Origin: Hyaloraphidium curvatum
Lineage: Eukaryota > Monoblepharomycota > Hyaloraphidiomycetes > Hyaloraphidiales > Hyaloraphidiaceae
NCBI GenBank assembly: GCA_025558095.1
Contig: JAIVFI010000003.1
Location: 1,054,001-1,118,000 of the forward strand
Direction of reading: 5' to 3'
DNA: 64,000 bases
The notes beneath the pieces were generated by a model, which saw only the letters and a list, made by a program, of their open reading frames with translations, was not told where the DNA came from and made no database searches. Of the stretch, positions 1 to 64,000 are shown piece after piece. Within the stretch, counting starts at the first letter, position 1. Each line of letters starts with the position of its first letter. The position numbers and the translations under genes are program-made.

Positions 1-558
1 GTGCCGCACCCCTCCGAGCCCGGGGGGGTGCTGCAGCTGCTGATCACCGCGGCGTCGACGGGCATCGTGCACGTGCGCGCGCTGCCCGTGGAGGGCGGCG
101 AGCCGGCCCCGCTGGCCGCGTATCCGACCCGGTTCAGGCCGACGTGCATGGTTGCGGGCGTCGCGGGGGCGAAGCCGATCGAGGTGCCCGTGGTGGGCGC
201 GGAGGAGAAGAAGAGCAAGAGGGAGGAGAAGAGGGAGATGTGGGAGCGCAAGATGAAGGAGAGGGGGGCGGGGGGGAAGAGGAAGGCCGAAGAGGGGGCG
301 GAGGCGCCGGCCAATAAGCGGGCCGCGGGGGAGAAGCAGGGCCCGAAGGCTGCTCCGGCGGCACCGCAGGCCAAAGGGAAACCGACAAGCAAGCCGGCAA
401 AGGGCTCGGAAAAGGACTCGGTGCCACTTGCCGGCAAGAAGGAGGCGGGGAAGAAGCAGGCAAAGGGGCCGGGATCGGGCGCCTCCGGAGCCGCGAAAGC
501 CGGGCTGGCGGCGCCGCAGAAGCCCAAGCCCAAGGCAAAGATGTCGATCAGGTCATAG
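1..558 (+). CDS. C-terminal end of a WD-repeat protein (5' truncated)
   Basis: The frame is open to the left edge, so this is the last exon or part of it; the first codon is GTG and is not a start. The first 55 residues read like a final WD blade (LITAASTGIVHVRALPV, then PTRFRPTCMVAG), as at the end of Mak11/PAK1IP1-type ribosome-biogenesis WD proteins. About 120 residues rich in Lys, Ala, Gly and Glu follow, with basic stretches (KKSKREEKREMWERKMKER, KPKPKAKMSIRS) typical of nucleolar proteins. The stop is TAG at 556-558. WD-repeat identity is likely; the Mak11-like assignment is a guess from the end of the protein only. Confidence 0.5.
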   Translation: MPHPSEPGGVLQLLITAASTGIVHVRALPVEGGEPAPLAAYPTRFRPTCMVAGVAGAKPIEVPVVGAEEKKSKREEKREMWERKMKERGAGGKRKAEEGAEAPANKRAAGEKQGPKAAPAAPQAKGKPTSKPAKGSEKDSVPLAGKKEAGKKQAKGPGSGASGAAKAGLAAPQKPKPKAKMSIRS

Positions 559-726
559 TGATCGATTTCCAATACAATGAGGAGCCTTCAAGCTAGCTAG
601 CAAGACGAGTCGTGATTGATCCGCTGCGTGACATCGTCCCTGCCGGCCTGCTCCGCGCCTTGCTCCTGAACTCGCGTTCCGTTCCCCGCGCCCACCCCTC
701 CCGGCATCCGCCCGGCGCGCGCGGCG

Positions 727-2688
727 ATGGTCAACTCGCCGGCATCGCCCGCGACGCCGCCCGACTCGGCGGTGGCGGCGTCGCCCCAGCTGGGCGCCAT
801 CGCGGCCGACGCGGGCGGCGGCGACTCGCCGCAGATCAACGGCCGCCGCTTCTCCGTCTTCTCCAAGGAGACGCTGCTGCCCGCGCTGGTGCGAAGCGTG
901 CCGCCGCCGCGGAGGGCGGTTCTGACGTGTTCCGTCGCGGTGCCTGTCCCCCGCCACCGCACCCGGACTGCCACGCGTTGCAGCGCGGACGGATAAAGGG
1001 CGCTGTGCTGCCGCCGCATACGAAGGGGTACGCTGCGATCGTTCATCGCCCCTGGAAAATTGCCCTGACCGTCGCTGGCTCAGCTACGAGGAGTCCCTGC
1101 TCATCTACAACGGCGCCGTCACCGCCAAGCCGGCCGTCGTGATCCGCCCCTACGACTCGAACGATGTGGCCAGGTGCGTCTCGGCGCCCTACTTTCAACA
1201 CACACGGGCATGTTGCTCATCCTGCTTGCCCCTCAGCGCCGTCCGCGTGGCCAAGGACTTCGGCCTCACCATCTCCGTCCGCTCCGGCGGCCACTCCGCC
1301 ACCGGCAAATCCATCCAGGGCCAGATCGTCCTCGACCTCTCCCGCACCATGAACGCCGTGTGGGTCCTCGAGCCCGACCCGACCCACCCGGACCCGTACG
1401 TGCGCTTCGACGGCGGCGCGCGCGTGGCAGACATCGACGAGATCATCGCGCGGAGGGGTTACGTGACCCCGCTGGGGACGTACCAGGGCATCGGCGTGGG
1501 GAGCGTGTTGGGCGGCGGGGTGGGGTACCTGAGCAGGCAGCTCGGGCTGAGCATCGACCAGGTGGTCGAGGCCGAGGTGGTCACCTCCGAGGGGCAGATC
1601 ATCGTGTGCAGCGCAAAGGACAACCCAGGTGGGTTGGGCGTTGCCGCCTGCTGGAATGCTCGGTGTGCCAACCCCCATTTCCTCGGGCAGACCTGTTCTG
1701 GGGGATCCGCGGGGCCGGATCCAACTTCGGCATCGTCACCTCGGTCGTCATGAAGCTCCGCAAGCTGCGCTCCGTCTACTCGGGCATGGTCATCTACCCC
1801 ATGCAGACGGTGGAGAGCGCCAAGGACTCGCTGGCCAAGTGGGCGAGGTTCATGGGGCCCAGCACGCCGGACCAATTCACGACGAGCGCCAAGCTGGGCT
1901 GCGACGCGCACGGGGCGCCGGTGATCCTGTTCAGCTTCTGCTACGCGGGAAGCGAGGTGCGTGGCCGCGCTGGGGCCGCTTTTCTTGAGCTGATCCGTCT
2001 CCTGGCCGTGTTCAGGAGGAAGCCAAGGCGCTCATCGAGCCGTTCATGGTCTCGCTCCCCTTCAGCCCGATCATGAACTCGCTAAAGAGACGTGACTACA
2101 TCCAGCAGCAACGAAACGTCGGTCTTTCTTCATCTCATGGTCTGATCCTGTGGTGACCACCCATTTCCAGACGAGCCAATACCTCCCCCCCGCCGGCTAC
2201 CGCTGGGGCGTCCGCTCCGAGTACATCGACGAGCTCACCCCCACCCTGATCGGCGAGCTCGCCGAGTCCATCATCGGCATGCCCGAGCAGGCGCAGCGCA
2301 GCACCATCGACATCACCCTCCTCGGCGGCGCCGTGGCGCGCGTCGAGCCCGGCGACACGACGTGGTGGCACCGCAAGAGCCCGTACGAGGTGACCCTGAC
2401 GGCCAGCTGGAGCGAGGAGGAGGAGGACGCGGTCAACATGGACTGGCTCGTGAAGGTGGGCCTGGTGGAGCGCGGAGCGATGCTGTCGTGTTGACCTGGT
2501 CTCGGCAGACCAACGAAAAGGTGCGCAAGGTCGGCTCGGGCCCGTCGCCCAACGGCAACGACGCCATCTCGCCCGAGTCGATAAAGCGCTGCTACGGCGA
2601 CAACTACGCCAAGCTCCAGGAGCTCAAGAAAAAGTGGGACCCGGAGAACATGTTCCGGTTCAACGTGAACATCCCTCCGGCGCCTTGA
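727..2688 (+). CDS. BBE-type FAD-linked oxidoreductase
   Basis: Flavoenzyme of the berberine bridge/GOOX oxidase superfamily; substrate unknown, often a carbohydrate or alcohol. Later exons are clear: up to 1173, 1237..1628, 1691..1956, 2016..2117, 2171..2455 and 2509..2688, all joined in frame. The first exon (ATG 727 to about 888-926) and its join near 1025-1084 are uncertain. Seen: the FAD-binding loop SVRSGGHSATG, whose His is the usual 8-alpha flavin attachment site, then LGTYQGIGVGS, DLFWGIRGAGSNFGIVT and the C-terminal BBE motif YGDNYAKLQELKKKWDP. The Cys that makes the second flavin bond in bicovalent relatives is Tyr here (LGTY), so I infer a single covalent link. About 490 residues, normal for the family. 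No convincing signal peptide at the proposed start. Confidence 0.85.
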
Positions 2689-2799
2689 ACATAGCGGGAA
2701 ATTGTATGCTCGGACCACGTGGAAATGGGACTGCTGCCTCTTTCGTATCCTCGTGTTGTTGCTTTCTCTCTTGCGTCACGTCCCATTTGTCGTCAGGAA

Positions 2800-3513
2800 T
2801 CAAAGCGACCGGCTTCGCTGGAGGGGCGCCCCGTGCCCAATGGCTTCCGCACCAGATGCGGCCCTCATCTCCGCGTCCCTCTCCTCTTCCCACCCTCTCC
2901 GGAAGCTCGGATCCATCATCATTATTCCGCCCCACGCCGCGGCGTCCCCGAACCCGGCGGCCCACATGATCGCGCCCGCCTCCCGCTTGACCGCCTCGCC
3001 GTCCCCCGAGCCCCTCAAGAATGAGGTCAGCAGCAAAGCAGCGCAGCGGCTGTCATCCGGCAGCGAGCCACGGACCACCCTCGCAACGTCCGCGGGGCGT
3101 TCCCCAGGCATCGCGCCGCGCAGGTCCCCCAGCGCCCTGACGAGGCAAATCGAGACGCCCCCGGAGCGGCAGGTGCCCAGCGGCGCGCTCGTATAGAGTT
3201 CCGTCGACAGGGTCTTTGCCAAGAACACGCCCAGCTCCGTCCACGGCACGCCGGCCCTCCTCGCGGCGCCCAGCTTCGCGGCCAGGGACGCGTGGTCCCC
3301 CGCGACCGCGGCCCGCAGCAAGGAGCGGCAGAATTTGAAGGCGGCGTCGGGGGGCAGGGCTGCGCCCAGGGCGGGCCACCGCAGCGCGAACTCGGCGGAG
3401 CAGAGGCGGCGCAGGACGCGCGAGGCGCGGGACAGCGCGGAGAGGGACCGCAGGGGGAGCGGCGGGAGGAGGTGCAGCGCCAGCAAGTCCGCGGGCAGTG
3501 CAGAGAACGACAT
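2800..3513 (-). CDS. F-box-like protein, single exon
   Basis: 237 residues. The N-terminus (FSALPADLLALHLLPPLPL, then RSLSALSRASRVLRRLC) matches the F-box pattern Lx2LPx(D/E)(L/I)Lx2I, the Skp1-binding segment of SCF ubiquitin ligase adaptors. The rest is Ala/Leu-rich, may form helical repeats, and shows no recognised substrate-binding domain. The frame is intact from ATG at 3513 to its stop. Its 3' end lies about 110 bp from the convergent FAD oxidase gene. The F-box call rests on one short motif; partner and target are unknown. Confidence 0.6.
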   Translation of the reverse strand: MSFSALPADLLALHLLPPLPLRSLSALSRASRVLRRLCSAEFALRWPALGAALPPDAAFKFCRSLLRAAVAGDHASLAAKLGAARRAGVPWTELGVFLAKTLSTELYTSAPLGTCRSGGVSICLVRALGDLRGAMPGERPADVARVVRGSLPDDSRCAALLLTSFLRGSGDGEAVKREAGAIMWAAGFGDAAAWGGIMMMDPSFRRGWEEERDAEMRAASGAEAIGHGAPLQRSRSL

Positions 3514-3803
3514 TTCTGTCGCGACTGCAGGGTCGGAGACAACTGTTTTCGGCGCTCGAGCTGGTCACGCGGCACCGGAATCCGGGTCGCTCGAGCGGGA
3601 GGCGCCGCAGTTCGATCACGCCCGTGCACTGTCCCCCTCGGCCAGCCCATCTAGGGCTTCGATCAGCACCGTTCGAGGCCGAAAGCAAACTCTAGATCAA
3701 GATATACACGTGATCGTTCCTGCGATGCACAGGATCTAGGCGCCCGAGGCGCATGGGGCCATATAGCCCCTAGATCCGACAGAGGATCCTCGAGATGGGT
3801 CCA

Positions 3804-4899
3804 TCAGTTCCACGTCGTCGGATCCCAGCCTGCCACGAGCAGCGTAGTGAGAACCGTGCCCGAGGGTTCAGTGAAGAAGATGCCGAACCCACCGACGTTG
3901 CCGCCAGAGTCCCATTTGGCCATCTCGTCGAGATCATCCTTGTCCAGCTTGAAATCAAACACGTCCGCGTTGGACAGGATGCGGTCCTGGTGGACCGACT
4001 TGGGCAGCACGATGTAGCTGCGTCCGACGCATCAGCCAATCGGCCAGCTCCCTTGCCCGAATCACTCACTTGTGGTCGATCGCCCATCGCAGCAGCACCT
4101 GCGCCGGCGTCTTGCCGTGCTTCTCCGCGATCTTCTGCAGCCTCGGATCCCCGAACTTCTGCCCCCTCGTGATGGATCCCCACGGCTCCACCGCGATCCC
4201 GCGCTTCTGGCACTCGGCAACGATCTCCCTGCGCTGCAGGAAGGGGTGCAGCTCGAGCTGGTTGACGGCGGGTTTGACGGTGGCGTACGCGTCCATCTCC
4301 TTAATGTGCTTGACACCGTAGTTGGAGATGCCGATGGACTTGACCAGGCCGTCCTTCTGGAGCTGCTCCATCGCCCGCCAGGTGTCCTTCCTAGTACCCT
4401 CCTGCGACTTAATGAGCAACACGTCCACCAAAGGTCACCGGAAGATCCCACCTGGGGCGAGTGGATCAGGTAGAGGTCAATGTAGTCCGTCCCCAGCCTC
4501 TTCAGCGAGTCCTTGCACGCCTTGATGGTCTGATTGTACCCCTGGCTCGAGTTCCAGACCTTGCCGGCCGTCAGACCCCTCCACGTCACCCCCGCGAGCC
4601 CGCACCTTGGACGTGATGTACACCTCGCTCCGCGGCACCCCGCTGTCCACCACCGCCTTCCCGACCTCCTTCTCGTTCCCGTACAGCTCCGCCGTGTCGA
4701 TGTGGCGATACCCGGCCTCGAGCGCCCACTTCACGGCCTGATAGCATTCCTTCCCCTTTGCCTGGTACACCCCGAGACCGAGGATGGGGATCTCGTGGCC
4801 GTCGTTGAACTTGACCTTTGGGCAGGCCAGGAGGCGGGCCTTGGCGCCGTCGGTCGCGGTGGACATGGCGCGGTAGGCCCAGGCGGCGGCGAAGACCAC
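3804..4899 (-). CDS. aldo/keto reductase
   Basis: NADPH-dependent carbonyl reductase of the AKR superfamily (TIM barrel), about 315 residues. Exons on the minus strand: 4899..4606, 4559..4452, 4401..4070 and 4017..3804, which join in frame across introns of 46, 50 and 52 bp. Seen: [14 protein letters not shown] with the catalytic Asp and Tyr, YITSKVWNS with the catalytic Lys, DLYLIHSPQ with the catalytic His, [11 protein letters not shown], and the NADP-phosphate-binding segment [16 protein letters not shown] at 4899 gives 11 extra residues; ATG at 4866 (MSTATDGAK) is an equally good start. The substrate cannot be read from the sequence. Confidence 0.9.
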
Positions 4900-5201
4900 G
4901 GCGAGGCGGGAGAGGCTGGCGACGGTCGTGGCGGCGGCGGGGAGGGAGAAGAGGGAGTAGGTGCTTGTTTGAACAAATAGTAGAGCGGAGACCGCTCTCT
5001 ACTAGGAGAAGGAGCGCTTTGGTAATCGTGATGTTGACCGCGAGCACGCGGATCGCGTCCGCAGCAGCCTCGGATTCGATTCTTGTCTCCATCCCAGGGA
5101 AGGCGCCAAAGATGCCCAGACGACGCTATTGAAACGCGTTTCTTTCTGTCGCATGCCCGATTCCGCATTCTCTGCCCCGATTCGCGCGATTTCCCTCCCC
5201 C
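4900..5201. other. divergent intergenic region
   Basis: Space between the aldo/keto reductase (minus) and the methyltransferase (plus), so both promoters should lie here. No RNA gene, repeat or convincing open frame seen. Confidence 0.4.
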
Positions 5202-6296
5202 ATGCCCGCGGACGCCGCGGGAGACAGCCTGCCCATCCGTCTCCCCCCGAACCCCCTCTACCGTGTCCAGCCCCGGTGCGACCTGCCTCCTTCCGACCAT
5301 CTCGCTAAGGGTGGTTCGCTCCGGCTTGCTTTGGCCCTGGTCAACGAGATCGGGCTAGCGCGGAGGAGCGATTTCGCGCGGTTCGAGACCGATGAGGGCC
5401 GGACGTGGCTTCAATGCTCCGCGGTCATTGCCGCTGGCAGCGACGAGGTGCTTTTGGATGCGGAGCGGGCGCCGCTGGGATCCGACGGGAAGTCGGAGGT
5501 TCGGGTCGCTCTCCAGGGCGCGCAACAGGCGAAGGGGTTCTTCCTCAAGATCGCTGCCGTCGACGCGGAGGACCAAGAGAGGAATGACATTGTTCCCCTG
5601 GTTCTCGGCCCGTTTGTGGGCCCCGGAGACCCGAGCTCGGACGCCGCGCCGGGCATCGTGGACGTTTTCCGGCCTGTGGACCTGCCACCAGGCGCAACGG
5701 GCCCCTTTCTGGACGGTTCCAGACACATGCTGCTCCTGCAGGAGGAATGGGGCGGCGGGATTCCCGCCAAGGCGTGGGATTCAGCCTTTGCGATCGCCGA
5801 GCACCTCCGTCGCCGGCCCGACCTCCTTTCTGGACAGGAACGGCTGCTGGACCTGTCGAGCGGGAACGCGCTGCTAGGCCTCCTCGTCTCGCGGCTTGCG
5901 CCGGGGAAGGAAGTGTTCGTCACGGACCTCCCCGAAGCGCTGGACCTACCCAGGTTGAATGCGGAGAGGAACGGTGGGGGCGTCGAGGTCCGCGGACTCG
6001 ATTGGTACGCGCCGGCCGACTCGGGGATCGGACCGCGCTCGGTGGGATTCGCCATTCTGTCGGACCTGCTGTACGAGAACGAGCATTTCCCGGCGCTGCT
6101 GGGCGCCCTCGACTACTTGATCCGCGACGGAGGACGGATTCTCGTGGGCTACAAGAGGCGGGGGTTAACCGAGGTTGAAGAGAGCGAGTTTTGGGAGTCT
6201 TTGGGCAAGGGGTTCGCGGAAGTGGTAGACGAACGGGAGCTGGATCCGCCCGGCATGGAAGGCAGCGGCGTGGAACTCAGGCTCTTTCAACGATAG
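5202..6296 (+). CDS. METTL21-like (Methyltransf_16) methyltransferase
   Basis: 364 residues in a single exon. A Rossmann-type SAM-binding segment is visible near residue 220 (LLDLSSGNALLGLLVSRL), followed by the acidic strand VFVTDLPEAL and a downstream SDLLYENEHFPALL. The latter resembles the D-x-x-Y motif of protein-lysine methyltransferases of the Methyltransf_16 family. The glycine loop is unusual (DLSSGNALLG rather than ELGSGTGLVG). The first 200 residues are a less conserved domain, as in METTL22- or EFM-type enzymes. The protein substrate is unknown. ATG at 5202 is the first in frame and lies just after the divergent promoter region. Confidence 0.7.
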   Translation: MPADAAGDSLPIRLPPNPLYRVQPRCDLPPSDHLAKGGSLRLALALVNEIGLARRSDFARFETDEGRTWLQCSAVIAAGSDEVLLDAERAPLGSDGKSEVRVALQGAQQAKGFFLKIAAVDAEDQERNDIVPLVLGPFVGPGDPSSDAAPGIVDVFRPVDLPPGATGPFLDGSRHMLLLQEEWGGGIPAKAWDSAFAIAEHLRRRPDLLSGQERLLDLSSGNALLGLLVSRLAPGKEVFVTDLPEALDLPRLNAERNGGGVEVRGLDWYAPADSGIGPRSVGFAILSDLLYENEHFPALLGALDYLIRDGGRILVGYKRRGLTEVEESEFWESLGKGFAEVVDERELDPPGMEGSGVELRLFQR

Positions 6297-6315
6297 ATCC
6301 ATTCACAAGATTCGT

Positions 6316-6894
6316 TCACTGCACCCTCGTCTTGTTGTACCGCGGCAGAACGTCCCGCAACAGTTCGATGTGCCGCAGATGGAGGGGCGTCGAGGGGATC
6401 GAGAGCGCCGTCGCCGACTGCAGATGCTGCTTCTGCTCGCCGCCGGCAATGAAGACAACAGTCCCGTCCACCAGCTCGCCCTCGGCACATGCCATGGGCG
6501 TCACCACCACCCGGTTCCCAAGTTTCGCCCCCGCAGCGACCTTTGCTCTCGGCTCGATTGTGCAGCCGTTCCCCATTGAGCCCTCCACGGAGCAACCAAT
6601 CTCCAGTAGGTTCTCGCTGCCGATAACCAGCGTCCCTGGGCCCCGGTTGACAACATGCACTCGGTCCTCGAAGATGTTGCTGTCCCCGACCACTATCGGC
6701 CCGCCCGACGCGTCCAGCCGGACGTGGTGGTGGAACACGTTGTTCTTTCCCAGCTTCACGTCGCCCGTGAAGGAACAAGATTCGCAGATGAGGCTCAGGG
6801 AGGGGTCGCGCGTCGGCGGGGGCGCGGCGGAGGAGGGTGCCGCGTCCGGGGCGGCAGAGGCCGCAAGGGGCGCTGCCGGTGCCGGCTGCGCCAT
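6316..6894 (-). CDS. DCTN6: dynactin subunit 6 (p27)
   Basis: 192 residues, single exon. Dynactin p27 is a left-handed parallel beta-helix subunit of the pointed-end complex of dynactin, the dynein cofactor on microtubules. After a low-complexity Ala/Pro N-terminus of about 30 residues come hexapeptide-type turns: CSFTGDVKLGKNNVFHHHV, IVVGDSNIFEDRV, LVIGSENLLEIGCSVEG, CTIEPRAKV and AKLGNRVVVTPMA. The C-terminal helix (LHLRHIELLRDVLPRYNK) also matches the family. Gamma-type carbonic anhydrases share the fold, but the metal-binding His set is absent, favouring DCTN6. The long Ala/Pro N-terminus is unusual. Confidence 0.85.
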   Translation of the reverse strand: MAQPAPAAPLAASAAPDAAPSSAAPPPTRDPSLSLICESCSFTGDVKLGKNNVFHHHVRLDASGGPIVVGDSNIFEDRVHVVNRGPGTLVIGSENLLEIGCSVEGSMGNGCTIEPRAKVAAGAKLGNRVVVTPMACAEGELVDGTVVFIAGGEQKQHLQSATALSIPSTPLHLRHIELLRDVLPRYNKTRVQ

Positions 6895-7148
6895 ATTCGA
6901 ATGTTTTCAGACACGAATGCTTTATTCAAGACGCGAGGCGGCAGTCCAGTAGCCGCGGAGGGTGGGCAACCTCATGCAACGCGATTTCGGAGAGTCGCCG
7001 CCGCGAAACTTTCAACGACCTCCCAATTCCGCCGGGACCTGGCAGCCATGCGCCCGCGGTGAAAAGCGGCGGTGCAAGCTACTCGGAATATCGTTTCTGC
7101 CGCGATATTGGACGCTCCCGCGTGGTCGCGACAATGACGGAAGCCCCC

Positions 7149-10100
7149 ATGTCCCTCTCCCTCCTGTGAGCTTCCCTGCAGCCATCTGCACCGAATCCCG
7201 GCTAACAACCCCATTCACCCATTCACAGCCATGTATTCGGCCTGAACAGCCAGGTTCCGCCGGGGATTTCGCTCCTGGCGGAGGACCAGGTCGTCGTGTA
7301 CCCGGCGGGCTCCCGACTCGTATTCAGCGAGCTCGAGACCAAGACGCAGACCTTCATTGAGCTGCCGAATCCCATATCGGCTTTTGCGGTCGACGGACGG
7401 AAGAAGTTTGTGGCGGTTGCGGAGCGGACGGCGGAGAAGCCTTCCATTACGGTCTACGACGTCGCGACGCGAAAGGTCCGCAAGACCTTTCTGCTGCCCG
7501 CCGACTCCGGCGACGCCAAGGAGTTCGTCTCGGTTGCCATATCGCCGGATGGCAAGCACGTGGTTGGGCAGCTGGCCGCCCCGGACTGGACTCTTTACCT
7601 CTGGCAGTGGGACAAGCCGCGGCCCGTCGCGAGCTTCGTCTCCTCCAAGAAGTCGCGGTCGCGCCAGTCGAGCATGCTCAAAGAAGGACCGCCCAGCGGG
7701 GAGCTCGACGGATCCTCCACGGTGTCGGGCAGCGGACTCGCTCCCAACGCTTCCCAACGAGGCTCATTCATGGGAAGCTCGCTCTCCTTCGGATCCAATG
7801 CCTCAAGGGTCAACGAAGCCCCTCCCGTCTACCAGGTCAGCTTCCACCCGACGGATCCCTTGAGAGTGGTCGTCGTCGGGCTCGGCGTGCTCCACCTCTT
7901 GCGCATTGGGGACACGCAGCTCGAGAGCGTCGCCGCGCCACTGACGCGCTCGACGGCCTTGAAGCGGACCGACATTACCGCCCACACCTGGACGTCGGAT
8001 GGCGCCTGGCTCGTCGTCGGCACGTCCGACGGCAGGGTTATTGCCTACACGGTGGACGGAGAGCTGGTCGGGGAGAGCGTGCATCTTGGCGGAACTCCTC
8101 CGACCCCTCGTGGAGTGCGGTCCCTCGTGCCTTGGTCACGCGGTGTCGTAGGCGGCGGGGACTTCGGCTCCATTGTTGTTTTCGAGCGCCTCGATCTCGG
8201 AGCTGCTTCTATCGAAGCAGTGGAAAAGGCCGCGGACGCGAGCGCGGCTCCGAGCAAAGCCGGTGCGAGCCAGGCGGCTTCGGTGGTGAACAGCCGCCCT
8301 GGTTCACCTGCAGCATCGCCGAAACCAAAGCCGGGAAACCTGGCGCCCATTTTCCGTCGGATGAAGACCATGAACCCGGGCGGCGAGGACGTCGAGCACG
8401 TGTTGGGCCTGGCGATGACCTCAACGGAGGACTACCTCTTGGCCAGCACCGACACGAAGCAGGTCTACCGCCTCTCGCTCATGGACCGGGTGGTCGATTC
8501 CTCGGAAAGGTCGCAGCACCCGTTGGAGGCCTTCCACCGCGGCCCGATCACCAGTCTGGACGTCTGCGTCCGCCGGCCGCTTGTCGCCACGTCGGGACCG
8601 GACAAGACCGTGCGAATCTGGAACTACGTCGACAAGACGATCGAAGTGTCGCGGCAGTTCATGGACGATCCCTACAGCTTGGCCCTCCATCCAAGCGGCC
8701 TGTACATCCTCGTCGGCTTCCCCGACAAGCTCCGCCTGATGAGCGTCGTCATCGACGACCTCCGGATGTACGAGGAGATCCCTCTGCGGGGCTGCCGCGA
8801 GTGCCAGTTCTCCAACGGGGGCCATCTTTTCGCTGCAGTGCAGGGCACGTCGGTCCACGTGTACAAGACATGGACGTACGAGCTGGTGGCCAGCTTCAGG
8901 GAGCACAACGGCAAGATCAAGAGCATCCAGTGGTCTGACGACGACTCGCACCTCGTCTCTGCCGGATTCGATGGCTCCGTGTTCATCTGGAACTGGTCCA
9001 GCGGGGCCAAAGAGTTTGAGAGCACAGTCAAGACGACAATGTACGGCTGCGCATGGCCGTCGCGGGACCGCAGCATCCTTTGGGCTTCGGGATACGGCGA
9101 CAAGTCGCTGCGCGAGTGGGCAGGAGCGGCGGCCAGCCCCAGGGACTGGACGCTGGATGCCAACGTCACCTCGATGTCCACCTCGGCCGACGGGCGTTCC
9201 CTCTTCCTCGGCCTGTCGAACGGGACTGTGTGCGTGGCCCCGCTTCCTCTGTCGTCTTCTGCATCGGGTGGGCTGGTGGTGACGAAGCACAAGGTGTCGC
9301 ACGCCGCGGTCACCAAGATCCGTGTTTCGCCCGACGGGCGGGAGCTCTTTGCCACCTCGGACGACGGCGGGCTGTACATCTACAGCTGCGCTGCCGCGGT
9401 GGTGGGCACCAGCGGCACCGGGGCAGCTCCCGTGGATCCGGAGCTCGGCCGCATCTTTCCGGACGAGGTCCTGACCACCAAGTCCGACCTCGAGGAGCGG
9501 CTGCAGGAGATGCGTGATCTCGAGACGCGGATCCAGGAGATGAAGTCGGAGCACGACTACCAGCTCAAGATGAAGGAGATGCAGCACAAGGAGAACATGC
9601 GGTCCGCGACCGAGAGCCTGAGCAAGGAGATCGAGAGGCTGGCGGCGTCCACTTCGGCCGTGACCCTTGAGCTGCAGCGGACCAAGGATGCGCATTCGGC
9701 GACGGTTGCGGGGATGATCGCGACGCACGCGCAGGAGCTGCAGAAGATGGAGGACGAGTACACCAAGAAGCTCCTGTCGGAGTTCGACAGGGTTGATTCC
9801 CTCGGAACCAACCTTTCCCGCGACCGCACCGAGTTCGAGATGAGGCTTCAGGCCGCGTCGGATGCCCACAAGGATGCCGTGGAGAAGATGGAAGCGAACG
9901 AAAGGCTGAAGATGGCCGCAAGGCAGCGCGAATACGACTCGCTCAAGGCGGAAATGGACGCCCGGATCCGGGAGGCCGCGGAAGTGCTCGACCAAACAAA
10001 GAACCGAATGAATGTGGAGCTCGCGGAGCAGAAGCAGAAGTACGATGCCCTCCTCCTTGCAGAGCGCAACACCATCATCAGCCTCAAGGCCGACAACGGG

Positions 10101-11091
10101 ATCCTGAGGAAGAAGGCGCAGGGGTCCCAGACCGAGATCGAGGCGCACAAGGCCGAGGTAGTCAAGAAGGTCGAAGAGATCAAGCGCCTGCAGGGCGTCA
10201 TCAAGGGGCTGGAGCGCGACATTGTCGCTCTCAACCGGGAGGTGGGTCTTCGCTTACTGATTTGAAGACACTCCGATTGAGGGGCAATTCGCTGCAGATA
10301 CGAGAACGAGACGATACGATCCAGGACAAGGACCGGCACATCTACGACGTCAAGAAGAAGAACCAGGAGCTGGAAAAGTTCAAGTTCGTCCTCGACTACA
10401 AGATCCGCGAGCTTCGGGAGCAGATCGAGCCAAAGGACCAGGAGCTCGAGGACCTTCAGGCCAGGAACCGCGACCTGGACATGCAGCTCCAGCAGGCGAG
10501 CAAGATGACGTACGACCTGGACGGCACCATCCTGGAGATGAAGATGAAGGCCAAGGCGCTGGAGAAGGAGCTCGCGGCGACCAAGGCGGAGCTCGGGAGC
10601 AAAGAGACGGCGCTGACGCGGATCCGCTTCGACGTCGCGCAGTGCGCCAGGTTCCTCGAACTTCCGCAGGAACTCAGGGTGCGTGGAGGAGCGATTGACC
10701 TCACAAAAAGGCCAACTCACCTTCCTCCTAGACACATGCAATCGCAATCTACCGAAAGTATTGCTCCGAAGAGGCCGTTGAAGTTGAACCAAGACAATCG
10801 CGTGCCGAGGGCGATCCCGGAATGGTCGGCGAAAGAGGGGAAACCACGACAGCGGAGCAGGCGGCCCAGCACCAGCGGGTGCTCGCGGAGCTGCGGAGCC
10901 AGCTCGAGAAGGAGCGATCCAAGGCAAAGGCGGAGGCGGCGAAGATGGTCAGGGAGAACCTGAAGCTGATCGAGTAAGCACGCCTCCTCCGAACCGCTAC
11001 CACCCCAATTTTGACTTGCCATATTGCTTCCAGCGAAATCAAGGTCCTTAAGACTGAGCTAGACTCGCGCAGGGGAGCGAAGAAGGTGTAG
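7149..11091 (+). CDS. CFAP57: cilia- and flagella-associated protein 57 (WDR65)
   Basis: About 1236 residues in five exons: 7149..7165, 7229..10241, 10298..10678, 10732..10973 and 11034..11091, all joining in frame. The 17-nt first coding exon gives MSLSL and splices to HVFGLNSQVPPGI, the hallmark CFAP57 N-terminus. WD repeats fill about residues 30-730 (for example VRIWNYVDK, GSVFIWNW). A long coiled coil then runs to the end and includes the conserved IQDKDRHIYDVKKKNQELEK and FVLDYKIRELREQIEPKDQE. CFAP57 belongs to the regulatory complex of inner-arm dyneins in motile axonemes. Length and architecture match animal and algal orthologues, so the lineage probably builds flagella or lost them recently. 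Confidence 0.93.
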
Positions 11092-11161
11092 ATCGGAGGC
11101 GCCTGCGAAAGAGATTGCGGAGCGTCGGGCACGGGAACCGCCGCCGACAAACAGTCCCGCC

Positions 11162-12429
11162 ATGGCCGAGGAGCCGGGGGCGCCGCGCCCGCAGCTCAGC
11201 GCGTCGCAAATCCTCCAGATTTCCACGGCGCTCTCGTCATCGGAGGCCAACGGCTCGTCGCCGTCGCTCGGCGGTGACCTCCGCCGCTCGACGTCCGTCG
11301 GCGCCAACTCGGCGTCGTCCGGCGGCGCGCGCGATCCGCTCGACCCGAAATGGATAGAAATCATGGTGCGCTCCTTGCTCTGGCCGGAGGTACCGGAAAG
11401 GGACCTGATTCGGAGCAGATGGGTAAGGACGACGCGGTGCGAATGCGGGACTGCGGCAAGATCCTCCAGGACCCGACCAAGACCACGGAGGAGAAGCTGG
11501 CGGCATTCGACGAGCTCGAGATGGTGGGCACTCTAGTCATCCGCGCGTTTTGACCCGCAGCTCACGGCGAACCCACAGCTCGTCGAGAGCATGGACAATG
11601 CCAACAGTTCGTGCCTTCCCCTCGCTCTGGGCCCAAAAGGCACCTAGCTGACCTTTGGCTGGCAGATTTGGGAGTGCTGAACCTCTGGAAGCCCATGATC
11701 GAGATCCTGAAGACCAACGAGAACCCCAAGATGAGGCAGTACGCGGCCTGGGTCATGGGCACCAGCGTGCAAAACAACCCCGAGGGGCAGCGGAAGGTCT
11801 GATCGGTTCCGTCGGCCTTGTGCTCGATCGCTCAGATGTTTCGCGGCCAGCTGATGGAGGAAGGAGGACTCGCGCCGGTCGTGCAGGCCTTGAAGGATGA
11901 GAAGGACCTCGAAGCGCGGTCGAGGATCCTCTACTGCATTTCTGGTGAGCCCGATCGATCCCCGTAGCCGCGCCTCTCCTTCACGCGAGCGACGTTGCCA
12001 GGCCTGCTGAAGAAGAACCCGAAAGCGCGGGAGCAGTTCCAGGCGCAGGGCGGGCTCGACACGCTGGCGGACATCCTGAAGAGCACCGGCTCGCCCGGCG
12101 AGGTCGCGCTGCAGCGCAAGGCCGCCTTCATGGTGAAGAACCTCATCGTGGAGGACGAGAGCCTGCTGCCCAAGTTCCGGGACGCGGGTGTGATCGAGGC
12201 CCTGGAGAACATTCTTCTGACGAGCGAGGACCAGGAGCTCGTCGAGAAGCTGCTCGGCGTCGCGATCGTGGTGCTGCGGAGAAATCCCGACGCCATGGCG
12301 CCGGAGCGGAAGGCTCTGCTCAAGGCGGAGCTGGACAACATCCGGAAGCGCGTGACGGGGGAGGAGAACGGGCAGTTCACGCTGGACCCCGAGGACCTGG
12401 AGGACCTCGAGGCGCTGCTGGCGGCGTGA
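11162..12429 (+). CDS. FES1: Hsp70 nucleotide-exchange factor, HspBP1/Fes1 family
   Basis: Armadillo-type protein that wraps the ATPase domain of Hsp70 and releases ADP in the cytosol. Six exons: 11162..11365, 11419..11523, 11561..11606 (46 nt), 11666..11796, 11836..11944 and 12002..12429, joined in frame to about 340 residues. Seen: a Ser-rich N-terminus, DPKWIEIM, KDDAVRMR, KLAAFDELEML, ESMDNANNLGVLNLWKPM (the signature helix pair) and RQYAAWVMGTSVQNNP. Further ARM repeats follow (RKAAFMVKNLIVEDESLL), then an acidic end (LDPEDLEDLEALLAA). ATG at 11162 lies only 70 bp after the CFAP57 stop. Confidence 0.9.
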
Positions 12430-12707
12430 AGTGCGGGTCGGCTTCCATGTGTTCTGCGTCTGCTGCGGCGCCTATATCTAGAGTAGATACCGTATTGCCC
12501 GAGTGAAGAACCCCTCCGGCTTCCGAGCACGACAACCCATGCTGCCATTGCACATATTCAAAACAGGTATCCAGTTCGATTGAGATCCGAATCTACAGCG
12601 GGCTCCCGAATGATTGCGAATAGTGCCTCCCTTTCCCCGAGATGTCCCCAAAGGTTTCGCAGGTATCCGGTCCGTCCGTGTCCTCGCATCCTCCCGGCGC
12701 GGCCACA
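12430..12707. other. convergent intergenic region
   Basis: 3' flanks of the Fes1-like gene (plus) and the SnoaL-like gene (minus). Nothing recognisable beyond probable 3' UTRs. Confidence 0.3.
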
Positions 12708-13109
12708 TCACGGCGTCATGGCCTCCACCAAGCCCCAGCTGTCCTCCTGCACCCTGTACCTCGACATCAGCCCGTCCTCCACGGTGATGTGCGCCGTAAA
12801 CATGCTTTCGAACACCTTGCCCGTCTTGGTCATCCGCGACGCCAATTCCCCCGTTATAATGCAGTGGTTCCCGTCGAACACCATGTGCTGCAGCTCGAAC
12901 GACACGGGCTCGGCGTTTGCCCACAGCAGCGTGTAGAACTCGCGGATTTCGTCGCGGGTGGTGCGTTTCCCGAGCCACGGGGCGACGGCGGCGTTGCCGG
13001 GCACGAGAAAGTCGCAAGTGGGGGAGTAGCACGCGACGACGGCGTCGAGGTCGCGGCCGCCGAGGGCGGTGAGGAAGGCGGTGATGGCCGGTTGGATGGG
13101 AGACGCCAT
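12708..13109 (-). CDS. SnoaL-like / NTF2-fold small protein
   Basis: 133 residues from ATG at 13109 (MASPIQPAITAFLTALGGRD); a start at 13142 would add 11 Pro/Ser-rich residues. The pattern of an N-terminal helix, DAVVACYSPTCDFLVPG, RDEIREFYTLLWANAEP, then beta strands (QHMVFDGNHCIITGEL, MFTAHITVEDGLMSRYR) is that of the SnoaL-like NTF2 superfamily: cone-shaped barrels used as isomerases, dehydratases or hydrolases on small hydrophobic compounds. The catalytic role and substrate are unknown. Single exon, full length for the family. Confidence 0.75.
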   Translation of the reverse strand: MASPIQPAITAFLTALGGRDLDAVVACYSPTCDFLVPGNAAVAPWLGKRTTRDEIREFYTLLWANAEPVSFELQHMVFDGNHCIITGELASRMTKTGKVFESMFTAHITVEDGLMSRYRVQEDSWGLVEAMTP

Positions 13110-13423
13110 TTGCGGGGCGCGGGGGGGGAGACTGGGAGACACGGTGCGGTGGCGATGCTCGGCGGGCAGGCGCGGTCGCTGCTTTATGGCCGGGGGTGGT
13201 TCTTCCGTTCGGAGTCGCCTTTTGTCCGGGTCCGTTGGGGAACGTCAGCCAACTCAACGGAGAAACCTCGGTGGCGAACGCCGCACCGAAAACCACCGCC
13301 GCCTCCGCCTCGGGTCAAGGGATCGGTATCTCTAGTCTACCAGGTTCCTTTAGATGGCTGTGGATGACGATGGATTGTGCCTGGTCCGCTGCGGCCTTCG
13401 AGCCGAATAACTCTACTCCCCTC
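13110..13423. other. intergenic region
   Basis: Promoter side of the SnoaL-like gene and 3' flank of the minus-strand methyltransferase. A GC-rich stretch follows the start codon; no gene, RNA or repeat seen. Confidence 0.3.
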
Positions 13424-14464
13424 TCATCGAGCCGGCCTCCTGAACCTGTACCACCTGTACACGAGCCCCGAATCGTCCTCCTCCAGCTCCATGTCCTCCC
13501 TCCCCTCTTCCTCCAACCTCCCCCGCGCGACGAGCATCCCCATGTGCTCCTCGAAGCGGGCAACCTCGGCAGCGTACTTTTCCCTCAGCGGAAGCACCAC
13601 GTGGCACTCTGGCTCCATCCCCGGGGCGCGGGGCGAGGTGCGGAGGAAACGGTCCGCGACGAGGGGCACGAGCTCGCCGTGTTCGAGCTCGAAGACGCAG
13701 TCGGCCGCGACGACGGAGTCGAACCGGTCGTCTTCTCCGTCCGCGGAGCCGTCCGGTGGCCCGTCGGCCGTCGAGCCGGGTCGGAAGTCCCGCCAGTCCA
13801 GCTTCCGCACCGCGACGCGGTCCCTCTCGCCCTCGGGGACGTTGCTCCCCACGTTCCACGCTGCGTTCCGCAGCAGCGCCTCCTGGTAGTCCGTCAGCAG
13901 CACCTTCTCCGCCCCTCCCGCCAAATACACCATCAGCCCGGCCAGCCCCGTGCCGCACCCGAGCTCCAGCACCGTCCTGCCCTTGAGGTCCAGCCGCCCC
14001 GCGTGCACCAGCTTGGCAAACACCACCGCGGCGCCCCACGTCTGCCACCCGATCCCCGCCTCGACGTACGGCGGCTCCCGCACCCGCAGGCTCAAATCGC
14101 CGAAGCGGAAGCGCCGCACGACGGGGCCTGAGGATCCCTTGCCCGACAGCGCCGAGACGAGCGCGGCCACCCGCTCGACGGGCGCGGACTCCTCGGCCGA
14201 CATGGAGTCCAGCAGCCGCACCAGCCACGGCGTGCACTGCCGCGCCAGCGCCTGCAGGTTCGCCCGGGATTCGGCGGCCTCGGTGCGCGCGTCGAGGGCG
14301 TGCACGTGGTGTTCGAGCGAGAGCGCGATGCGGTCGACGACGGCGAGCGCGGCGTCGGGGCGGGCGAACGACGGGCGGGTGGCCAGCAGCGCAAGCTGGA
14401 GGGCGTCGAAGTACGCGTCGAACGGCGGGAGGTCCCCGGCATCGCGTGATTCGGGGTCGTCCAT
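13424..14464 (-). CDS. methyltransferase (Methyltransf_16 / FAM86-like)
   Basis: 346 residues from ATG at 14464 (MDDPESRDAGDLPPF); the frame is open further upstream but that part is compositionally noisy. The SAM-binding motif is textbook (TVLELGCGTGLAGLMVYLAG, then KVLLTDYQEALLRNAAWNV). A later DSVVAADCVFELEHGELVPL fits the substrate-side motif of protein-lysine methyltransferases, with VVLPLREKYAAEVARFEEH as a final conserved block. The N-terminal 110 residues are helical, as in FAM86/EEF2KMT-type enzymes. The target is not evident. Single exon; its 5' end faces the CCCH zinc-finger gene across about 750 bp. Confidence 0.8.
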   Translation of the reverse strand: MDDPESRDAGDLPPFDAYFDALQLALLATRPSFARPDAALAVVDRIALSLEHHVHALDARTEAAESRANLQALARQCTPWLVRLLDSMSAEESAPVERVAALVSALSGKGSSGPVVRRFRFGDLSLRVREPPYVEAGIGWQTWGAAVVFAKLVHAGRLDLKGRTVLELGCGTGLAGLMVYLAGGAEKVLLTDYQEALLRNAAWNVGSNVPEGERDRVAVRKLDWRDFRPGSTADGPPDGSADGEDDRFDSVVAADCVFELEHGELVPLVADRFLRTSPRAPGMEPECHVVLPLREKYAAEVARFEEHMGMLVARGRLEEEGREDMELEEDDSGLVYRWYRFRRPAR

Positions 14465-15221
14465 CGGGCGTAAACAAGGAAACAGAGGGGGGCGGCGTCG
14501 TCGGTGCGGCAGGGGGTGCAATCTGGCGTAACCCCGGCGGTCACACGTCGGAGTCGACTCCGACGCACCTCCCGTGCCTCGCGAGGGCAGAAGATCGCCC
14601 CGCTGGGCCGCCATCGCGAAAGAGGCGGTCGCCACCTCTCCCTGCGGACGCCGATCGCATGCTGCGGGCTTGCCCTGCCGGCGTGGCCGGCCCGCCCTCG
14701 GGGGCTGCCGCGAGACGCCGGGTGCGGCATCCGAGGAAGAGGCGGGTTGCCGGCTCGCCCGATGAGCTGAACGTGAGTTGTTTGTCGGCCAGGCTTTTTG
14801 GCCGCGGGCACCGTCAGCGGTGTTTCGACTCACCCCATCGCCCCATTGACCCGGCACCACTCCGGGCCGCCCCTCCCCCGTCGCCCCTCTCAGCGCCACG
14901 CAGACGCGCCCGCGGTTTCGGACGAGTGGGCGGACAGCGGACCGAAGCCGAAGGTGGGCGGGCAGCGGCGGCCGGCCGTTTAGTGCGCCTCCCTAAATCG
15001 CCACCTCCCCTCCCTCGCAGGCCGCTCCAGCGCCCTTCAGGACTCACGTAGCCGGGAAATTAAGTTCTTTCGAGGCCGTCTTAGCGGCTGCCGAGGGGCC
15101 CGCCGACGCCGTCTCGCCGCTGCCGGCGTTCCTGCTGCCGCGAGCCGCGCAGCGCCGCGTCGCCAAGTCGCGGCTACTGCCCTCGCCCGAGCCGCCGCAG
15201 TCGCACTCGAAGCAGGCAAAC
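14465..15221. other. divergent promoter region
   Basis: 757 bp between a minus-strand methyltransferase and the plus-strand CCCH gene. Very GC-rich, with CpG-dense stretches; open frames here lack any recognisable domain. Probably two promoters with 5' UTRs. Confidence 0.4.
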
Positions 15222-17710
15222 ATGTCTCTCGTCGACGACGGCCAGCGCAACGGCGGCTGGGACATCGCGCCGCCCAGATCTGACGCCGGGTCGACCGGGT
15301 CGGGAGGCACCGCCGCCGCGTCGCCCTACGGCCCCTTCGGAGCCTACCAGGGCACGCCGAACATGCAGGGTAGCACACGCAGCAACGCGGAGCGCGAGCA
15401 GTTCCTCCGCCAGCAGCTGTACCGCTACGACGACCCCGCCGACGCCCGCGCCGCGTTCGCCCAGCCGTTCCAGCAGCAGGCATCGGCGACCGCCGCCCTG
15501 CAGCAATACGGCGACGGCACCGGCTACCTGGGCACCAACAACGCCGATATCCTCAGCATCGTCTCCAGCGCGGTCCCGTACGGCGCCCCCGCCCGCGAGC
15601 AGCTGCCCGCCTACGCCCAGCTGACGACGCCTCCGTACGCCAACCTGCCGATCGGCGGCTACCTCGGCGGCGAGCGCGCGCCGCCCCCGCCGCAGAGCGA
15701 GTACGAGGCCACGCTGGCCATGATCGAGGCGCTCACGCTGCAGAACCGCGTCGCGGCGCTGGCCAACGCCAACGCCGCCGCGGCCGGGCTGCCTCCCCCG
15801 CCGGCGCCGAGGGGGCAGGGAGGGTACCCGCCCGAGCTCGAGAGAATCAGGCAGAAGCTGTCGCCGGAGGAGTGGGCGCTGCTCGCGCGCGCGACCGCGG
15901 GGGAGGCAAGCTACGGATCGAACGGGGCTGGGTACGGATCGACCGCCGTCGGCTACGGATCGGCTCAGGTGCGGCACCTCGGCTCCGTCGCACGTCGTTT
16001 GCATTGCTGATGGATACGTGGGTTGCCGCGCAGCTCCCCCTGGCCTACGACCGCCGCTCCCGCTCGACCACGATCTCGGGCGTCGCGCCGTACCTCCCCG
16101 GCCCGGGCTACCCCTACGGCACGCACGACCGCAGCCGCAGCCGCGAGGATCTGCTGGTGCCGCGCGGGCCGGACGCAAAGAACAAGAAGGCGGAGCTTTA
16201 CAAGACCGAGCTGTGGTGCGCATGCGCGTCGCGTGCTTGCGTTGGTCGTGCGAGCTGACTTGTGCGCCCTGTGCAGCCGTTCGTGGGAGGAGACAGGTCG
16301 CTGCAGGTTCGTCAGGAGCATTGCGCATGCACACGATGCACGTCTGACGCATCCCCCCCTCTCCCCAGGTACGGCCTCAAGTGCCAGTTCGCGCACGGCG
16401 AGGCCGAGCTCCGCGCCGTCGAGCGGCACCCCAAGTACAAGACCGAGCTGTGCAAGACCTTCTGGGAAACCGGGTGGTGCCCCTACGGCCGGCGGTGCTG
16501 CTTCATCCACACGCAGAGGGACCTGGCAAAGAAGCAGGACGACCTGGAGAAGAACCTGATCGTGCTCAGGAAGCCAGAGAGGAGGAGAGACGAGGAGGGG
16601 GATAACTACGAGGAGAGCGCGCGGTACGGGTTCGGGACGTATGAGGGATACGGCGACGAGAGGTGGGTTGCGGGCCGAGTCGGCCATAAGAATCTTGTCT
16701 GACAGACTCCCATCCACAGGTCCAGGAGCCGCACCACGAGCTACGGCGCCGGCCTCACCAACAAGCCGCCGCGCCTGCAGGCCATGGAAGCCGCCGAGCA
16801 GGCCGCCTACGACATCGGCCTCGACCCGCTCGGCACCTTCGGCCCGCCCGGCCCCCGCGCGGCCCCGTTCGCGCCCCTGGGAGCGATCGGCTCCGAGAAG
16901 GCGGCTGCCGCGGCCCGCTCGGTGTCCCCCCCGCACGGCTATGAAGGGTTCGGCGGCTACGGCGCATCGGGAAGCTACGGCACGCAGCACGAGCCCGGGC
17001 GCTTCGCGGCCGACTGGTCCCTCAGGCCCGAGAGCAAGGAGTTCCTGCCCACCCCCGCCGTGACCCCCGTCCTCGGCGGCGGAAGCAAGGACGCGTACCA
17101 CACGCTCCCGAGGCCCGCCGGCACGGGATCCAGCCTGCTCGGCCTGCTGAGCCCCGACGCCTCGCCGATCCGCGGTCCGCAGCCGCAGGCCACCTCTACG
17201 GGCGACGTCTCGGCCTACACCGACCTCCTCGCCTCGGCCTCCCCTTCGCTGCTCGGCCTGCGCCACGAGACGACGGGCGCAGGCAGGTTCGACGACGGCG
17301 GGATCGGGCTCGCCCCGGCGCCGGACTACTCGCTGCCCTACGGAGCCTGGAGCGGCCACAACGCCGTGTCCTCGGTCGCGAGCACCGACACCCTGATCGA
17401 CCCGCACGGGCACAGGGACCGCGTCGCCGGGCAGGGCGGCCGCGAGGGGGCGGTCGGCAAGCAGGAGGAGGGCAGCGAGTACGATCGGAGCTTCGCGACC
17501 GACGCGGAGCACTACCCCGGCGAGCACGAGCACGAGCACGACGCGGGCTTCGGGTTCGGGTGGGAGGGCGAGGCCGTTTCGGACGGGGGCAAGGAGCGCG
17601 AGGCCGGGTCCGGCGAGGGCAAGGACGGGGACGGCAAGGACGACGGCAAGGCCCCGCAGAGGTTCCTCGGGAGCGGCGTTGACTCGGGCTGGGAAAACTA
17701 CACCTATTGA
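15222..17710 (+). CDS. tandem CCCH (TIS11/tristetraprolin-type) zinc-finger protein
   Basis: RNA-binding regulator, about 747 residues, five exons: 15222..15968, 16034..16215, 16277..16306 (30 nt), 16369..16662 and 16720..17710. Both fingers are C-x8-C-x5-C-x3-H and each follows YKTEL, the lead-in of the tristetraprolin family: finger 1 about residues 310-329 (SWEETGR..RYGLK..QFAH), finger 2 about 348-367 ([17 protein letters not shown]), 18 residues apart. Such tandem fingers bind AU-rich elements in 3' UTRs and trigger mRNA decay. Outside them the protein is low complexity (Ala, Gly, Tyr, Ser), with Tyr-Gly repeats before the fingers and an acidic C-terminus. The 30-nt exon carries part of finger 1. 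ATG at 15222 opens the long frame. Confidence 0.9.
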
Positions 17711-18199
17711 CCGGCTGCCGGGGGCTTTCGTTTCGGTGCGCGCGGATCGCCGGCATTTTGGCTTCGCGGCGCTTGTATCTGTCTATCGGCATCTTCTTTG
17801 AACGAAAAAGCTACGACGATCGGACGGACCAGGGCACAATTCGGCGCGGACTGGTTGCGGTCGCCAAGCATCGAAAACGGAGGGTATTTCGGGTATTTGA
17901 GCAACGTATACCTGCGGAACGTCTTGGGACATCTACTCGGGGAAGGGAGGCACGGTTTTCAATCGCTCAGAAGCCTGTTGTAGAAGCGTATCTCAATCGC
18001 ACTGGATATCTGCTTTAGCTTCTGTGGTTCGCCAGCGTAGGACGCCCCATGGCAGAGAGGATGAAGGGATACCGCCCAGTGAGGCGAAGCCAACCGGACA
18101 ACAACACATTCCCAGCACGAACACATGCGTAGTCATAATCCCATCGAAACATCCATTTATTCAACACTTTCATCTCTGGCATTCAGGCTGTGTGGCCAA
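17711..18199. other. convergent intergenic region
   Basis: 3' flanks of the CCCH gene and the beta-helix gene. Locally lower GC than the coding regions; no gene or RNA recognised. Confidence 0.3.
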
Positions 18200-20485
18200 T
18201 CACACGAGCAAGGCCACCAGGAAGAGCAGGCCACCGATCCACGTCGATCCAGCAGCAACCAGCCTCCGTCCGCCTGACGGGAGCGGCTTCGGCGGGAAGT
18301 TGGTCCTCGCGTCCACGTCGTACACTGTCCCCGTGGTCACGTTGATCTCGCTGACCCGGGTCAGCGTACCGTCCACCTGGCGCTTGTAGACGTAGTTCGA
18401 ATCAAAGACGACGTTGCGGGTCGTGTTGGACTCGATGTAGCCCAGGAACTGGGCGTTGAACCCGTCGTCGACCCAGCGGTTCCCGCGCACCGTCACGTCC
18501 GATGCCACGCGGACCACGACCGACCCGCGGAACTTCCACTCGCCCACGTACCACGGCTCGGGCACCACCGGCAGGGGCAGCTGGTTCAGGATGGTGTTGT
18601 TCTGCACCAGCACCGCCTGCGCGGCCGAAACCTCGATCGCCGCCCGCGGCGTGTTGACGATCAAGTTGTCCCGGATGCTGACCCCCCTGTTGGGTGACAT
18701 CCCGCCGGGCCTCGCGCGGCCCGTGATCCGCTGCCGCTCCGCGATCCAGGGCAGGCTCATGACCTGGTAGCCCGAGGGCTCCTTGGCGTACACGCTCACG
18801 GCCGTCCCGTTGTACTCGCCGATGAGGTCCACGTCCCGGAACGTGTTCCGTGCGATGAGCACGTTTTCGGCCCCGCTACCTTCGCCCTCCTTCCCGTGCA
18901 CGCGGACGAGGATACCTCCCATTTGGATGTCATGGAACGACGAATCGAGGATGGCGACGTCGTTGCCCTGCACCAGGATCCCGCGGGCGCGGTTGTGGTG
19001 GCACGAGAGGTTGCGCACCACCAGCCTCGAGGCGTCGTAGTCGTTGTTGATCACCATCAGCTTGGACAGGTTGCGGCCCTGGAGGCTCTTGGCATCGAAG
19101 GTGCCGTCCTCGAAAACCAGCGTCCAGTTGCCGCACCCGTCGCCCCTGGCGCTGCGCACGACGCCCAGGCTGTCGCTGAGCAGGCTGTAGCTGGGCAGGC
19201 CGAGAAGCGACGTGCCGTCGCCGGGGAAGTAGTCGATGTACCTGTTCCCGCGGATGTAGACGGCGCTCGAGTTGACGAGCTCGATGCCCGGGGCGACGGG
19301 GATGCCCCCCGAGACGGGCGAGTTGAAGTTGACGCAGTCGTCGCCGTGGTGCGAGATCTCGCTGTTCTCGATCAGCACATTGCCCTTGGTCGAGTCGAAG
19401 AAGAGGCCGTCCGAGGAGCAAGTGATGTGCCGGGTAAGGTTGGTGGTCTGGTGGTCGCCCGGGCCGGGCGGGGCCATGACGAAGCGGTCGAAGTGGACGT
19501 TGGACACGCCGCGCCCAAAGACGAAGGCCTTGCCTGCACAGCCAAAGAGCCGGAAGTTGCGGAAGGTGAGGTGCGTCGACCTGAAGATCCACGCCGCGTG
19601 GAACTCGTAGGTGAAGTGCCTCAGAAGCATCCGGGAACCGATGTCGGGGGTCCGCGTGTTGGGCTTCTCAAAGTCCAGCCTGAAGGTCGTGGCGGTGAGC
19701 CGGGTGAACTCGGGGGCCTTGGCCTGATACACGTAGATCTCGGACCCGTTTATGTTGCCCATCGTGTTGGTCGTCGTGTTGACGGTGTGCACGGACTTGA
19801 ACGCAAAGGTGTCCCTGGGCGTTTCGATGCTGGGAACCTCGAGCATCTCGAGGGTCCACGACGAGTTGGTGGCGGCCAGCACGTTGACCAGGTTGGCGAG
19901 CCTGTAACGGCTCCAGTCCCAATCCATCGCGATATTGCGGACTTCGCAGCGGGTGCACCGGTCGATGCCCAAGTACGAGCCGTAGATGACGGCCGGGAAG
20001 CCAGGCTCGTAGTCCCGCGGGGTGCAGCTCTGCTCCGCGTAGTTGGGCCGCGGCATGAACTGCGGAGGCCGCGAAAAGACAAACGTCGAGTTCTGCCCGT
20101 CGAAGACGAAGTCCTTGAGGTCGACGATGTTGATGCTCCGGCCGTCGGTGCCACCTTCGACGCGGTAGACCCCGTTCGGCCGGGAGAAGGTGACCACGCA
20201 GCCGCCGGTCACGTTGTGGCACGCCTGAATGGCATTGTTGAGCGCCACCGTGATGTCCGGGTCGGAGGGAGACGCGCCAAAGTCCGTGTCGACGAGGCGG
20301 ACCGTCGGCCGGGAGAGCTGCGGCGAATCGATGGTGATGTCGAACCACGGCTCGGTGGCCGTGAGAGCGGGAAAAGTCAGGGATTGGGCCGCCGCCATAG
20401 AGGTGGAGGAGGCCAGGAAGGCGAGGTTTGCAGCGAGCGCTGCCAGCAGCGGGATCCGGCGCCGGGTGGAGCTCGGCCGCCGCAT
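18200..20485 (-). CDS. secreted, GPI-type right-handed beta-helix protein (GH110/pectate-lyase-like fold)
   Basis: 761 residues, single exon, from ATG at 20485; an upstream ATG at 20575 would put 30 odd residues before the signal peptide. Signal peptide: basic MRRPSSTRRR, then a hydrophobic core ending AAAQS. The body is a run of beta-helix turns with repeated N-x-(V/I) patterns: VLIENSEISHHGDDCVNFN, YIRGNRYIDYFPGDGTS, VAILDSSFHDIQMGGILV. HHGDDCVNF recalls the catalytic turn of GH110 alpha-galactosidases and related carbohydrate-active helices. Many N-glycosylation sequons are present. The C-terminus (STWIGGLLFLVALLV) is a short hydrophobic tail without basic residues, as in GPI signals. Likely a cell-wall or surface glycosidase; the exact activity is unknown. 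Confidence 0.75.
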   Translation of the reverse strand: MRRPSSTRRRIPLLAALAANLAFLASSTSMAAAQSLTFPALTATEPWFDITIDSPQLSRPTVRLVDTDFGASPSDPDITVALNNAIQACHNVTGGCVVTFSRPNGVYRVEGGTDGRSINIVDLKDFVFDGQNSTFVFSRPPQFMPRPNYAEQSCTPRDYEPGFPAVIYGSYLGIDRCTRCEVRNIAMDWDWSRYRLANLVNVLAATNSSWTLEMLEVPSIETPRDTFAFKSVHTVNTTTNTMGNINGSEIYVYQAKAPEFTRLTATTFRLDFEKPNTRTPDIGSRMLLRHFTYEFHAAWIFRSTHLTFRNFRLFGCAGKAFVFGRGVSNVHFDRFVMAPPGPGDHQTTNLTRHITCSSDGLFFDSTKGNVLIENSEISHHGDDCVNFNSPVSGGIPVAPGIELVNSSAVYIRGNRYIDYFPGDGTSLLGLPSYSLLSDSLGVVRSARGDGCGNWTLVFEDGTFDAKSLQGRNLSKLMVINNDYDASRLVVRNLSCHHNRARGILVQGNDVAILDSSFHDIQMGGILVRVHGKEGEGSGAENVLIARNTFRDVDLIGEYNGTAVSVYAKEPSGYQVMSLPWIAERQRITGRARPGGMSPNRGVSIRDNLIVNTPRAAIEVSAAQAVLVQNNTILNQLPLPVVPEPWYVGEWKFRGSVVVRVASDVTVRGNRWVDDGFNAQFLGYIESNTTRNVVFDSNYVYKRQVDGTLTRVSEINVTTGTVYDVDARTNFPPKPLPSGGRRLVAAGSTWIGGLLFLVALLV

Positions 20486-21012
20486 CGTGCGTTCGGGGGG
20501 TCCCGAAGGACAAAATGAGAGCGAAGGGAAAGTCGTGGAGACTAAACGAGAAGGTTGAAGAGGTGCTGAGGGCACCGACGAGAGAGTCCTGACGACGAGT
20601 CACAGAGCGCTGTGGCTGAGGTGCGGCGAAGGAAGAGGATCGGTGATTCCAAATCCCATCGCACACCATCGATTCTTGAAGAATCCGAGGCGCCATGCAT
20701 CCCTAGGGAATGCTACTTGAGTCTGCGATCGCCCGTCTGTTGTTTTGTGGTGGATGCGTGTGTGAAGTGTGCGAGTCAATCGAGATGAGTCGAAGTGGGC
20801 CAACCGCGGCCGCTTTCGCCGTCAATCCAGAGACTGGTGAATGAAGACTGACAATATCTGCAAAGCAGTTTGTTGCCGATGAGGACACTTCTGTGGCTTG
20901 GGGTTGGGTTGAATCATCCCGGGTTGAATCATCGGGCACGGTGTGCAGGGACGCTGCCGCTCGCGAGCCAAATCCAAGCGACACTCACTGCGAATCAGAC
21001 TCGAAGCCGAAC
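20486..21012. other. divergent intergenic region
   Basis: 527 bp between the beta-helix gene (minus) and the MYND gene (plus). A perfect 12-bp direct repeat (tcatc/ggttgaatcat type) is visible around 20914-20934. No gene seen. Confidence 0.35.
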
Positions 21013-22107
21013 ATGCCGGCCAAATCGCAACCTCCTTCTACTGTTCCAGTAATTCACGAGCTCGCCGTCTACGATTACCGCGGCTGCTGGCGCTCCTTCG
21101 AGCGCGTTACCGAAGCCGTGCGGGTTGTTGCGCTCACCGCCGAGATGGCCATCCGGAACGAATTGCGGCTGAGAGCCGACCGATGAGAAAATAACGTTCT
21201 CGCGGGGGACAAGTGGCGATGCGTCCATTGCGGCCGAAAGAAACAGTCATGGTGGAAGCAGGACGTGGAGCGTCGGTACCCAGAGGACGACGATTGAGGG
21301 TGCAATGCCACCGCGATGCTGCTCGTTATTGCCGTGCCATATTGTACCCAGCCGAGTTGTTCAGCTGCGGCGCGTAAGATCATGGAAGAGCGCGTGCGGG
21401 CCATCAAGAAGTGGGCGGCGGAGGCAGGCGGTCTCAAGCCCTCCGCGGCGCCGAGGCTGACCGTTTTCACGGAATTGATGGAATGGGACTTGTCTTCTCG
21501 GATCCTTTTCTGGCAGGAGGATTGCACCAAAGAGGCGTTGAAGCTGCGAGAAACCGGTATAGGAGGGCAGCTCAAATTCACACAAATTGCGAGCTCGTTG
21601 GCCTTTCAAGGCACGTTTGCGCAGATCGAAAAGACGGAAATCAATTGCTATGCCTGCGGAGAGCCGGCCCATTTCAGCGGGAAGCTGTCGCGGATGGCGA
21701 GCCTTCAAGTGCCGCGCGATGAACACCCGGCGAAGGCGGCAATCCAGATCAAGATTTGGCCATCATGCGAGCGCCTGGAATGCGTCAAGGCGTGTGTCGC
21801 GGCCTCACGTAGTTATCGAAAGGAAGCAATCGAGCGGAACGAAGTACTTGGTGTACCCACGCACCACTGCCAGAACTGCCGTGCCGCCACGCGACTGAAC
21901 ATGAGGTGCTCGCGATGCCACCATGCCCACTACTGCAGCCGCAAGTGCCAAAAGGCGCACTGGCCGAAGCACAAGAAGAAGTGCACGCCTCCTGCGGGAA
22001 ATGGAGATGGTCGTGCGGAGGACGCGGGCGACGATGACGCAGAGGTGCTGGACGATGTGGCGGGGATCGATCTTGTTGAAAGACACGATGTCATTTTGCA
22101 AGATTAG
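21013..22107 (+). pseudogene. MYND zinc-finger gene interrupted by two in-frame TGA codons
   Basis: One continuous frame runs from ATG 21013 (MPAKSQPPSTVPVIHEL) to the stop at 22107, except for TGA at 21184-21186 and TGA at 21295-21297. All three segments look like protein: YDYRGCWRSFERVTEAVRVV, then DKWRCVHCGRKKQSWWKQ between the stops, then VPYCTQPSCSAAARKIMEER onward. The C-terminus holds an intact MYND finger (CQNCR, CSRCHHAHYCSRKCQKAHW, HKKKC), a protein-interaction zinc domain. No GT-AG pair removes either stop while keeping frame and the Cys motif. The stops could be recent nonsense mutations (for example CGA or TGG to TGA), readthrough or an assembly error. If the gene works from an internal start, ATG 21316 gives 263 residues. 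Confidence 0.6.
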
Positions 22108-22564
22108 ACGGAGTGTTGGGGCTCGTCGTTGCGGGAGGTGAGGAAGTCATCGGTGACTCGGACCGATGAGGGCGTCGACGAACTGGGGACCGCATCGCGG
22201 CGATGTAGATCCGCCCGAGGGAACCGGCGCTCGCAGCAGGTTGCTTCGAGTCCAATAGACCTGCTACCGGCCGCCGATCCGCCCGGTTCTGAATGCATGC
22301 GCGGCCATGAGGGGGATGGAGGTGATGAAAAGGGTTCTCAATTAGAGGCCCGTCGCGGTCGTTGGGGGGCAGCCAGCCCGCCATCCACCCCAGCAGATCA
22401 ACAAAGGGCTAGATATATGCCACCTGCTTAGTTTTTCAAGGCGTTTCCGCTACACTCGGGGCCATGGGAGCGGACGGAGTGTGCTGAAGGCGTGTTGGCG
22501 GCGCAGGCCTGATCTCTCGCCGCAGCCCAGCTTTCCCCCACACGAGAAACGCCCCTTTCGCACC
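22108..22564. other. intergenic region
   Basis: Between the MYND gene and the FHA-RING gene, same strand. Composition is nearer 55% GC than the coding regions. No gene or RNA recognised; it should hold the FHA-RING promoter and 5' UTR. Confidence 0.3.
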
Positions 22565-24558
22565 ATGTCGGGCGACGCCGAGCCCGACGGGCGCACGCCG
22601 TCGCCGGCCGACGAGCCGCCCGCGTCGCCCGGCGCCACGACGACGCTGCCGGTCGTCACGCTGCTGCTCTCGCCGGCGGCGCCGCCGACGCCGACGCCGC
22701 CGTTCCACTTCGACCCCATCGAGCGCGACCTCTTCGAGAACGTCGTGCTCAAGATCGGCCGCCAGGTCAACAAGGGCGGCGTCAACGCCCGCGACTCGCT
22801 GCAGCAGGGCCGCGACTGCGTGTGGTTCAAGTCGAAGGTCGTCTCGCGCAACCACGCGGAGGTGTGGGTCAAGGACGGCCAGGTGCGTGGCGGATTTTTC
22901 TACATGGCGATGGCGGCCGGCGGCGGCGGGAGGCGGCCGTTTTTGGACGAGGGGGGGTCGAGGGGGAAAGTCAGGCCCCGCTGAGGGCACCGTGCCTGCG
23001 CCGCCATCCGGGCTCCCGGCGACCATTTGGGGCCCATCTAGCTATTGGGATGGCCTTTGCACGTCGCCGGGCTGCTCGGACGGGCGGTCGGAAGGTGCCC
23101 AACGCCGGCTAGGGGTTTCTCCACTGGCCGGGGGAATCTGGTGCCGCCCGCCCCGTTTCGTGACTCTTGGGCATTCGGCATCCATGGGTCGGCGACGGGA
23201 CGTGTTCGGAGCCAGGAACGGAAGGAGATCAGCGGCCAGAGATGGATCAGTCGGTTGGACACGCGTCTGCCGCCTAGACCTCTCTTTGGGCCTGCCCGGA
23301 TCTCCGCGTCGACATCGGCCCGCCGCTATCTGCCTTCGTGGCGCGTTTTTCTCCTTTGCTCCCGTTGCTGACTCTTCCGCGCTTATGGCAGGTCTACCTG
23401 AAGGACACTGGCTCGTCGTCGGGCACCTTCCTGAACCACATGCGACTGGCGCCCAGCGGCCGCGAATCGCGGCCGTATCCGCTCAAGGATAACGACGTCA
23501 TACAGCTCGGGATCGATTACCAGGGCCGGCCGGAGGGTGGGTTTGAATCTCAGCAAAGTTCGGATCGGTACCTGACGGTCACGCCATCTGCTGCCGTACC
23601 AGACATCTACAAGTGCGTGGTGATGAAGGTCATGATTACCAACCGAACACTGGTCCAGCACAAGCGAAAAGCAAACGTGGTCATGTTGGTGTCCCGCTGC
23701 CGTGTGGGCTTCCCGCTGCTGACTCTCGATCTCAGGTTCCGCGCCGCCTTGAAGGCCCTCCTCAACGCCACCAACCCCTACGCCACCACCACCATCCCCC
23801 CTCCGACACCTACCCTCACCCACCAGCCTGCGTCGTCCGGCTCGCACTCGCCCGTGGACTGCTGCATCTGCCTCTGCCCCATCTCCCCCTTTCAGGCCCT
23901 CTTCGTCGCACCCTGCTCCCACTGCTACCACTACAAATGCGTCCAACCTCTTCTGAACCAGGGCGCCATGTTCCTCTGCCCGCTGTGCAGGCAGGTCGCC
24001 AACCTCGCGGCCAACGTGCAGGAGGAGGAGGAGGAGGGCGGCGACGAGACCGAGGGCGAGATCCTGCGACGGCTGGGCGTCGGTGGGAGCTGGGTCGAGG
24101 TTCCCGACGCGGCGCTGGCCGAGGAACTGCAGGCCTCGGCTGCTTCCGCGGACCCCGGCCCGGCGCCCGCCGAAGCCCCCGAGCCGGGCCCCTCGGAGCC
24201 CGCCGCCGCCGCCGCCGACTCGTCCGATTCGGACCGTGAGCGCACGGGGGTGCATCCCGACCTCGTCGCGCAGCTGGAGCGCGAGGAGGAGGCCGAGGTC
24301 GCGGCGTCGGTGCTCTCGCAGATCCGCATGGCGGAGGAGGAGCGGCCCGCGCTGCGGCGGAGCGATACCGCCGGGACGGGGGCGCACTTTTCGTCCCCCG
24401 AGACGGACGGGGACGACGAGGGGGACATGATGGAGGGTGTGGAGGATGCCGGGGTCGCCGACGGCGCGGGCGAGGAGGGGGAGGAGGCCGAGGGGAGGGT
24501 CAAGGCGACCGAGAGGGAGGACGAAAGGGAGGGCGGGGGCGGGGCCATGGAGGTTTGA
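22565..24558 (+). CDS. FHA-RING E3 ubiquitin ligase (Dma1-like)
   Basis: About 494 residues, two exons: 22565..22882 and 23392..24558, separated by a 509-bp intron, the longest in the window. The FHA domain spans both exons: KIGRQVNK, SKVVSRNHAEVWVKDGQ, then VYLKDTGSSSGTFLNHMRL with the phosphothreonine-binding SRNH and SSSGTFLN motifs. The RING (CCICLCPISPFQALF, then CSHCYHYKC and CPLCRQ) follows at about residues 260-305. The tail is acidic and disordered. The FHA-then-RING order matches yeast Dma1/Dma2 and human CHFR/RNF8-type ligases of mitotic checkpoints, which bind phosphothreonine proteins and ubiquitinate them. A stretch at about 23677-23736 reads through in frame although it looks partly intronic. 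Confidence 0.88.
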
Positions 24559-25350
24559 GGCGCGGCTGCTCTTGTCAGGGGCGGACGGGGATGTGGGTTG
24601 TAAAAGTAGCACGTCGGTCTGGGAAGATATCAATTGCCGTCTTCTTGTGTTCATCTCGTGCTCCTGCGAACCATCAAACGGCATTGCGGCTGTTGCCGAA
24701 CTGTCTCGGGTTTGGCCTTAGCTGATTGAGTCGATTGGAGAAAGCTGGTTGTGTAGTCGAGGCGGGGCAAGGGGGAAACCTTCGAAGCAGACTTCTCCCT
24801 TCGAAGAAATCTCCCAGATCTTCGGTTTCAATCGAGCGTTGGACTGTCCTGGAGGTCGAGAAGGTCCTCAAAGTCGCGGATTGGGCCGCAAGTGTCCAGT
24901 TGAGCACTGTGGCGAACATCGGCTTTCGGCTCGATCCCTCTCCCGCCTGCGGTCCGGGGGGGCCACCGGAGCCTCGGACACTCCGGGTTCCTATTGCGAA
25001 ACCATCAAACGACCCTTAGTCACCAGTCGGTGTTCGGGGTCGTCCGGAATCGGTTCGATGGTCATGACGAATGCGGGGTGCCGGATTGGCGGAAGGATCG
25101 TGGCCGCCCAGACCCGAGCGGCCGCCGAGATTCGGGCTCCGGCTGGATGGGCGGTCCCCGGGTCGACATCCACGTTGACTAATGACATCCAGGCGTTAGC
25201 GCCGGGGTTTTTGGCCCGGCGTCATGGCCACCGGTGGGCCGCTGCCCTTGCGTCGTCTTTTTTGGACCCATCGGATCGGCAAGCGCCGGCGCCGGACCCC
25301 GTCAACTTTGCTTCCCCCTCCTCCCCACGCCGCCCGCAGCAAATCCCGCC
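24559..25350. other. intergenic region
   Basis: 792 bp between the FHA-RING gene and the isocitrate dehydrogenase gene, same strand. No open frame with a recognisable domain, no RNA gene and no clear repeat. Confidence 0.35.
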
Positions 25351-27055
25351 ATGACGCGCCTCTCCGCTGCGCTCGGTCTCAGCACGCGCCTCGGCGCGCC
25401 CATGTGGGCGCCGCTGGCCCGCGGCTTCGCGTCGGCAAAGGCCGTGCCCATCACGGTTGCCCGCGGCGACGGTATCGGCCCCGAGATCATGGACGCCACC
25501 CTCCGCATCATCGAGAAGTCCGGCGCGAATCTCGACATCGAGGAAATCGTCATCGGCGAGAAGGCCTACGCCGCCGGCCACATGTCCGGCGTCGCCCCCG
25601 AGGCCCTCGACTCGCTGCGCCGCACGAAGGTGTTCCTCAAGGCGCCGATCACCACGCCGCAGGGCGGCGGCTTCAAGTCGCTTAACGTCACCGTGCGCAA
25701 GTCGTTCGGTCTCTACGCCAACATCCGGCCGTGCGTCAGCTACGACCCCTTCATCCGGACCAAGCACCCCAAGATGGACGTCCACATCATCCGCGAGAAC
25801 GAGGAGGACCTGTACGCCGGCATTGTGGGCCTTACCTAGCCGCCCTCCGCCGAGCTCGTCTGACGCCGCGCCGATTTACAGGAGCACCAGCAGACCGACG
25901 AGGTCGTCCAGTGCCTCAAGCTCATCACCCGGCCCGGCTCTGAGCGGATTGTCCGCTACGCCTTCGAGTACGCCCGCGCCAACGGCCGCAAGAAGGTCAC
26001 CGCCTTCACCAAGGACAACATCATGAAGCTCACTGGTGAGTTGTGATCTCCCGCCCTGCTGATCACGACTGATCATTGATGCCCTCTCCCCGCAGATGGC
26101 CGTCAGTACCTCGTTCCTTGCGGAAGATGTTTTGCGGTGATTTCTGATCCTTCTCGTGCCCTCCTTCCCAGTGTTCCACCGCATCTTCGACGAGGTCGGC
26201 GCCGAGTACCCTGATCTCGAGAAGGAGCACTGGATCGTCGACATCGGTGCCGCCAAGCTGGCCGACACCCCCGAGGCATTTGACGTCATTGTCCTCCCCA
26301 ACCTGTACGGCGACATCCTGTCGGACGTCGCGGCCCAGATCGCCGGCTCCGTCGGCCTTGCCGGTTCCAGCAACATCGGCCAGGACATTGCCATGTTCGA
26401 GGCCATCCACGGCTCGGCGCCCCGCCGCGCTGGCCAGGACCTCGCAAACCCCTCGGGCCTGTTCCTGGGCGCCGTCCAGATGCTGGTCCACATCGGCCAG
26501 GGCGACATCGCCGCGAAGGCGCACAACGCCTGGCTCAAGACCATCGAGGACGGCGTGCACACCTACGACATCTACAAGGAGGGCAAGTCGACCAAAAAGG
26601 TCGGCACCAAGGCGTTTGCGGACGCCGTGATCGAGCGCCTCGGGGAGACCCCCAAGGTCCTCAAGCCCGTATCCTACAAGGCCGGCACCACCATCGAGGT
26701 CAAGCTGTCGCAGCCCAAGCCCGCGACCAAGACCCGCGTCGGTGTTGACATCTTCGTCGGGCACCACGAGAAGCCCGACGACCTCGCCAAGCGGCTCCTC
26801 CCGCACGTGGGCGACAAGTTCAAGCTCGACATGCTCTCCAACCGCGGCCAGAAGGTCTGGCCCGACGGCGCCCCCGAGACCTTCATCGTCGACCACATGC
26901 GCTGCCGCTTCCTGGCCAAGGGGCCCGAGGTGTCGGCCAAGGACGTCGTGGAGCTCGAGATGCGCCTGGCCAACGCCGGGTTCGACCTGCTCAAGACGGA
27001 GGGACTCTTCAACTTCGACGGGAAGCCCGGGTACACCAAGGGCCAGGGCCAGTAA
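25351..27055 (+). CDS. mitochondrial isocitrate dehydrogenase with bacterial-type C-terminal domain
   Basis: Oxidative decarboxylation of isocitrate to 2-oxoglutarate. About 505 residues, four exons: 25351..25824, 25882..26035, 26096..26101 (6 nt) and 26172..27055. Residues 1-30 (MTRLSAALGLSTRLGAPMW, then ARGFASAK) look like a mitochondrial presequence. The core has VARGDGIGPEIM, RENEEDLYAGI, TDGLFHRIFDEV, LPNLYGDILSDVAAQIAGS and EAIHGSAPRRAGQ. From about residue 360 a domain of some 140 residues follows (VGVDIFVGHHEKPDDLAKR, LEMRLANAGFDLLKTEGLF), as in the Thermus/alphaproteobacterial IDH group and unlike fungal NAD-IDH subunits or NADP-IDH. Cofactor preference is not determined here. Its 3' end abuts the convergent hydrolase gene. 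Confidence 0.92.
26096..26101 (+). other. 6-nt microexon of the isocitrate dehydrogenase gene
   Basis: Exon ATGGCC, flanked by ccccgcag and gtcagt. It supplies the end of Asp, Gly and the first base of Leu, making TDGLFHRIF, the sequence expected in this enzyme family. Without it the flanking exons do not join in frame. Confidence 0.85.
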
Positions 27056-27196
27056 GCGCCCGGGTGCCGGGACGGACTTTTGCTGGTGGTCGGAGTCGCA
27101 CCTGGTGATTTGGATCGGGTAAGGAGGGGTGGCATAGACGGGGTCCAAGGGGACCAATGTATCGTAGGAAAAAAGGAGCTATATTCGCCTGATACA

Positions 27197-28140
27197 TCAT
27201 GATTTCCCTGCAGCACGGTCAACGAAGGCCGAAAGTCTGTCCAAAAGAGGTCCGTGACCGATCGTTCCTGGAACGGGCCGTGGCCACCACCGGGGATCAC
27301 GACTGCGCGGACCCGGTCCAATCCGGCAGCAGCTGGTCGATACTCTTCGTGGGGAATGAAGTCCAGATCCCCCGTTATCAGCAGCAGTGGCACGACATCC
27401 AGGCGCTTATCCAGTTTGCCGTTGGCGTCCAGCACAAACCAAGTGATCATCGCTCCCGTGATAGTCCGCTCGTTCTCCCCAATCAGCGTGCGGTACGCGA
27501 GTTTTCCCGCCTCGGAGGCATCTTCAAGATCCTGGAGCTCCATGGCCTCGTAGGCTCTGCGCGTCTCGGCGTCCAGCGCCTCGTGAAGCGCGCGCCTCTT
27601 TGCCGCATAAGATCGTTCGTCCAGGGGAGAGTTGCAGACCACCGCCCCAGAAATGCTAACTCTCGAGGCGAATCCTTTGCCGCCGCTGCTGAGCTGGGCC
27701 GACTCGCGAAGCTGGTCCGACTGCCCATGTTGGGCAACCGTGCGCAGGAACTCGACCACGACTTGTCCTCCCCAGCTGTGGCCCAACACGAAGAGACGAC
27801 CCTCGTCGGCTTCTTTCGTCGCCTTCACCCAGCGCAAAATCATGTCGAGTTCCTCAACGTAGCCTTCCAACGTGAACAGAGACGCGTCGGTCGGAGTCGC
27901 GCTGTCCCCGCAACCCAATTGGTCGTAGAACACGATGCGGGAGACCGATGGACATCGAGAAAGGAACGTGCTGCCCGTAAATGGTCCGAAAAGCTCCGAA
28001 TGCGATGCCAATCCCGGGCCTCCGTGTGCCAGCACCAGCGTGCAAGGGACAGGAGCTGCGACGCGCCGTCGGACGTCCCTGACGCGGATCTCGTGCCCGA
28101 GGCGGCCCGGAACGCCATGATCGGTCACAAAAGTGTCCAT
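27197..28140 (-). CDS. proline iminopeptidase-like alpha/beta hydrolase (peptidase S33)
   Basis: Start ATG 28140 (MDTFVTDHGVPGRLGH). The oxyanion segment LVLAHGGPGLASHSE and nucleophile elbow FVLGHSWGGQVVVEF are those of S33 prolyl aminopeptidases, which remove N-terminal Pro. IVFYDQLGCGDS is also typical, and LLLITGDLDFIPHEE and GGGHGPFQE supply the Asp and His. About 310 residues, single exon. The end is unclear. In the coding frame no stop follows FWTDFRP and the frame runs on antisense to the isocitrate dehydrogenase gene. A one-base shift gives SAFVDRAAGKS and TGA at 27197-27199, a natural family end. I use that end, assuming a frameshift or a base error. Confidence 0.8.
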
Positions 28141-28288
28141 TCGAGGTATTTGACAATTCAAAATCGGTACGGGACGCGTAGTCGGGCAGCATCGGGGTCG
28201 GATTCGGTGACGGCAGGAAGTTGTTTACGCGGCGGTTCGGCACAACTTCGTCGGCACGTTCCACCCGAGAGCACTGCTAATCCTCGCG

Positions 28289-29568
28289 ATGGCTGCCGCT
28301 GTTCCTGCCAAAGCCCTTGCCTTGCAGACGGTCGTGAAGGCCGAGGGAAATGTCGAACTCTCGCTCGCCGAAGTCGACATCCCGACACCGGGGGACAATG
28401 AGGTCGTTGTCAAGGTTCACTCGGCCCCCATCAACCCCTCGGACATCTACGGCATGTTCATGGGCGCGGATATCACCAAGGCCACCGCCTCGGGCACCGC
28501 GGACCGCCCCGTGATCGCGGCACCCATCCCTCCGGCCTTCATGGCAGCGCTCGCCTCTTCCGCCGGGAAGCCCAACTACCCGGGCAACGAGGGCGGCGGC
28601 GTGGTCGTTGCCGCCGGATCTTCCGATGCCGCCAAGGCGCTTCTCGGCAAGACCGTCGGCGTGTGGGGTGGAGGGATGTACAGCCAGTACCGAGTCCTCC
28701 GCGCCTCGGGTGACCTTCTCCCGCAATGCCTGCCCATGAAGGAGGGGATCACGCCAACTCAGGTACAGTGTTTCGTGGGCGATCTCTAAGCTCCTCGCTA
28801 AAGTGCGCCCGAAGGCGGCCGCGTGCTTCGTCAACCCGTTGACGGCGCTCGGCATGGTCGAGACCATGAAGCTGGAGAACCACAAGGTGAAATGTCGGCG
28901 CTTGGTCACCTCCATGACCATTGCTGATTCTGTGTTCCTTGCAGGGCCTCGTGCACACCGCCGCAGCCTCCAACCTGGGCCAGATGTTGGTCAAGATCTG
29001 CCTGGCGGACAACGTGCCCCTGGTCAACATCGTCCGCAAGCCCGACCAGGCCGAGCTGCTCCGCGGCCTGGGTGCCAAATACGTCTGCGACAGCTCGCAG
29101 TCGACGTTCGAGGAGGATCTCGTCAAGGCACTCTACGAGACGGGCGCGACCCTCGCGTTCGACGCCATCGGCGGCGGTACCATTGCCTCTACCATCCTGT
29201 CCTGCATGGAGAAAGCAGCTGTTAAGAAGGAAGCGGAATCGGGTGGGGCGTTCAACCGCTACGGGAGCAGCACCTTCAAGCAGCTCTACATCTATGGAGG
29301 CCTGGACCGCGCGCCGACCACGCTCGTCCGCTCCTTTGGATTCTCCTGGTCGATGGGAGGGTGGTTACTTATGCCTTTCTGCTCGAAAGCTGGGCCGGAG
29401 ATTGTCAAGAGGATGGTGCAGCGCGTCATCGACGAGATCGACACTACTTTCTCAAGCAGTTATACTAGTTCAGTCTCGCTTGCGAAGGCCCTTTCGCTGG
29501 AGGCCATCTCCGTTTACGCAAAGACGGCCACGGGCCAGAAGGTTCTGGTTCTGCCCCACGAACAGTGA
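28289..29568 (+). CDS. MDR-superfamily enoyl/quinone reductase (MECR/ETR1-like)
   Basis: About 390 residues, three exons: 28289..28762, 28815..28886 (72 nt) and 28945..29568. A zinc-free medium-chain reductase: GroES-like N-terminal domain (VKVHSAPINPSDIYGMFMG, PNYPGNEGGGVVVAAGS), then FVNPLTALGM and the NADPH fold (VHTAAASNLGQMLVKIC, ADNVPLVNIVRKPDQAELLR, LAFDAIGGGTIASTIL). The order resembles mitochondrial trans-2-enoyl-CoA/ACP reductases and quinone oxidoreductases. No strong presequence is seen, so location is open. The start lies about 150 bp from the divergent hydrolase gene, so the two share a promoter region. Confidence 0.85.
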
Positions 29569-29760
29569 TCCGGATCGGACTGCTTTCCCTGGACTTGGCG
29601 CGTAGTGCATTCAGACTCGGTCCGCGCGCGCCGCTTTCCAAGGGACCCGTCCTTTTCAAGAAGGAAGAGATTTCGCTATGTTCTATGAATCGCAAGACAT
29701 TATTGAAGTGGAACCTGCTGCATCACTCTCCCCTGGTCGACGTTGCTTTCCGACCGATAA

Positions 29761-29881
29761 TCGCTATTGCATGCTAAGCCATCGCTTTCCCAAGATCCGA
29801 GCTCAAGAAGCTACCGCCGTATCGCTATTCCATGCTAAACAATCCGCTTTCCCAAGATCCGAGCTCAAGCAGCTTCTGCGG
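29761..29881. repeat. imperfect tandem duplication, period 61-62 bp
   Basis: Two copies of tcgctatt(g/c)catgctaa, each followed by gctttcccaagatccgagct and caag(a/c)agct, starting at 29761 and 29822. The second copy overlaps the last codons and stop of the second MYND gene; the first lies just beyond its stop. Few differences, so the duplication looks recent. Confidence 0.85.
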
Positions 29882-30665
29882 CCTTGTCCTTGCGGCAGAA
29901 AGCCTTGTGGCGATCCCAATCCGCGCGCTGGCAGTCGGCCGAGCAGTAGCGGCTCTTCTTGCACCGCCCGCAGACGTCGAAGCGCTTGTACTTCTTCTCG
30001 GCTTCGATGAATGGCTCAGGATCGTGGCAAGAGCTGCACTGGTGCTGGACCCCGACGGACCAGGTGTCGGGATTGCGCTCGCCGCTGCCGTCGGGTCTAA
30101 ACGGAGGCGACAGGTTGCGTCCCTCGCCCCCCGGGAAGAAGAAGCGAGACCCGTTGTAGAGCACCTGGCCGCATGGCTCGAACGGGAAGCGAACGAAACC
30201 GCGCCCAGGATGCTTATTGGGGGCCTACTGCTCGATCTCTCGTGCGACAACCTTAGCGATCTTGCGCCTCGTGGGGCTTCTCCCCGCCCACGAGCCCGAA
30301 GGACCGAAATTCGAAAGCGCCGAAGCCAGGAACTTGGGAGGAATGGATGCGCCGGCGTGCATGCAAAGGAGTGCCCAAAGAGCGGGGTGCATGTCCTGGT
30401 CCAGGCCGCCGCCCTTCTCGACCATCGCGTCGGCATCGAGCTCGGCGAGCTGTTCCGGGGTGAGCGAGTCCATCGCGTTGGCGATCTCGGTGTACTCTGA
30501 CGGAGTGAAGCGGTTTATGATCCTTCCGCCCGAGGACGACGAGCCCATGAGGATCTTGTATGGGTTGATTCGGTTCGGCGGAATGAGGCCCGCGGCGGTG
30601 GCGACGGCGAGCACGAGCGTCAAGTTGTCATCATCGGCCCAGACGTCGAGCGACCAGGCTCCCAT
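29865..30665 (-). pseudogene. second MYND zinc-finger gene, interrupted by an in-frame TAG
   Basis: A continuous minus-strand frame from ATG 30665 (MGAWSLDVWADDDNLTL) to TGA at 29865, with one TAG at 30225-30227. The part before the TAG (146 residues) contains EYTEIANAMDSLTPEQLAEL and HPALWALLCMHAGASIPPKF. After it come HPGRGFVRFPFEPCGQVLY and a MYND finger (CGRCKKSRYCSADCQRADW, then HKAFC). Only a 27-nt segment (GT at 30251 to the TAG itself) could be removed in frame, too short for the 46-70 bp introns seen here. So this is a nonsense mutation, readthrough, an unusual intron or a sequence error. It shares the pattern of the MYND gene at 21-22 kb. Confidence 0.55.
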
Positions 30666-31057
30666 CGTGTTCGAGCGCCGCAGGTCAACGGGGGGCGAAC
30701 GACGGTGATGAGCGAATCGCTTGGTCGATTCCCGAGGCTGCTTTGCGGAGTGGTAAGCTCTGAGTCGCTCGGCGCGCCGCGAGAGCCGGCTCGTGAATCG
30801 CTGGCGTGGCCACGTCGAGGCGCCGAACCATCAGTCAACGTTGACTCGAGAGCAATCACAGCAAATGTACACAAGCGCAAGCCATGCTTGGACTTAGCTT
30901 GCCATTCCCCTTCGTTGTTACGACTCCGATCTACGTTCGGTGGACGGTCGACGCCGGCCGGGTGAAGTCGGAACGGTCGCGTCGATCCCCGTAAACCAAA
31001 ACACAGTCACACTTTGCCGGGGCGCAAGTTGGCCTCAAGCGCCTCGAATTGGGCGCG
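30666..31057. other. divergent promoter region
   Basis: 392 bp between the second MYND gene (minus) and the ABC1/COQ8-family kinase (plus). It contains the palindrome described separately and no gene. Confidence 0.4.
30833..30846. promoter_or_regulatory. perfect 14-bp palindrome agtcaacgttgact
   Basis: Identical on both strands and placed inside a divergent promoter region. Inverted TTGAC half-sites with a CG centre could bind a dimeric factor. No factor is assigned, and a perfect 14-bp palindrome can occur by chance in 64 kb. Confidence 0.35.
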
Positions 31058-33335
31058 ATGCGAAGATTTCTATCGACGCTCGTGCCTTTGCGGCGGGGCT
31101 GCGGGCCCGGAAACGGGGTCTTATGCCTGGGCCGAGCTGGAACCGCCGCGATGATTCCGTCGGCGCTGCGCCAGCTGAGCGCTGCTGCACGACCGACACG
31201 GACTCATGCAACCGGAAATGCAGTCATCGGACTTCATTGTACGAGCAGCGGGCTCCGGCCGCCCGTCGTTGGCCTTGTTCAGCCGATTCCCTTCCCCACC
31301 GCAATGGGACGGACAGTCGCCGCTGCAGCGGCCTATTCGGCCGAACATGCTGCTGCTGCCGGCTCTCTCGGACGCCACCGGCCGCGGTCTCGCCGTCGGC
31401 GATTCACCCGGGGAGCCCTGTGGTCGACCCTGGGCGCCTTCGGCCTCCTCGCCGTCCCGCTCTTCCTCTATTTCTCCGAGCACCCCAAGGCAAAGACGGT
31501 CACGGTGGCGCTCACGCGGTCGATGCGGGCCGCCCAGGCCGTGGTTGCGATCATGCTGGACTACAAGCTGTCGCTGCGGAAGGGGCCCGCGGACATCGGG
31601 CAGGAGGAGTACGACAACCGCAAGTCGGACTGCCACAAACGGAGCGCCATGAGGCTGTACGAGATGGCGCGGAGGAACGGTGGTGTCTTTATCAAGCTCG
31701 GCCAGCACAGTGGGTTGATTTGCGCATGGTTTCGCGTGCTCATGGATCCGCTCACACTCGCTCTTCTGATTGTGATCCTGGCGCAAATCGGCCCCCTTCT
31801 TTCCAGTCGCTGCTATGGGCTACATTCTTCCCCACGAATATGTCGAAGCCATGAGGCCGTTGCAGGACAAGTGCCCGCCGACGACCGTTGCGGACATTGA
31901 TGCCATGGTCCAGCTGGACCTCGGCAAATCGCTCGACGAGCTCTTTTCGAGCTTCGACCCAGAGCCGCTCGGTGTCGCCAGTCTCGCCCAGGTGCACCGC
32001 GCCGTGCTCCGCGAGACCGGGCAGGAGGTCGCGGTCAAGTTCCAGCACCCGTACCTGGAGGCCTTTGCCGAGATCGACATCCAGACCGTCACCTCGCTGG
32101 TCCACCTGGTGAAGCGCCTATTCCCCGCCTTTTCGTTCGCCTGGCTCGCGGACCAGATGCAGGAGAACCTGCCCAAGGAGCTCGACTTCAGGATCGAGGC
32201 CTCCAACGCGGCCAAGCTCGCCTCGCTCTTCACCGACCAGGGCGTGCTCCACATCCCCGCCGTCTACTGGGCGCAGAAGCGCGTCATGGCCATGGAGTTC
32301 ATCCACGGAGCCCGCATCGACGACCGCGCCTACCTCCGCGACCACGCCATTGACCCCGTCAGGGTTTCTTACCACTTCTCCGAGATCTTCTCGCGGATGA
32401 TATTCCGCGAGGGCTTCGTGCACGCCGACCCCCATCCGGGCAACGTGCTCGTGCGGCCGCGCGTCCACAGCGCCTTCTCGCCGCGGGAGGAGAACTTCCA
32501 GATCGTGCTTCTGGACCACGGGCTGTACCGCACGCTGGACGCCGAGTTCAGGTTCATGTACGCGCAGCTCTGGAGCGCATTGATCCGCGGGGACGAGGAG
32601 GGGATCGAAGCCGCGTCGCGTGACCTGTTTGACCGCGCGCGGGAGGACGAGGTCGCCCGCCGGCGGGCCAGGGGCGAGCCCGGGGTCACGGTCGAGAGCA
32701 TCATGCGGGAGCAGGGCGAGGGCAGCGTGCCGAGCTACAAGCTCTTTGCCTCGGTGCTCACGGGGCGGCCGTGGAGCGTGGTGGTGCTGGACGGCGGGGA
32801 GGGACCCGGCGCGGACGAGGTCGAGGCGTACCTCGAGGAGCGTAAGCACGGCGCCGAGAAGCCCAAGCCGAAGCCCAAGGCCGCGTCGGGCCTGGCGAGG
32901 GCGCGGTCGTCGCACGAGAAGGAGATCGTGTCGAGCGTCGCCGGCACGGGCGAGTTCCTGCTCGACATCGCAGACATCCTCGCCAAGGTGCCGAGGGAGC
33001 TGCTCCTCCTGCTCAAGACCAACGACCTCCTCCGGGCCGTGGACGAGGACCTGGGCATCGGCGTGCTGCCGGACCAGGGTCTTGAGACCCCCTCGGAGCA
33101 CGACAGCAACCTGCAGAGGCGGATGGAGGACCACATGGTGCGCATGGTCACCCGGATGGGGTGGTGGGTCGCGCGCGCCGTGTACCAGGGCCGCAAGCGC
33201 GAGGTGCTCGCCGCCGGAGGGAACCGCTGGCTGAGCCCGGCCATGTACGCGGCCAGATGGGAGTTCTGGGCAGTCACGGTCCGGCTCTGGATGGCGGAGC
33301 TGTGGCTCGGGATCAAGGGGATCTTCGGTCTGTAG
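31058..33335 (+). CDS. mitochondrial ABC1/COQ8-family kinase (ADCK1/Mcp2-like)
   Basis: About 726 residues, two exons: 31058..31709 and 31807..33335. The N-terminus is a mitochondrial presequence (MRRFLSTLVPLRRGCGPGN) and a membrane segment follows (ALWSTLGAFGLLAVPLFLYF). Atypical-kinase motifs are all present: FIKLGQHIAAMGYILPHEYV with KxGQ spanning the splice, PLGVASLAQVHRAVL (Ala-rich loop), EVAVKFQHPYLEAF, MAMEFIHGARIDD, FVHADPHPGNVLV and VLLDHGLYRTLD. The IAAMGYILPHEY sequence points to the ADCK1/Mcp2 branch of inner-membrane proteins in lipid and cristae homeostasis, rather than COQ8 itself. A charged insertion (EKPKPKPKAASGLARARSS) is extra. Converges on NPRL2 with 64 bp between stops. 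Confidence 0.92.
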
Positions 33336-33399
33336 TGCCATTCGACGAACTGCCATTCGACCTTGCTCAGAGCACACAACTGCGCCGCCCCGCCCGATG

Positions 33400-35016
33400 C
33401 TACTTCCACTCGATCTCCACCCTCCCCGGGCCAAACTCGTCCAGCATCTTCTCCAGCGCCGCGGGCCCGACCTCGAGCTGCGCGCATATCGCGTCGAAGC
33501 TCCTCGTCCCGTCGAGCAGCTCCCCCAGGTGCTCCAGCCCGTCGGGCGTGCTCGGCGCCGACGCCGAGGACCGCACGCCCATGCCCAGCAGCGACGTCGC
33601 CCGCGAGGGGTCCGGCGGGGGAAGCGCCGACGCCGGGGAGTCGGCGGGTTTGAGCAGCCGCGGGTAGCGGTGCACCCGCCGGAGGAAGCCCTTGGCGACG
33701 CCAAAGACGACGAGCCGGCGAATGTCGACGGCGGTGCCGGCGAGGTCGTTGTCCGACATCCACTGCTGCACCGTGGCGCCGTCGCGGAAGGCAGCGTAGA
33801 GCATGAAGACCTGCGAGAGCGTCGGGCGCGGCGCGGCCCCGGCCTCGTCGGGATCGCACGAGACGAACTCCAGGCACTGTCGACGCAGATCGTGGTCGCG
33901 CAGGAGGCGCTTGATGCCCTTGTTGACGACGTAGACGTTGGAGAACTGGAAGATGTCGACGAGCATCGCGCAGCGGTAGTGCATGAGGTGCTGCACCGCG
34001 ATCTTGACCAGGTTGAGATCCGTGTCGGCCTTGGCCGCGATCTTCTTCACATGGTCGACGCCGTTGAAGAAGGGCAGCAGGTGACGGAGGGTGAGGTCCC
34101 AGTAAGGGTTCGGGTTCGCGGCCAAGTCCACGAGGAGGAGGGGGACGTCCTGGTCGCGCACTTCCACGGGATCGGGGTACTTTGGAAAGACCTTGAGGTT
34201 GAGCGAGTTGTTGTCGTCTGACGTTGGACGGATGTAAGCGAGGTATGGACACCGGCGTCGGCATTTCCCACCAATCGGGATCCGGCACTCGTGGTACTTG
34301 TTCAGGTCCTCGATGAGCTCCTCCAGAATGTTCTGCACCGAGATGTCGGGCCGCGGCTTAGAGAGGAACTCGGTCTCGGTCTCGACGAGCCGGAACACGC
34401 GCGCGACGCGGCGCACGATGTTCTCGTAGCAGGACACGTCGGCGCTCCGCTCGAACACGAAGCAGCAGTTGAAGATGAGCGCGTTCCGCGGGTACTTTGG
34501 GTCCTCGATCATGACCGGGTGGCCGACCAGCTTCCACCGCCGCGCCGCGACCGACAGCAGCCGGTTGCACATGTCCGCTTTGGGTATCACGTACTCGGTG
34601 ACCGAGTCAAAGTCCAGATGGAGCAGCTGCGACGAGCCCTCGCTCTCGTCGTCCTTTGGGTTCGTGCCCATGGAGCCCACGTTGGACGTGATCGACGGGA
34701 AGCGCTGCAGCACCAGGTCCCTGTGGGCGGCGGCGGGATCGGGCACGGGCAGCAGCGCCTTCTCCAGCTCGTCGTCCTCCCAGGCCGGGTTCGGGTTCGC
34801 GTACGGCGGGGAGGTCGGGCGGGCGATCGGCGTCGAGCGGCCCGACGGGGAGTCCGTGGCACCAGGCGGCGGCCGCGGCGCAGGCGCAGGGTGCGCCGCA
34901 CGCACGAAGCCGTCGGGCACCTGGAACGCCACGCGCGGGCCGAACGTCGGGTGGAACTCGGCGAGGAAGATGCCGACGACCAGAGGGAAACCAGGCGGGG
35001 TCGCCGGCGCGTCCAT
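33400..35016 (-). CDS. NPRL2: GATOR1 complex subunit NPRL2
   Basis: 538 residues, single exon. NPRL2/Npr2 is a subunit of GATOR1/SEACIT, the Rag GTPase-activating complex that restrains TORC1 at the lysosome or vacuole when amino acids are low. Seen: GIFLAEFHPTFGPRVAFQVP, DSVTEYVIPKADMCNRLLSV, HPVMIEDPKYPRNALIFNCC, VFRLVETETEFLS, ILEELIEDLNKYHECRIPI, VAQHLMHYRCAMLVDIFQFSN and a C-terminal winged-helix-like part ending VEIEWK. A Pro/Ser-rich insertion of about 50 residues sits after the N-terminal longin-type strand, as in many fungal forms. ATG at 35016 starts in a GC-rich promoter shared with the lipoate ligase. Confidence 0.93.
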   Translation of the reverse strand: MDAPATPPGFPLVVGIFLAEFHPTFGPRVAFQVPDGFVRAAHPAPAPRPPPGATDSPSGRSTPIARPTSPPYANPNPAWEDDELEKALLPVPDPAAAHRDLVLQRFPSITSNVGSMGTNPKDDESEGSSQLLHLDFDSVTEYVIPKADMCNRLLSVAARRWKLVGHPVMIEDPKYPRNALIFNCCFVFERSADVSCYENIVRRVARVFRLVETETEFLSKPRPDISVQNILEELIEDLNKYHECRIPIGGKCRRRCPYLAYIRPTSDDNNSLNLKVFPKYPDPVEVRDQDVPLLLVDLAANPNPYWDLTLRHLLPFFNGVDHVKKIAAKADTDLNLVKIAVQHLMHYRCAMLVDIFQFSNVYVVNKGIKRLLRDHDLRRQCLEFVSCDPDEAGAAPRPTLSQVFMLYAAFRDGATVQQWMSDNDLAGTAVDIRRLVVFGVAKGFLRRVHRYPRLLKPADSPASALPPPDPSRATSLLGMGVRSSASAPSTPDGLEHLGELLDGTRSFDAICAQLEVGPAALEKMLDEFGPGRVEIEWK

Positions 35017-35178
35017 CGCGCCGGCGCGACGCGTCCCGCGCTTCCCAAAAGCGAGACACTATCGGGCTCCTCGTCCGAGGCGCGAACGAGGCATTTGAGG
35101 GCCTGCCTCTTCACTGGCTGCCGTGGCGGTGTTGCCGGCAGCTCGCCGCCAGCGTCGCCATCACGTTCGCGCCGCAAA

Positions 35179-36857
35179 ATGCCCGGCCCCCGCTTCCCAC
35201 TTCCCGCCCCTCATCGCCCTCTCCCTCCCCTCCGACGCGCCTTCTCTGGCCCCTCGCAGCACCTCCCGGGCTCCATGCCGCACCGACACGTCCGTACCGG
35301 CCCCCCTCACCCCGGAACGCGGCTCACTCATCGGACGGCAGATCGAGTGCTATGTCTCCAAATGCACGGATCCGTGGCTCAATCTCGCGGCGGAGGACTG
35401 GTTGGACGCGTTCCGTGTCGGAGGGAGGGGTCAATGGGGGCTGACGACGCGTTCCGTCGGGCAAGGCTGTTCTCGAAGCTCCGGCCCGAGTCGTACCTCC
35501 TGTTTCTGTGGCGAAATAGGGCGTGCGTGGTCATTGGACGGAACCAGGTGGATGTGGACGCGGTGTTGCGGGGTGAACGGGCCGGCTGACGCCCTGTCCG
35601 TCCCCAGAATCCTTGGAAGGAGGTCAACATGGGCGCGCTCGAGGCCAGGGGCGTCCCGCTCGTCCGCCGTAAGAGCGGCGGGGGCACCGTGTTCCACGTG
35701 GGTCTCCCTCCACCCTCCCCTTCCCTCGCCCGGCCATCGAACTCTTCTCCGGTGCCAGGACCTCGGAAACTCCGTGTACACGGTCATGATGCCCCGCGCC
35801 GAGTTCCGCCGGGCCTTCTCCGCCGAGCTGGTCGTGCGCGCGCTGCGGGAGGAGGATGTACCGGCGGAGGTTACGCCGCGGTTCGACATCGCCGTGGGCG
35901 GCAAGAAGATGGGTGTTCTGGCTTTCCGGTTGCGAGGGAAAGCGGTCCTGATTTGCTGGACGGCCTTTCCACGTGTCGGGATCGGCCTACAAGATCGTGA
36001 CCAATTCGGCGTACCACCACGGCACCATGCTGATCGACAGCGACCTCGACCTGCTCCGGCAGCTCCTCAAGGTCTCCAAGGTCCTCTCCCCGCTCCGTCC
36101 TGGTGCCCGCTTGCTGACGCCGCCGCCGCAGCCCAACATCGTCACCAAGGGCGTCGAATCCGTCCCCTCCCCCGTCGCACGCTTGCGCGACGTGAGCTAC
36201 ACGATCGACCACCCGACCTTCTGCGCGGCCGTGCACGCCGAGTTCTGCAGGACCTTCGGGAAGCACCCTGCCTCGGTGCCGGTGGGTCTACCGGTCGGGG
36301 GGACAAAGTGGGCGAGGCTGATTCGGCGGCAGATGGTGCCTATTTCCGAGGAAGAGATGCTGGCTAACCGCAAGATCGTCGAGACGGCCGCGGAGCTCAA
36401 GGTCTGTGTCGCCGCGGCGCGCCGGCGCGGGGCGGGCTGACGCGCTGGCAGAGCTGGGAATGGACCTACGGCCAGACCCCCGAGTTCACCAACTCCTTCC
36501 CCGCCGAATTCGATTGGGGCCGCGTGGTGGGTCGCTCGAACACTTTAGTCGAAAGGCAGACGCTGACGTGCGGGCAGGACGTCGCCATCCGGTCCAAGGA
36601 CGGGTTGATCACCGAGGCCCGATTCGACGCGGAGGACGATCCGGCATTGCAAGCGCGGCTGGAAGCCGTTTCTGGGCTGATCACGGGTGCGTTCTCTCCA
36701 TTTGCCCTGTCGAACTCGCGACTGACGTCCTTCCGAAGGCAAACCGTACGGCCCCTCCACCCTCTCCGCCGCATTCTCCGCCCTCGCATCCCATCTTTCC
36801 TCCTCCGCCCGCGATCCGCTCTCCGACCTCGCCCGGGCGGTCGTGGAAGCCGCGTGA
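35179..36857 (+). CDS. lipoate-protein ligase / lipoyltransferase
   Basis: Attaches lipoate to lysines of mitochondrial dehydrogenases and H-protein. Nine exons: 35179..35289, 35342..35400, 35466..35547, 35608..35697, 35759..35908, 35973..36071, 36132..36401, 36452..36686 and 36739..36857. The first exon is an Arg/Pro-rich, presequence-like leader. Domain motifs in order: CTDPWLNLAAEDW, LFLWRNRACVVIGRNQNP, LVRRKSGGGTVFHDLGN, RFDIAVGGKKVSGSAYK, AYHHGTMLIDSDLDLLRQLL, then FTNSFPAEFDWGR and the small C-terminal domain (GPSTLSAAFSAL). RRxGGG and GKKxSGSA are the lipoyl-AMP and catalytic Lys motifs. The intron before VSGSAYK has no AG acceptor. About 400 residues. Confidence 0.88.
35909..35972 (+). 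other. non-canonical intron of the lipoate ligase (AT-AC ends, no AG acceptor)
   Basis: Family homology requires GGKK followed directly by VSGSAYK. The 64 nt between begin with at and end with ac; the junction is aag|atgggt...ttccac|gtg. In the frame of the next exon an in-frame TGA at 35949 excludes any upstream AG acceptor. A GT donor at 35915 with the same AC acceptor is the alternative. It could also be a single base error for ttccag. Confidence 0.55.
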
Positions 36858-36946
36858 CGTTTCGGGGACCCATTTGCCATCGGGGGACTCGTGCTGCGCC
36901 CGGGTCGGCGTCACACCGGGGAGCTTCCCGGACGCGATTCCCGCCG

Positions 36947-38935
36947 ATGCCGGCGCGATCGCGGCTGCAAACCGCACGGAATGGACGGACAAAGCGATGT
37001 CGTGGCGGCGGGGCGGGATTCGCGCGGGCATCGCTCTTGGCGGTCCTCGCGGCCTGCCTGCCGCACTTCCGCGCGGCATCGGCGCAGGCTGCCTCGCCGT
37101 GGGCCCCGCTGCTCTCCGCCTCGCTTTATTACTACGAGGCGCAGCGTGCGGGCAGGCTGCCGCCCGGAAATCGGGTCCCGTGGCGCGGGGACTCGGCACT
37201 GACGGACGGGCAGGACATCGGCGTGGACCTCTCGGGGGGTTACTTTGACGCCGGGGACCACATGAAGTTTTCTTTCCCGCTGGGCAACGTGATTACCTCG
37301 CTGGCGTGGGGCGGCGTCGAGTTTGCGGACGGGTTCGAGCGGGCAGGGGAGACGACCAACCTGAGGGCGGCGGTCAAGTGGGGCACGGACTGGCTCGCCG
37401 CCGCGCACTTCGAACCGCGCAAGCTGGCCGTGCAGGTCGGCAACATGTCCGTGGACCACTCCCGGTGGACCTCGCACGAGGACCTGCCGCTCCCCCGGCC
37501 GACGCTCGTCATCGACGACCGGCGGCCGGGCACCGACGCCGCCGCGCAGGCCGCCGCCGCCCTCGCCGCCGCCTCGATGCTCTTCCTCCCCGACTCGCGC
37601 GGCGAGATCCCACCGGGATGGGGCCCGCGGTACCCGAAATACCGGACGAGGCTGCTCCGCCACGCGCGCGAGCTGTTCGACTTCGCGCTCACCGCCCCGC
37701 GCGCGCGGTACCAGGATTCGGTCCCCGCCGCGGGCGAGGCGTACGCGTCGTCGGGGTACGACGACGAGCTGCTCTACGCCGCGCTGTGGCTGGCCCGGGC
37801 GACGGGGAGGAATGACTACGCGGAAGTGGCGGGGGAGATGTACGACCGGCTGGCGGTGGCAGGGATGGCCGAGGGCGGCGGGGAGGCGCCGGTGCACGAT
37901 TGGAACAGCAAGTGGGGCGGGTGCATCGTGCTGGCCGCCTTGGTGCTCCCCGGCCTGCAGTACCCGCGCGCCGCGGCCAGGTACTTGGACCGCCTCATGC
38001 CGGGGCGCCACCCGTTCACCCCGGGGGGCATGTGGTGGAGCGACGCCATGAGCAACTGGCAGTCCTTGGGAGGGGCGGGCAACCACGCGTTCCTCGCCGC
38101 CGTCTTTGCCCGCGGGGTGGTGGACCCGGGGCGGACGGGGAACGGGACGGCGAGCCCGGCGCGGAGGCGGGCCTACACCGATTTCGCGCGCAGCCAGGCG
38201 CGGTACATGTTCGGAGAGAACCCGCGCAACGCGACCTACATGGTCGGCGTCGCCGGAAACTCCCCGAAGCGGATCCACCACGCCACCGCCGCCGGGCCCG
38301 ACCAGTACTCCCCCGGCCCGAATTTGCACACCCTCACGGGGGCGATCGTCAACGGCCCCGGCAAATCTGACGAGTGGGCGGACGACAGGGCGGACTATGT
38401 CAGGAACGAGGCGGCACTGAACACAGCGGGCATGTGGACGGGGGTGCTGGCGTTCCTCTGCGCCGAGGGGGGAGCGGGGCCGGCATTCAGCAACTCGACC
38501 TTGCGGGGCGGGGGGAACGTGCTGGGAACTTACGACTGGGGGCAGAAGGACGAGCAGGATCCGTTTGGCGACGACGGGACGCCGTCCTCTGCTCCCGAGG
38601 CGACCTCCTCACCGACCCCATCCCCCCAACCTCCGGCCGGCACCTCCTCAGTCCTTTCGGCCCCCCCGCCGGCCTCCTTCTCCGCCGGCGCGATCGCCGG
38701 CATCGTGCTCGGCACCCTCCTCGGCCTGGCCCTCCTGCTCGTTTGCTGCTACGCCTGCTATTCCCGGTACCGCCGCCGCCGGGAGTGGCGCCGGCTGGGG
38801 GAGGAGAACGTGGACGGGTACGACTGGTCGATGTTTGCCGCCAAGGGGGGGATGGACAAGGAGCTGCCGAGGACGAGCGAGGAGACGCTGGTGCCGAGCT
38901 CGGCAGGGTCCCTGGGGCGCAGCGAGGCCGGATGA
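36947..38935 (+). CDS. membrane-anchored glycoside hydrolase family 9 endoglucanase
   Basis: 662 residues in one exon. GH9 enzymes cut beta-1,4-glucans by inversion. N-terminal signal anchor or peptide (ASLLAVLAACLPHFRAASA) after a basic leader. The catalytic domain starts at ASLYYYEAQRAGRLP; GGYFDAGDHMKFSFPLG holds the catalytic-base Asp pair. SGYDDELLYAALWLARATG, ARYMFGENPRNATYMVGVAG, SPKRIHHATA (variant of the usual H-x-R) and NEAALNTAGMWTGVLAFL (catalytic Glu) follow. After a Pro/Ser linker comes one membrane span (AGAIAGIVLGTLLGLALLLV), a basic stop (RYRRRREWRR) and a cytosolic tail of about 40 residues: a type I enzyme with the hydrolase outside. ATG at 36947 is the first in frame. It starts only 90 bp after the lipoate ligase stop. 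Confidence 0.92.
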   Translation: MPARSRLQTARNGRTKRCRGGGAGFARASLLAVLAACLPHFRAASAQAASPWAPLLSASLYYYEAQRAGRLPPGNRVPWRGDSALTDGQDIGVDLSGGYFDAGDHMKFSFPLGNVITSLAWGGVEFADGFERAGETTNLRAAVKWGTDWLAAAHFEPRKLAVQVGNMSVDHSRWTSHEDLPLPRPTLVIDDRRPGTDAAAQAAAALAAASMLFLPDSRGEIPPGWGPRYPKYRTRLLRHARELFDFALTAPRARYQDSVPAAGEAYASSGYDDELLYAALWLARATGRNDYAEVAGEMYDRLAVAGMAEGGGEAPVHDWNSKWGGCIVLAALVLPGLQYPRAAARYLDRLMPGRHPFTPGGMWWSDAMSNWQSLGGAGNHAFLAAVFARGVVDPGRTGNGTASPARRRAYTDFARSQARYMFGENPRNATYMVGVAGNSPKRIHHATAAGPDQYSPGPNLHTLTGAIVNGPGKSDEWADDRADYVRNEAALNTAGMWTGVLAFLCAEGGAGPAFSNSTLRGGGNVLGTYDWGQKDEQDPFGDDGTPSSAPEATSSPTPSPQPPAGTSSVLSAPPPASFSAGAIAGIVLGTLLGLALLLVCCYACYSRYRRRREWRRLGEENVDGYDWSMFAAKGGMDKELPRTSEETLVPSSAGSLGRSEAG

Positions 38936-39470
38936 CGCAAACTTTGTACCCGGAAGCTATCTACATGGCGTATTTGGCGACGATCGGGGCTTTCCAACCG
39001 CTCCTAGTGGGATGGGGGACGGGGCTGTCCGTGTTTGACGGCGGTTTGGGGCGTTTTGGCCGCCTGCCCGGCCGGGTGCGGCGCCTCCCTGTATCCCCCT
39101 GTAATTCCCCTATCTCCCAGCTATTTTCCCGTGCGATCGGGCGTCTTTTGGGCCTCCCCGGCGCGTGATTTTGTTGTTTGGGTTCATGGGTCACGTGCTC
39201 CCCGCCAGTGGCGCGCGGCCGCAGTGCGAGCCGAGCCGTACGCCCAGCGCAGACCGCTATTGAGCCCGCGCCGCACACCCGTCCGCCCCGTCTAATTCGG
39301 TGCGTGCCCGCCTTCCCCCGCGGCGCCCGGCCGACCCGCCGCGTCGCCCCGCGTGCGCCGCAGCCGCGCGGCGCCGCCGTATGCCGTTTCCGCGGGGCGG
39401 CCCGGGCGCCCGCCGGGACGCGCGCAACCGCTGACACCTCCCGCCCCCGCCAGACCTTAATCCCGCAAAT
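38936..39470. other. intergenic region
   Basis: Between GH9 and the HMG gene, same strand. Extremely GC-rich from about 39290 to 39450, with runs of CpG just upstream of the HMG start, probably its promoter and 5' UTR. No gene or RNA seen. Confidence 0.35.
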
Positions 39471-40219
39471 ATGCCCAAGGCGCCGAAGGAGCCCAAGGAG
39501 AAGAAGGTGCGAAACGCGCCGCCGGGGCTCCGGCACCCCCAGGCGGCCCGCTCACGCCCCATCCGCCGCCCCGCCCCGCCCCGCCGACCGCCCCCCGCAG
39601 GAGAAGGCCGGCGGCAAGAAGAAGGCCGACAAGGACCCCAACGCCCCCAAGAAGCCGGCTTCGGGTGGGTTTCTGGACGACTGGACCCCCCCGGACCCCC
39701 CTGACCGCCCAACCGTCGACCGTCCCAGCCTACATGCTGTTCTCGTCCGCCAAGCGCGCGGAGGTCAAGGCCGAGAACCCTGACGCTGGCTTCGGTGCGC
39801 TGCCCTGCCGGTGGCCCCCCTGCGGACCGTTCTGACCCCTCCTTTTCATTTTGATCCGACCAACCGCGGCCTCCCTTGCCCCCTACCCCGCTTGTGACGG
39901 CAGGCGAAATCGGCAAGCTCCTCGGCGCGGCGTGGAAGGACGTCTCGGACGCGGAGAAGAAGAAGTACGAGGCGCTCGCCAAGGAGGCCAAGGAGCAGTA
40001 CGAGAAGGACCTGGCCGAGTACAAGGTTCGGCGCTCGTTGCCCCATCCCGCACCTTGCTGATCCGTTGCTTTCCCCCCTCCTCCTGCCTTTCCTTCTTCC
40101 TCTCTCTTCCCTGCCCCTTCCCTCCTTCCCCTTCCTTTCCACTGTCGTGGCGTTGCCCCGTTCTGCAGAAGAGCGGCGGCGGCAAGGCCGAGAAAGCCGA
40201 CGACGACGACGAGGAGTAG
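39471..40219 (+). CDS. HMG-box DNA-bending protein (Nhp6/HMGB-like)
   Basis: About 112 residues, five small exons: 39471..39506, 39601..39664, 39729..39794, 39904..40025 and 40169..40219. A basic N-terminus (MPKAPKEPKEKK, then EKAGGKKKADKDPNAPKKP) leads into one HMG box: ASAYMLFSSAKRAEVKAENP, EIGKLLGAAWKDVSDAEKK and KYEALAKEAKEQYEKDLAEY. The acidic tail is KADDDDEE. The NAPKKPxSAYMLF pattern is that of yeast Nhp6 and plant HMGB proteins, abundant minor-groove binders that bend DNA and assist FACT. Five exons in so small a gene, with introns of 64-143 bp, is dense splitting. Confidence 0.93.
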
Positions 40220-40902
40220 CCCCCTCCTTCCGCCTTCAGTGCCGGGGTTCATCGTATGTAGCTTTTCCGTGGAATAATCGCGTTTGTTCGTAAGCTCTGG
40301 CGGTCCGACGCCGTCGGGCCGGGGAGGGGCGACCTGCTGTGCAACAACGAGCGGCACGGCTAGGCCACGGTATGACGGGCGCCGGGAAGTACCGTCGCGC
40401 CGAACTATCCGTTAATTTGCTCCATGTCGCTCCGAGGCGAAGCGTTTCGTCCGGCGCCGGCCATCAACCGTCAGACCTGTTCCGTCGCGCTGCCGGTTGA
40501 CGATTGACGACCGCACTGCCGGAGACAGGCGCCGAGCGGATCCGTCCAACGAAGACTGGGGCACATGGACCGCCATGTACATTGCGAATTAGCCCCCATT
40601 CGGCGTCGGTCGTCAGCGGCGGCTCATGCTCGCCTCCGCGGCCGCCCGAAGGACGCGGTCGGGGGCGCACACCGTGAACGGCGCCGAGAAGACTAAGGAG
40701 GGAGGTGAAGATTTCCTGCCAGCGGTTCTATTGGAAGAATGCGCCCCGCGGCCGTTCCAAGGAGAGATGACGCTGAAACTCGAGGAGAGGGAAAGTTCCA
40801 CCGCCGATTCTCGATCCATCGAACACTCCTTTCGCCACGCGTCTCCCACAAAGCATTGCCGCAATCGGCCCTCGTCGGACCGCTCCGCTGCACTCGTGAG
40901 CC
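40220..40902. other. intergenic region
   Basis: 683 bp between the HMG gene and the sulfotransferase-like gene, same strand. No recognised gene, RNA or repeat. Confidence 0.35.
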
Positions 40903-41858
40903 ATGACGATCGAAGTCCTGGGCGGCGGCATCCACCGCACCGGCACCGTCTCCCTCCGCGAGGCCCTGAACATCCTGGGCTACAAGTGCCTAGTAGGCAC
41001 TTCGCATGGTGCGAGTGCAAGTCGTGCCGATCCCCCCGCACGTGGGACGACGGGCAGCCGGCCTCGCCGTCGCCGCTGGATGCCATCAGGCAGAAGGGCG
41101 AGGTGCACGCTCGTACCAAGTGCTACCACTCCTTCGACTCGTTCCCCCACACGCCGGAAATTCTCCCCGTGACGTCCGGGTGGGCTCGCGCCCGGAACGC
41201 TGCCCCGCGAGCCGTCCTTGACGCCCTGCAGGGCCACCTTCCCCCTCGGGAACAAATTCATGTGGGACCTGGGGCTCGGCCGGTGGAACAACGATCTGCG
41301 GCCGGCGTGCGACGCGTTCTTCGGCCCCGGCGGGTACGACGCCGCCGTGGACCAGTGCTGGGCCTATCCCGAGCTCCGCCGCGCGTACCCGGATGCGAAG
41401 GTGATCCTGACCGTCCGCGATCCCGAGGAGTGGTATCGCAGCTACATGACCAACCTCGTGGCCTTTGATGCCTGCGCGATGATCGCCGACCTCGATGCGG
41501 GGGGCCATTTGGGGAACGGGGTGTCGCCCTTCCATCCCGGGGCAATGGGTGTGATGAGGATCCTCGGGAGCGATTACCGCAAGGTGGTATCGCCGTGCGA
41601 TGGGAATCCCCTCGCCTGACACGTACCTGGGCCGCCTAGGAGCGGGCGATCCAGATCTTCAACGAGTGGAACGAGGCCATCAAGGCCGAGGTGCCCTCAG
41701 AGAAGCTCCTCGTCTTGGACGTCCGGCAGGGCTGGGAACCCCTCTGTCGGTTCCTAATTCGGATCGGCTCCCTTATGTTTGGTTGGAACGTGGGTTCGGC
41801 TGGGAGACGGTGTCAGCGCGGGAACCGCGCCTCGCGACGTATTCAGGATTCGGAGTAG
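40903..41858 (+). CDS. P-loop sulfotransferase-like protein (Sulfotransferase_4 type)
   Basis: About 217 residues, three exons: 40903..40985, 41232..41583 and 41640..41858. The N-terminus IEVLGGGIHRTGTVSLREAL is the PAPS- or nucleotide-binding loop. Exon 2 gives ATFPLGNKFMWDLGLGRWNN, DQCWAYPELRRAYPDAKVIL and TVRDPEEWYRSYMTN; exon 3 gives IQIFNEWNEAIKAEVPSEK, LLVLDVRQGWEPLCRFL. These are the motifs of the widespread family PF17784, in which few members have a proven activity. The 246-bp first intron (donor inside the Lys codon of GYK) is inferred from phase; another exon inside it cannot be excluded. The last 25 residues after CRFL do not match the family, so a further intron or decay may affect the end. 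Confidence 0.7.
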
Positions 41859-41962
41859 CGGCTACTGCTTTTTCGCAAATAGGCTCTACTGATTGTCCAT
41901 AAAGATCACCCAAAAAAGAGTAGAGAGACAAGCTTCTCCCTTTCTTCATGAACCCTTCCCCT

Positions 41963-44458
41963 CTAAACCAACACCGCGAAAGCGGCCGCGGCGGCCCCGA
42001 TCACGGCCCCCACCGCCCCCGTGCCGAGGCGTCCGGCGGACGCGGGCTTGCTGGTCGAAACGGTGGCCGTGGCGGTGGCGGTCGGCGCAACCGTGGACGT
42101 GGTCGGGCTGCCCAGGGACTTGCACGCTGCGGCCGCAGACGGTCACGATCGCGGACGGGGTCACGGATCGTGCGGCACCCACTGAACTGCACCGAGTCCT
42201 CGACGTGGTGGAGCGGGAAGCCGGTGCAGAAGCCCAGGGTCGAGATCGTGGTGACGTTGGAGACGGCGGCGGAGCACTTGGAATCCGTGTAGAAAGCGAC
42301 AGTGCGGGCGGTGCAGTCTCCCTTGGCTGCAATCGGGGATTAGGAGCTGAGCATCCGTGCGTTGTCGTCCGCGATACTGGAACCCACCGTAAAAGGTCCC
42401 GGGCAGATCGGGATCCTCCAGCGCGACACAGCCTCCCGAAGGCACGGCGAGGATGTGCTCCACGGTTCCCGGGTGGCAACCCACGTCGCCGTACACGGTG
42501 CCGACGGCCCACTGCCCCGACGCCGAGGGCGGAACCACGAGCTCGAGCCTTTCGGTGCACGTGGAGATGTACGAGTGGCCGTCGGCGTCGGTCTCGCAGA
42601 CGGAGGGGTCCTCCTTCGCGTGCTCGGCGCAGGTGGTGGCGTTGCCGGCGTCGGTCATTTCCGAGACGAAGATGACTGCGGCGGGCGATGGGTCAGTGGA
42701 TGGGACAGTGCGGGCGAGGAGCGCGCACATTCAACAGCTCCCTGGTGAAACAGAAGGCGGCGATCAGTGAGACACTTCAAAAAGACAGGTCGTGCGCACG
42801 CACCGTGCAGTTCTTCCCGGCAAAGTAGGCCGACGACTCGTGCAGGGTCGGCGCGAGCTCCCGGCACACTGCGCTGCGTTAGGTCCCCGAAGGACTCATC
42901 GACTTGCGACGGCACCCACCGAACCTGATCGCGTCGTCCGAGTGGAAGAGCGGGAAGCCCGTGCAGACGTCGGTGGTCGGGACCGCAGAGACGTTGCCGA
43001 CGGGCACGGTGCAGGCGGAGTTGGTGAACACGGCGACGGTCCCAGCGGCGCAGTCGGCCTTGGCTGCGGGATCTTAAGCTTTTGCCCGCAATGAGCCTGC
43101 GCCGCAGGATACCCACCGTAGAACCCGTTGGCCGCGATGCTGTTGTCCCCGAGCGCGGTGCACGCCCCGCTCGGCAGCGCCATCACCTGCTCCGCCCCGC
43201 CCTCGGGGCAGGAGCGTCCCTCGTACAGCGTGCCGACGGCGAACTGCCCAGAGGCCCCCGCGGGGACGACCAGCTCGAGGTCCTGGGTGCAGGTGGTGCG
43301 GGAGCTGTGGCCGTCGGCGTCGGGTTCGCAGGTCGAGGGGTGGACCGTGTCGTGCTCGGCGCAGGTGGTGGCGTTGCCCCCGTCGGTCATGGCGTTGACG
43401 TAGATCACTGCGGGTGGAGTATTGGATCAGATCAACCCAGCTGCGTGCGTCAGGTGACAGCTGCAAAGCCCACGTTCGATATTGCCCTGATTAGTACAAG
43501 GGCGGAGCGGGGTCAGATCTTCCGGCCGAGCAATTGCAAAGAACGATCTATACCGTGCAGTTCTTGCCGTTGTAGAACACCGTGTTCTCGTAGAGCTTGG
43601 CCCCTAGGGTCCTGCACTCTTTTTGCGGTCGCGGGTCAGCTCAGTCCGCGCTCGCCACCGCTTCGTCGTCTCACCAAACTGGATCGAGTCGTTGGCGTGC
43701 ACCAGGGGGAAGGGGGCGCAGGTCCCGTTGGCGGCCAGCGTGGTGATGTTGCCCGTGGGCTTGGTGCAAGCGGCGTCGGTGTAGAAGGCGATGGATTCGG
43801 AAGCGCAGTTGGCCCTCGCTGCCGCGGAGAAGGTGGGCTTGGTTGGAGACGGAAGCTTCAAAGCCGGTTTGGCCCACCATAGAAGTTGCCCTCGGCCGTG
43901 GCACCCTCGAGCGCGGTGCACGCTCCGGCGGGCAGCGCGTGGATTTCCTCCGCGGTCCCATCCCCGCAACCCGGCCCATCAAACAGCGTGCCGACCATGA
44001 ACTCGGCCGCGTATCCCTTGGGGAGCACGGGCTGGAGGCTGTCAGTGCAGCTGACGAAGACCGAGTGGCCGTCAGCGTCGGCCGCGCACTTTGGGACGTG
44101 CACGGCTTCGTGTTCGGCGCAGGTGGTGGCGTTGCCGGCGTCGGTCATGGCGCCGACGACGAGGTCTGGCGAGGGGAGGAGTGGCGTGAGTCAGGGAGGA
44201 CGAAGAACGGGTGGCCGTCCCACATTCGACGGGGCCCTGGCGACGGCGAGGTCACCGACATCGAGTTTTGACGGGCGTCGTGCGAGGACGACGGGAGGAA
44301 AGTCGGTCAGTGCAGTCCGCGGTCCCGCGAGGGACGCGCACCGAGCAGTCCTTGGACGCGAAAAACGCCGAGCTCTCGTAAAGCTCGGCATCGGCGCCGC
44401 GTGCGGCAGCAAGAAACGCGAGGGCGAACAGCGCAACGGCAGCGGGAAGGCGCGGCAT
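41963..44458 (-). CDS. secreted, GPI-type protein of three cysteine-rich modules (unrecognised family)
   Basis: About 582 residues, 13 exons on the minus strand: 44458..44342, 44236..44224, 44165..43878, 43818..43675, 43618..43554, 43486..43474, 43407..43117, 43063..42920, 42868..42804, 42741..42729, 42675..42388, 42326..42183 and 42126..41963; every join keeps frame. Signal peptide: PRLPAAVALFALAFLAAARG. Three modules of about 175 residues follow, each with 10 Cys at matching places. Shared motifs: L(Y/H)E(S/N)(S/T)(A/V)(F/Y)F with K(D/N)C(S/T); MTD(A/G)GNATTCAEH; DADGHS; FYxxxxC; C-x5-FPL-x-H. The C-terminus is a Thr/Ser-rich stalk, then AGRLGTGAVGAVIGAAAAFA and a hydrophobic end, as in GPI signals. 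Several N-x-S/T sites. A cell-surface or wall protein; I do not recognise the family. Confidence 0.8.
42183..44458 (-). repeat. three tandem intragenic modules with identical exon plan
   Basis: Each module is four exons in the same order and phase: a short 5' exon (65 nt in modules 2 and 3; module 1 is fused to the signal peptide), a 13-nt microexon, a 288-291-nt exon and a 144-nt exon. Microexons at 44224-44236, 43474-43486 and 42729-42741 encode G-P-V-E, G-N-I-E and G-A-V-E plus one base. Introns have diverged while exon lengths are kept, so the duplications are old and under coding constraint. Confidence 0.85.
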
Positions 44459-45385
44459 CGCGATGGTGCGTTGGGGGTTTGCGAGGGACGGCGAGGGATC
44501 GGGGTGGCGTTGACGAATCGGCGGGACGGCGGTGCGGTCGCCCAACGAGTCAAACGGGGGACCAGCAAAATTTCGCATGGTACGCGTCGCGCACTGCAGG
44601 ACATTCGAATGCGGTCCGGTATGAATCCTTGCGCGGCTGTAGCGAGGCCAGAGCCGCACGCACTCGTGAGCAGGGGTGCAACGGTCATGGCTGAACCGCT
44701 GTGGCAAGCCGCCTTGCCGATATCGGCGGGGGTTTCAAGCAGACCATCGATTACCTTGAGAACGAACAGTTTGCTTGGTAGATTCCAATCATGGGCCGCC
44801 CCTCCGATCTATCCAAAGGACGCCGGCTGTCGGGATCTGTGTCAGTGTGGCGGTCGGTACCCCGTGACTGGCGGTAAGCAGCCTCACCCCATACGAATGC
44901 GCGCATGTGACAGGCGCTGAGAAGCTCCCATGGTCAGAAGGTGCTATCATCGTGCCGCCCTTCCGTCGTCCATGAGGCTCGTCTTCCGGCGCCCTTCATG
45001 TCCGCGGCTAACTCCAAGCAGAGGAAGGCGGTCACAGCGCTCGATCTCAGCGACGCTTCCCAGCATCCCCAGCTGCCGCCTGGAGATTCTGGCCACCACG
45101 CGTATTTTATTGGGTGCTCCCCGACTCGGCCACGAAGGGCCAGGCCGCACGGATGGGGATTGAGAAGTGCCGGCGCGAGGAAGCTTCCGCCGGGGGACGC
45201 AGCTCCATGACAGGTGCCGGGAAAATCCGTTCAGCGGAAAAGTTGCTGCTTTGATGCTTGTCCCTTCGAGACAGAGCTTGGTTTCCGGCGCCTGTCAAAC
45301 CGCCTCGATAGCAGTGCGATCGAAAAGCGAGACGACGCGACGAGCCTGCGGCATAAACATCGAGGTCGTATTCACGCGTGCCTCG
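44459..45385. other. divergent intergenic region
   Basis: 927 bp between the three-module gene (minus) and the broken PPR gene (plus). Several weak open frames without domain signal. GC is lower (about 57%) around 44690-45130. Confidence 0.35.
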
Positions 45386-47506
45386 ATGCGGGCCTTTTGG
45401 GCCCTCCGAACGCCTCTCATCGGCTCACCGGCATCTCATCTGCGCGGGCTTTCCGCCCGATGGGCTGCAGCGGAGCCGCGGTCGCCGTTCTGGCCCGGAA
45501 TCGCGTCGGGGACCTGCGAACGCGGCGCGTCGCCTCTCTTGCGGTATTCCTCCCCCGCGACGCTCCTGCCGACGCGGTGCTTTTCGTCGGACGTTTTGCG
45601 AGGCGAGGATCCCCTAGGGCGGCTGCGGAAGGTCCTGCAGAGCGCAAGGAGCGGCCGCATCCCGCCCCGCGACGCCGCCGACAGGGTCTGGGAGGCCTAT
45701 ACCGCGCTCGGAAGCGCCCGCGGACTCGACAGCTACCTTGCCGCGGGTGTGGCACATCATTTGGCCGCCCATGCGGTCCAGGTGCAGGCCAGCCTCCGCG
45801 GGAAGGGCAAGGCCGGAAACCGGGACCGCGCCGAGGCATCGCTGGACCAGGCGGCGGAACGGATGGCTCGTCTTTTCACGGATGTCACCGAAGCTGGCAT
45901 TGCCATTTCGCCGTTCGCCGTGACCAGATTCGTCCAGCTGAATGATCGCCACCTGGGGTGACTCGCGAGCGGCTGGGCACCTTGGAGCGAGGAGCTCTGA
46001 CGTTCCGTGACCGCAGGTCGTACGCGGAATGCCGGAATGTGGTCGACTTTCTGCGGTTGAGATGCCGCGTCACGCTGACCCAGCGCACGTTGAGCGCGTC
46101 GCTGCGCAACGTTGCGCACCGCGGCAACTACACCGCGTTCCTCCGGCTCCTGTACGAGGAGCTGACGGCCAGCCCCGGCATCTCCATCGACGCGTTCATA
46201 ATCAACCTTTTTCTCAAGGCTGTCGTCGAGGCGTCGCCATTGACTTAAGAAGACCTGGCAGGGTATCCACGCCGACAGACCTGTGTGGCGGACCTCGCAA
46301 TCCCGCTGTGGGCTCTGACCAAGGACCAGCCCATCGTCCGGACTAGGAGCCTTGATCCTCGCGATCTGTATGCTTCGGAGCTGGCTCCAGACCCGGCTTC
46401 GTCTCTTCGGGAAGCAATCATGAGCGACCCGATCCACGACACCGGTGCGGAAAATCGTGCAGCTTCTGTCGCTCGCGGCCGCTGGCTTTCGGCAGGGTCG
46501 GGAGGACGTGCTGAACGACCGCGTCGTCACGGTGGCTGTCGAAGCCTTCTGCGCTTGGAAGCATCCCAGGTGCGTCCTGGCCACCTCGGAACTGTTGGCA
46601 ACGCCGCCGTTTCCGATTGCACCCCGTCCCGCGACATTCAACGTCTTGCTTGCCGATGCGTGCGATCGCCGGGACGCTGTTTCGGGCGAGGCGATCCTCG
46701 AGTGCATTCGGCAGGTGGGCTTGAAGCCGGATCTGGAGTTGTTCAATACCATGATCCTTTTCTACGGGCGCACGGGGAGGCTCAAGCTTGCAAAGGAGAC
46801 CCTGAAGGAGATGGTCACCGCAGGCTATAAGCCCAGCCCGCTGACCGGGATGGCGGTGCTGGAGGGCATCCTCGGGCCGAAGGCGGAGGACGTGGAGCGC
46901 GCAATGGACGTGCTCCTATCGGTGGGTATCGAGGTGTACGTGCAGCACTGGACGAAAGCTCTGCGCTGTTTTGCACAGCAACAGGATTTGTCGGGACTCA
47001 TGCGGGTTTACGGGGCGATGACGGTGCCGCCGGATCGCGTAACAGTGTCGTTGATGGCAAAAGCGCTCGCCGATCTTGGGGGTGCGAGACAGATGACCGA
47101 CTTCCTGAAGAGCGTTCCGCCGCATTTGATTGGGACATCGGAAACGTGGAGCGCCGCCATCACATCATTTACCAGGGAGTGGGCGTCTTCCGGGGACTTC
47201 GTTTTTCGGGACACCGCCTTCGCCCTGTCATGTGCGGTGCTGGACCACACACAACTCACCACGGAATCCCTGCCGGCAGCGTTCCGCGAGCTACCTTTCG
47301 TGGACATGCACCCGCCCGTCCCCGCACCGGGGCTCATCCTGGTCATTTTTGTGCTTGCCACGCGGCTTCGCGGGGAGCAGCTGGGAATCATCACGGACAA
47401 GGGGAGGGCGTACCTGCGACGGAATGGACACGCGGTGCCGGACGATGCGGAAGCACGAACGATGCTCGCGAGGCTTCAGCGGTTAGCAGGGATGCGCGCG
47501 GGATGA
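45386..47506 (+). pseudogene. PPR protein gene, copy 1, with a premature TAA and a frameshift
   Basis: Pentatricopeptide-repeat protein, probably mitochondrial and RNA-binding. Start ATG 45386 (MRAFWALRTPLIGSPASH, a presequence). Exon 1 ends at 45957; a 59-bp intron follows; exon 2 begins at 46017 (SYAECRNVVDFLRLRC). TAA at 46246-46248 (SPLT*EDLAGYP) interrupts the frame where copy 3 has Ser. The same frame goes on to DPRDLYASELAPDPASSL and HDTGAENRA, after which a shift of frame is needed for VRKIVQLLSLAAAG (from about 46445). The rest is open for 350 residues with a clear PPR (FNTMILFYGRTGRLKLAKET). Compared with copy 2, about a dozen residues are missing at the shift. Either a pseudogene or a gene with an unrecognised intron across 46240-46445. 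Confidence 0.6.
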
Positions 47507-48640
47507 GACGCCGAGCGACCCTGAACGAACGGCCTCTAGATCTTCGGCCGCCACAAAATGATCATGCCCTTGCACTGCAATGTAGCCACCCGAATTCATC
47601 GAGGAATAAGCACATCGATCCGCTCGGTGCCCTCATCACGGGCAAGGGCGGAGACTTCCTCGTCCGCATGGGCACATCGTTCCGGACTGTGCGGAAGACA
47701 TGGTAACGATGCTTAGGCAGTCGGGCAGGCCGGGCACGAGGATCCTGGGCGTCTCAGACGGAGGCGGGAGCACGGCCGAACCTGATTCCTATAGTACGGA
47801 CCGGGCGGACCTCGGGCCGTCAATTGAGGCATGCAACAGGGCCTGGCGCCGGGAGGGAAGGCCACGAGTAGAGGGCTGGAGGGCAGAGAAGCTGTTCGAC
47901 ATTCCGTAGAAGGGCTGAGCGGTGGAAAACGGGCCGATCGGTCGCCTCTTTGCCACTTGTGGCATTAGATCATGTTTGGATGCGATGTCCTCGATGACCT
48001 GCATAGTCGTCCTATTGGTGGCCCACTAAGACCCCCGGCCTTATCGTCTGCTTTCCGTCAGCGGCTTAGCGCTTTGCCACGGGCCCCCAAGGTCCCCTGC
48101 GCGGGGGATCTGGCGCGGGGGTCCGTTTGCGAGTGGGACCCCTGCGCTTGGCGGGCACGCTAAACCGCCAAACACTGTCCCCGCGCACGCACACTCCGCC
48201 GGCCGGACCGGGCCACGGGACGACCGGGGTTTGCTTGCGTGTGCTGTGAAAACCCGGTGCACGGAGTTCCTCGACACCGGTGTGGCCGTCGGTCGTCCGG
48301 GGAGGCCGGGGAGGTGACTCGGGCCGCGCACGGCGGAGTTGGCCTGCGAGCCCAGACGCCGGCCGGACCGACGCCGGACGGCGCAGATACCTTTTTGAGT
48401 GCATGTTAGCCCGTTGCGGGCCACGGCGGTGCGGCTGGACGGCAGCGGACCGCGGGTGACTGGGTGTCCCACAACAACGGACAACAAGGACAACGCGCCT
48501 GGTCAGGCACGGCTACGAGGACTTGGGAGCTCTCTCTAGCGACTTGGACTGGCCTCTGTTTTTTTTTTGGAGGAGCCTGAGAAGCCGGCCTGCGGCTCGC
48601 AGCCACTCCTGGCATAGCCCCATCCTCAGCAACTTCCGAC
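47507..48640. other. long intergenic region
   Basis: 1134 bp between the broken PPR gene and the phosphatase gene. Ordinary composition to 48.0 kb, then about 400 bp of unusual GC-rich sequence (48040-48440), and a T10 run at 48559-48568 just before the phosphatase. No protein domain or RNA structure recognised. Confidence 0.4.
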
Positions 48641-50525
48641 ATGGACGGCAACCCCGGCCCGGGCGTGCCGGGGCGTACACCCTCCCCACTACCCATGCCA
48701 CTCTCTCTCTCCGCCCCCACGCCTTTGCTGCCCGGCGGCCGGCTCTTCAATGAGCCCGGCCCGGCCGAGCAGCGGGTGCCCTCCCCGGAGCGGCGCCTGC
48801 TCCTGGAGAAGGACCGCGGCTCGCCTTCCCCCGAGCGGGTCCCCGTGCACCGCGACTCCGCGGCCTCGGATGGCTCGTTGCTGGACGACGCTGACGAGCT
48901 GATGGCCGAGGCCGCGGCGGCGGTGCAGCCGGCCAGCGCAGACCAGGTCGCCGCCTTCCTCGCCCGCGCGGAGGGCCTCGTAATCGGCATGGCCGGCCTG
49001 AAGCTGGAATCGGAACCTCCTTTGCCGTCGCCGCTGGACGGTGCCACGGCGGACTCGCTGCTCGTCCTGGACGTGCGCCCGCGGGACGCCTTTGCCCGCC
49101 AAAGGTTGGCCGGGAGCGTCTCGGTGGCCCTGCCGCCCCTGTTTTCGCGGCGCATCCGGCGCAATCCCCGCGCGACCAAGTTTGCACTCGACAGCTTCGT
49201 CTCGCCCGAGGACAGGGACGTGCTTGACGCCTGGCGCGAGCGAGTCCGGGAGGGCTGCCTTGGCCAGCCGACCGTGCTGCTCGTCGACGAGGACATGTCG
49301 TCGCCCAGCCTCGAATGCGACGGCTGGACGCTGGCGCTGCTCCTGCAGCGCAACATGCGCGGCTCGACGCCGCTGCCGAGGCTGCCTATCTCGAGGGTGT
49401 CGTCGCTGAGCCCCGAGAGGAGCTCTACGGGAGGCAGCGTCGACGGGCCTCCCCGGGTTGAAATCACCCGCGCAGACACCACCACTTCCCCTCTCCGCTT
49501 TGTCTTCCTGAATCCCGGCTTCGAGGCAATCCTCGCGCACCCTCTGGCCTCGGCCATCCTCTCGCCAACCGACGAAGACTACGTCGAGGAGGAACCCCCG
49601 ACGCCCCTCTCCTCCACCACCCTCCCAGCCACTCCGGGCCCCGCAGGCGATGGCCTGGAGCGCTCCAGCTCCTTCTCCGGCCGCCGCGGCGGCTCCTCGC
49701 TCACCATCAACACCGACGGCCCCCGCGCGCGGCGCTCCCGCTCCCTCCGCAGCCGCCCTCGCGACTCCCCCGCCACCCTCCGCGGCTCGGGCGAGCTCAC
49801 CACCCTCGGCTCGCGGGACCTCACCCCCGCCGGCCACGCCTCCTCCTCCCGCGGGAACACGCCCCTCAAGCCCCCGCCGTCGGACTCGCTCCCCAACTCC
49901 CCCGGCTCCGCCGCCCGCTCCGCATCCGGCTCCCCCTCCCCCGGCTCCCCTCCCCCGCCCTACACCCGCATCCGCGAGCGGCTGTACCTCGGCACCGACG
50001 AGCCGTGCGCGCCCGCGGGCTGGGGCATGCTGGCCGAGATGCGCGCGACGCACGTGCTCAACGTCGCCGTGGAGGTGGACGACGTCTTGCCGCCCGGGAC
50101 GGTGGGGAGGAAGGTGGGGGTGCCGGATTCGGCGGGGGTGGATTGCGGGAGGGAGCTGCGCGACGGGGTCGCGTGGATCGGTACGTTCGCCGGGGTGCTG
50201 CTTCCGGTACCTGTCTGACCCCACAATGGCAGAGCGAGTGCTCCGAGACCCGGACGCCGTGGTCTACCTGCACTGCGCCCGCGGCATCTCCCGCTCCGCG
50301 GCCTTCGCCATCGGCGCGCTGATGCTTCTCTCCCGCGTCCCGCTGTCGGAAGCCTACGCCGAGGTGCGCGCGCGCAGGAGGGTTATGCCCAATCTCGGCT
50401 TGGTGCTGGCGCTGGGCGAGTGGGAGCGCGAGCTGGGGCTCGGGGACGGGATCGGGGGGAAGGCGGGGCTGGGTGGGCTGCTGCGCGAGGGCGGCGAGCG
50501 GGGGCAGGGATGGACGGACGCGTGA
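48641..50525 (+). CDS. dual-specificity protein phosphatase with rhodanese-like domain (MAPK-phosphatase type)
   Basis: About 610 residues, two exons: 48641..50180 and 50233..50525. Residues about 145-255 resemble the rhodanese/CH2 domain of MAPK phosphatases (LLVLDVRPRDAFARQRLAGS, ALPPLFSRRIRR). A Ser/Pro-rich linker of about 170 residues follows. The DSP domain starts at YTRIRERLYLGTDEPC and carries VYLHCARGISRSAAFAIGAL, the HC-x5-R loop with nucleophile Cys near residue 528. ARRRVMPNLGLVLALGEWE is the usual C-terminal helix. The rhodanese-DSP order points to dephosphorylation of MAP kinases, with the N-terminal domain as docking site. The general-acid Asp (in VPDSAGVD) is plausible but displaced. 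The splice between AWI and ERVLRDP keeps frame. Confidence 0.87.
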
Positions 50526-50700
50526 TGCTGTACATTCGACGTGTGGCGCGGGGAAGTGAAGAGAAGTTGTGGAGAGTCGACGTTGGTTCGGGCCGATTGC
50601 GAAAAGCCTTCCAACCTTGTCCATTACCCCGTGCATCCCGTGCATCCTTGTAAGCTACACCCGCGTTCCACCATCCATGACGATCCATTTGTAGTATCCC

Positions 50701-53247
50701 TCAACTGCCTTCGCCCGCCAACCTGGGCCCGATGATCGCCGCCAGCGTAACCGGAGGCCCAGGCGGAGGCACGGCGTCCAGCTCCGGGTCGTAGGGCGCC
50801 AGCATCGACCTTGCCCTGTACTCGTCCTTTGTCCACGTGTCGTGCACGGACACGCGGTCCGCGAACCGCACGCGGCGGGGCCCCTCGTGGCCCAGCGCCC
50901 CGGGGTTGGATCCCGCGGTGGTCGAACGCACGAGCCTGGGCGCCGGCATGCCCAGCGCCTCGTCCTCGTCCTCGTCCGCCTCGTCGTCGCCCGACATGCC
51001 GCCGGCGCCCTCGGCGGCGCAGATCCAGCACCGCCCCTCGCGCGGGCCCGCGAACCCGGCCGCCGTGTGCGGGCACCGCGCCGCGACCTCCCTCGCCAGC
51101 CGCAGGATGCCCATCTCGCGGCCCGTCAGCGCGCGCACCTCGCCGTCCAGCATGCCCTGCAGCAGCAGCCTGGCGCCTTGCTGCGCCGGCCGCCCCGCCG
51201 CGGCCAGCAGCTCCAGGCACGCCTCGACGTCGCGCACCACCGACCCGTGCAGGTCCGCGGCCCGCGCCTGCTGCGCGTGCGTCGACGCCGCCGCCAGCCG
51301 CGCGAACCGCCGCAGCGTGAGCAGGTGCAGCCACGCGGCCTGCGTGGCGGCGTAGCACGCGATCGGCGCGAAGATGTTGCCGCCGATGCCGGCGGCGCCG
51401 AACCGCGCGACGGATGCGCGGCTGGACCGGGAGATGATCATGGCGTTGCGCGTGGCGGCCGCGAAGGAGGGTGAGAGGAACCACAGCTCGAGCAGCGGGT
51501 CCTCGCCGTCGCGGTCCTCGGCGTGGTCGAGCTCCAAGATCGACGAGTCGGCCGAGCTCGCCGACAGGTCCGAGGCGTCGTCGGACCCGTCCGCACCGGA
51601 TTCGCCCACGTTCTCGTCCGACGGCGCGCGCGTCGCGGGCACCGCCATCCCGGTCAGGCCCAGCGGGAAGGTGCGCACGCCCCCCGGCGTGGGATGCGCC
51701 ACGGCCGCCGCTGTGCCCCGCCGGCCCCCGCCGCCGCCCTTCCTGGCCCGTCGGCGCCCCGAGGCGTCCAGCTCCTCGAACGGCTCGGGGCTCACGAGCA
51801 CCATCAGCATCTGCCGCAGGTGCGCCAGGTACCCGACGAGGAGGAACGCCCGGCGCTGGGGCATGTACGAGACCTCGGCCAGCAGCGCGTCAAAGTCGGC
51901 CTCGCCGTAGGCCGTGGCGATGCGGTCCGGCAGCGCGGCCAGGATCGCGTCCACGGCGTCCTGCAGAAACTGCCGGCGGCGGATGGCCTCGTGTATGACC
52001 TGGTTGCGCAGCAGCCGCTCGGCGTAGCGCGCCGCGGCGCCGCCCAACGGCCTGTCCTCGGGCGCGCGGCCGAGCAGCTCGCCGGCGATGAGCACGTCCA
52101 GCACGCTCAGGTTGGCCGCCTCGCGGAGCCACGAATTGTACTCGGCGATCTTGGCCGCGGCGAAGCTGAGGATGGCGCCGAGGTAGATGATGCCCACGCG
52201 GTGCAGGTCCGTGACCACGGCGGCGAGCACCTCGCCGCGTGCCGCCACGGCATCGGGGGCGGCCATGGGGTCCAACCAGCCGAGATACTGCCTGCACTGG
52301 AAAGCGGGGTAGGCTAGTAACTCGGGCGGGATGGGGCCATTGGGGGGCCGCTCCGAGGCCGCGGGCAGTGCGGCCAGGGCGTGGGCGGGGATGCGGATGA
52401 CGACGGAGCCAAAGTCCTGCAGGACGTCCACGGCCGGGGGCTGGCGCGTGGCGGCTGCGGTCCAGAACTCCTGGATGAGGGGGATGAAGAAGCTGGCCGC
52501 CCAGTGCTGGCCAAAGAGTAGGTCGTCCAGGCCCCAGGTGGCGCCCGGGGGCGGGCGCGTCGGGGGGATGCCGGCGCGCTTCCAGATGGCCACCAGCTGG
52601 CGGCTGAGCGATTTTGCGGTGGCCATGCGGGCCAGCTGCAGGTCGGCGATGGTGATGGCCAGCACGATCGAGTAGGACAGGGCGAGGAAGTCGAGCGAGT
52701 GCAGCGCGGCGGGGTCGGCGCCGGCGTCGACCGCGTCGGCGGCGAGCCAGAAGCGGCCGACGAGCCCCCGCAGCTGCGTCTCGTACTCGACCTGCATGCT
52801 GTCGGCCAGCTCCCGCAGCGGGCGGCCGGCGGCGCAGAACGAGGCGTCCTCGGGGTCGGCGCCGCGGTCCAGCAGGATGCACGCGCCGCCCCAGAAGAAC
52901 ACCGACACCATGACGTCGGAGCCGTAGAAAGTCAGCCAGCGTGGGTCGCCGGGAAAATTGCCCCGGGCGTCCTCCATATAGTTGGTGGCCGTGGCGTTGG
53001 AGTCCGTCGAGCCGAGCGAGGACAGCGGCGTGGGGCCGCCCGGGGGCGGCCATCCCCCGGTGGCCGCCGCCCTCCTCGCTCTCAGCACGTCCAAGAAGGT
53101 GCCGCGCTGGAACGGCGACCAGCCGGTGGGGATGGCGTCGTAGACGGCGCGCACGAGCGCGTCTTCGGCGGCGGGCGTCGGGCGGCAGCCGGGCTGTTCC
53201 GGGCCGGGCTCCCCCGCGCCGCCGCCCTTCCGGTCCGCGGTCGCCAT
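50701..53247 (-). CDS. large helical protein, possible fungal-type transcription factor, with PP1-docking-like motif
   Basis: 848 residues from ATG 53247 (MATADRKGGGAG); ATG 53271 would add 8. No Zn2Cys6 or other DNA-binding motif is visible. The body is a chain of hydrophobic helices (VMVSVFFWGGACILLDRG, LDFLALSYSIVLAITIADL, RAFLLVGYLAHLRQMLMVLV) that recalls the middle homology region of fungal transcription factors. Around residue 530 the helices are broken by a low-complexity Gly/Arg segment and an acidic segment. Near the C-terminus RRVRFADRVSVHDTW contains an RVxF-like motif of the kind used to bind protein phosphatase 1. Single exon. The transcription-factor label is weak; the frame itself is certain. 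Converges on the phosphatase gene, about 175 bp apart. Confidence 0.55.
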   Translation of the reverse strand: MATADRKGGGAGEPGPEQPGCRPTPAAEDALVRAVYDAIPTGWSPFQRGTFLDVLRARRAAATGGWPPPGGPTPLSSLGSTDSNATATNYMEDARGNFPGDPRWLTFYGSDVMVSVFFWGGACILLDRGADPEDASFCAAGRPLRELADSMQVEYETQLRGLVGRFWLAADAVDAGADPAALHSLDFLALSYSIVLAITIADLQLARMATAKSLSRQLVAIWKRAGIPPTRPPPGATWGLDDLLFGQHWAASFFIPLIQEFWTAAATRQPPAVDVLQDFGSVVIRIPAHALAALPAASERPPNGPIPPELLAYPAFQCRQYLGWLDPMAAPDAVAARGEVLAAVVTDLHRVGIIYLGAILSFAAAKIAEYNSWLREAANLSVLDVLIAGELLGRAPEDRPLGGAAARYAERLLRNQVIHEAIRRRQFLQDAVDAILAALPDRIATAYGEADFDALLAEVSYMPQRRAFLLVGYLAHLRQMLMVLVSPEPFEELDASGRRRARKGGGGGRRGTAAAVAHPTPGGVRTFPLGLTGMAVPATRAPSDENVGESGADGSDDASDLSASSADSSILELDHAEDRDGEDPLLELWFLSPSFAAATRNAMIISRSSRASVARFGAAGIGGNIFAPIACYAATQAAWLHLLTLRRFARLAAASTHAQQARAADLHGSVVRDVEACLELLAAAGRPAQQGARLLLQGMLDGEVRALTGREMGILRLAREVAARCPHTAAGFAGPREGRCWICAAEGAGGMSGDDEADEDEDEALGMPAPRLVRSTTAGSNPGALGHEGPRRVRFADRVSVHDTWTKDEYRARSMLAPYDPELDAVPPPGPPVTLAAIIGPRLAGEGS

Positions 53248-54076
53248 GAGGCGGGCGGGCCGTGCGGGCATGTGGGACGCTGCGGAAATTTGCTTGCAAG
53301 CTGGCCGGCGGGGGGGCGGACCTGACGTGTCTTTGATTCTGGAACCCCGCCGCCGACCCGCCGCCGCCCCAAACAGCGGGATGCAACGCGCATCCTGGTC
53401 ACGGGAAACCACGCCGGCCTCAGCCGATAGCATTTTGGTGTCAAGGAGCTTCCTATGCTGAATTCTGGTGGTCCGCCGTGCATCTTCCGCGACCCCATTG
53501 GCCACCCACCGGCTTTGGCTCAACGACTTGGGACGCCTCGAAATCCGCCGTAGGGTTTCGCCAGAGCTCCGGGTTCTGGAGCGAAAACCCGAACAGCCGC
53601 TCCTCCCCACCGGCGCATCCCTCGGGACGCGGCGGCCCGACCTGCCGCCTCGAAAACGGCCGCGCGGAACAAGGCGGCCGGGCCGGTTTCGGCGTCATGG
53701 CTGGGCGTCAGCGGGATGCCCCGGAACCGATTTCCCCCTCGGACCCCCGACCGCCGCTCCGCCGGCGGCATGTGACGCCGCCAAGGGCCCGCTCTCCTTC
53801 CCCGGACGGCAATCGGACGGGCCGGCGCGGGGACGGGCGGTGTGTCCGCGGGAATCGGGAGCGGCCGGGTCCGCGGCCTGGGCGGGCGGGGTTGCGACGG
53901 CCGCCGTGCGGCACTGCGGCATTTCGGAATCCGGGCAGGCCCGGGCCCCGCACTTGAGGCAAGGATGGCATCGCCGCGGCACGATGTCCCTTATTCTAGC
54001 TCGCGGCGCAACCGCGCGCCCCATCCGCCTCCCCGACAAATCAAGCACGCGACGCCGGCGCCACCCATCCTCCACG
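53248..54076. other. intergenic region
   Basis: 829 bp between two minus-strand genes: promoter of the preceding gene and 3' flank of the P450. Open frames here carry no domain. No RNA gene or repeat seen. Confidence 0.35.
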
Positions 54077-55988
54077 CTAGACCTTGACCACCTCGCACTC
54101 GAGCCCCTCCCGCAGGCCCAGCGTCAGCCCGAGGATGTACCTGCCCTCCTTGGTCTCGGGCAGCGAGTACTTTCCCGGGCGGTCCTCGTGCACCACGCGC
54201 AGGGAGAAGCGCCGCAGGACGGCGGCGAGGAAGACGACGGCCTCCTGGGTGGCCACTGCGGGCGGCGGGGAGCGGGTCAGGCGAACGAGGGGAGCGCGGC
54301 GGGCGGGGGAGCGCACTGTTCATGCCCAGGCAGATCCGCGGCCCCGCGTTGAAGACCGGCCACTTGAACTGGTTCTCCTTGACCAGCTGTCCCTTGTCGT
54401 CGAACCACCTCTCGGGCCTGAACACCTTGGCGTCGGGGCCCCAGATCCGCTCCAGGTACCCCATCGCGAACGACGAGACCTGCATGAAGTCGCCCTTGTA
54501 CACCCGCGTGCCGGTGCCGGGGAGCACGCAGTCCTCGGTGACCACGCGGTTCTGCACGGGGACGTTGGCGTGCAGGCGGAGGGTCTCTGCATGGCGACAC
54601 CGGGCAAGGTCAGCACGTTCCCGCGAACCCACAGCCGCAGATAGAGACGAACCGTTGAACACCGCGGTGGCGTACTTCATGTCGCGCGTGTGCTCGTACG
54701 TGATCTCGCCGTCGCGCCCGCACACGGCCAGGATCTCCTCGCGGAGCTTGCGCTCCACCTCGGGGTTGCGCGAGAGCTCCCAGAAGGTCCAGGTGAGGGT
54801 CTGCGCGGTGGTGTCGCGGCCGGCGAGGACTTGGGAGGAAGAAAGTCAGGGTCGGCTCGGTGGAAGGGGTGGGGGGCGCGGCGGCGGTCCGGCATCGGCA
54901 ACCCACCCATGTTGACGACGACGTCGCGCAGGAAGTCGTCCGAGAACTCGTTTCCGTTGTCGTCACGAAGGTTCATGAAGAGGTCCACCTTCGTTTGTTC
55001 CGTTAGAGCCTCGGGCACGAACGGCAGCGGCTTCGACCCACCATGTCGCTCTCCTTCCCGCTCTTGTTCCCCTCCTTGCGCTTCTTGGCGATCACCTCCC
55101 TCGCGAACCTGTCCAGCCCCCCCACGGCGGCCTTGTACCTTTCCCTCGTCCCGTCGCGCGCCTCGGTCGTCTGCCAGAACGGGTTCTGCCCGCGCGAGGC
55201 AGTTATGTGCGTCGCCTCGTCCAGCGCGTCCGCGAACGGGACCGAGGGCAGGTGGTACCGCCTGTACTTGTTACCGCGGGCGTCGACGGCTTCCTCGACC
55301 GTGTGGGGCACCTCGAGCGCGCCGATGTCCTTGCCCAGGGCGACCTGCGCGAACGTGTCGGCGGTCGAGAGGAGCAGGATCTCCTGCATGTCCACGACCA
55401 GGCCCAGATCGGCGGCGCGCGCGAGGTGCGTGACGATGTGGTCCGCGTCGCGGGTGAAGACGGGGGAAAAGACCTCGCGGAAGTTGCGGGCGTTGAAGAT
55501 GTTGCTGGCCGTCTTCCTCTGCCCCTTCCACTGGTCGCCGTCCGAGGCGAAGATGCCGTGGCCGAGGAACTCGCGCGTGGTGGCCTGCACGCCAGGGCCC
55601 TTGATGAAGCGCCACGGGTCGCGGTACACGAACTCTGAACGGGGGGATGTCGATCAGAGTTCCTCGTGGTTGCGGCCTCCACAGGCAACCCACCGACGTC
55701 CTGCACGTTGGTCAAAAAGTAAATCTCCATGACCCCGTTGATGGGCGAGTAGAAGGTCGACCTGACGACCTCCCCGAACCGCTCTGCGACCTCCACGGCG
55801 CGCTCCAGCCTGCGGCCGACGAACCTGCGCAGCGCCAGCTGGTGCCCGATCAGCGGCCACGCGCCGTCGGCCACGGGCACGTCCCTGCGCACGCGCGAGC
55901 CGAGCACGGTGTTGGGGTACAGGTAGAGCAGCACGGCCAGCGCGGCCAGGGGGACGAGGAGCCAGGGGGAGAGCAGCAGGCCCAGCAT
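54077..55988 (-). CDS. cytochrome P450 (CYP52/CYP63-like, fatty-acid omega-hydroxylase type)
   Basis: 531 residues, six exons on the minus strand: 55988..55694, 55634..55042, 54988..54907, 54829..54653, 54586..54317 and 54255..54077, all joining in frame. N-terminal membrane anchor (MLGLLLSPWLLVPLAALAVL). Motifs in order: FLGHGIFASDGDQWKGQRK (C-helix), NMVLAGRDTTAQTLTWTFW (I-helix oxygen-binding groove), ETLRLHANVPVQNR (ExxR, formed across an intron), FRPERWFDDKG, FNAGPRICLGMNMA (haem-binding Cys) and the C-terminal strand SLRVVHEDRPGKYSLP. ER membrane enzyme needing NADPH-P450 reductase. The HGIFASDGDQWKxQRK block is typical of alkane and fatty-acid hydroxylase clans; the substrate is inferred only. 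Confidence 0.92.
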
Positions 55989-56713
55989 GGCTGCGGGGGG
56001 CGGACTCGCTGAATTGACGATCGGAGTTGCTTCGGCGAGCTCCGTAGGCTGACCGAGGGCGGTTTAAGGGCGGAAACGGCGATCGGAGGTGAGGCCGCGG
56101 TCGGCGGATCCGGTTGCCCCGCGGTGCCCACCTCGCGTTTGCGCGGCCGCCGCGGGCGGAACAAGCGCGCGGTGCTGAGAGGTCTGCGGCGCGACGGCCG
56201 CCGGGGAGGTCGCGGGGGAAGCGCGGCCGTCGGGGAGCGGGGCGCGGGAGCGGAGGGCGGGAGAAGGCCGACGCACTCACTCGCCCTCGGCAGCTGCCGA
56301 GCGCAAGGGCCCTCGGCACTGCACTGCGTCCCGCGGCCCGCACGGGGGAAAAAACAGGTCGGCGGATGAACCGAGTTGCGGAAGAAGTGCCGCGAATATG
56401 GCCGTTTGTTCCGGTAGCTGCCGCCGAGTCTGTTGGATGGGACGCAGCTAGCGGGCAGGGATTGGGGGACCCCGCCCGCCTCACTCCCATCCCCAGGGAC
56501 CTCCGACGCGGGGACTCGAACGAACCCGACGTCCCTGACCAATGTATCATTCCCAGGGCACTGCCAGTACATCTGGCGGCGCTTGGCGGCAACTCCCGCG
56601 TACCAGAGACGACCGACCAGTCCCGCCACTTAGCGACGCTCCGCTCCCCGATGTCCACCTCATCCATGGCACACCTCCGGGCATCAGACTCCATGAATAG
56701 CCCCCCCAGTCCA
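55989..56713. other. intergenic region
   Basis: 725 bp upstream of the P450 and downstream of the stress protein. The only tRNA-like element (a T-arm-like string near 56519) does not fold. No gene seen. Confidence 0.35.
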
Positions 56714-57667
56714 TCACGCCCTCCCGAACAAGCTCCCGATGAAGCTCGACCGCCGCGGCCGCGCCTGGCGCGGTGCTTCGGCCCCTCCCTCGACGGCCAA
56801 GGGCACCAGGAGCTGGCCGGGTGGCGTGGGTTGGCCCGCCGGCGTTGCCGGGCTCGCCGTGCGCGCGGTTGCCGGGCTCGCCGTTGCCCCGCTCCCGTCC
56901 CGCGACCCGTCCAAGGCCATCTCCCAGTCCCCGCCCACGGCCAACTTGTCGGCCGCCTCGCCGGCCCCGGCCAGCACCTCCGCCGCGTGTTCGTACCCCA
57001 CGACCCTGCACCGCTCCTCCTCCCGCCTCAGGCTCTCCCGCGTGCTCGTCCGGCACACCACCGTCTCGGCCGGGCAGCGGTGGAGCAGGTAGCCGCTGCA
57101 CGACCCCAGGAAGGCGCCGCCCACGGAGCCCGTGAGCCCCCGCGTGCCCAGCACGAGCAGGTCCGGCCGCAGCGCCCGCGCGATCTCGTCGATCGCCGAC
57201 CGCGGCTCGTCCGCCCACGCGAGCTTGATGGTCATCCGCGCCCGCTGCCGCTTGCCGTCCCTCAGCGAGGTCAGCAGCCTCTTGAGGCCCGCCACGAACC
57301 GCTTCTCCACGGCCCGCTGCAGGTCCCGCAGCGTCTTGCCCGCGGCGATGTCGTCCAGCGACAGCAGCGGCTCGCGCAGCACGCAGAGGCACGTCAGGTG
57401 GTCGGGCCGCGCGCCGGGCGGCGGCGGGCGCACGATGTGCTCAAACACAAACTCGAGCGCGTCGATCGACGCCGGCGACGAGTCGATCCCCACGAGGATG
57501 TGCCGCTCGGGGCCGTCGCCGCCGGGGCGCTCGTCGTCGTCGTGGGAGCGCGACCGCGGGAGGGGGGACGGCGGGCGGGGGGAGGGCGTGCGCGGCGGCG
57601 GCGGCGTGCGGCGCGGCACGGGGAGGGAGGCCGGCGAGGGCTCGACGACGAGCTTTTTGAAGTACAT
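56714..57667 (-). CDS. universal stress protein family
   Basis: 317 residues, single exon. The UspA fold starts at HILVGIDSSPASIDALEFVF, continues with FVAGLKRLLTSL and MTIKLAWADEPRSAIDEIAR, and reaches LRPDLLVLGTRGLTGSVGGA with FLGSCSGYLLHRCPAETVVC. The latter is close to the G-2x-G-9x-G-S/T ATP-binding pattern, so ATP binding is likely. The N-terminal 50 residues are a Pro/Arg/Ser-rich linker. The C-terminal 110 are disordered (Ala, Gly, Thr, Pro) and end RRSSFIGSLFGRA, a possible phosphorylation segment. Fungal USP proteins often have such extensions. No partner or condition can be read from the DNA. Confidence 0.88.
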   Translation of the reverse strand: MYFKKLVVEPSPASLPVPRRTPPPPRTPSPRPPSPLPRSRSHDDDERPGGDGPERHILVGIDSSPASIDALEFVFEHIVRPPPPGARPDHLTCLCVLREPLLSLDDIAAGKTLRDLQRAVEKRFVAGLKRLLTSLRDGKRQRARMTIKLAWADEPRSAIDEIARALRPDLLVLGTRGLTGSVGGAFLGSCSGYLLHRCPAETVVCRTSTRESLRREEERCRVVGYEHAAEVLAGAGEAADKLAVGGDWEMALDGSRDGSGATASPATARTASPATPAGQPTPPGQLLVPLAVEGGAEAPRQARPRRSSFIGSLFGRA

Positions 57668-58040
57668 CCCGAGGCAGCAGAGGCCGGAAACGAGGTCGTT
57701 TTGCCGACAACTCCGCGAAGGATCTCAGAACCGGGCCGGCCGGCCGCGCGGTACGTCTTGAGATGGACATCAACGAAGCTGTCCTTTCGCAGCCCGGCCT
57801 AGCCCCGCCCGTGTGCCGACCGCCTGAGCATCGCCAGCATCTCCCGCGCGCCCGCGCGCCCGCGCCCTCCGGCACGGGGTGCCGCCGTGGATGACATCAC
57901 GCCCGACCGCTCGACACTCCAAGAGCAGGACGCGGCGGAGACCCCGTCTTTGCCTTCCGGTCTCTGACGAAGCTCGATGAAACACGACGTGCTTCTCGCA
58001 TCGAGCACAAAAAGAGAGGCGAAAGCAAAGCCCGCTTGCG
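57668..58040. other. intergenic region
   Basis: 373 bp between the stress protein and the MetE-like gene, both on the minus strand. Holds the promoter of the former and the 3' UTR of the latter. Nothing else seen. Confidence 0.3.
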
Positions 58041-59398
58041 TCACAGGACGGCCGACGCCTCCCCGCCCCACAGCCGCTTGCTGGCCACCTTTGCCCCCTC
58101 CGCCAGCGCCTTCAGCTTGGCCCACACGATCCCCTCCACCACCGGCCCGAAGCCCGCGGACGTCTCGAACCCGCAGTCGGTCCCAGCCATCACCTTGTCC
58201 CTCCCGACCTTGCTCGCCGCGCGCTCCAGCGAATCCGCCACCACCTCGGGGTGCTCCACGTAGCTCGTCGTGGTGTCGATGGCGCCGACCACGATCGTGC
58301 CCTTGTACGAGCCGGGGAGGACGCGCCACTCGTGCGAGTGCCGAGGGTTGGCGAGCGAGAGCAGGATGGCGCCGGCGGTGCACTTGGCAATCGTGGGCCA
58401 GATGTCGGCGAGGGCGACGTCGAGGTCGTGCGGGCCGTTCTACAACGGGAACGAGCGCGTGAGCTTCGCGGGGGCCGGACAGACGAAGGACCACCCACGT
58501 AGTTCCCGTAGCAGACGTGCAGCCGCACGCGGTCCTTGGGCAGCGGCTCGATGGCGGCGTTGATGGCGTCCACGACGGTCGCGGCAAAGGCGACGAACTC
58601 CTCCAGCGGCTTGTCGCGGAAGAGGGTGTGGCGCTCCATGGCCAGGTCGGGCGCATCGATCTGCAGGACGAGGCCGGCGTCGGTGATGGCCTTGTACCTG
58701 TGGGCGCCTGCCGTCAGCCATGCTTATCCGGCAGACCCGAACCAGTTTCATGGCAGACACCCACTCGACCGCCAGCGCCTTCCCCAGCGCCTGAATGTAG
58801 CTCTTCATGTCGGGGTAGAACTTGTTCTCCATCCCAGCCGCCACGATCCCCGGAGACGCGGAGCTCATGAACGCGTCCTGGAACACCTTTTCCCCGCGCT
58901 CCCTGCGCCGCGCCAGGACATCCTGCAGCCGGGCGATCTCGGCGTCCACCGCCGCGGTGCTCGGGTACGTGACCTCGCCGGTGCAGGCGGGCGGGGCGAC
59001 GAGGCTGACGGCGTCGCTGGCAAAGTGCGTCTGCAGGAGCTTCTCCATGAATCCTTCGTACCTGAAATGTCGCGAATGAGATTCAAGTGACGAGGTGGAA
59101 ATGGAGGCGCGACTAACTCGAACATGTCCGCGAACCCGCGCGGGGAGCCCTGACCGCCGAAGCCCGTCATGCGCAGCCTGACGTAGGTGAAGAAGCTCTC
59201 CCTGCCCATCTCGCCGTCGTTCCCGATGTCGATGCCCGCCGCGACCTGCTTCGCGACGACGGCCTCGACCGCCGCGTCGATATCGCGCGCCATCTCGCCG
59301 GCGTCCACGGGCTCCCCGCGCGACAGCCTGGCGTGCAGCGAGACGAGCGACTTGGGCTTGGGCAGGCTGCCCGAGTGCGTGGTGACGATGCGCGACAT
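58041..59398 (-). CDS. MetE-like cobalamin-independent methyltransferase (C-terminal MetE domain only)
   Basis: About 393 residues, four exons: 59398..59118, 59061..58759, 58697..58499 and 58439..58041, all in frame. Single-domain member of the MetE/epoxyalkane-CoM-transferase superfamily. Seen: SRIVTTHSGSLPKP at the start, VAAGIDIGNDGEMGRESFF, VYKAITDAGLVLQIDAPDLA, VRLHVCYGNYNGPHDLDVAL and DKVMAGTDCGFETSAGFGPV. HVC in the third exon and the late Cys in TDCGF are the zinc ligands that activate a thiol such as homocysteine. Full MetE is twice as long; this half-size form is a group with unclear methyl donor and acceptor. The GT used as donor in exon 2 (58758) is inferred from phase. Confidence 0.85.
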
Positions 59399-59623
59399 GG
59401 CGGGCGGCGTCGGTGGGAGACGGCGGTGGTTTCGGGTTTGGGAGACGGGACGGCGAAACCGAAAGTGGCGAAGGCGGGATGGATCACTCAACGACGATGC
59501 GATGCGATTCGGAGGATCGTCCGTTCGTCGGTCTCTATCTGATTCACTCTAAGTCAAACCACCGCTCAGGATGCCAGCGATAGCGCGGTATTCCGTGGAG
59601 TCGCCGCGGGATCCCGCATCGAG

Positions 59624-60862
59624 CTATCTCCGGCGCTGGCGGGGTCTCGAGCCTGGCAAGGATAGCTTAACGGTTGCCAGCATCGCTCGCGCATCGGCGC
59701 CGTCCGGCACGCGGTGCCCGTTCCGAACAAGGTAGCCCCTCCCCTTCTCCGTGATGATCTGCCCTCGCTCGCCTCGCAATCTTGTGGCAAGGTCGAAAAT
59801 GACCAGCATGAGACCGGCCTCCGGGATGGGTGGACGCAGCCCCACGAAAGGGAACTCCTCGCGCAAAGCAGCTGGCAGGGCCTCCGCCTTGACAGGTACC
59901 TGATCCAGCACAGCGCACGAGAGCCCGAAAGCAGCGTCCCGAGAATCGAGGTCCCCATCGGAACCCCAACCCCACTGCCTTGAAAAAGCCGAGATAACCG
60001 CGCTCCAAGTCGACGACTGCCCCAGGAGGTCCTGCGGAATGTCCTTCAGAAACTCCAGTAGCTGGCTGGCGTTCCCGAAATCGGCGTAGGCCTTCACCAT
60101 GAGGGTCACTGCGATGTCGTCCGGCGGTACGGACATCGCTTTCCAGACCCGAACCAGGCCCGCAAAGTCCCCATGTTGACGGAAGTGACGGAGCGCAGTC
60201 GTCCAATGAGCAACGTCCACTACGACACCTGAAGATGCAAGCACCGCCATTGTCTCCTCCAACTTTTCCACGGTTGTCTGCGTTGACAAAATCTCCCCCA
60301 GGAGCAGCAATGTGGTCACCCTATCGGGCTTAAAACCGGCGGCGTCCATCTCCTGCAACGTCTCCTTAACACGATCAAGCCTTCCCGCCATTCCGTGGAA
60401 CCCAATCATGCTGGTGAACAAAAATTTGTCCGGTTTCACACACCATAGTCGCATCTTCTCCAGAACAGCGTCTCCTGCCTCCGGGTCCTGGCTGCGGCAC
60501 GCATCCGCAAGGAGCGGGGTAAAACTCTGTGCAACGGGCTCCAGAGCAAATGGTTCCGAAGTGAAGAGCTCTAGCGAGGCGCGGGCGCATCGGCGGTGCT
60601 TCCAGGCAGCGAACGCTTCGATGGCCGCCGCGACTACATGGCTGTCGAGCACGTCCTGCCGACCGCGACAAAAGCCCGCGGCGGTGTACGATAGAAGTTG
60701 CACGATCTTCCGTGCCGGCGACAGCGAACCGACCGGCATCCCCGGCCGGCACAGGTCCAGAATGCTCGGCGCCACCCCGTCCATGACTGCGTGGCGGAGA
60801 GCCGACGTCGGGTTTGGCGCCGCTTCCAGAGAATCCAGATCACGGGGATCAAGAGCAATGGA
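59624..60862 (-). pseudogene. PPR protein gene, copy 2: C-terminal half only
   Basis: Open for about 410 residues and co-linear with the second half of copy 1: SIALDPRDLDSLEAAPNPTS, ARKIVQLLSYTAAGFCRGRQ, FTSMIGFHGMAGRLDRVKET (a PPR), VTTLLLLGEILSTQTTVEKL, VAVTL-like MVKAYADFGNASQLLEFL and GQIITEKGRGYLVRNG at the end. Homology begins at about 60853-60862; upstream the frame runs antisense to another open frame without similarity. The missing N-terminal half is found in copy 3, 1.7 kb away on the other strand. It may still be transcribed, but no start with a presequence is visible. Confidence 0.6.
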
Positions 60863-61389
60863 AGCTGACCGTGCAGGGGAGCTGGCTGCTCGTCCTCCCG
60901 AAAGGGGACGGCGACCCCAGCGGCACACTGCCCTCCCTCCGCGAGCTGTCGCTCGGCCTGCAGAGCCCGATCCCGGTCGTGACCGAGGACCAGACCTCCC
61001 ACATCCTGATGCAGCGGTTTTTTGCCGCTCGTTCCCGGCCCGGTGCGCGCCCCCTGCTCGGCCGCGTCGTCGTGGACGCCTGCATCGAGTGGGACGTGCA
61101 CGGTGCCGAGGCGCGCGCCGCGACCGACAACTTTGCAGCGCGAAGGACGGGGAACGGCTGCCCGCCTCCCGAGCTGGCGCTTCGGGTCGCGAGGAGGGGC
61201 AAGGCCGACCGGGCGCCGGACGGAAGCTGGGAGATCGACGTCCGGCCGCGCGGTCCGTTGGACACGGACCCCGAGCCCGTGGCTGTGCCGGAAGGTGAAG
61301 AGCAGGACGACATGGGCTGGGTGGACACGGTGGTGGCGGATGACGATGAACACTTTGCGGCGGAGACGTGGGTTGCGGCAGGCAACTGA
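60860..61389 (+). CDS. unrecognised open frame, possibly 5' truncated
   Basis: Plus-strand frame ending TGA at 61389 (the ATG at 60814 starts inside the PPR homology on the other strand). About 175 residues: WKLTVQGSWLLVLPKGDGDP, LRELSLGLQSPIPVVTEDQT, GRVVVDACIEWDVHGAEARA, and an acidic end (EGEEQDDMGWVDTVVADDDE). It looks like a folded domain with an acidic tail, but I cannot assign a family. Its 5' end lies exactly where copy 2 PPR homology stops, so it may be the tail of a gene cut by a rearrangement. Converges on the zinc-ribbon gene. Confidence 0.35.
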
Positions 61390-61434
61390 TACTTCATTCG
61401 TATTCGACCAACGTGACTATCCTCCGTGTCCCCA

Positions 61435-62396
61435 TCACGCATCCTCGTCGTCCTCCTCCGCCGCCTCCTTGTCCTTCCGCACGATCAGCCTCCGCCCCGC
61501 GACGAACTCGACCCTCTTCCCCGCCAGCGTGCACCCCTCGAGCACCAGCGGCGCCCCGCACGCCGCGTCCGCGCACACGTTCAGCAGCAGCCGCACGCAG
61601 TCCTCCGTCTCCCCGACGACCTCGTTGTACGGGCGGATCCGCGCGCGGCCGCAGTTTCCGCACACGACGCGCGGCTCGATGCGCAGGCCGGGGGTGCGGC
61701 GCACGGCGAGGCGGGGGGCGGTGTTGGGGAGGCGGAAGGGGAGGCGCCCTTCGTATCGCACCGAGACGAGGGTGTTTTCGTCGGGGGGCACGATGATGGA
61801 GGCGGGCGGGGAACGTGCGGCCCTCCTCTTCTTCTTCTGGGGCGTCGCAGAGGTCGGGTCGTCGTCGGAGGACGACGACGACGAGTCCGAGGAGTCCCGC
61901 TTGCGCTTTGCGGCGCGGAGGAGCGCGGCGAATCCGAGCGACGACGGCGGGCCCAGCGCCTGGCGGGCAGGTGGCTTCAGCGCGTGCGATGATCTGGCGG
62001 TGCGTCCCCGACGAACCTTGTCGTTGGCGGCCCGCTTCTCGTCCGCGGCTTCCAGACAGGCTTCGACGGCGGCCTCGGCGTCGTAGTCCCTGCTGCGGAG
62101 CACGTAGGCGACGAAGACCGGGCCGAGCGGTCCGCCAACGATCAGGAGGGGCAGCTCCTGCGGATCGCGGAGCTTCAGCGCAATGCAGCGGCGGCACAGT
62201 ACGTCGACCAACCCTTAGTGCGCTCTTGAGACGCCTCGTCTTCCTCCTGGTGACCTCATTCTCGCCGGCGTCCCTCTGCGGCGGGCGAGGTGCCAGTCGG
62301 GGGGCGTCGCGGGAGGAGTCGGACCGCACTGACCAGGAACCGCTTCAGCTCCGAAGAAGACGGGAGCTCGTAGAACGTTCGGGAATGCTTCGCCAT
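61435..62396 (-). CDS. unrecognised protein with CxxC zinc-ribbon-like motifs
   Basis: Proposed exons 62396..62330 and 62213..61435, about 281 residues, joined at a phase-1 GTGCGG...CTAAG intron. N-terminus MAKHSRTFYELPSSSELKRF; exon 2 opens LVDVLCRRCIALKLRDPQEL and continues PLLIVGGPLGPVFVAYVLRS. A Ser/Asp-rich, then basic linker (KRKRDSSDSSSSSSDDD, KKKRRAARSP) looks like a nuclear-localisation and phosphorylation region. The C-terminal half holds VVCGNCGRARIRPYNEVVGE and LLNVCADAACGAPLVLEG: two Cys pairs that could bind one zinc. Possibly nuclear. I do not recognise the family; the exon join is a moderate-confidence choice. Confidence 0.5.
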
Positions 62397-62546
62397 GGTT
62401 GGTGTCGCGTTGGCCACCCCGGCTGCGCGATGCGATGTGGTGTTGGTGTTTGATGACGCGACGGTAAACACGGGACGCGTCTGGCATGCACCGCCGTTTC
62501 AGCCCTCGCCGGCCCTCTTTGGGCATTGCGGCGGGTCTAGGGCACC
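62397..62546. other. short divergent promoter region
   Basis: 150 bp between the starts of the zinc-ribbon gene (minus) and PPR copy 3 (plus). Too short for separate promoters; the two genes probably share elements. Confidence 0.4.
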
Positions 62547-63526
62547 ATGAGAGCGCGTTTAGCTCTACAAGGCGTGGCTTGGCGGAACTGCTCGCCCGCT
62601 GTTCGGACGGACAGGCGGGACGAGCGCTCCCAGTCCACGCAGGACATCGTTGCGCCTGTCCTGCCGACGCGATTCTTCGCTTCGAATGTGCCGCGAGGCG
62701 AAGATTCCAGGGGCCGGCTCCTGAAGGTCCTGGAGAGCGCGACGGACGGCCGAATCGCGCCCCGGGACGTTGCAGATCGGGTCTGGGAGGCCTACTCCGC
62801 GCTCGGATCTGTCCAGGGACTCGACGAACGGGCTGTTTGGAGCATCGTGGACCACGTGACTGCCCGTGCGGTCAAGGAACAGGCAAGGCTACGGCACAAA
62901 GGAAACCAGTCGCCGCCCGGGCACCGTAAAGCCACAGACGTCCTGCTCGACACGGCATCGGAACGGGTGGAACGCGTTCTAGCCTATGCTACCGATGCCG
63001 GTGTTCTCATTTTCAGTGCTCCTGCCACCCGGTACATTCAAGTGAAGGATCACCGCCTGGGGTGGGTTGCGAAGGCGGTTCCATTCAGCTGCTTCAGCTC
63101 ACGCGGAGTGTCACCAGCTCTTACGCAGAGTGTCGGAAGGTGGCCGATTTCCTGCGGGCGAAGTGCCGCATGACTCTGAATGAGAAGAACCTGTGCGCGT
63201 TGGTGCGCAGCCTGGCACAGCGTTTCTTGCGGCTACTACACGAGGAACTGATCGCGAACCCCACGCTCGTGGTGAGCGCCCTCATCTGGAACCTCTGTCT
63301 GAAGGTCATCGCGGAGGCGACGCCGTTGTCTTCGGAGGATCTCGCAGGGTATCCCTGCCGACAGAGCTGCGTCGGCGACCTCGCAGTGCCGCTTTGGGCC
63401 TTGAACAAGGAAGAGAAGCTCATCTCTCGCACCGCACGTGTGGACTCGCGCGACCTGCATGCTTTGGAATTGGACCCGCTAACCGCTGCCGATCGCAAAT
63501 CCAACGAGATCGACGGCGGCCCGTGA
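62547..63526 (+). pseudogene. PPR protein gene, copy 3: N-terminal half only
   Basis: Exons 62547..63061 and 63118..63526, 307 residues. N-terminus MRARLALQGVAWRN is presequence-like; then LPTRFFASNVPRGEDSRGRL, RIAPRDVADRVWEAYSALGS and, after the phase-2 intron, SYAECRKVADFLRAKCRMTL. It is co-linear with the first half of copy 1 and keeps the same intron, but has SSEDLAGYP where copy 1 has a stop. The frame ends TGA soon after SRDLHALELDPL, at the point where copy 2 starts. The PPR-bearing second half is absent, so it is either a truncated gene or the front half of a gene split by rearrangement. Confidence 0.6.
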
Positions 63527-63678
63527 TGATGTGCCAGTCCATCAATTCGAAGCTGCAGTCTGCTTGGAATAAGGTAACTCAAATCCATGTGCAATCAAAC
63601 GGTCACGTCGTGGTGCACGCGCGCCCAGAGAGTGTGTAATGAGGAGCTAGCAATCCCACCGTACACTTAGAAATCCCC
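63527..63678. other. convergent intergenic region
   Basis: Short gap of lower GC between PPR copy 3 and the edge gene. Nothing recognised. Confidence 0.3.
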
Positions 63679-64000
63679 CTACGCCCCAAGAATCAGCTCC
63701 TCATCGACATTCAAACCAAAAGCGACCGGCGCGGGGGCCGGAGCGTTGACAGCGGCGGCTTCGGTGCACAGCTGAAGCCAGTGTTGGAGTTGGGCCGCGA
63801 CGCCAAGAGCCCAGGCCACCGCGATCCGTTCGCGGAAGCGCCGCACAAAACGAGAGTAAAGGCCATCGAGGTCCACGGGCTGCCCATCGCGGCCGACGAT
63901 CCCGGGATACTGGATGCGCCCCATCTCCGAGGAGAAGCGCGAGAAAGTGTCAGAGACAGCGCTGTACGAATCAAAAGCAATCACGATCAGAGGGTAGAAG
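63679..64000 (-). CDS. 3' end of a gene cut by the window edge, possible reverse-transcriptase-like tail
   Basis: Minus-strand frame open to the right edge; about 107 residues are in view and it ends TGA-side at 63679. Sequence: PLIVIAFDSYSAVSDTFSRF, then LYSRFVRRFRERIAVAWALG, VAAQLQHWLQLCTEAAA. The arrangement of a PLVI-x-FDxYGAxS strand, then an Arg-rich helix, resembles the C-terminus of reverse-transcriptase-like ORFs of non-LTR retrotransposons. The catalytic domain would be outside the window, so the assignment is tentative. Confidence 0.35.
   Translation of the reverse strand, partial: FYPLIVIAFDSYSAVSDTFSRFSSEMGRIQYPGIVGRDGQPVDLDGLYSRFVRRFRERIAVAWALGVAAQLQHWLQLCTEAAAVNAPAPAPVAFGLNVDEELILGA

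Follow-up and report, generated by a model that had tools for sequence, protein, structure and literature searches.

The window (the whole stretch of 64,000 nucleotides that was analysed) contains an intact gene for a predicted surface protein of three modules, each with ten cysteines and each homologous to a single module copy in paralogues elsewhere in the same genome. These paralogues are of two types, one ending in a GPI-type tail and the other continuing into a transmembrane helix and a protein kinase. Because single copies cap transmembrane kinases in the same genome, the module is, on sequence evidence, the ectodomain of receptor kinases. We lean towards the reading that it is the ligand-binding ectodomain of a lineage-expanded receptor system, of which the window protein would be a GPI-anchored co-receptor or decoy.

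Structure of the window gene

Direct reading of the minus strand gave an intact gene at 44458..41963 with 13 exons and 12 introns, whose open frame encodes 582 residues and ends in a stop codon. All 12 introns run from GT to AG and measure 51–105 nt, and their phases (0,1,1,1) are repeated in all three modules. The exon lengths (65, 13, 288–291 and 144 nt) recur in the same manner; exon a of module 1 differs in length because the signal peptide sits on exon 1. The protein comprises a signal peptide, three modules of ~170 residues, a Thr/Ser-rich stalk and a GPI-type tail, with the signal peptide, the stalk and the hydrophobic C-terminal tail all recognisable in its sequence. It carries ten N-glycosylation sequons and 30 cysteines, exactly ten per module, which probably form five disulfides in each. 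The exon that opens the following module encodes the tenth cysteine of the one before; for module 3, the tail exon does so. The original prediction had described this three-module, ten-cysteine layout correctly; its 13 in-frame exon joins are indeed in frame, their number being 12.

Exon 1 (44342..44458, minus strand as all that follow; module 1a) was read directly and holds the start codon, the signal peptide MPRLPAAVALFALAFLAAARGADA, the start of module 1 and its first cysteine. It is followed by exon 2 (44224..44236), a 13-nt microexon encoding GPVE(Y), which the frame needs and whose residues match the paralogues. Exon 3 (43878..44165, module 1b) contains MTDAGNATTCAEH, DADGHS and five cysteines, and exon 4 (43675..43818, module 1c) includes FYTDAAC and FPLVH. 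The second module is encoded by exon 5 (43554..43618, module 2a), whose first cysteine is the last of module 1, the 13-nt microexon 6 (43474..43486), exon 7 (43117..43407, module 2b) and exon 8 (42920..43063, module 2c). The third is encoded by exon 9 (42804..42868, module 3a), whose first cysteine is the last of module 2, the 13-nt microexon 10 (42729..42741), exon 11 (42388..42675, module 3b) and exon 12 (42183..42326, module 3c). Exon 13 (41963..42126) supplies the last cysteine, the Thr/Ser stalk, an S-K-P-A-S-A-G-R motif common to the paralogues, the hydrophobic GPI-type tail and the stop codon.

The 13-nt microexon is needed in each module to close the frame. A gene frame lacking the microexons was rejected, as the GT donors in phase 0 cannot be joined to the acceptors in phase 1. 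The microexons are independently supported because single-module paralogues encode the same residues, either in a 12-nt microexon (C38, C13 and C12) or fused to the next exon. Across the family, microexons of 12–13 nt are conserved, and their 5' side shifts between phase 0 and phase 1.

The three modules share 48–54% residue identity and retain all cysteines, together with blocks such as MTD(A/G)GNATTCAEH. At the DNA level, the repetition appears as evenly spaced blocks of 192 and 158 nt with 66–76% identity, far beyond chance, and the exon-b copies are also 66–76% identical. Simple counting gave dN values of 0.38–0.47 and dS values of 0.57–0.72 between the modules, and the substitutions were moderately conservative. 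The resulting dN/dS of ~0.5–0.7, a rough estimate in a GC-rich genome, is high for a constrained domain, and the surface residues of the module may therefore be evolving fast.

Searches of known domains indicate that the module is an uncatalogued domain absent from Pfam, in agreement with the original prediction of an unrecognised family. For the whole window protein and ten family members, no Pfam-A match came near its cut-off; the PDB yielded no relative, whether searched by sequence or by profile, and a scan of prokaryote genomes with the exon-b alignment detected none either. Conservation in the alignment of ten family members was nowhere high enough for such a scan. Pfam matches of the family to CxC3 and DUF6412 were sub-threshold, and a hit of the profile on ribosomal L30 in the PDB (E 0.7) was attributed to chance. 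An AlphaFold2 model of exon b alone, which is a contiguous piece of the window and not the spliced module, had a pLDDT of 37.6 and a pTM of 0.23, values too low for the model to be of use.

Other coding stretches were observed in the window. A sulfotransferase exon (PF17784, E 4.8e-13) lies at 41173–41616 on the plus strand, just downstream of the gene and on the opposite strand to it. At 26141–27052 (plus strand), an isocitrate dehydrogenase whose C-terminal domain is of bacterial type (PF18324, E 6.5e-35) and whose closest match in the PDB is 2d1c is a possible case of horizontal transfer into a fungal genome. The minus strand at 18203–20599 holds an open frame of 799 amino acids with a right-handed beta-helix match (PF13229), possibly a surface or secreted protein.

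The module family and its kinase-bearing members

The search for paralogues covered the window's own genome (32 Mb in 55 contigs). The host is a fungus, since more than 70 matches to Fungal_trans (PF04082) and chitin synthase at three loci were identified; the earlier description of a flagellate fungus is thus upheld as to the fungus, while flagellate is not established, with only three dynein heavy-chain loci. Paralogues were modelled with a purpose-written, intron-aware protein-to-genome aligner that was checked on the window gene, and their exon joins are computed and partly guided by other family members. At least a dozen dispersed genes carry one copy of the module. They are located on C40 (a tandem pair), C38, C13, C12, C2, C32, C19, C4 and C25 and in a cluster on C30, so that paralogues with other module numbers, as envisaged in the original prediction, are present. 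The uncertain fragments C5:172819 and C27:205130/C50:5209 were excluded from the family set. Letter-identical stretches on C48 point to a duplication that is either very recent or a product of the assembly.

Family members have a predicted secretion signal and a predicted GPI or transmembrane attachment, as judged by hydropathy and by reading the sequences. A kinase is lacking in most members found in the genome, and most single-module proteins have at their C-terminus a stalk and a GPI-type tail, together with an S[KR]P(A/S)xAGR-like motif that they have in common. The 16 ectodomains can be aligned in all ten cysteine columns, each column being occupied in 14–16 of the 16 sequences. A profile built without the window gene scored the window modules at 54–71 bits, whereas none of 2100 shuffles with the cysteines left in place scored above 17 bits. 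The MTD(A/G)GNATTCAEH and DADGHS blocks are not conserved outside the window modules, and the paralogues keep only the cysteines and a few glycine and hydrophobic positions. Profile–profile comparison linked the window modules to the single-module genes (E 6e-18), and these to the kinase-type ectodomains of C30 and C25 (E 1.6e-11). As the direct comparison of the window modules with the C30/C25 ectodomains alone was weak (E 7e-4 to 7e-3), the link between them runs via the single-module genes and C40.

Three genes, at C30:58 kb, C30:52 kb and C25:126 kb, encode the module followed by a transmembrane helix and a complete PF07714 kinase. The helix has the sequence GAIVGGVIGGIAAVAAIAGLLFWLRRR and leads into a juxtamembrane stretch and the kinase. 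In the computed models of C30:58 kb and C25, the ectodomain, membrane helix and full kinase are connected with canonical introns, and a single uninterrupted exon of 858–897 nt encodes the last cysteine, the stalk, the helix, the juxtamembrane stretch and the kinase N-lobe. The kinases of these two genes match PF07714 with E-values of 1.8e-49 and 1.1e-45, and C30d shows the same layout of ectodomain, helix and kinase. The GxGxFGxVY, VAVK, HGD(I/L)KxxN, DFG and APE motifs are present in the C30/C25 kinases, and we take the lysine in HGDIK to suggest Ser/Thr and not Tyr specificity. The C25 ectodomain has an eleventh cysteine, in an insertion between conserved cysteines 4 and 5. The receptor-type kinase domain matched 195 exon stretches in the genome at E<=1e-6, a large TKL-like expansion in which most kinases are without a detected ten-cysteine ectodomain.

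Kinase-type and GPI-type genes can have nearly the same ectodomain, the identity being 96% in the C30 pair and 89% in the C40 pair. The two pairs fall into separate clades of the ectodomain tree, and anchorage therefore seems to have swapped between kinase and GPI at least twice. The tree places the window modules in one group with the C40 pair, at modest support (0.79). The kinase-type gene nearest to them is C40b (C40:424.1–426.4 kb, minus strand), which also has the layout of ectodomain, helix and kinase; its kinase looks intact and its ectodomain frame is broken, with no in-frame start found. Given this broken frame, it was treated as a damaged copy and kept out of the main evidence. The other gene of the tandem, C40a, is of the GPI type and intact, and the cluster at C30:48–70 kb has at least four family members, both kinase-type and GPI-type. 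A membrane helix and a kinase are both present in C30a, C30d and C25; the window gene has neither and ends in the GPI-type tail instead.

Readings of the window protein

In the favoured reading, the module would be an extracellular ligand-binding domain of a receptor system that expanded in the lineage of this fungus, with some copies carried on single-pass receptor-like protein kinases and others on kinase-less GPI anchors. Tandem duplications of a four-exon module would have given rise to the window gene, with its three ten-cysteine domains and glycosylated stalk. Having three modules would most likely raise the avidity for an extracellular ligand, and the protein would then either present the ligand to a kinase-bearing relative as a co-receptor or sequester it as a decoy. 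The gene structure, the homology of the modules and the two types of paralogue are shown by the sequences; surface display, the disulfides, ligand binding and the co-receptor or decoy role are what we infer for this protein. For that role, the models are GFR-alpha/RET of animals and LYM or CEBiP/CERK1 of plants.

The main rival reading makes the window protein an adhesin or a structural wall protein, in which the module has been co-opted to stick to wall, substrate, host or prey; repetition would then provide avidity, and signalling would be confined to the kinase-bearing paralogues. Such a role would leave the same anatomy, as modules in tandem, numerous sequons, a Thr/Ser stalk and a GPI-type tail are all in keeping with wall proteins of fungi, and the kinase-less majority of the family fits it as well. 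However, the module tops receptor kinases, and ligand recognition is more expected of near-identical ectodomains that occur with and without a kinase. We consider this role unlikely, though by no means negligible. The functions suggested originally (adhesion, wall building, and host or prey contact) were too narrow, as the kinase-bearing paralogues point to signal reception.

A catalytic or inhibitory role for the module, for instance as a protease inhibitor or a surface-tethered secreted enzyme, is improbable. The conservation of MTD(A/G)GNATTCAEH and DADGHS among the window modules would suit such a domain, as would a sub-threshold Kazal_2 match (E 0.07–0.23), but the blocks are not kept in the paralogues, which therefore share no candidate catalytic set, and the Kazal_2 match was rejected at 12.1 bits, far under the cut-off of 22.8. 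Models computed without transcripts could be suspected of having fused adjacent genes, in which case the link to the kinase would be spurious and the family would consist of secreted Cys-rich proteins. This is very improbable and already largely refuted by the exon spanning the last cysteine to the kinase N-lobe at two unlinked loci and by a third locus with the same layout.

Comparison with known receptor systems

The Cys-rich modules of GFR-alpha carry about ten cysteines each and have a helical-bundle fold. GFR-alpha shares with the predicted window protein a GPI anchor and three Cys-rich modules. It acts as a GPI-anchored co-receptor next to a receptor that bears a kinase (PMC7529620, PMC10661694), as the window protein would in the favoured reading. 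It differs in its domain, as PF02351 (GDNF/GAS1) was not among the Pfam matches to the window protein up to E 10, a range in which the search filters drop most matches above 0.1. The ectodomain of RET differs from the GFR-alpha module, whereas here the module itself also caps kinases, and the C30/C25 kinases are TKL/Ser-Thr-like and not RET-like. In the plant LYM/CEBiP systems, one module, LysM, occurs both on GPI-anchored three-module proteins and on single-pass receptor-like kinases (PMC6207691, PMC13402948). Unlike these, the present family is fungal and has a ten-cysteine module, and no LysM domain was matched by Pfam in the window protein and ten family members. The kinases here are classed by PF07714 match and kinase motifs, not as plant RLK/Pelle type. 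The best reading is that the window protein may work like the GFR-alpha/RET and LysM systems while belonging to neither family.

EhTMK ectodomains are Cys-rich, and we know of no GPI-anchored three-module partner for them. Compared by description, these Entamoeba transmembrane kinases likewise form an expanded microbial family whose members cross the membrane once and have an extracellular domain, in a different organism group (PMC2880585). FslK, a fungal tyrosine-kinase-related lineage of Chytridiomycota and Agaricomycetes, also represents PF07714-type kinases outside animals; it is described as almost always without further domains, and the description, on which the comparison with the kinases here is based, includes no receptor layout (PMC3937382). 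CFEM and WSC modules are similar in being Cys-rich and placed on GPI-anchored or single-pass fungal surface proteins. However, CFEM has eight cysteines and the module here ten; the CFEM profile matched neither the window protein nor ten family members, and the WSC profile matched none of these or the kinase-type genes.

Kiss et al., who surveyed 72 genomes, reported that fungi lack receptor-kinase architectures (PMC6733946), LRR receptor kinases are reported absent from fungi (PMC2939053), and TKL expansion among fungi has been reported only in Laccaria (PMC2838846). When 5.39 million open-access papers were searched by phrase for receptor kinases of fungi (subscription papers and preprints lay outside this scope), only PMC6733946 was retrieved. 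We regard it as evenly balanced whether this fungus possesses a complete receptor-kinase system in the style of plants or animals, with a ten-cysteine ectodomain on TKL-type kinases, matched GPI partners and the window protein as co-receptor or decoy.

Receptor kinases are a main route for sensing extracellular cues in plants and animals. The genome analysed here encodes intact-looking receptor-kinase proteins with an ectodomain absent from Pfam, together with kinase-less GPI partners. If the favoured reading is true, it would raise the question of whether the common ancestor of the fungi had such receptors or whether they are of new origin, and it would provide a concrete family to look for in early-diverging fungi.
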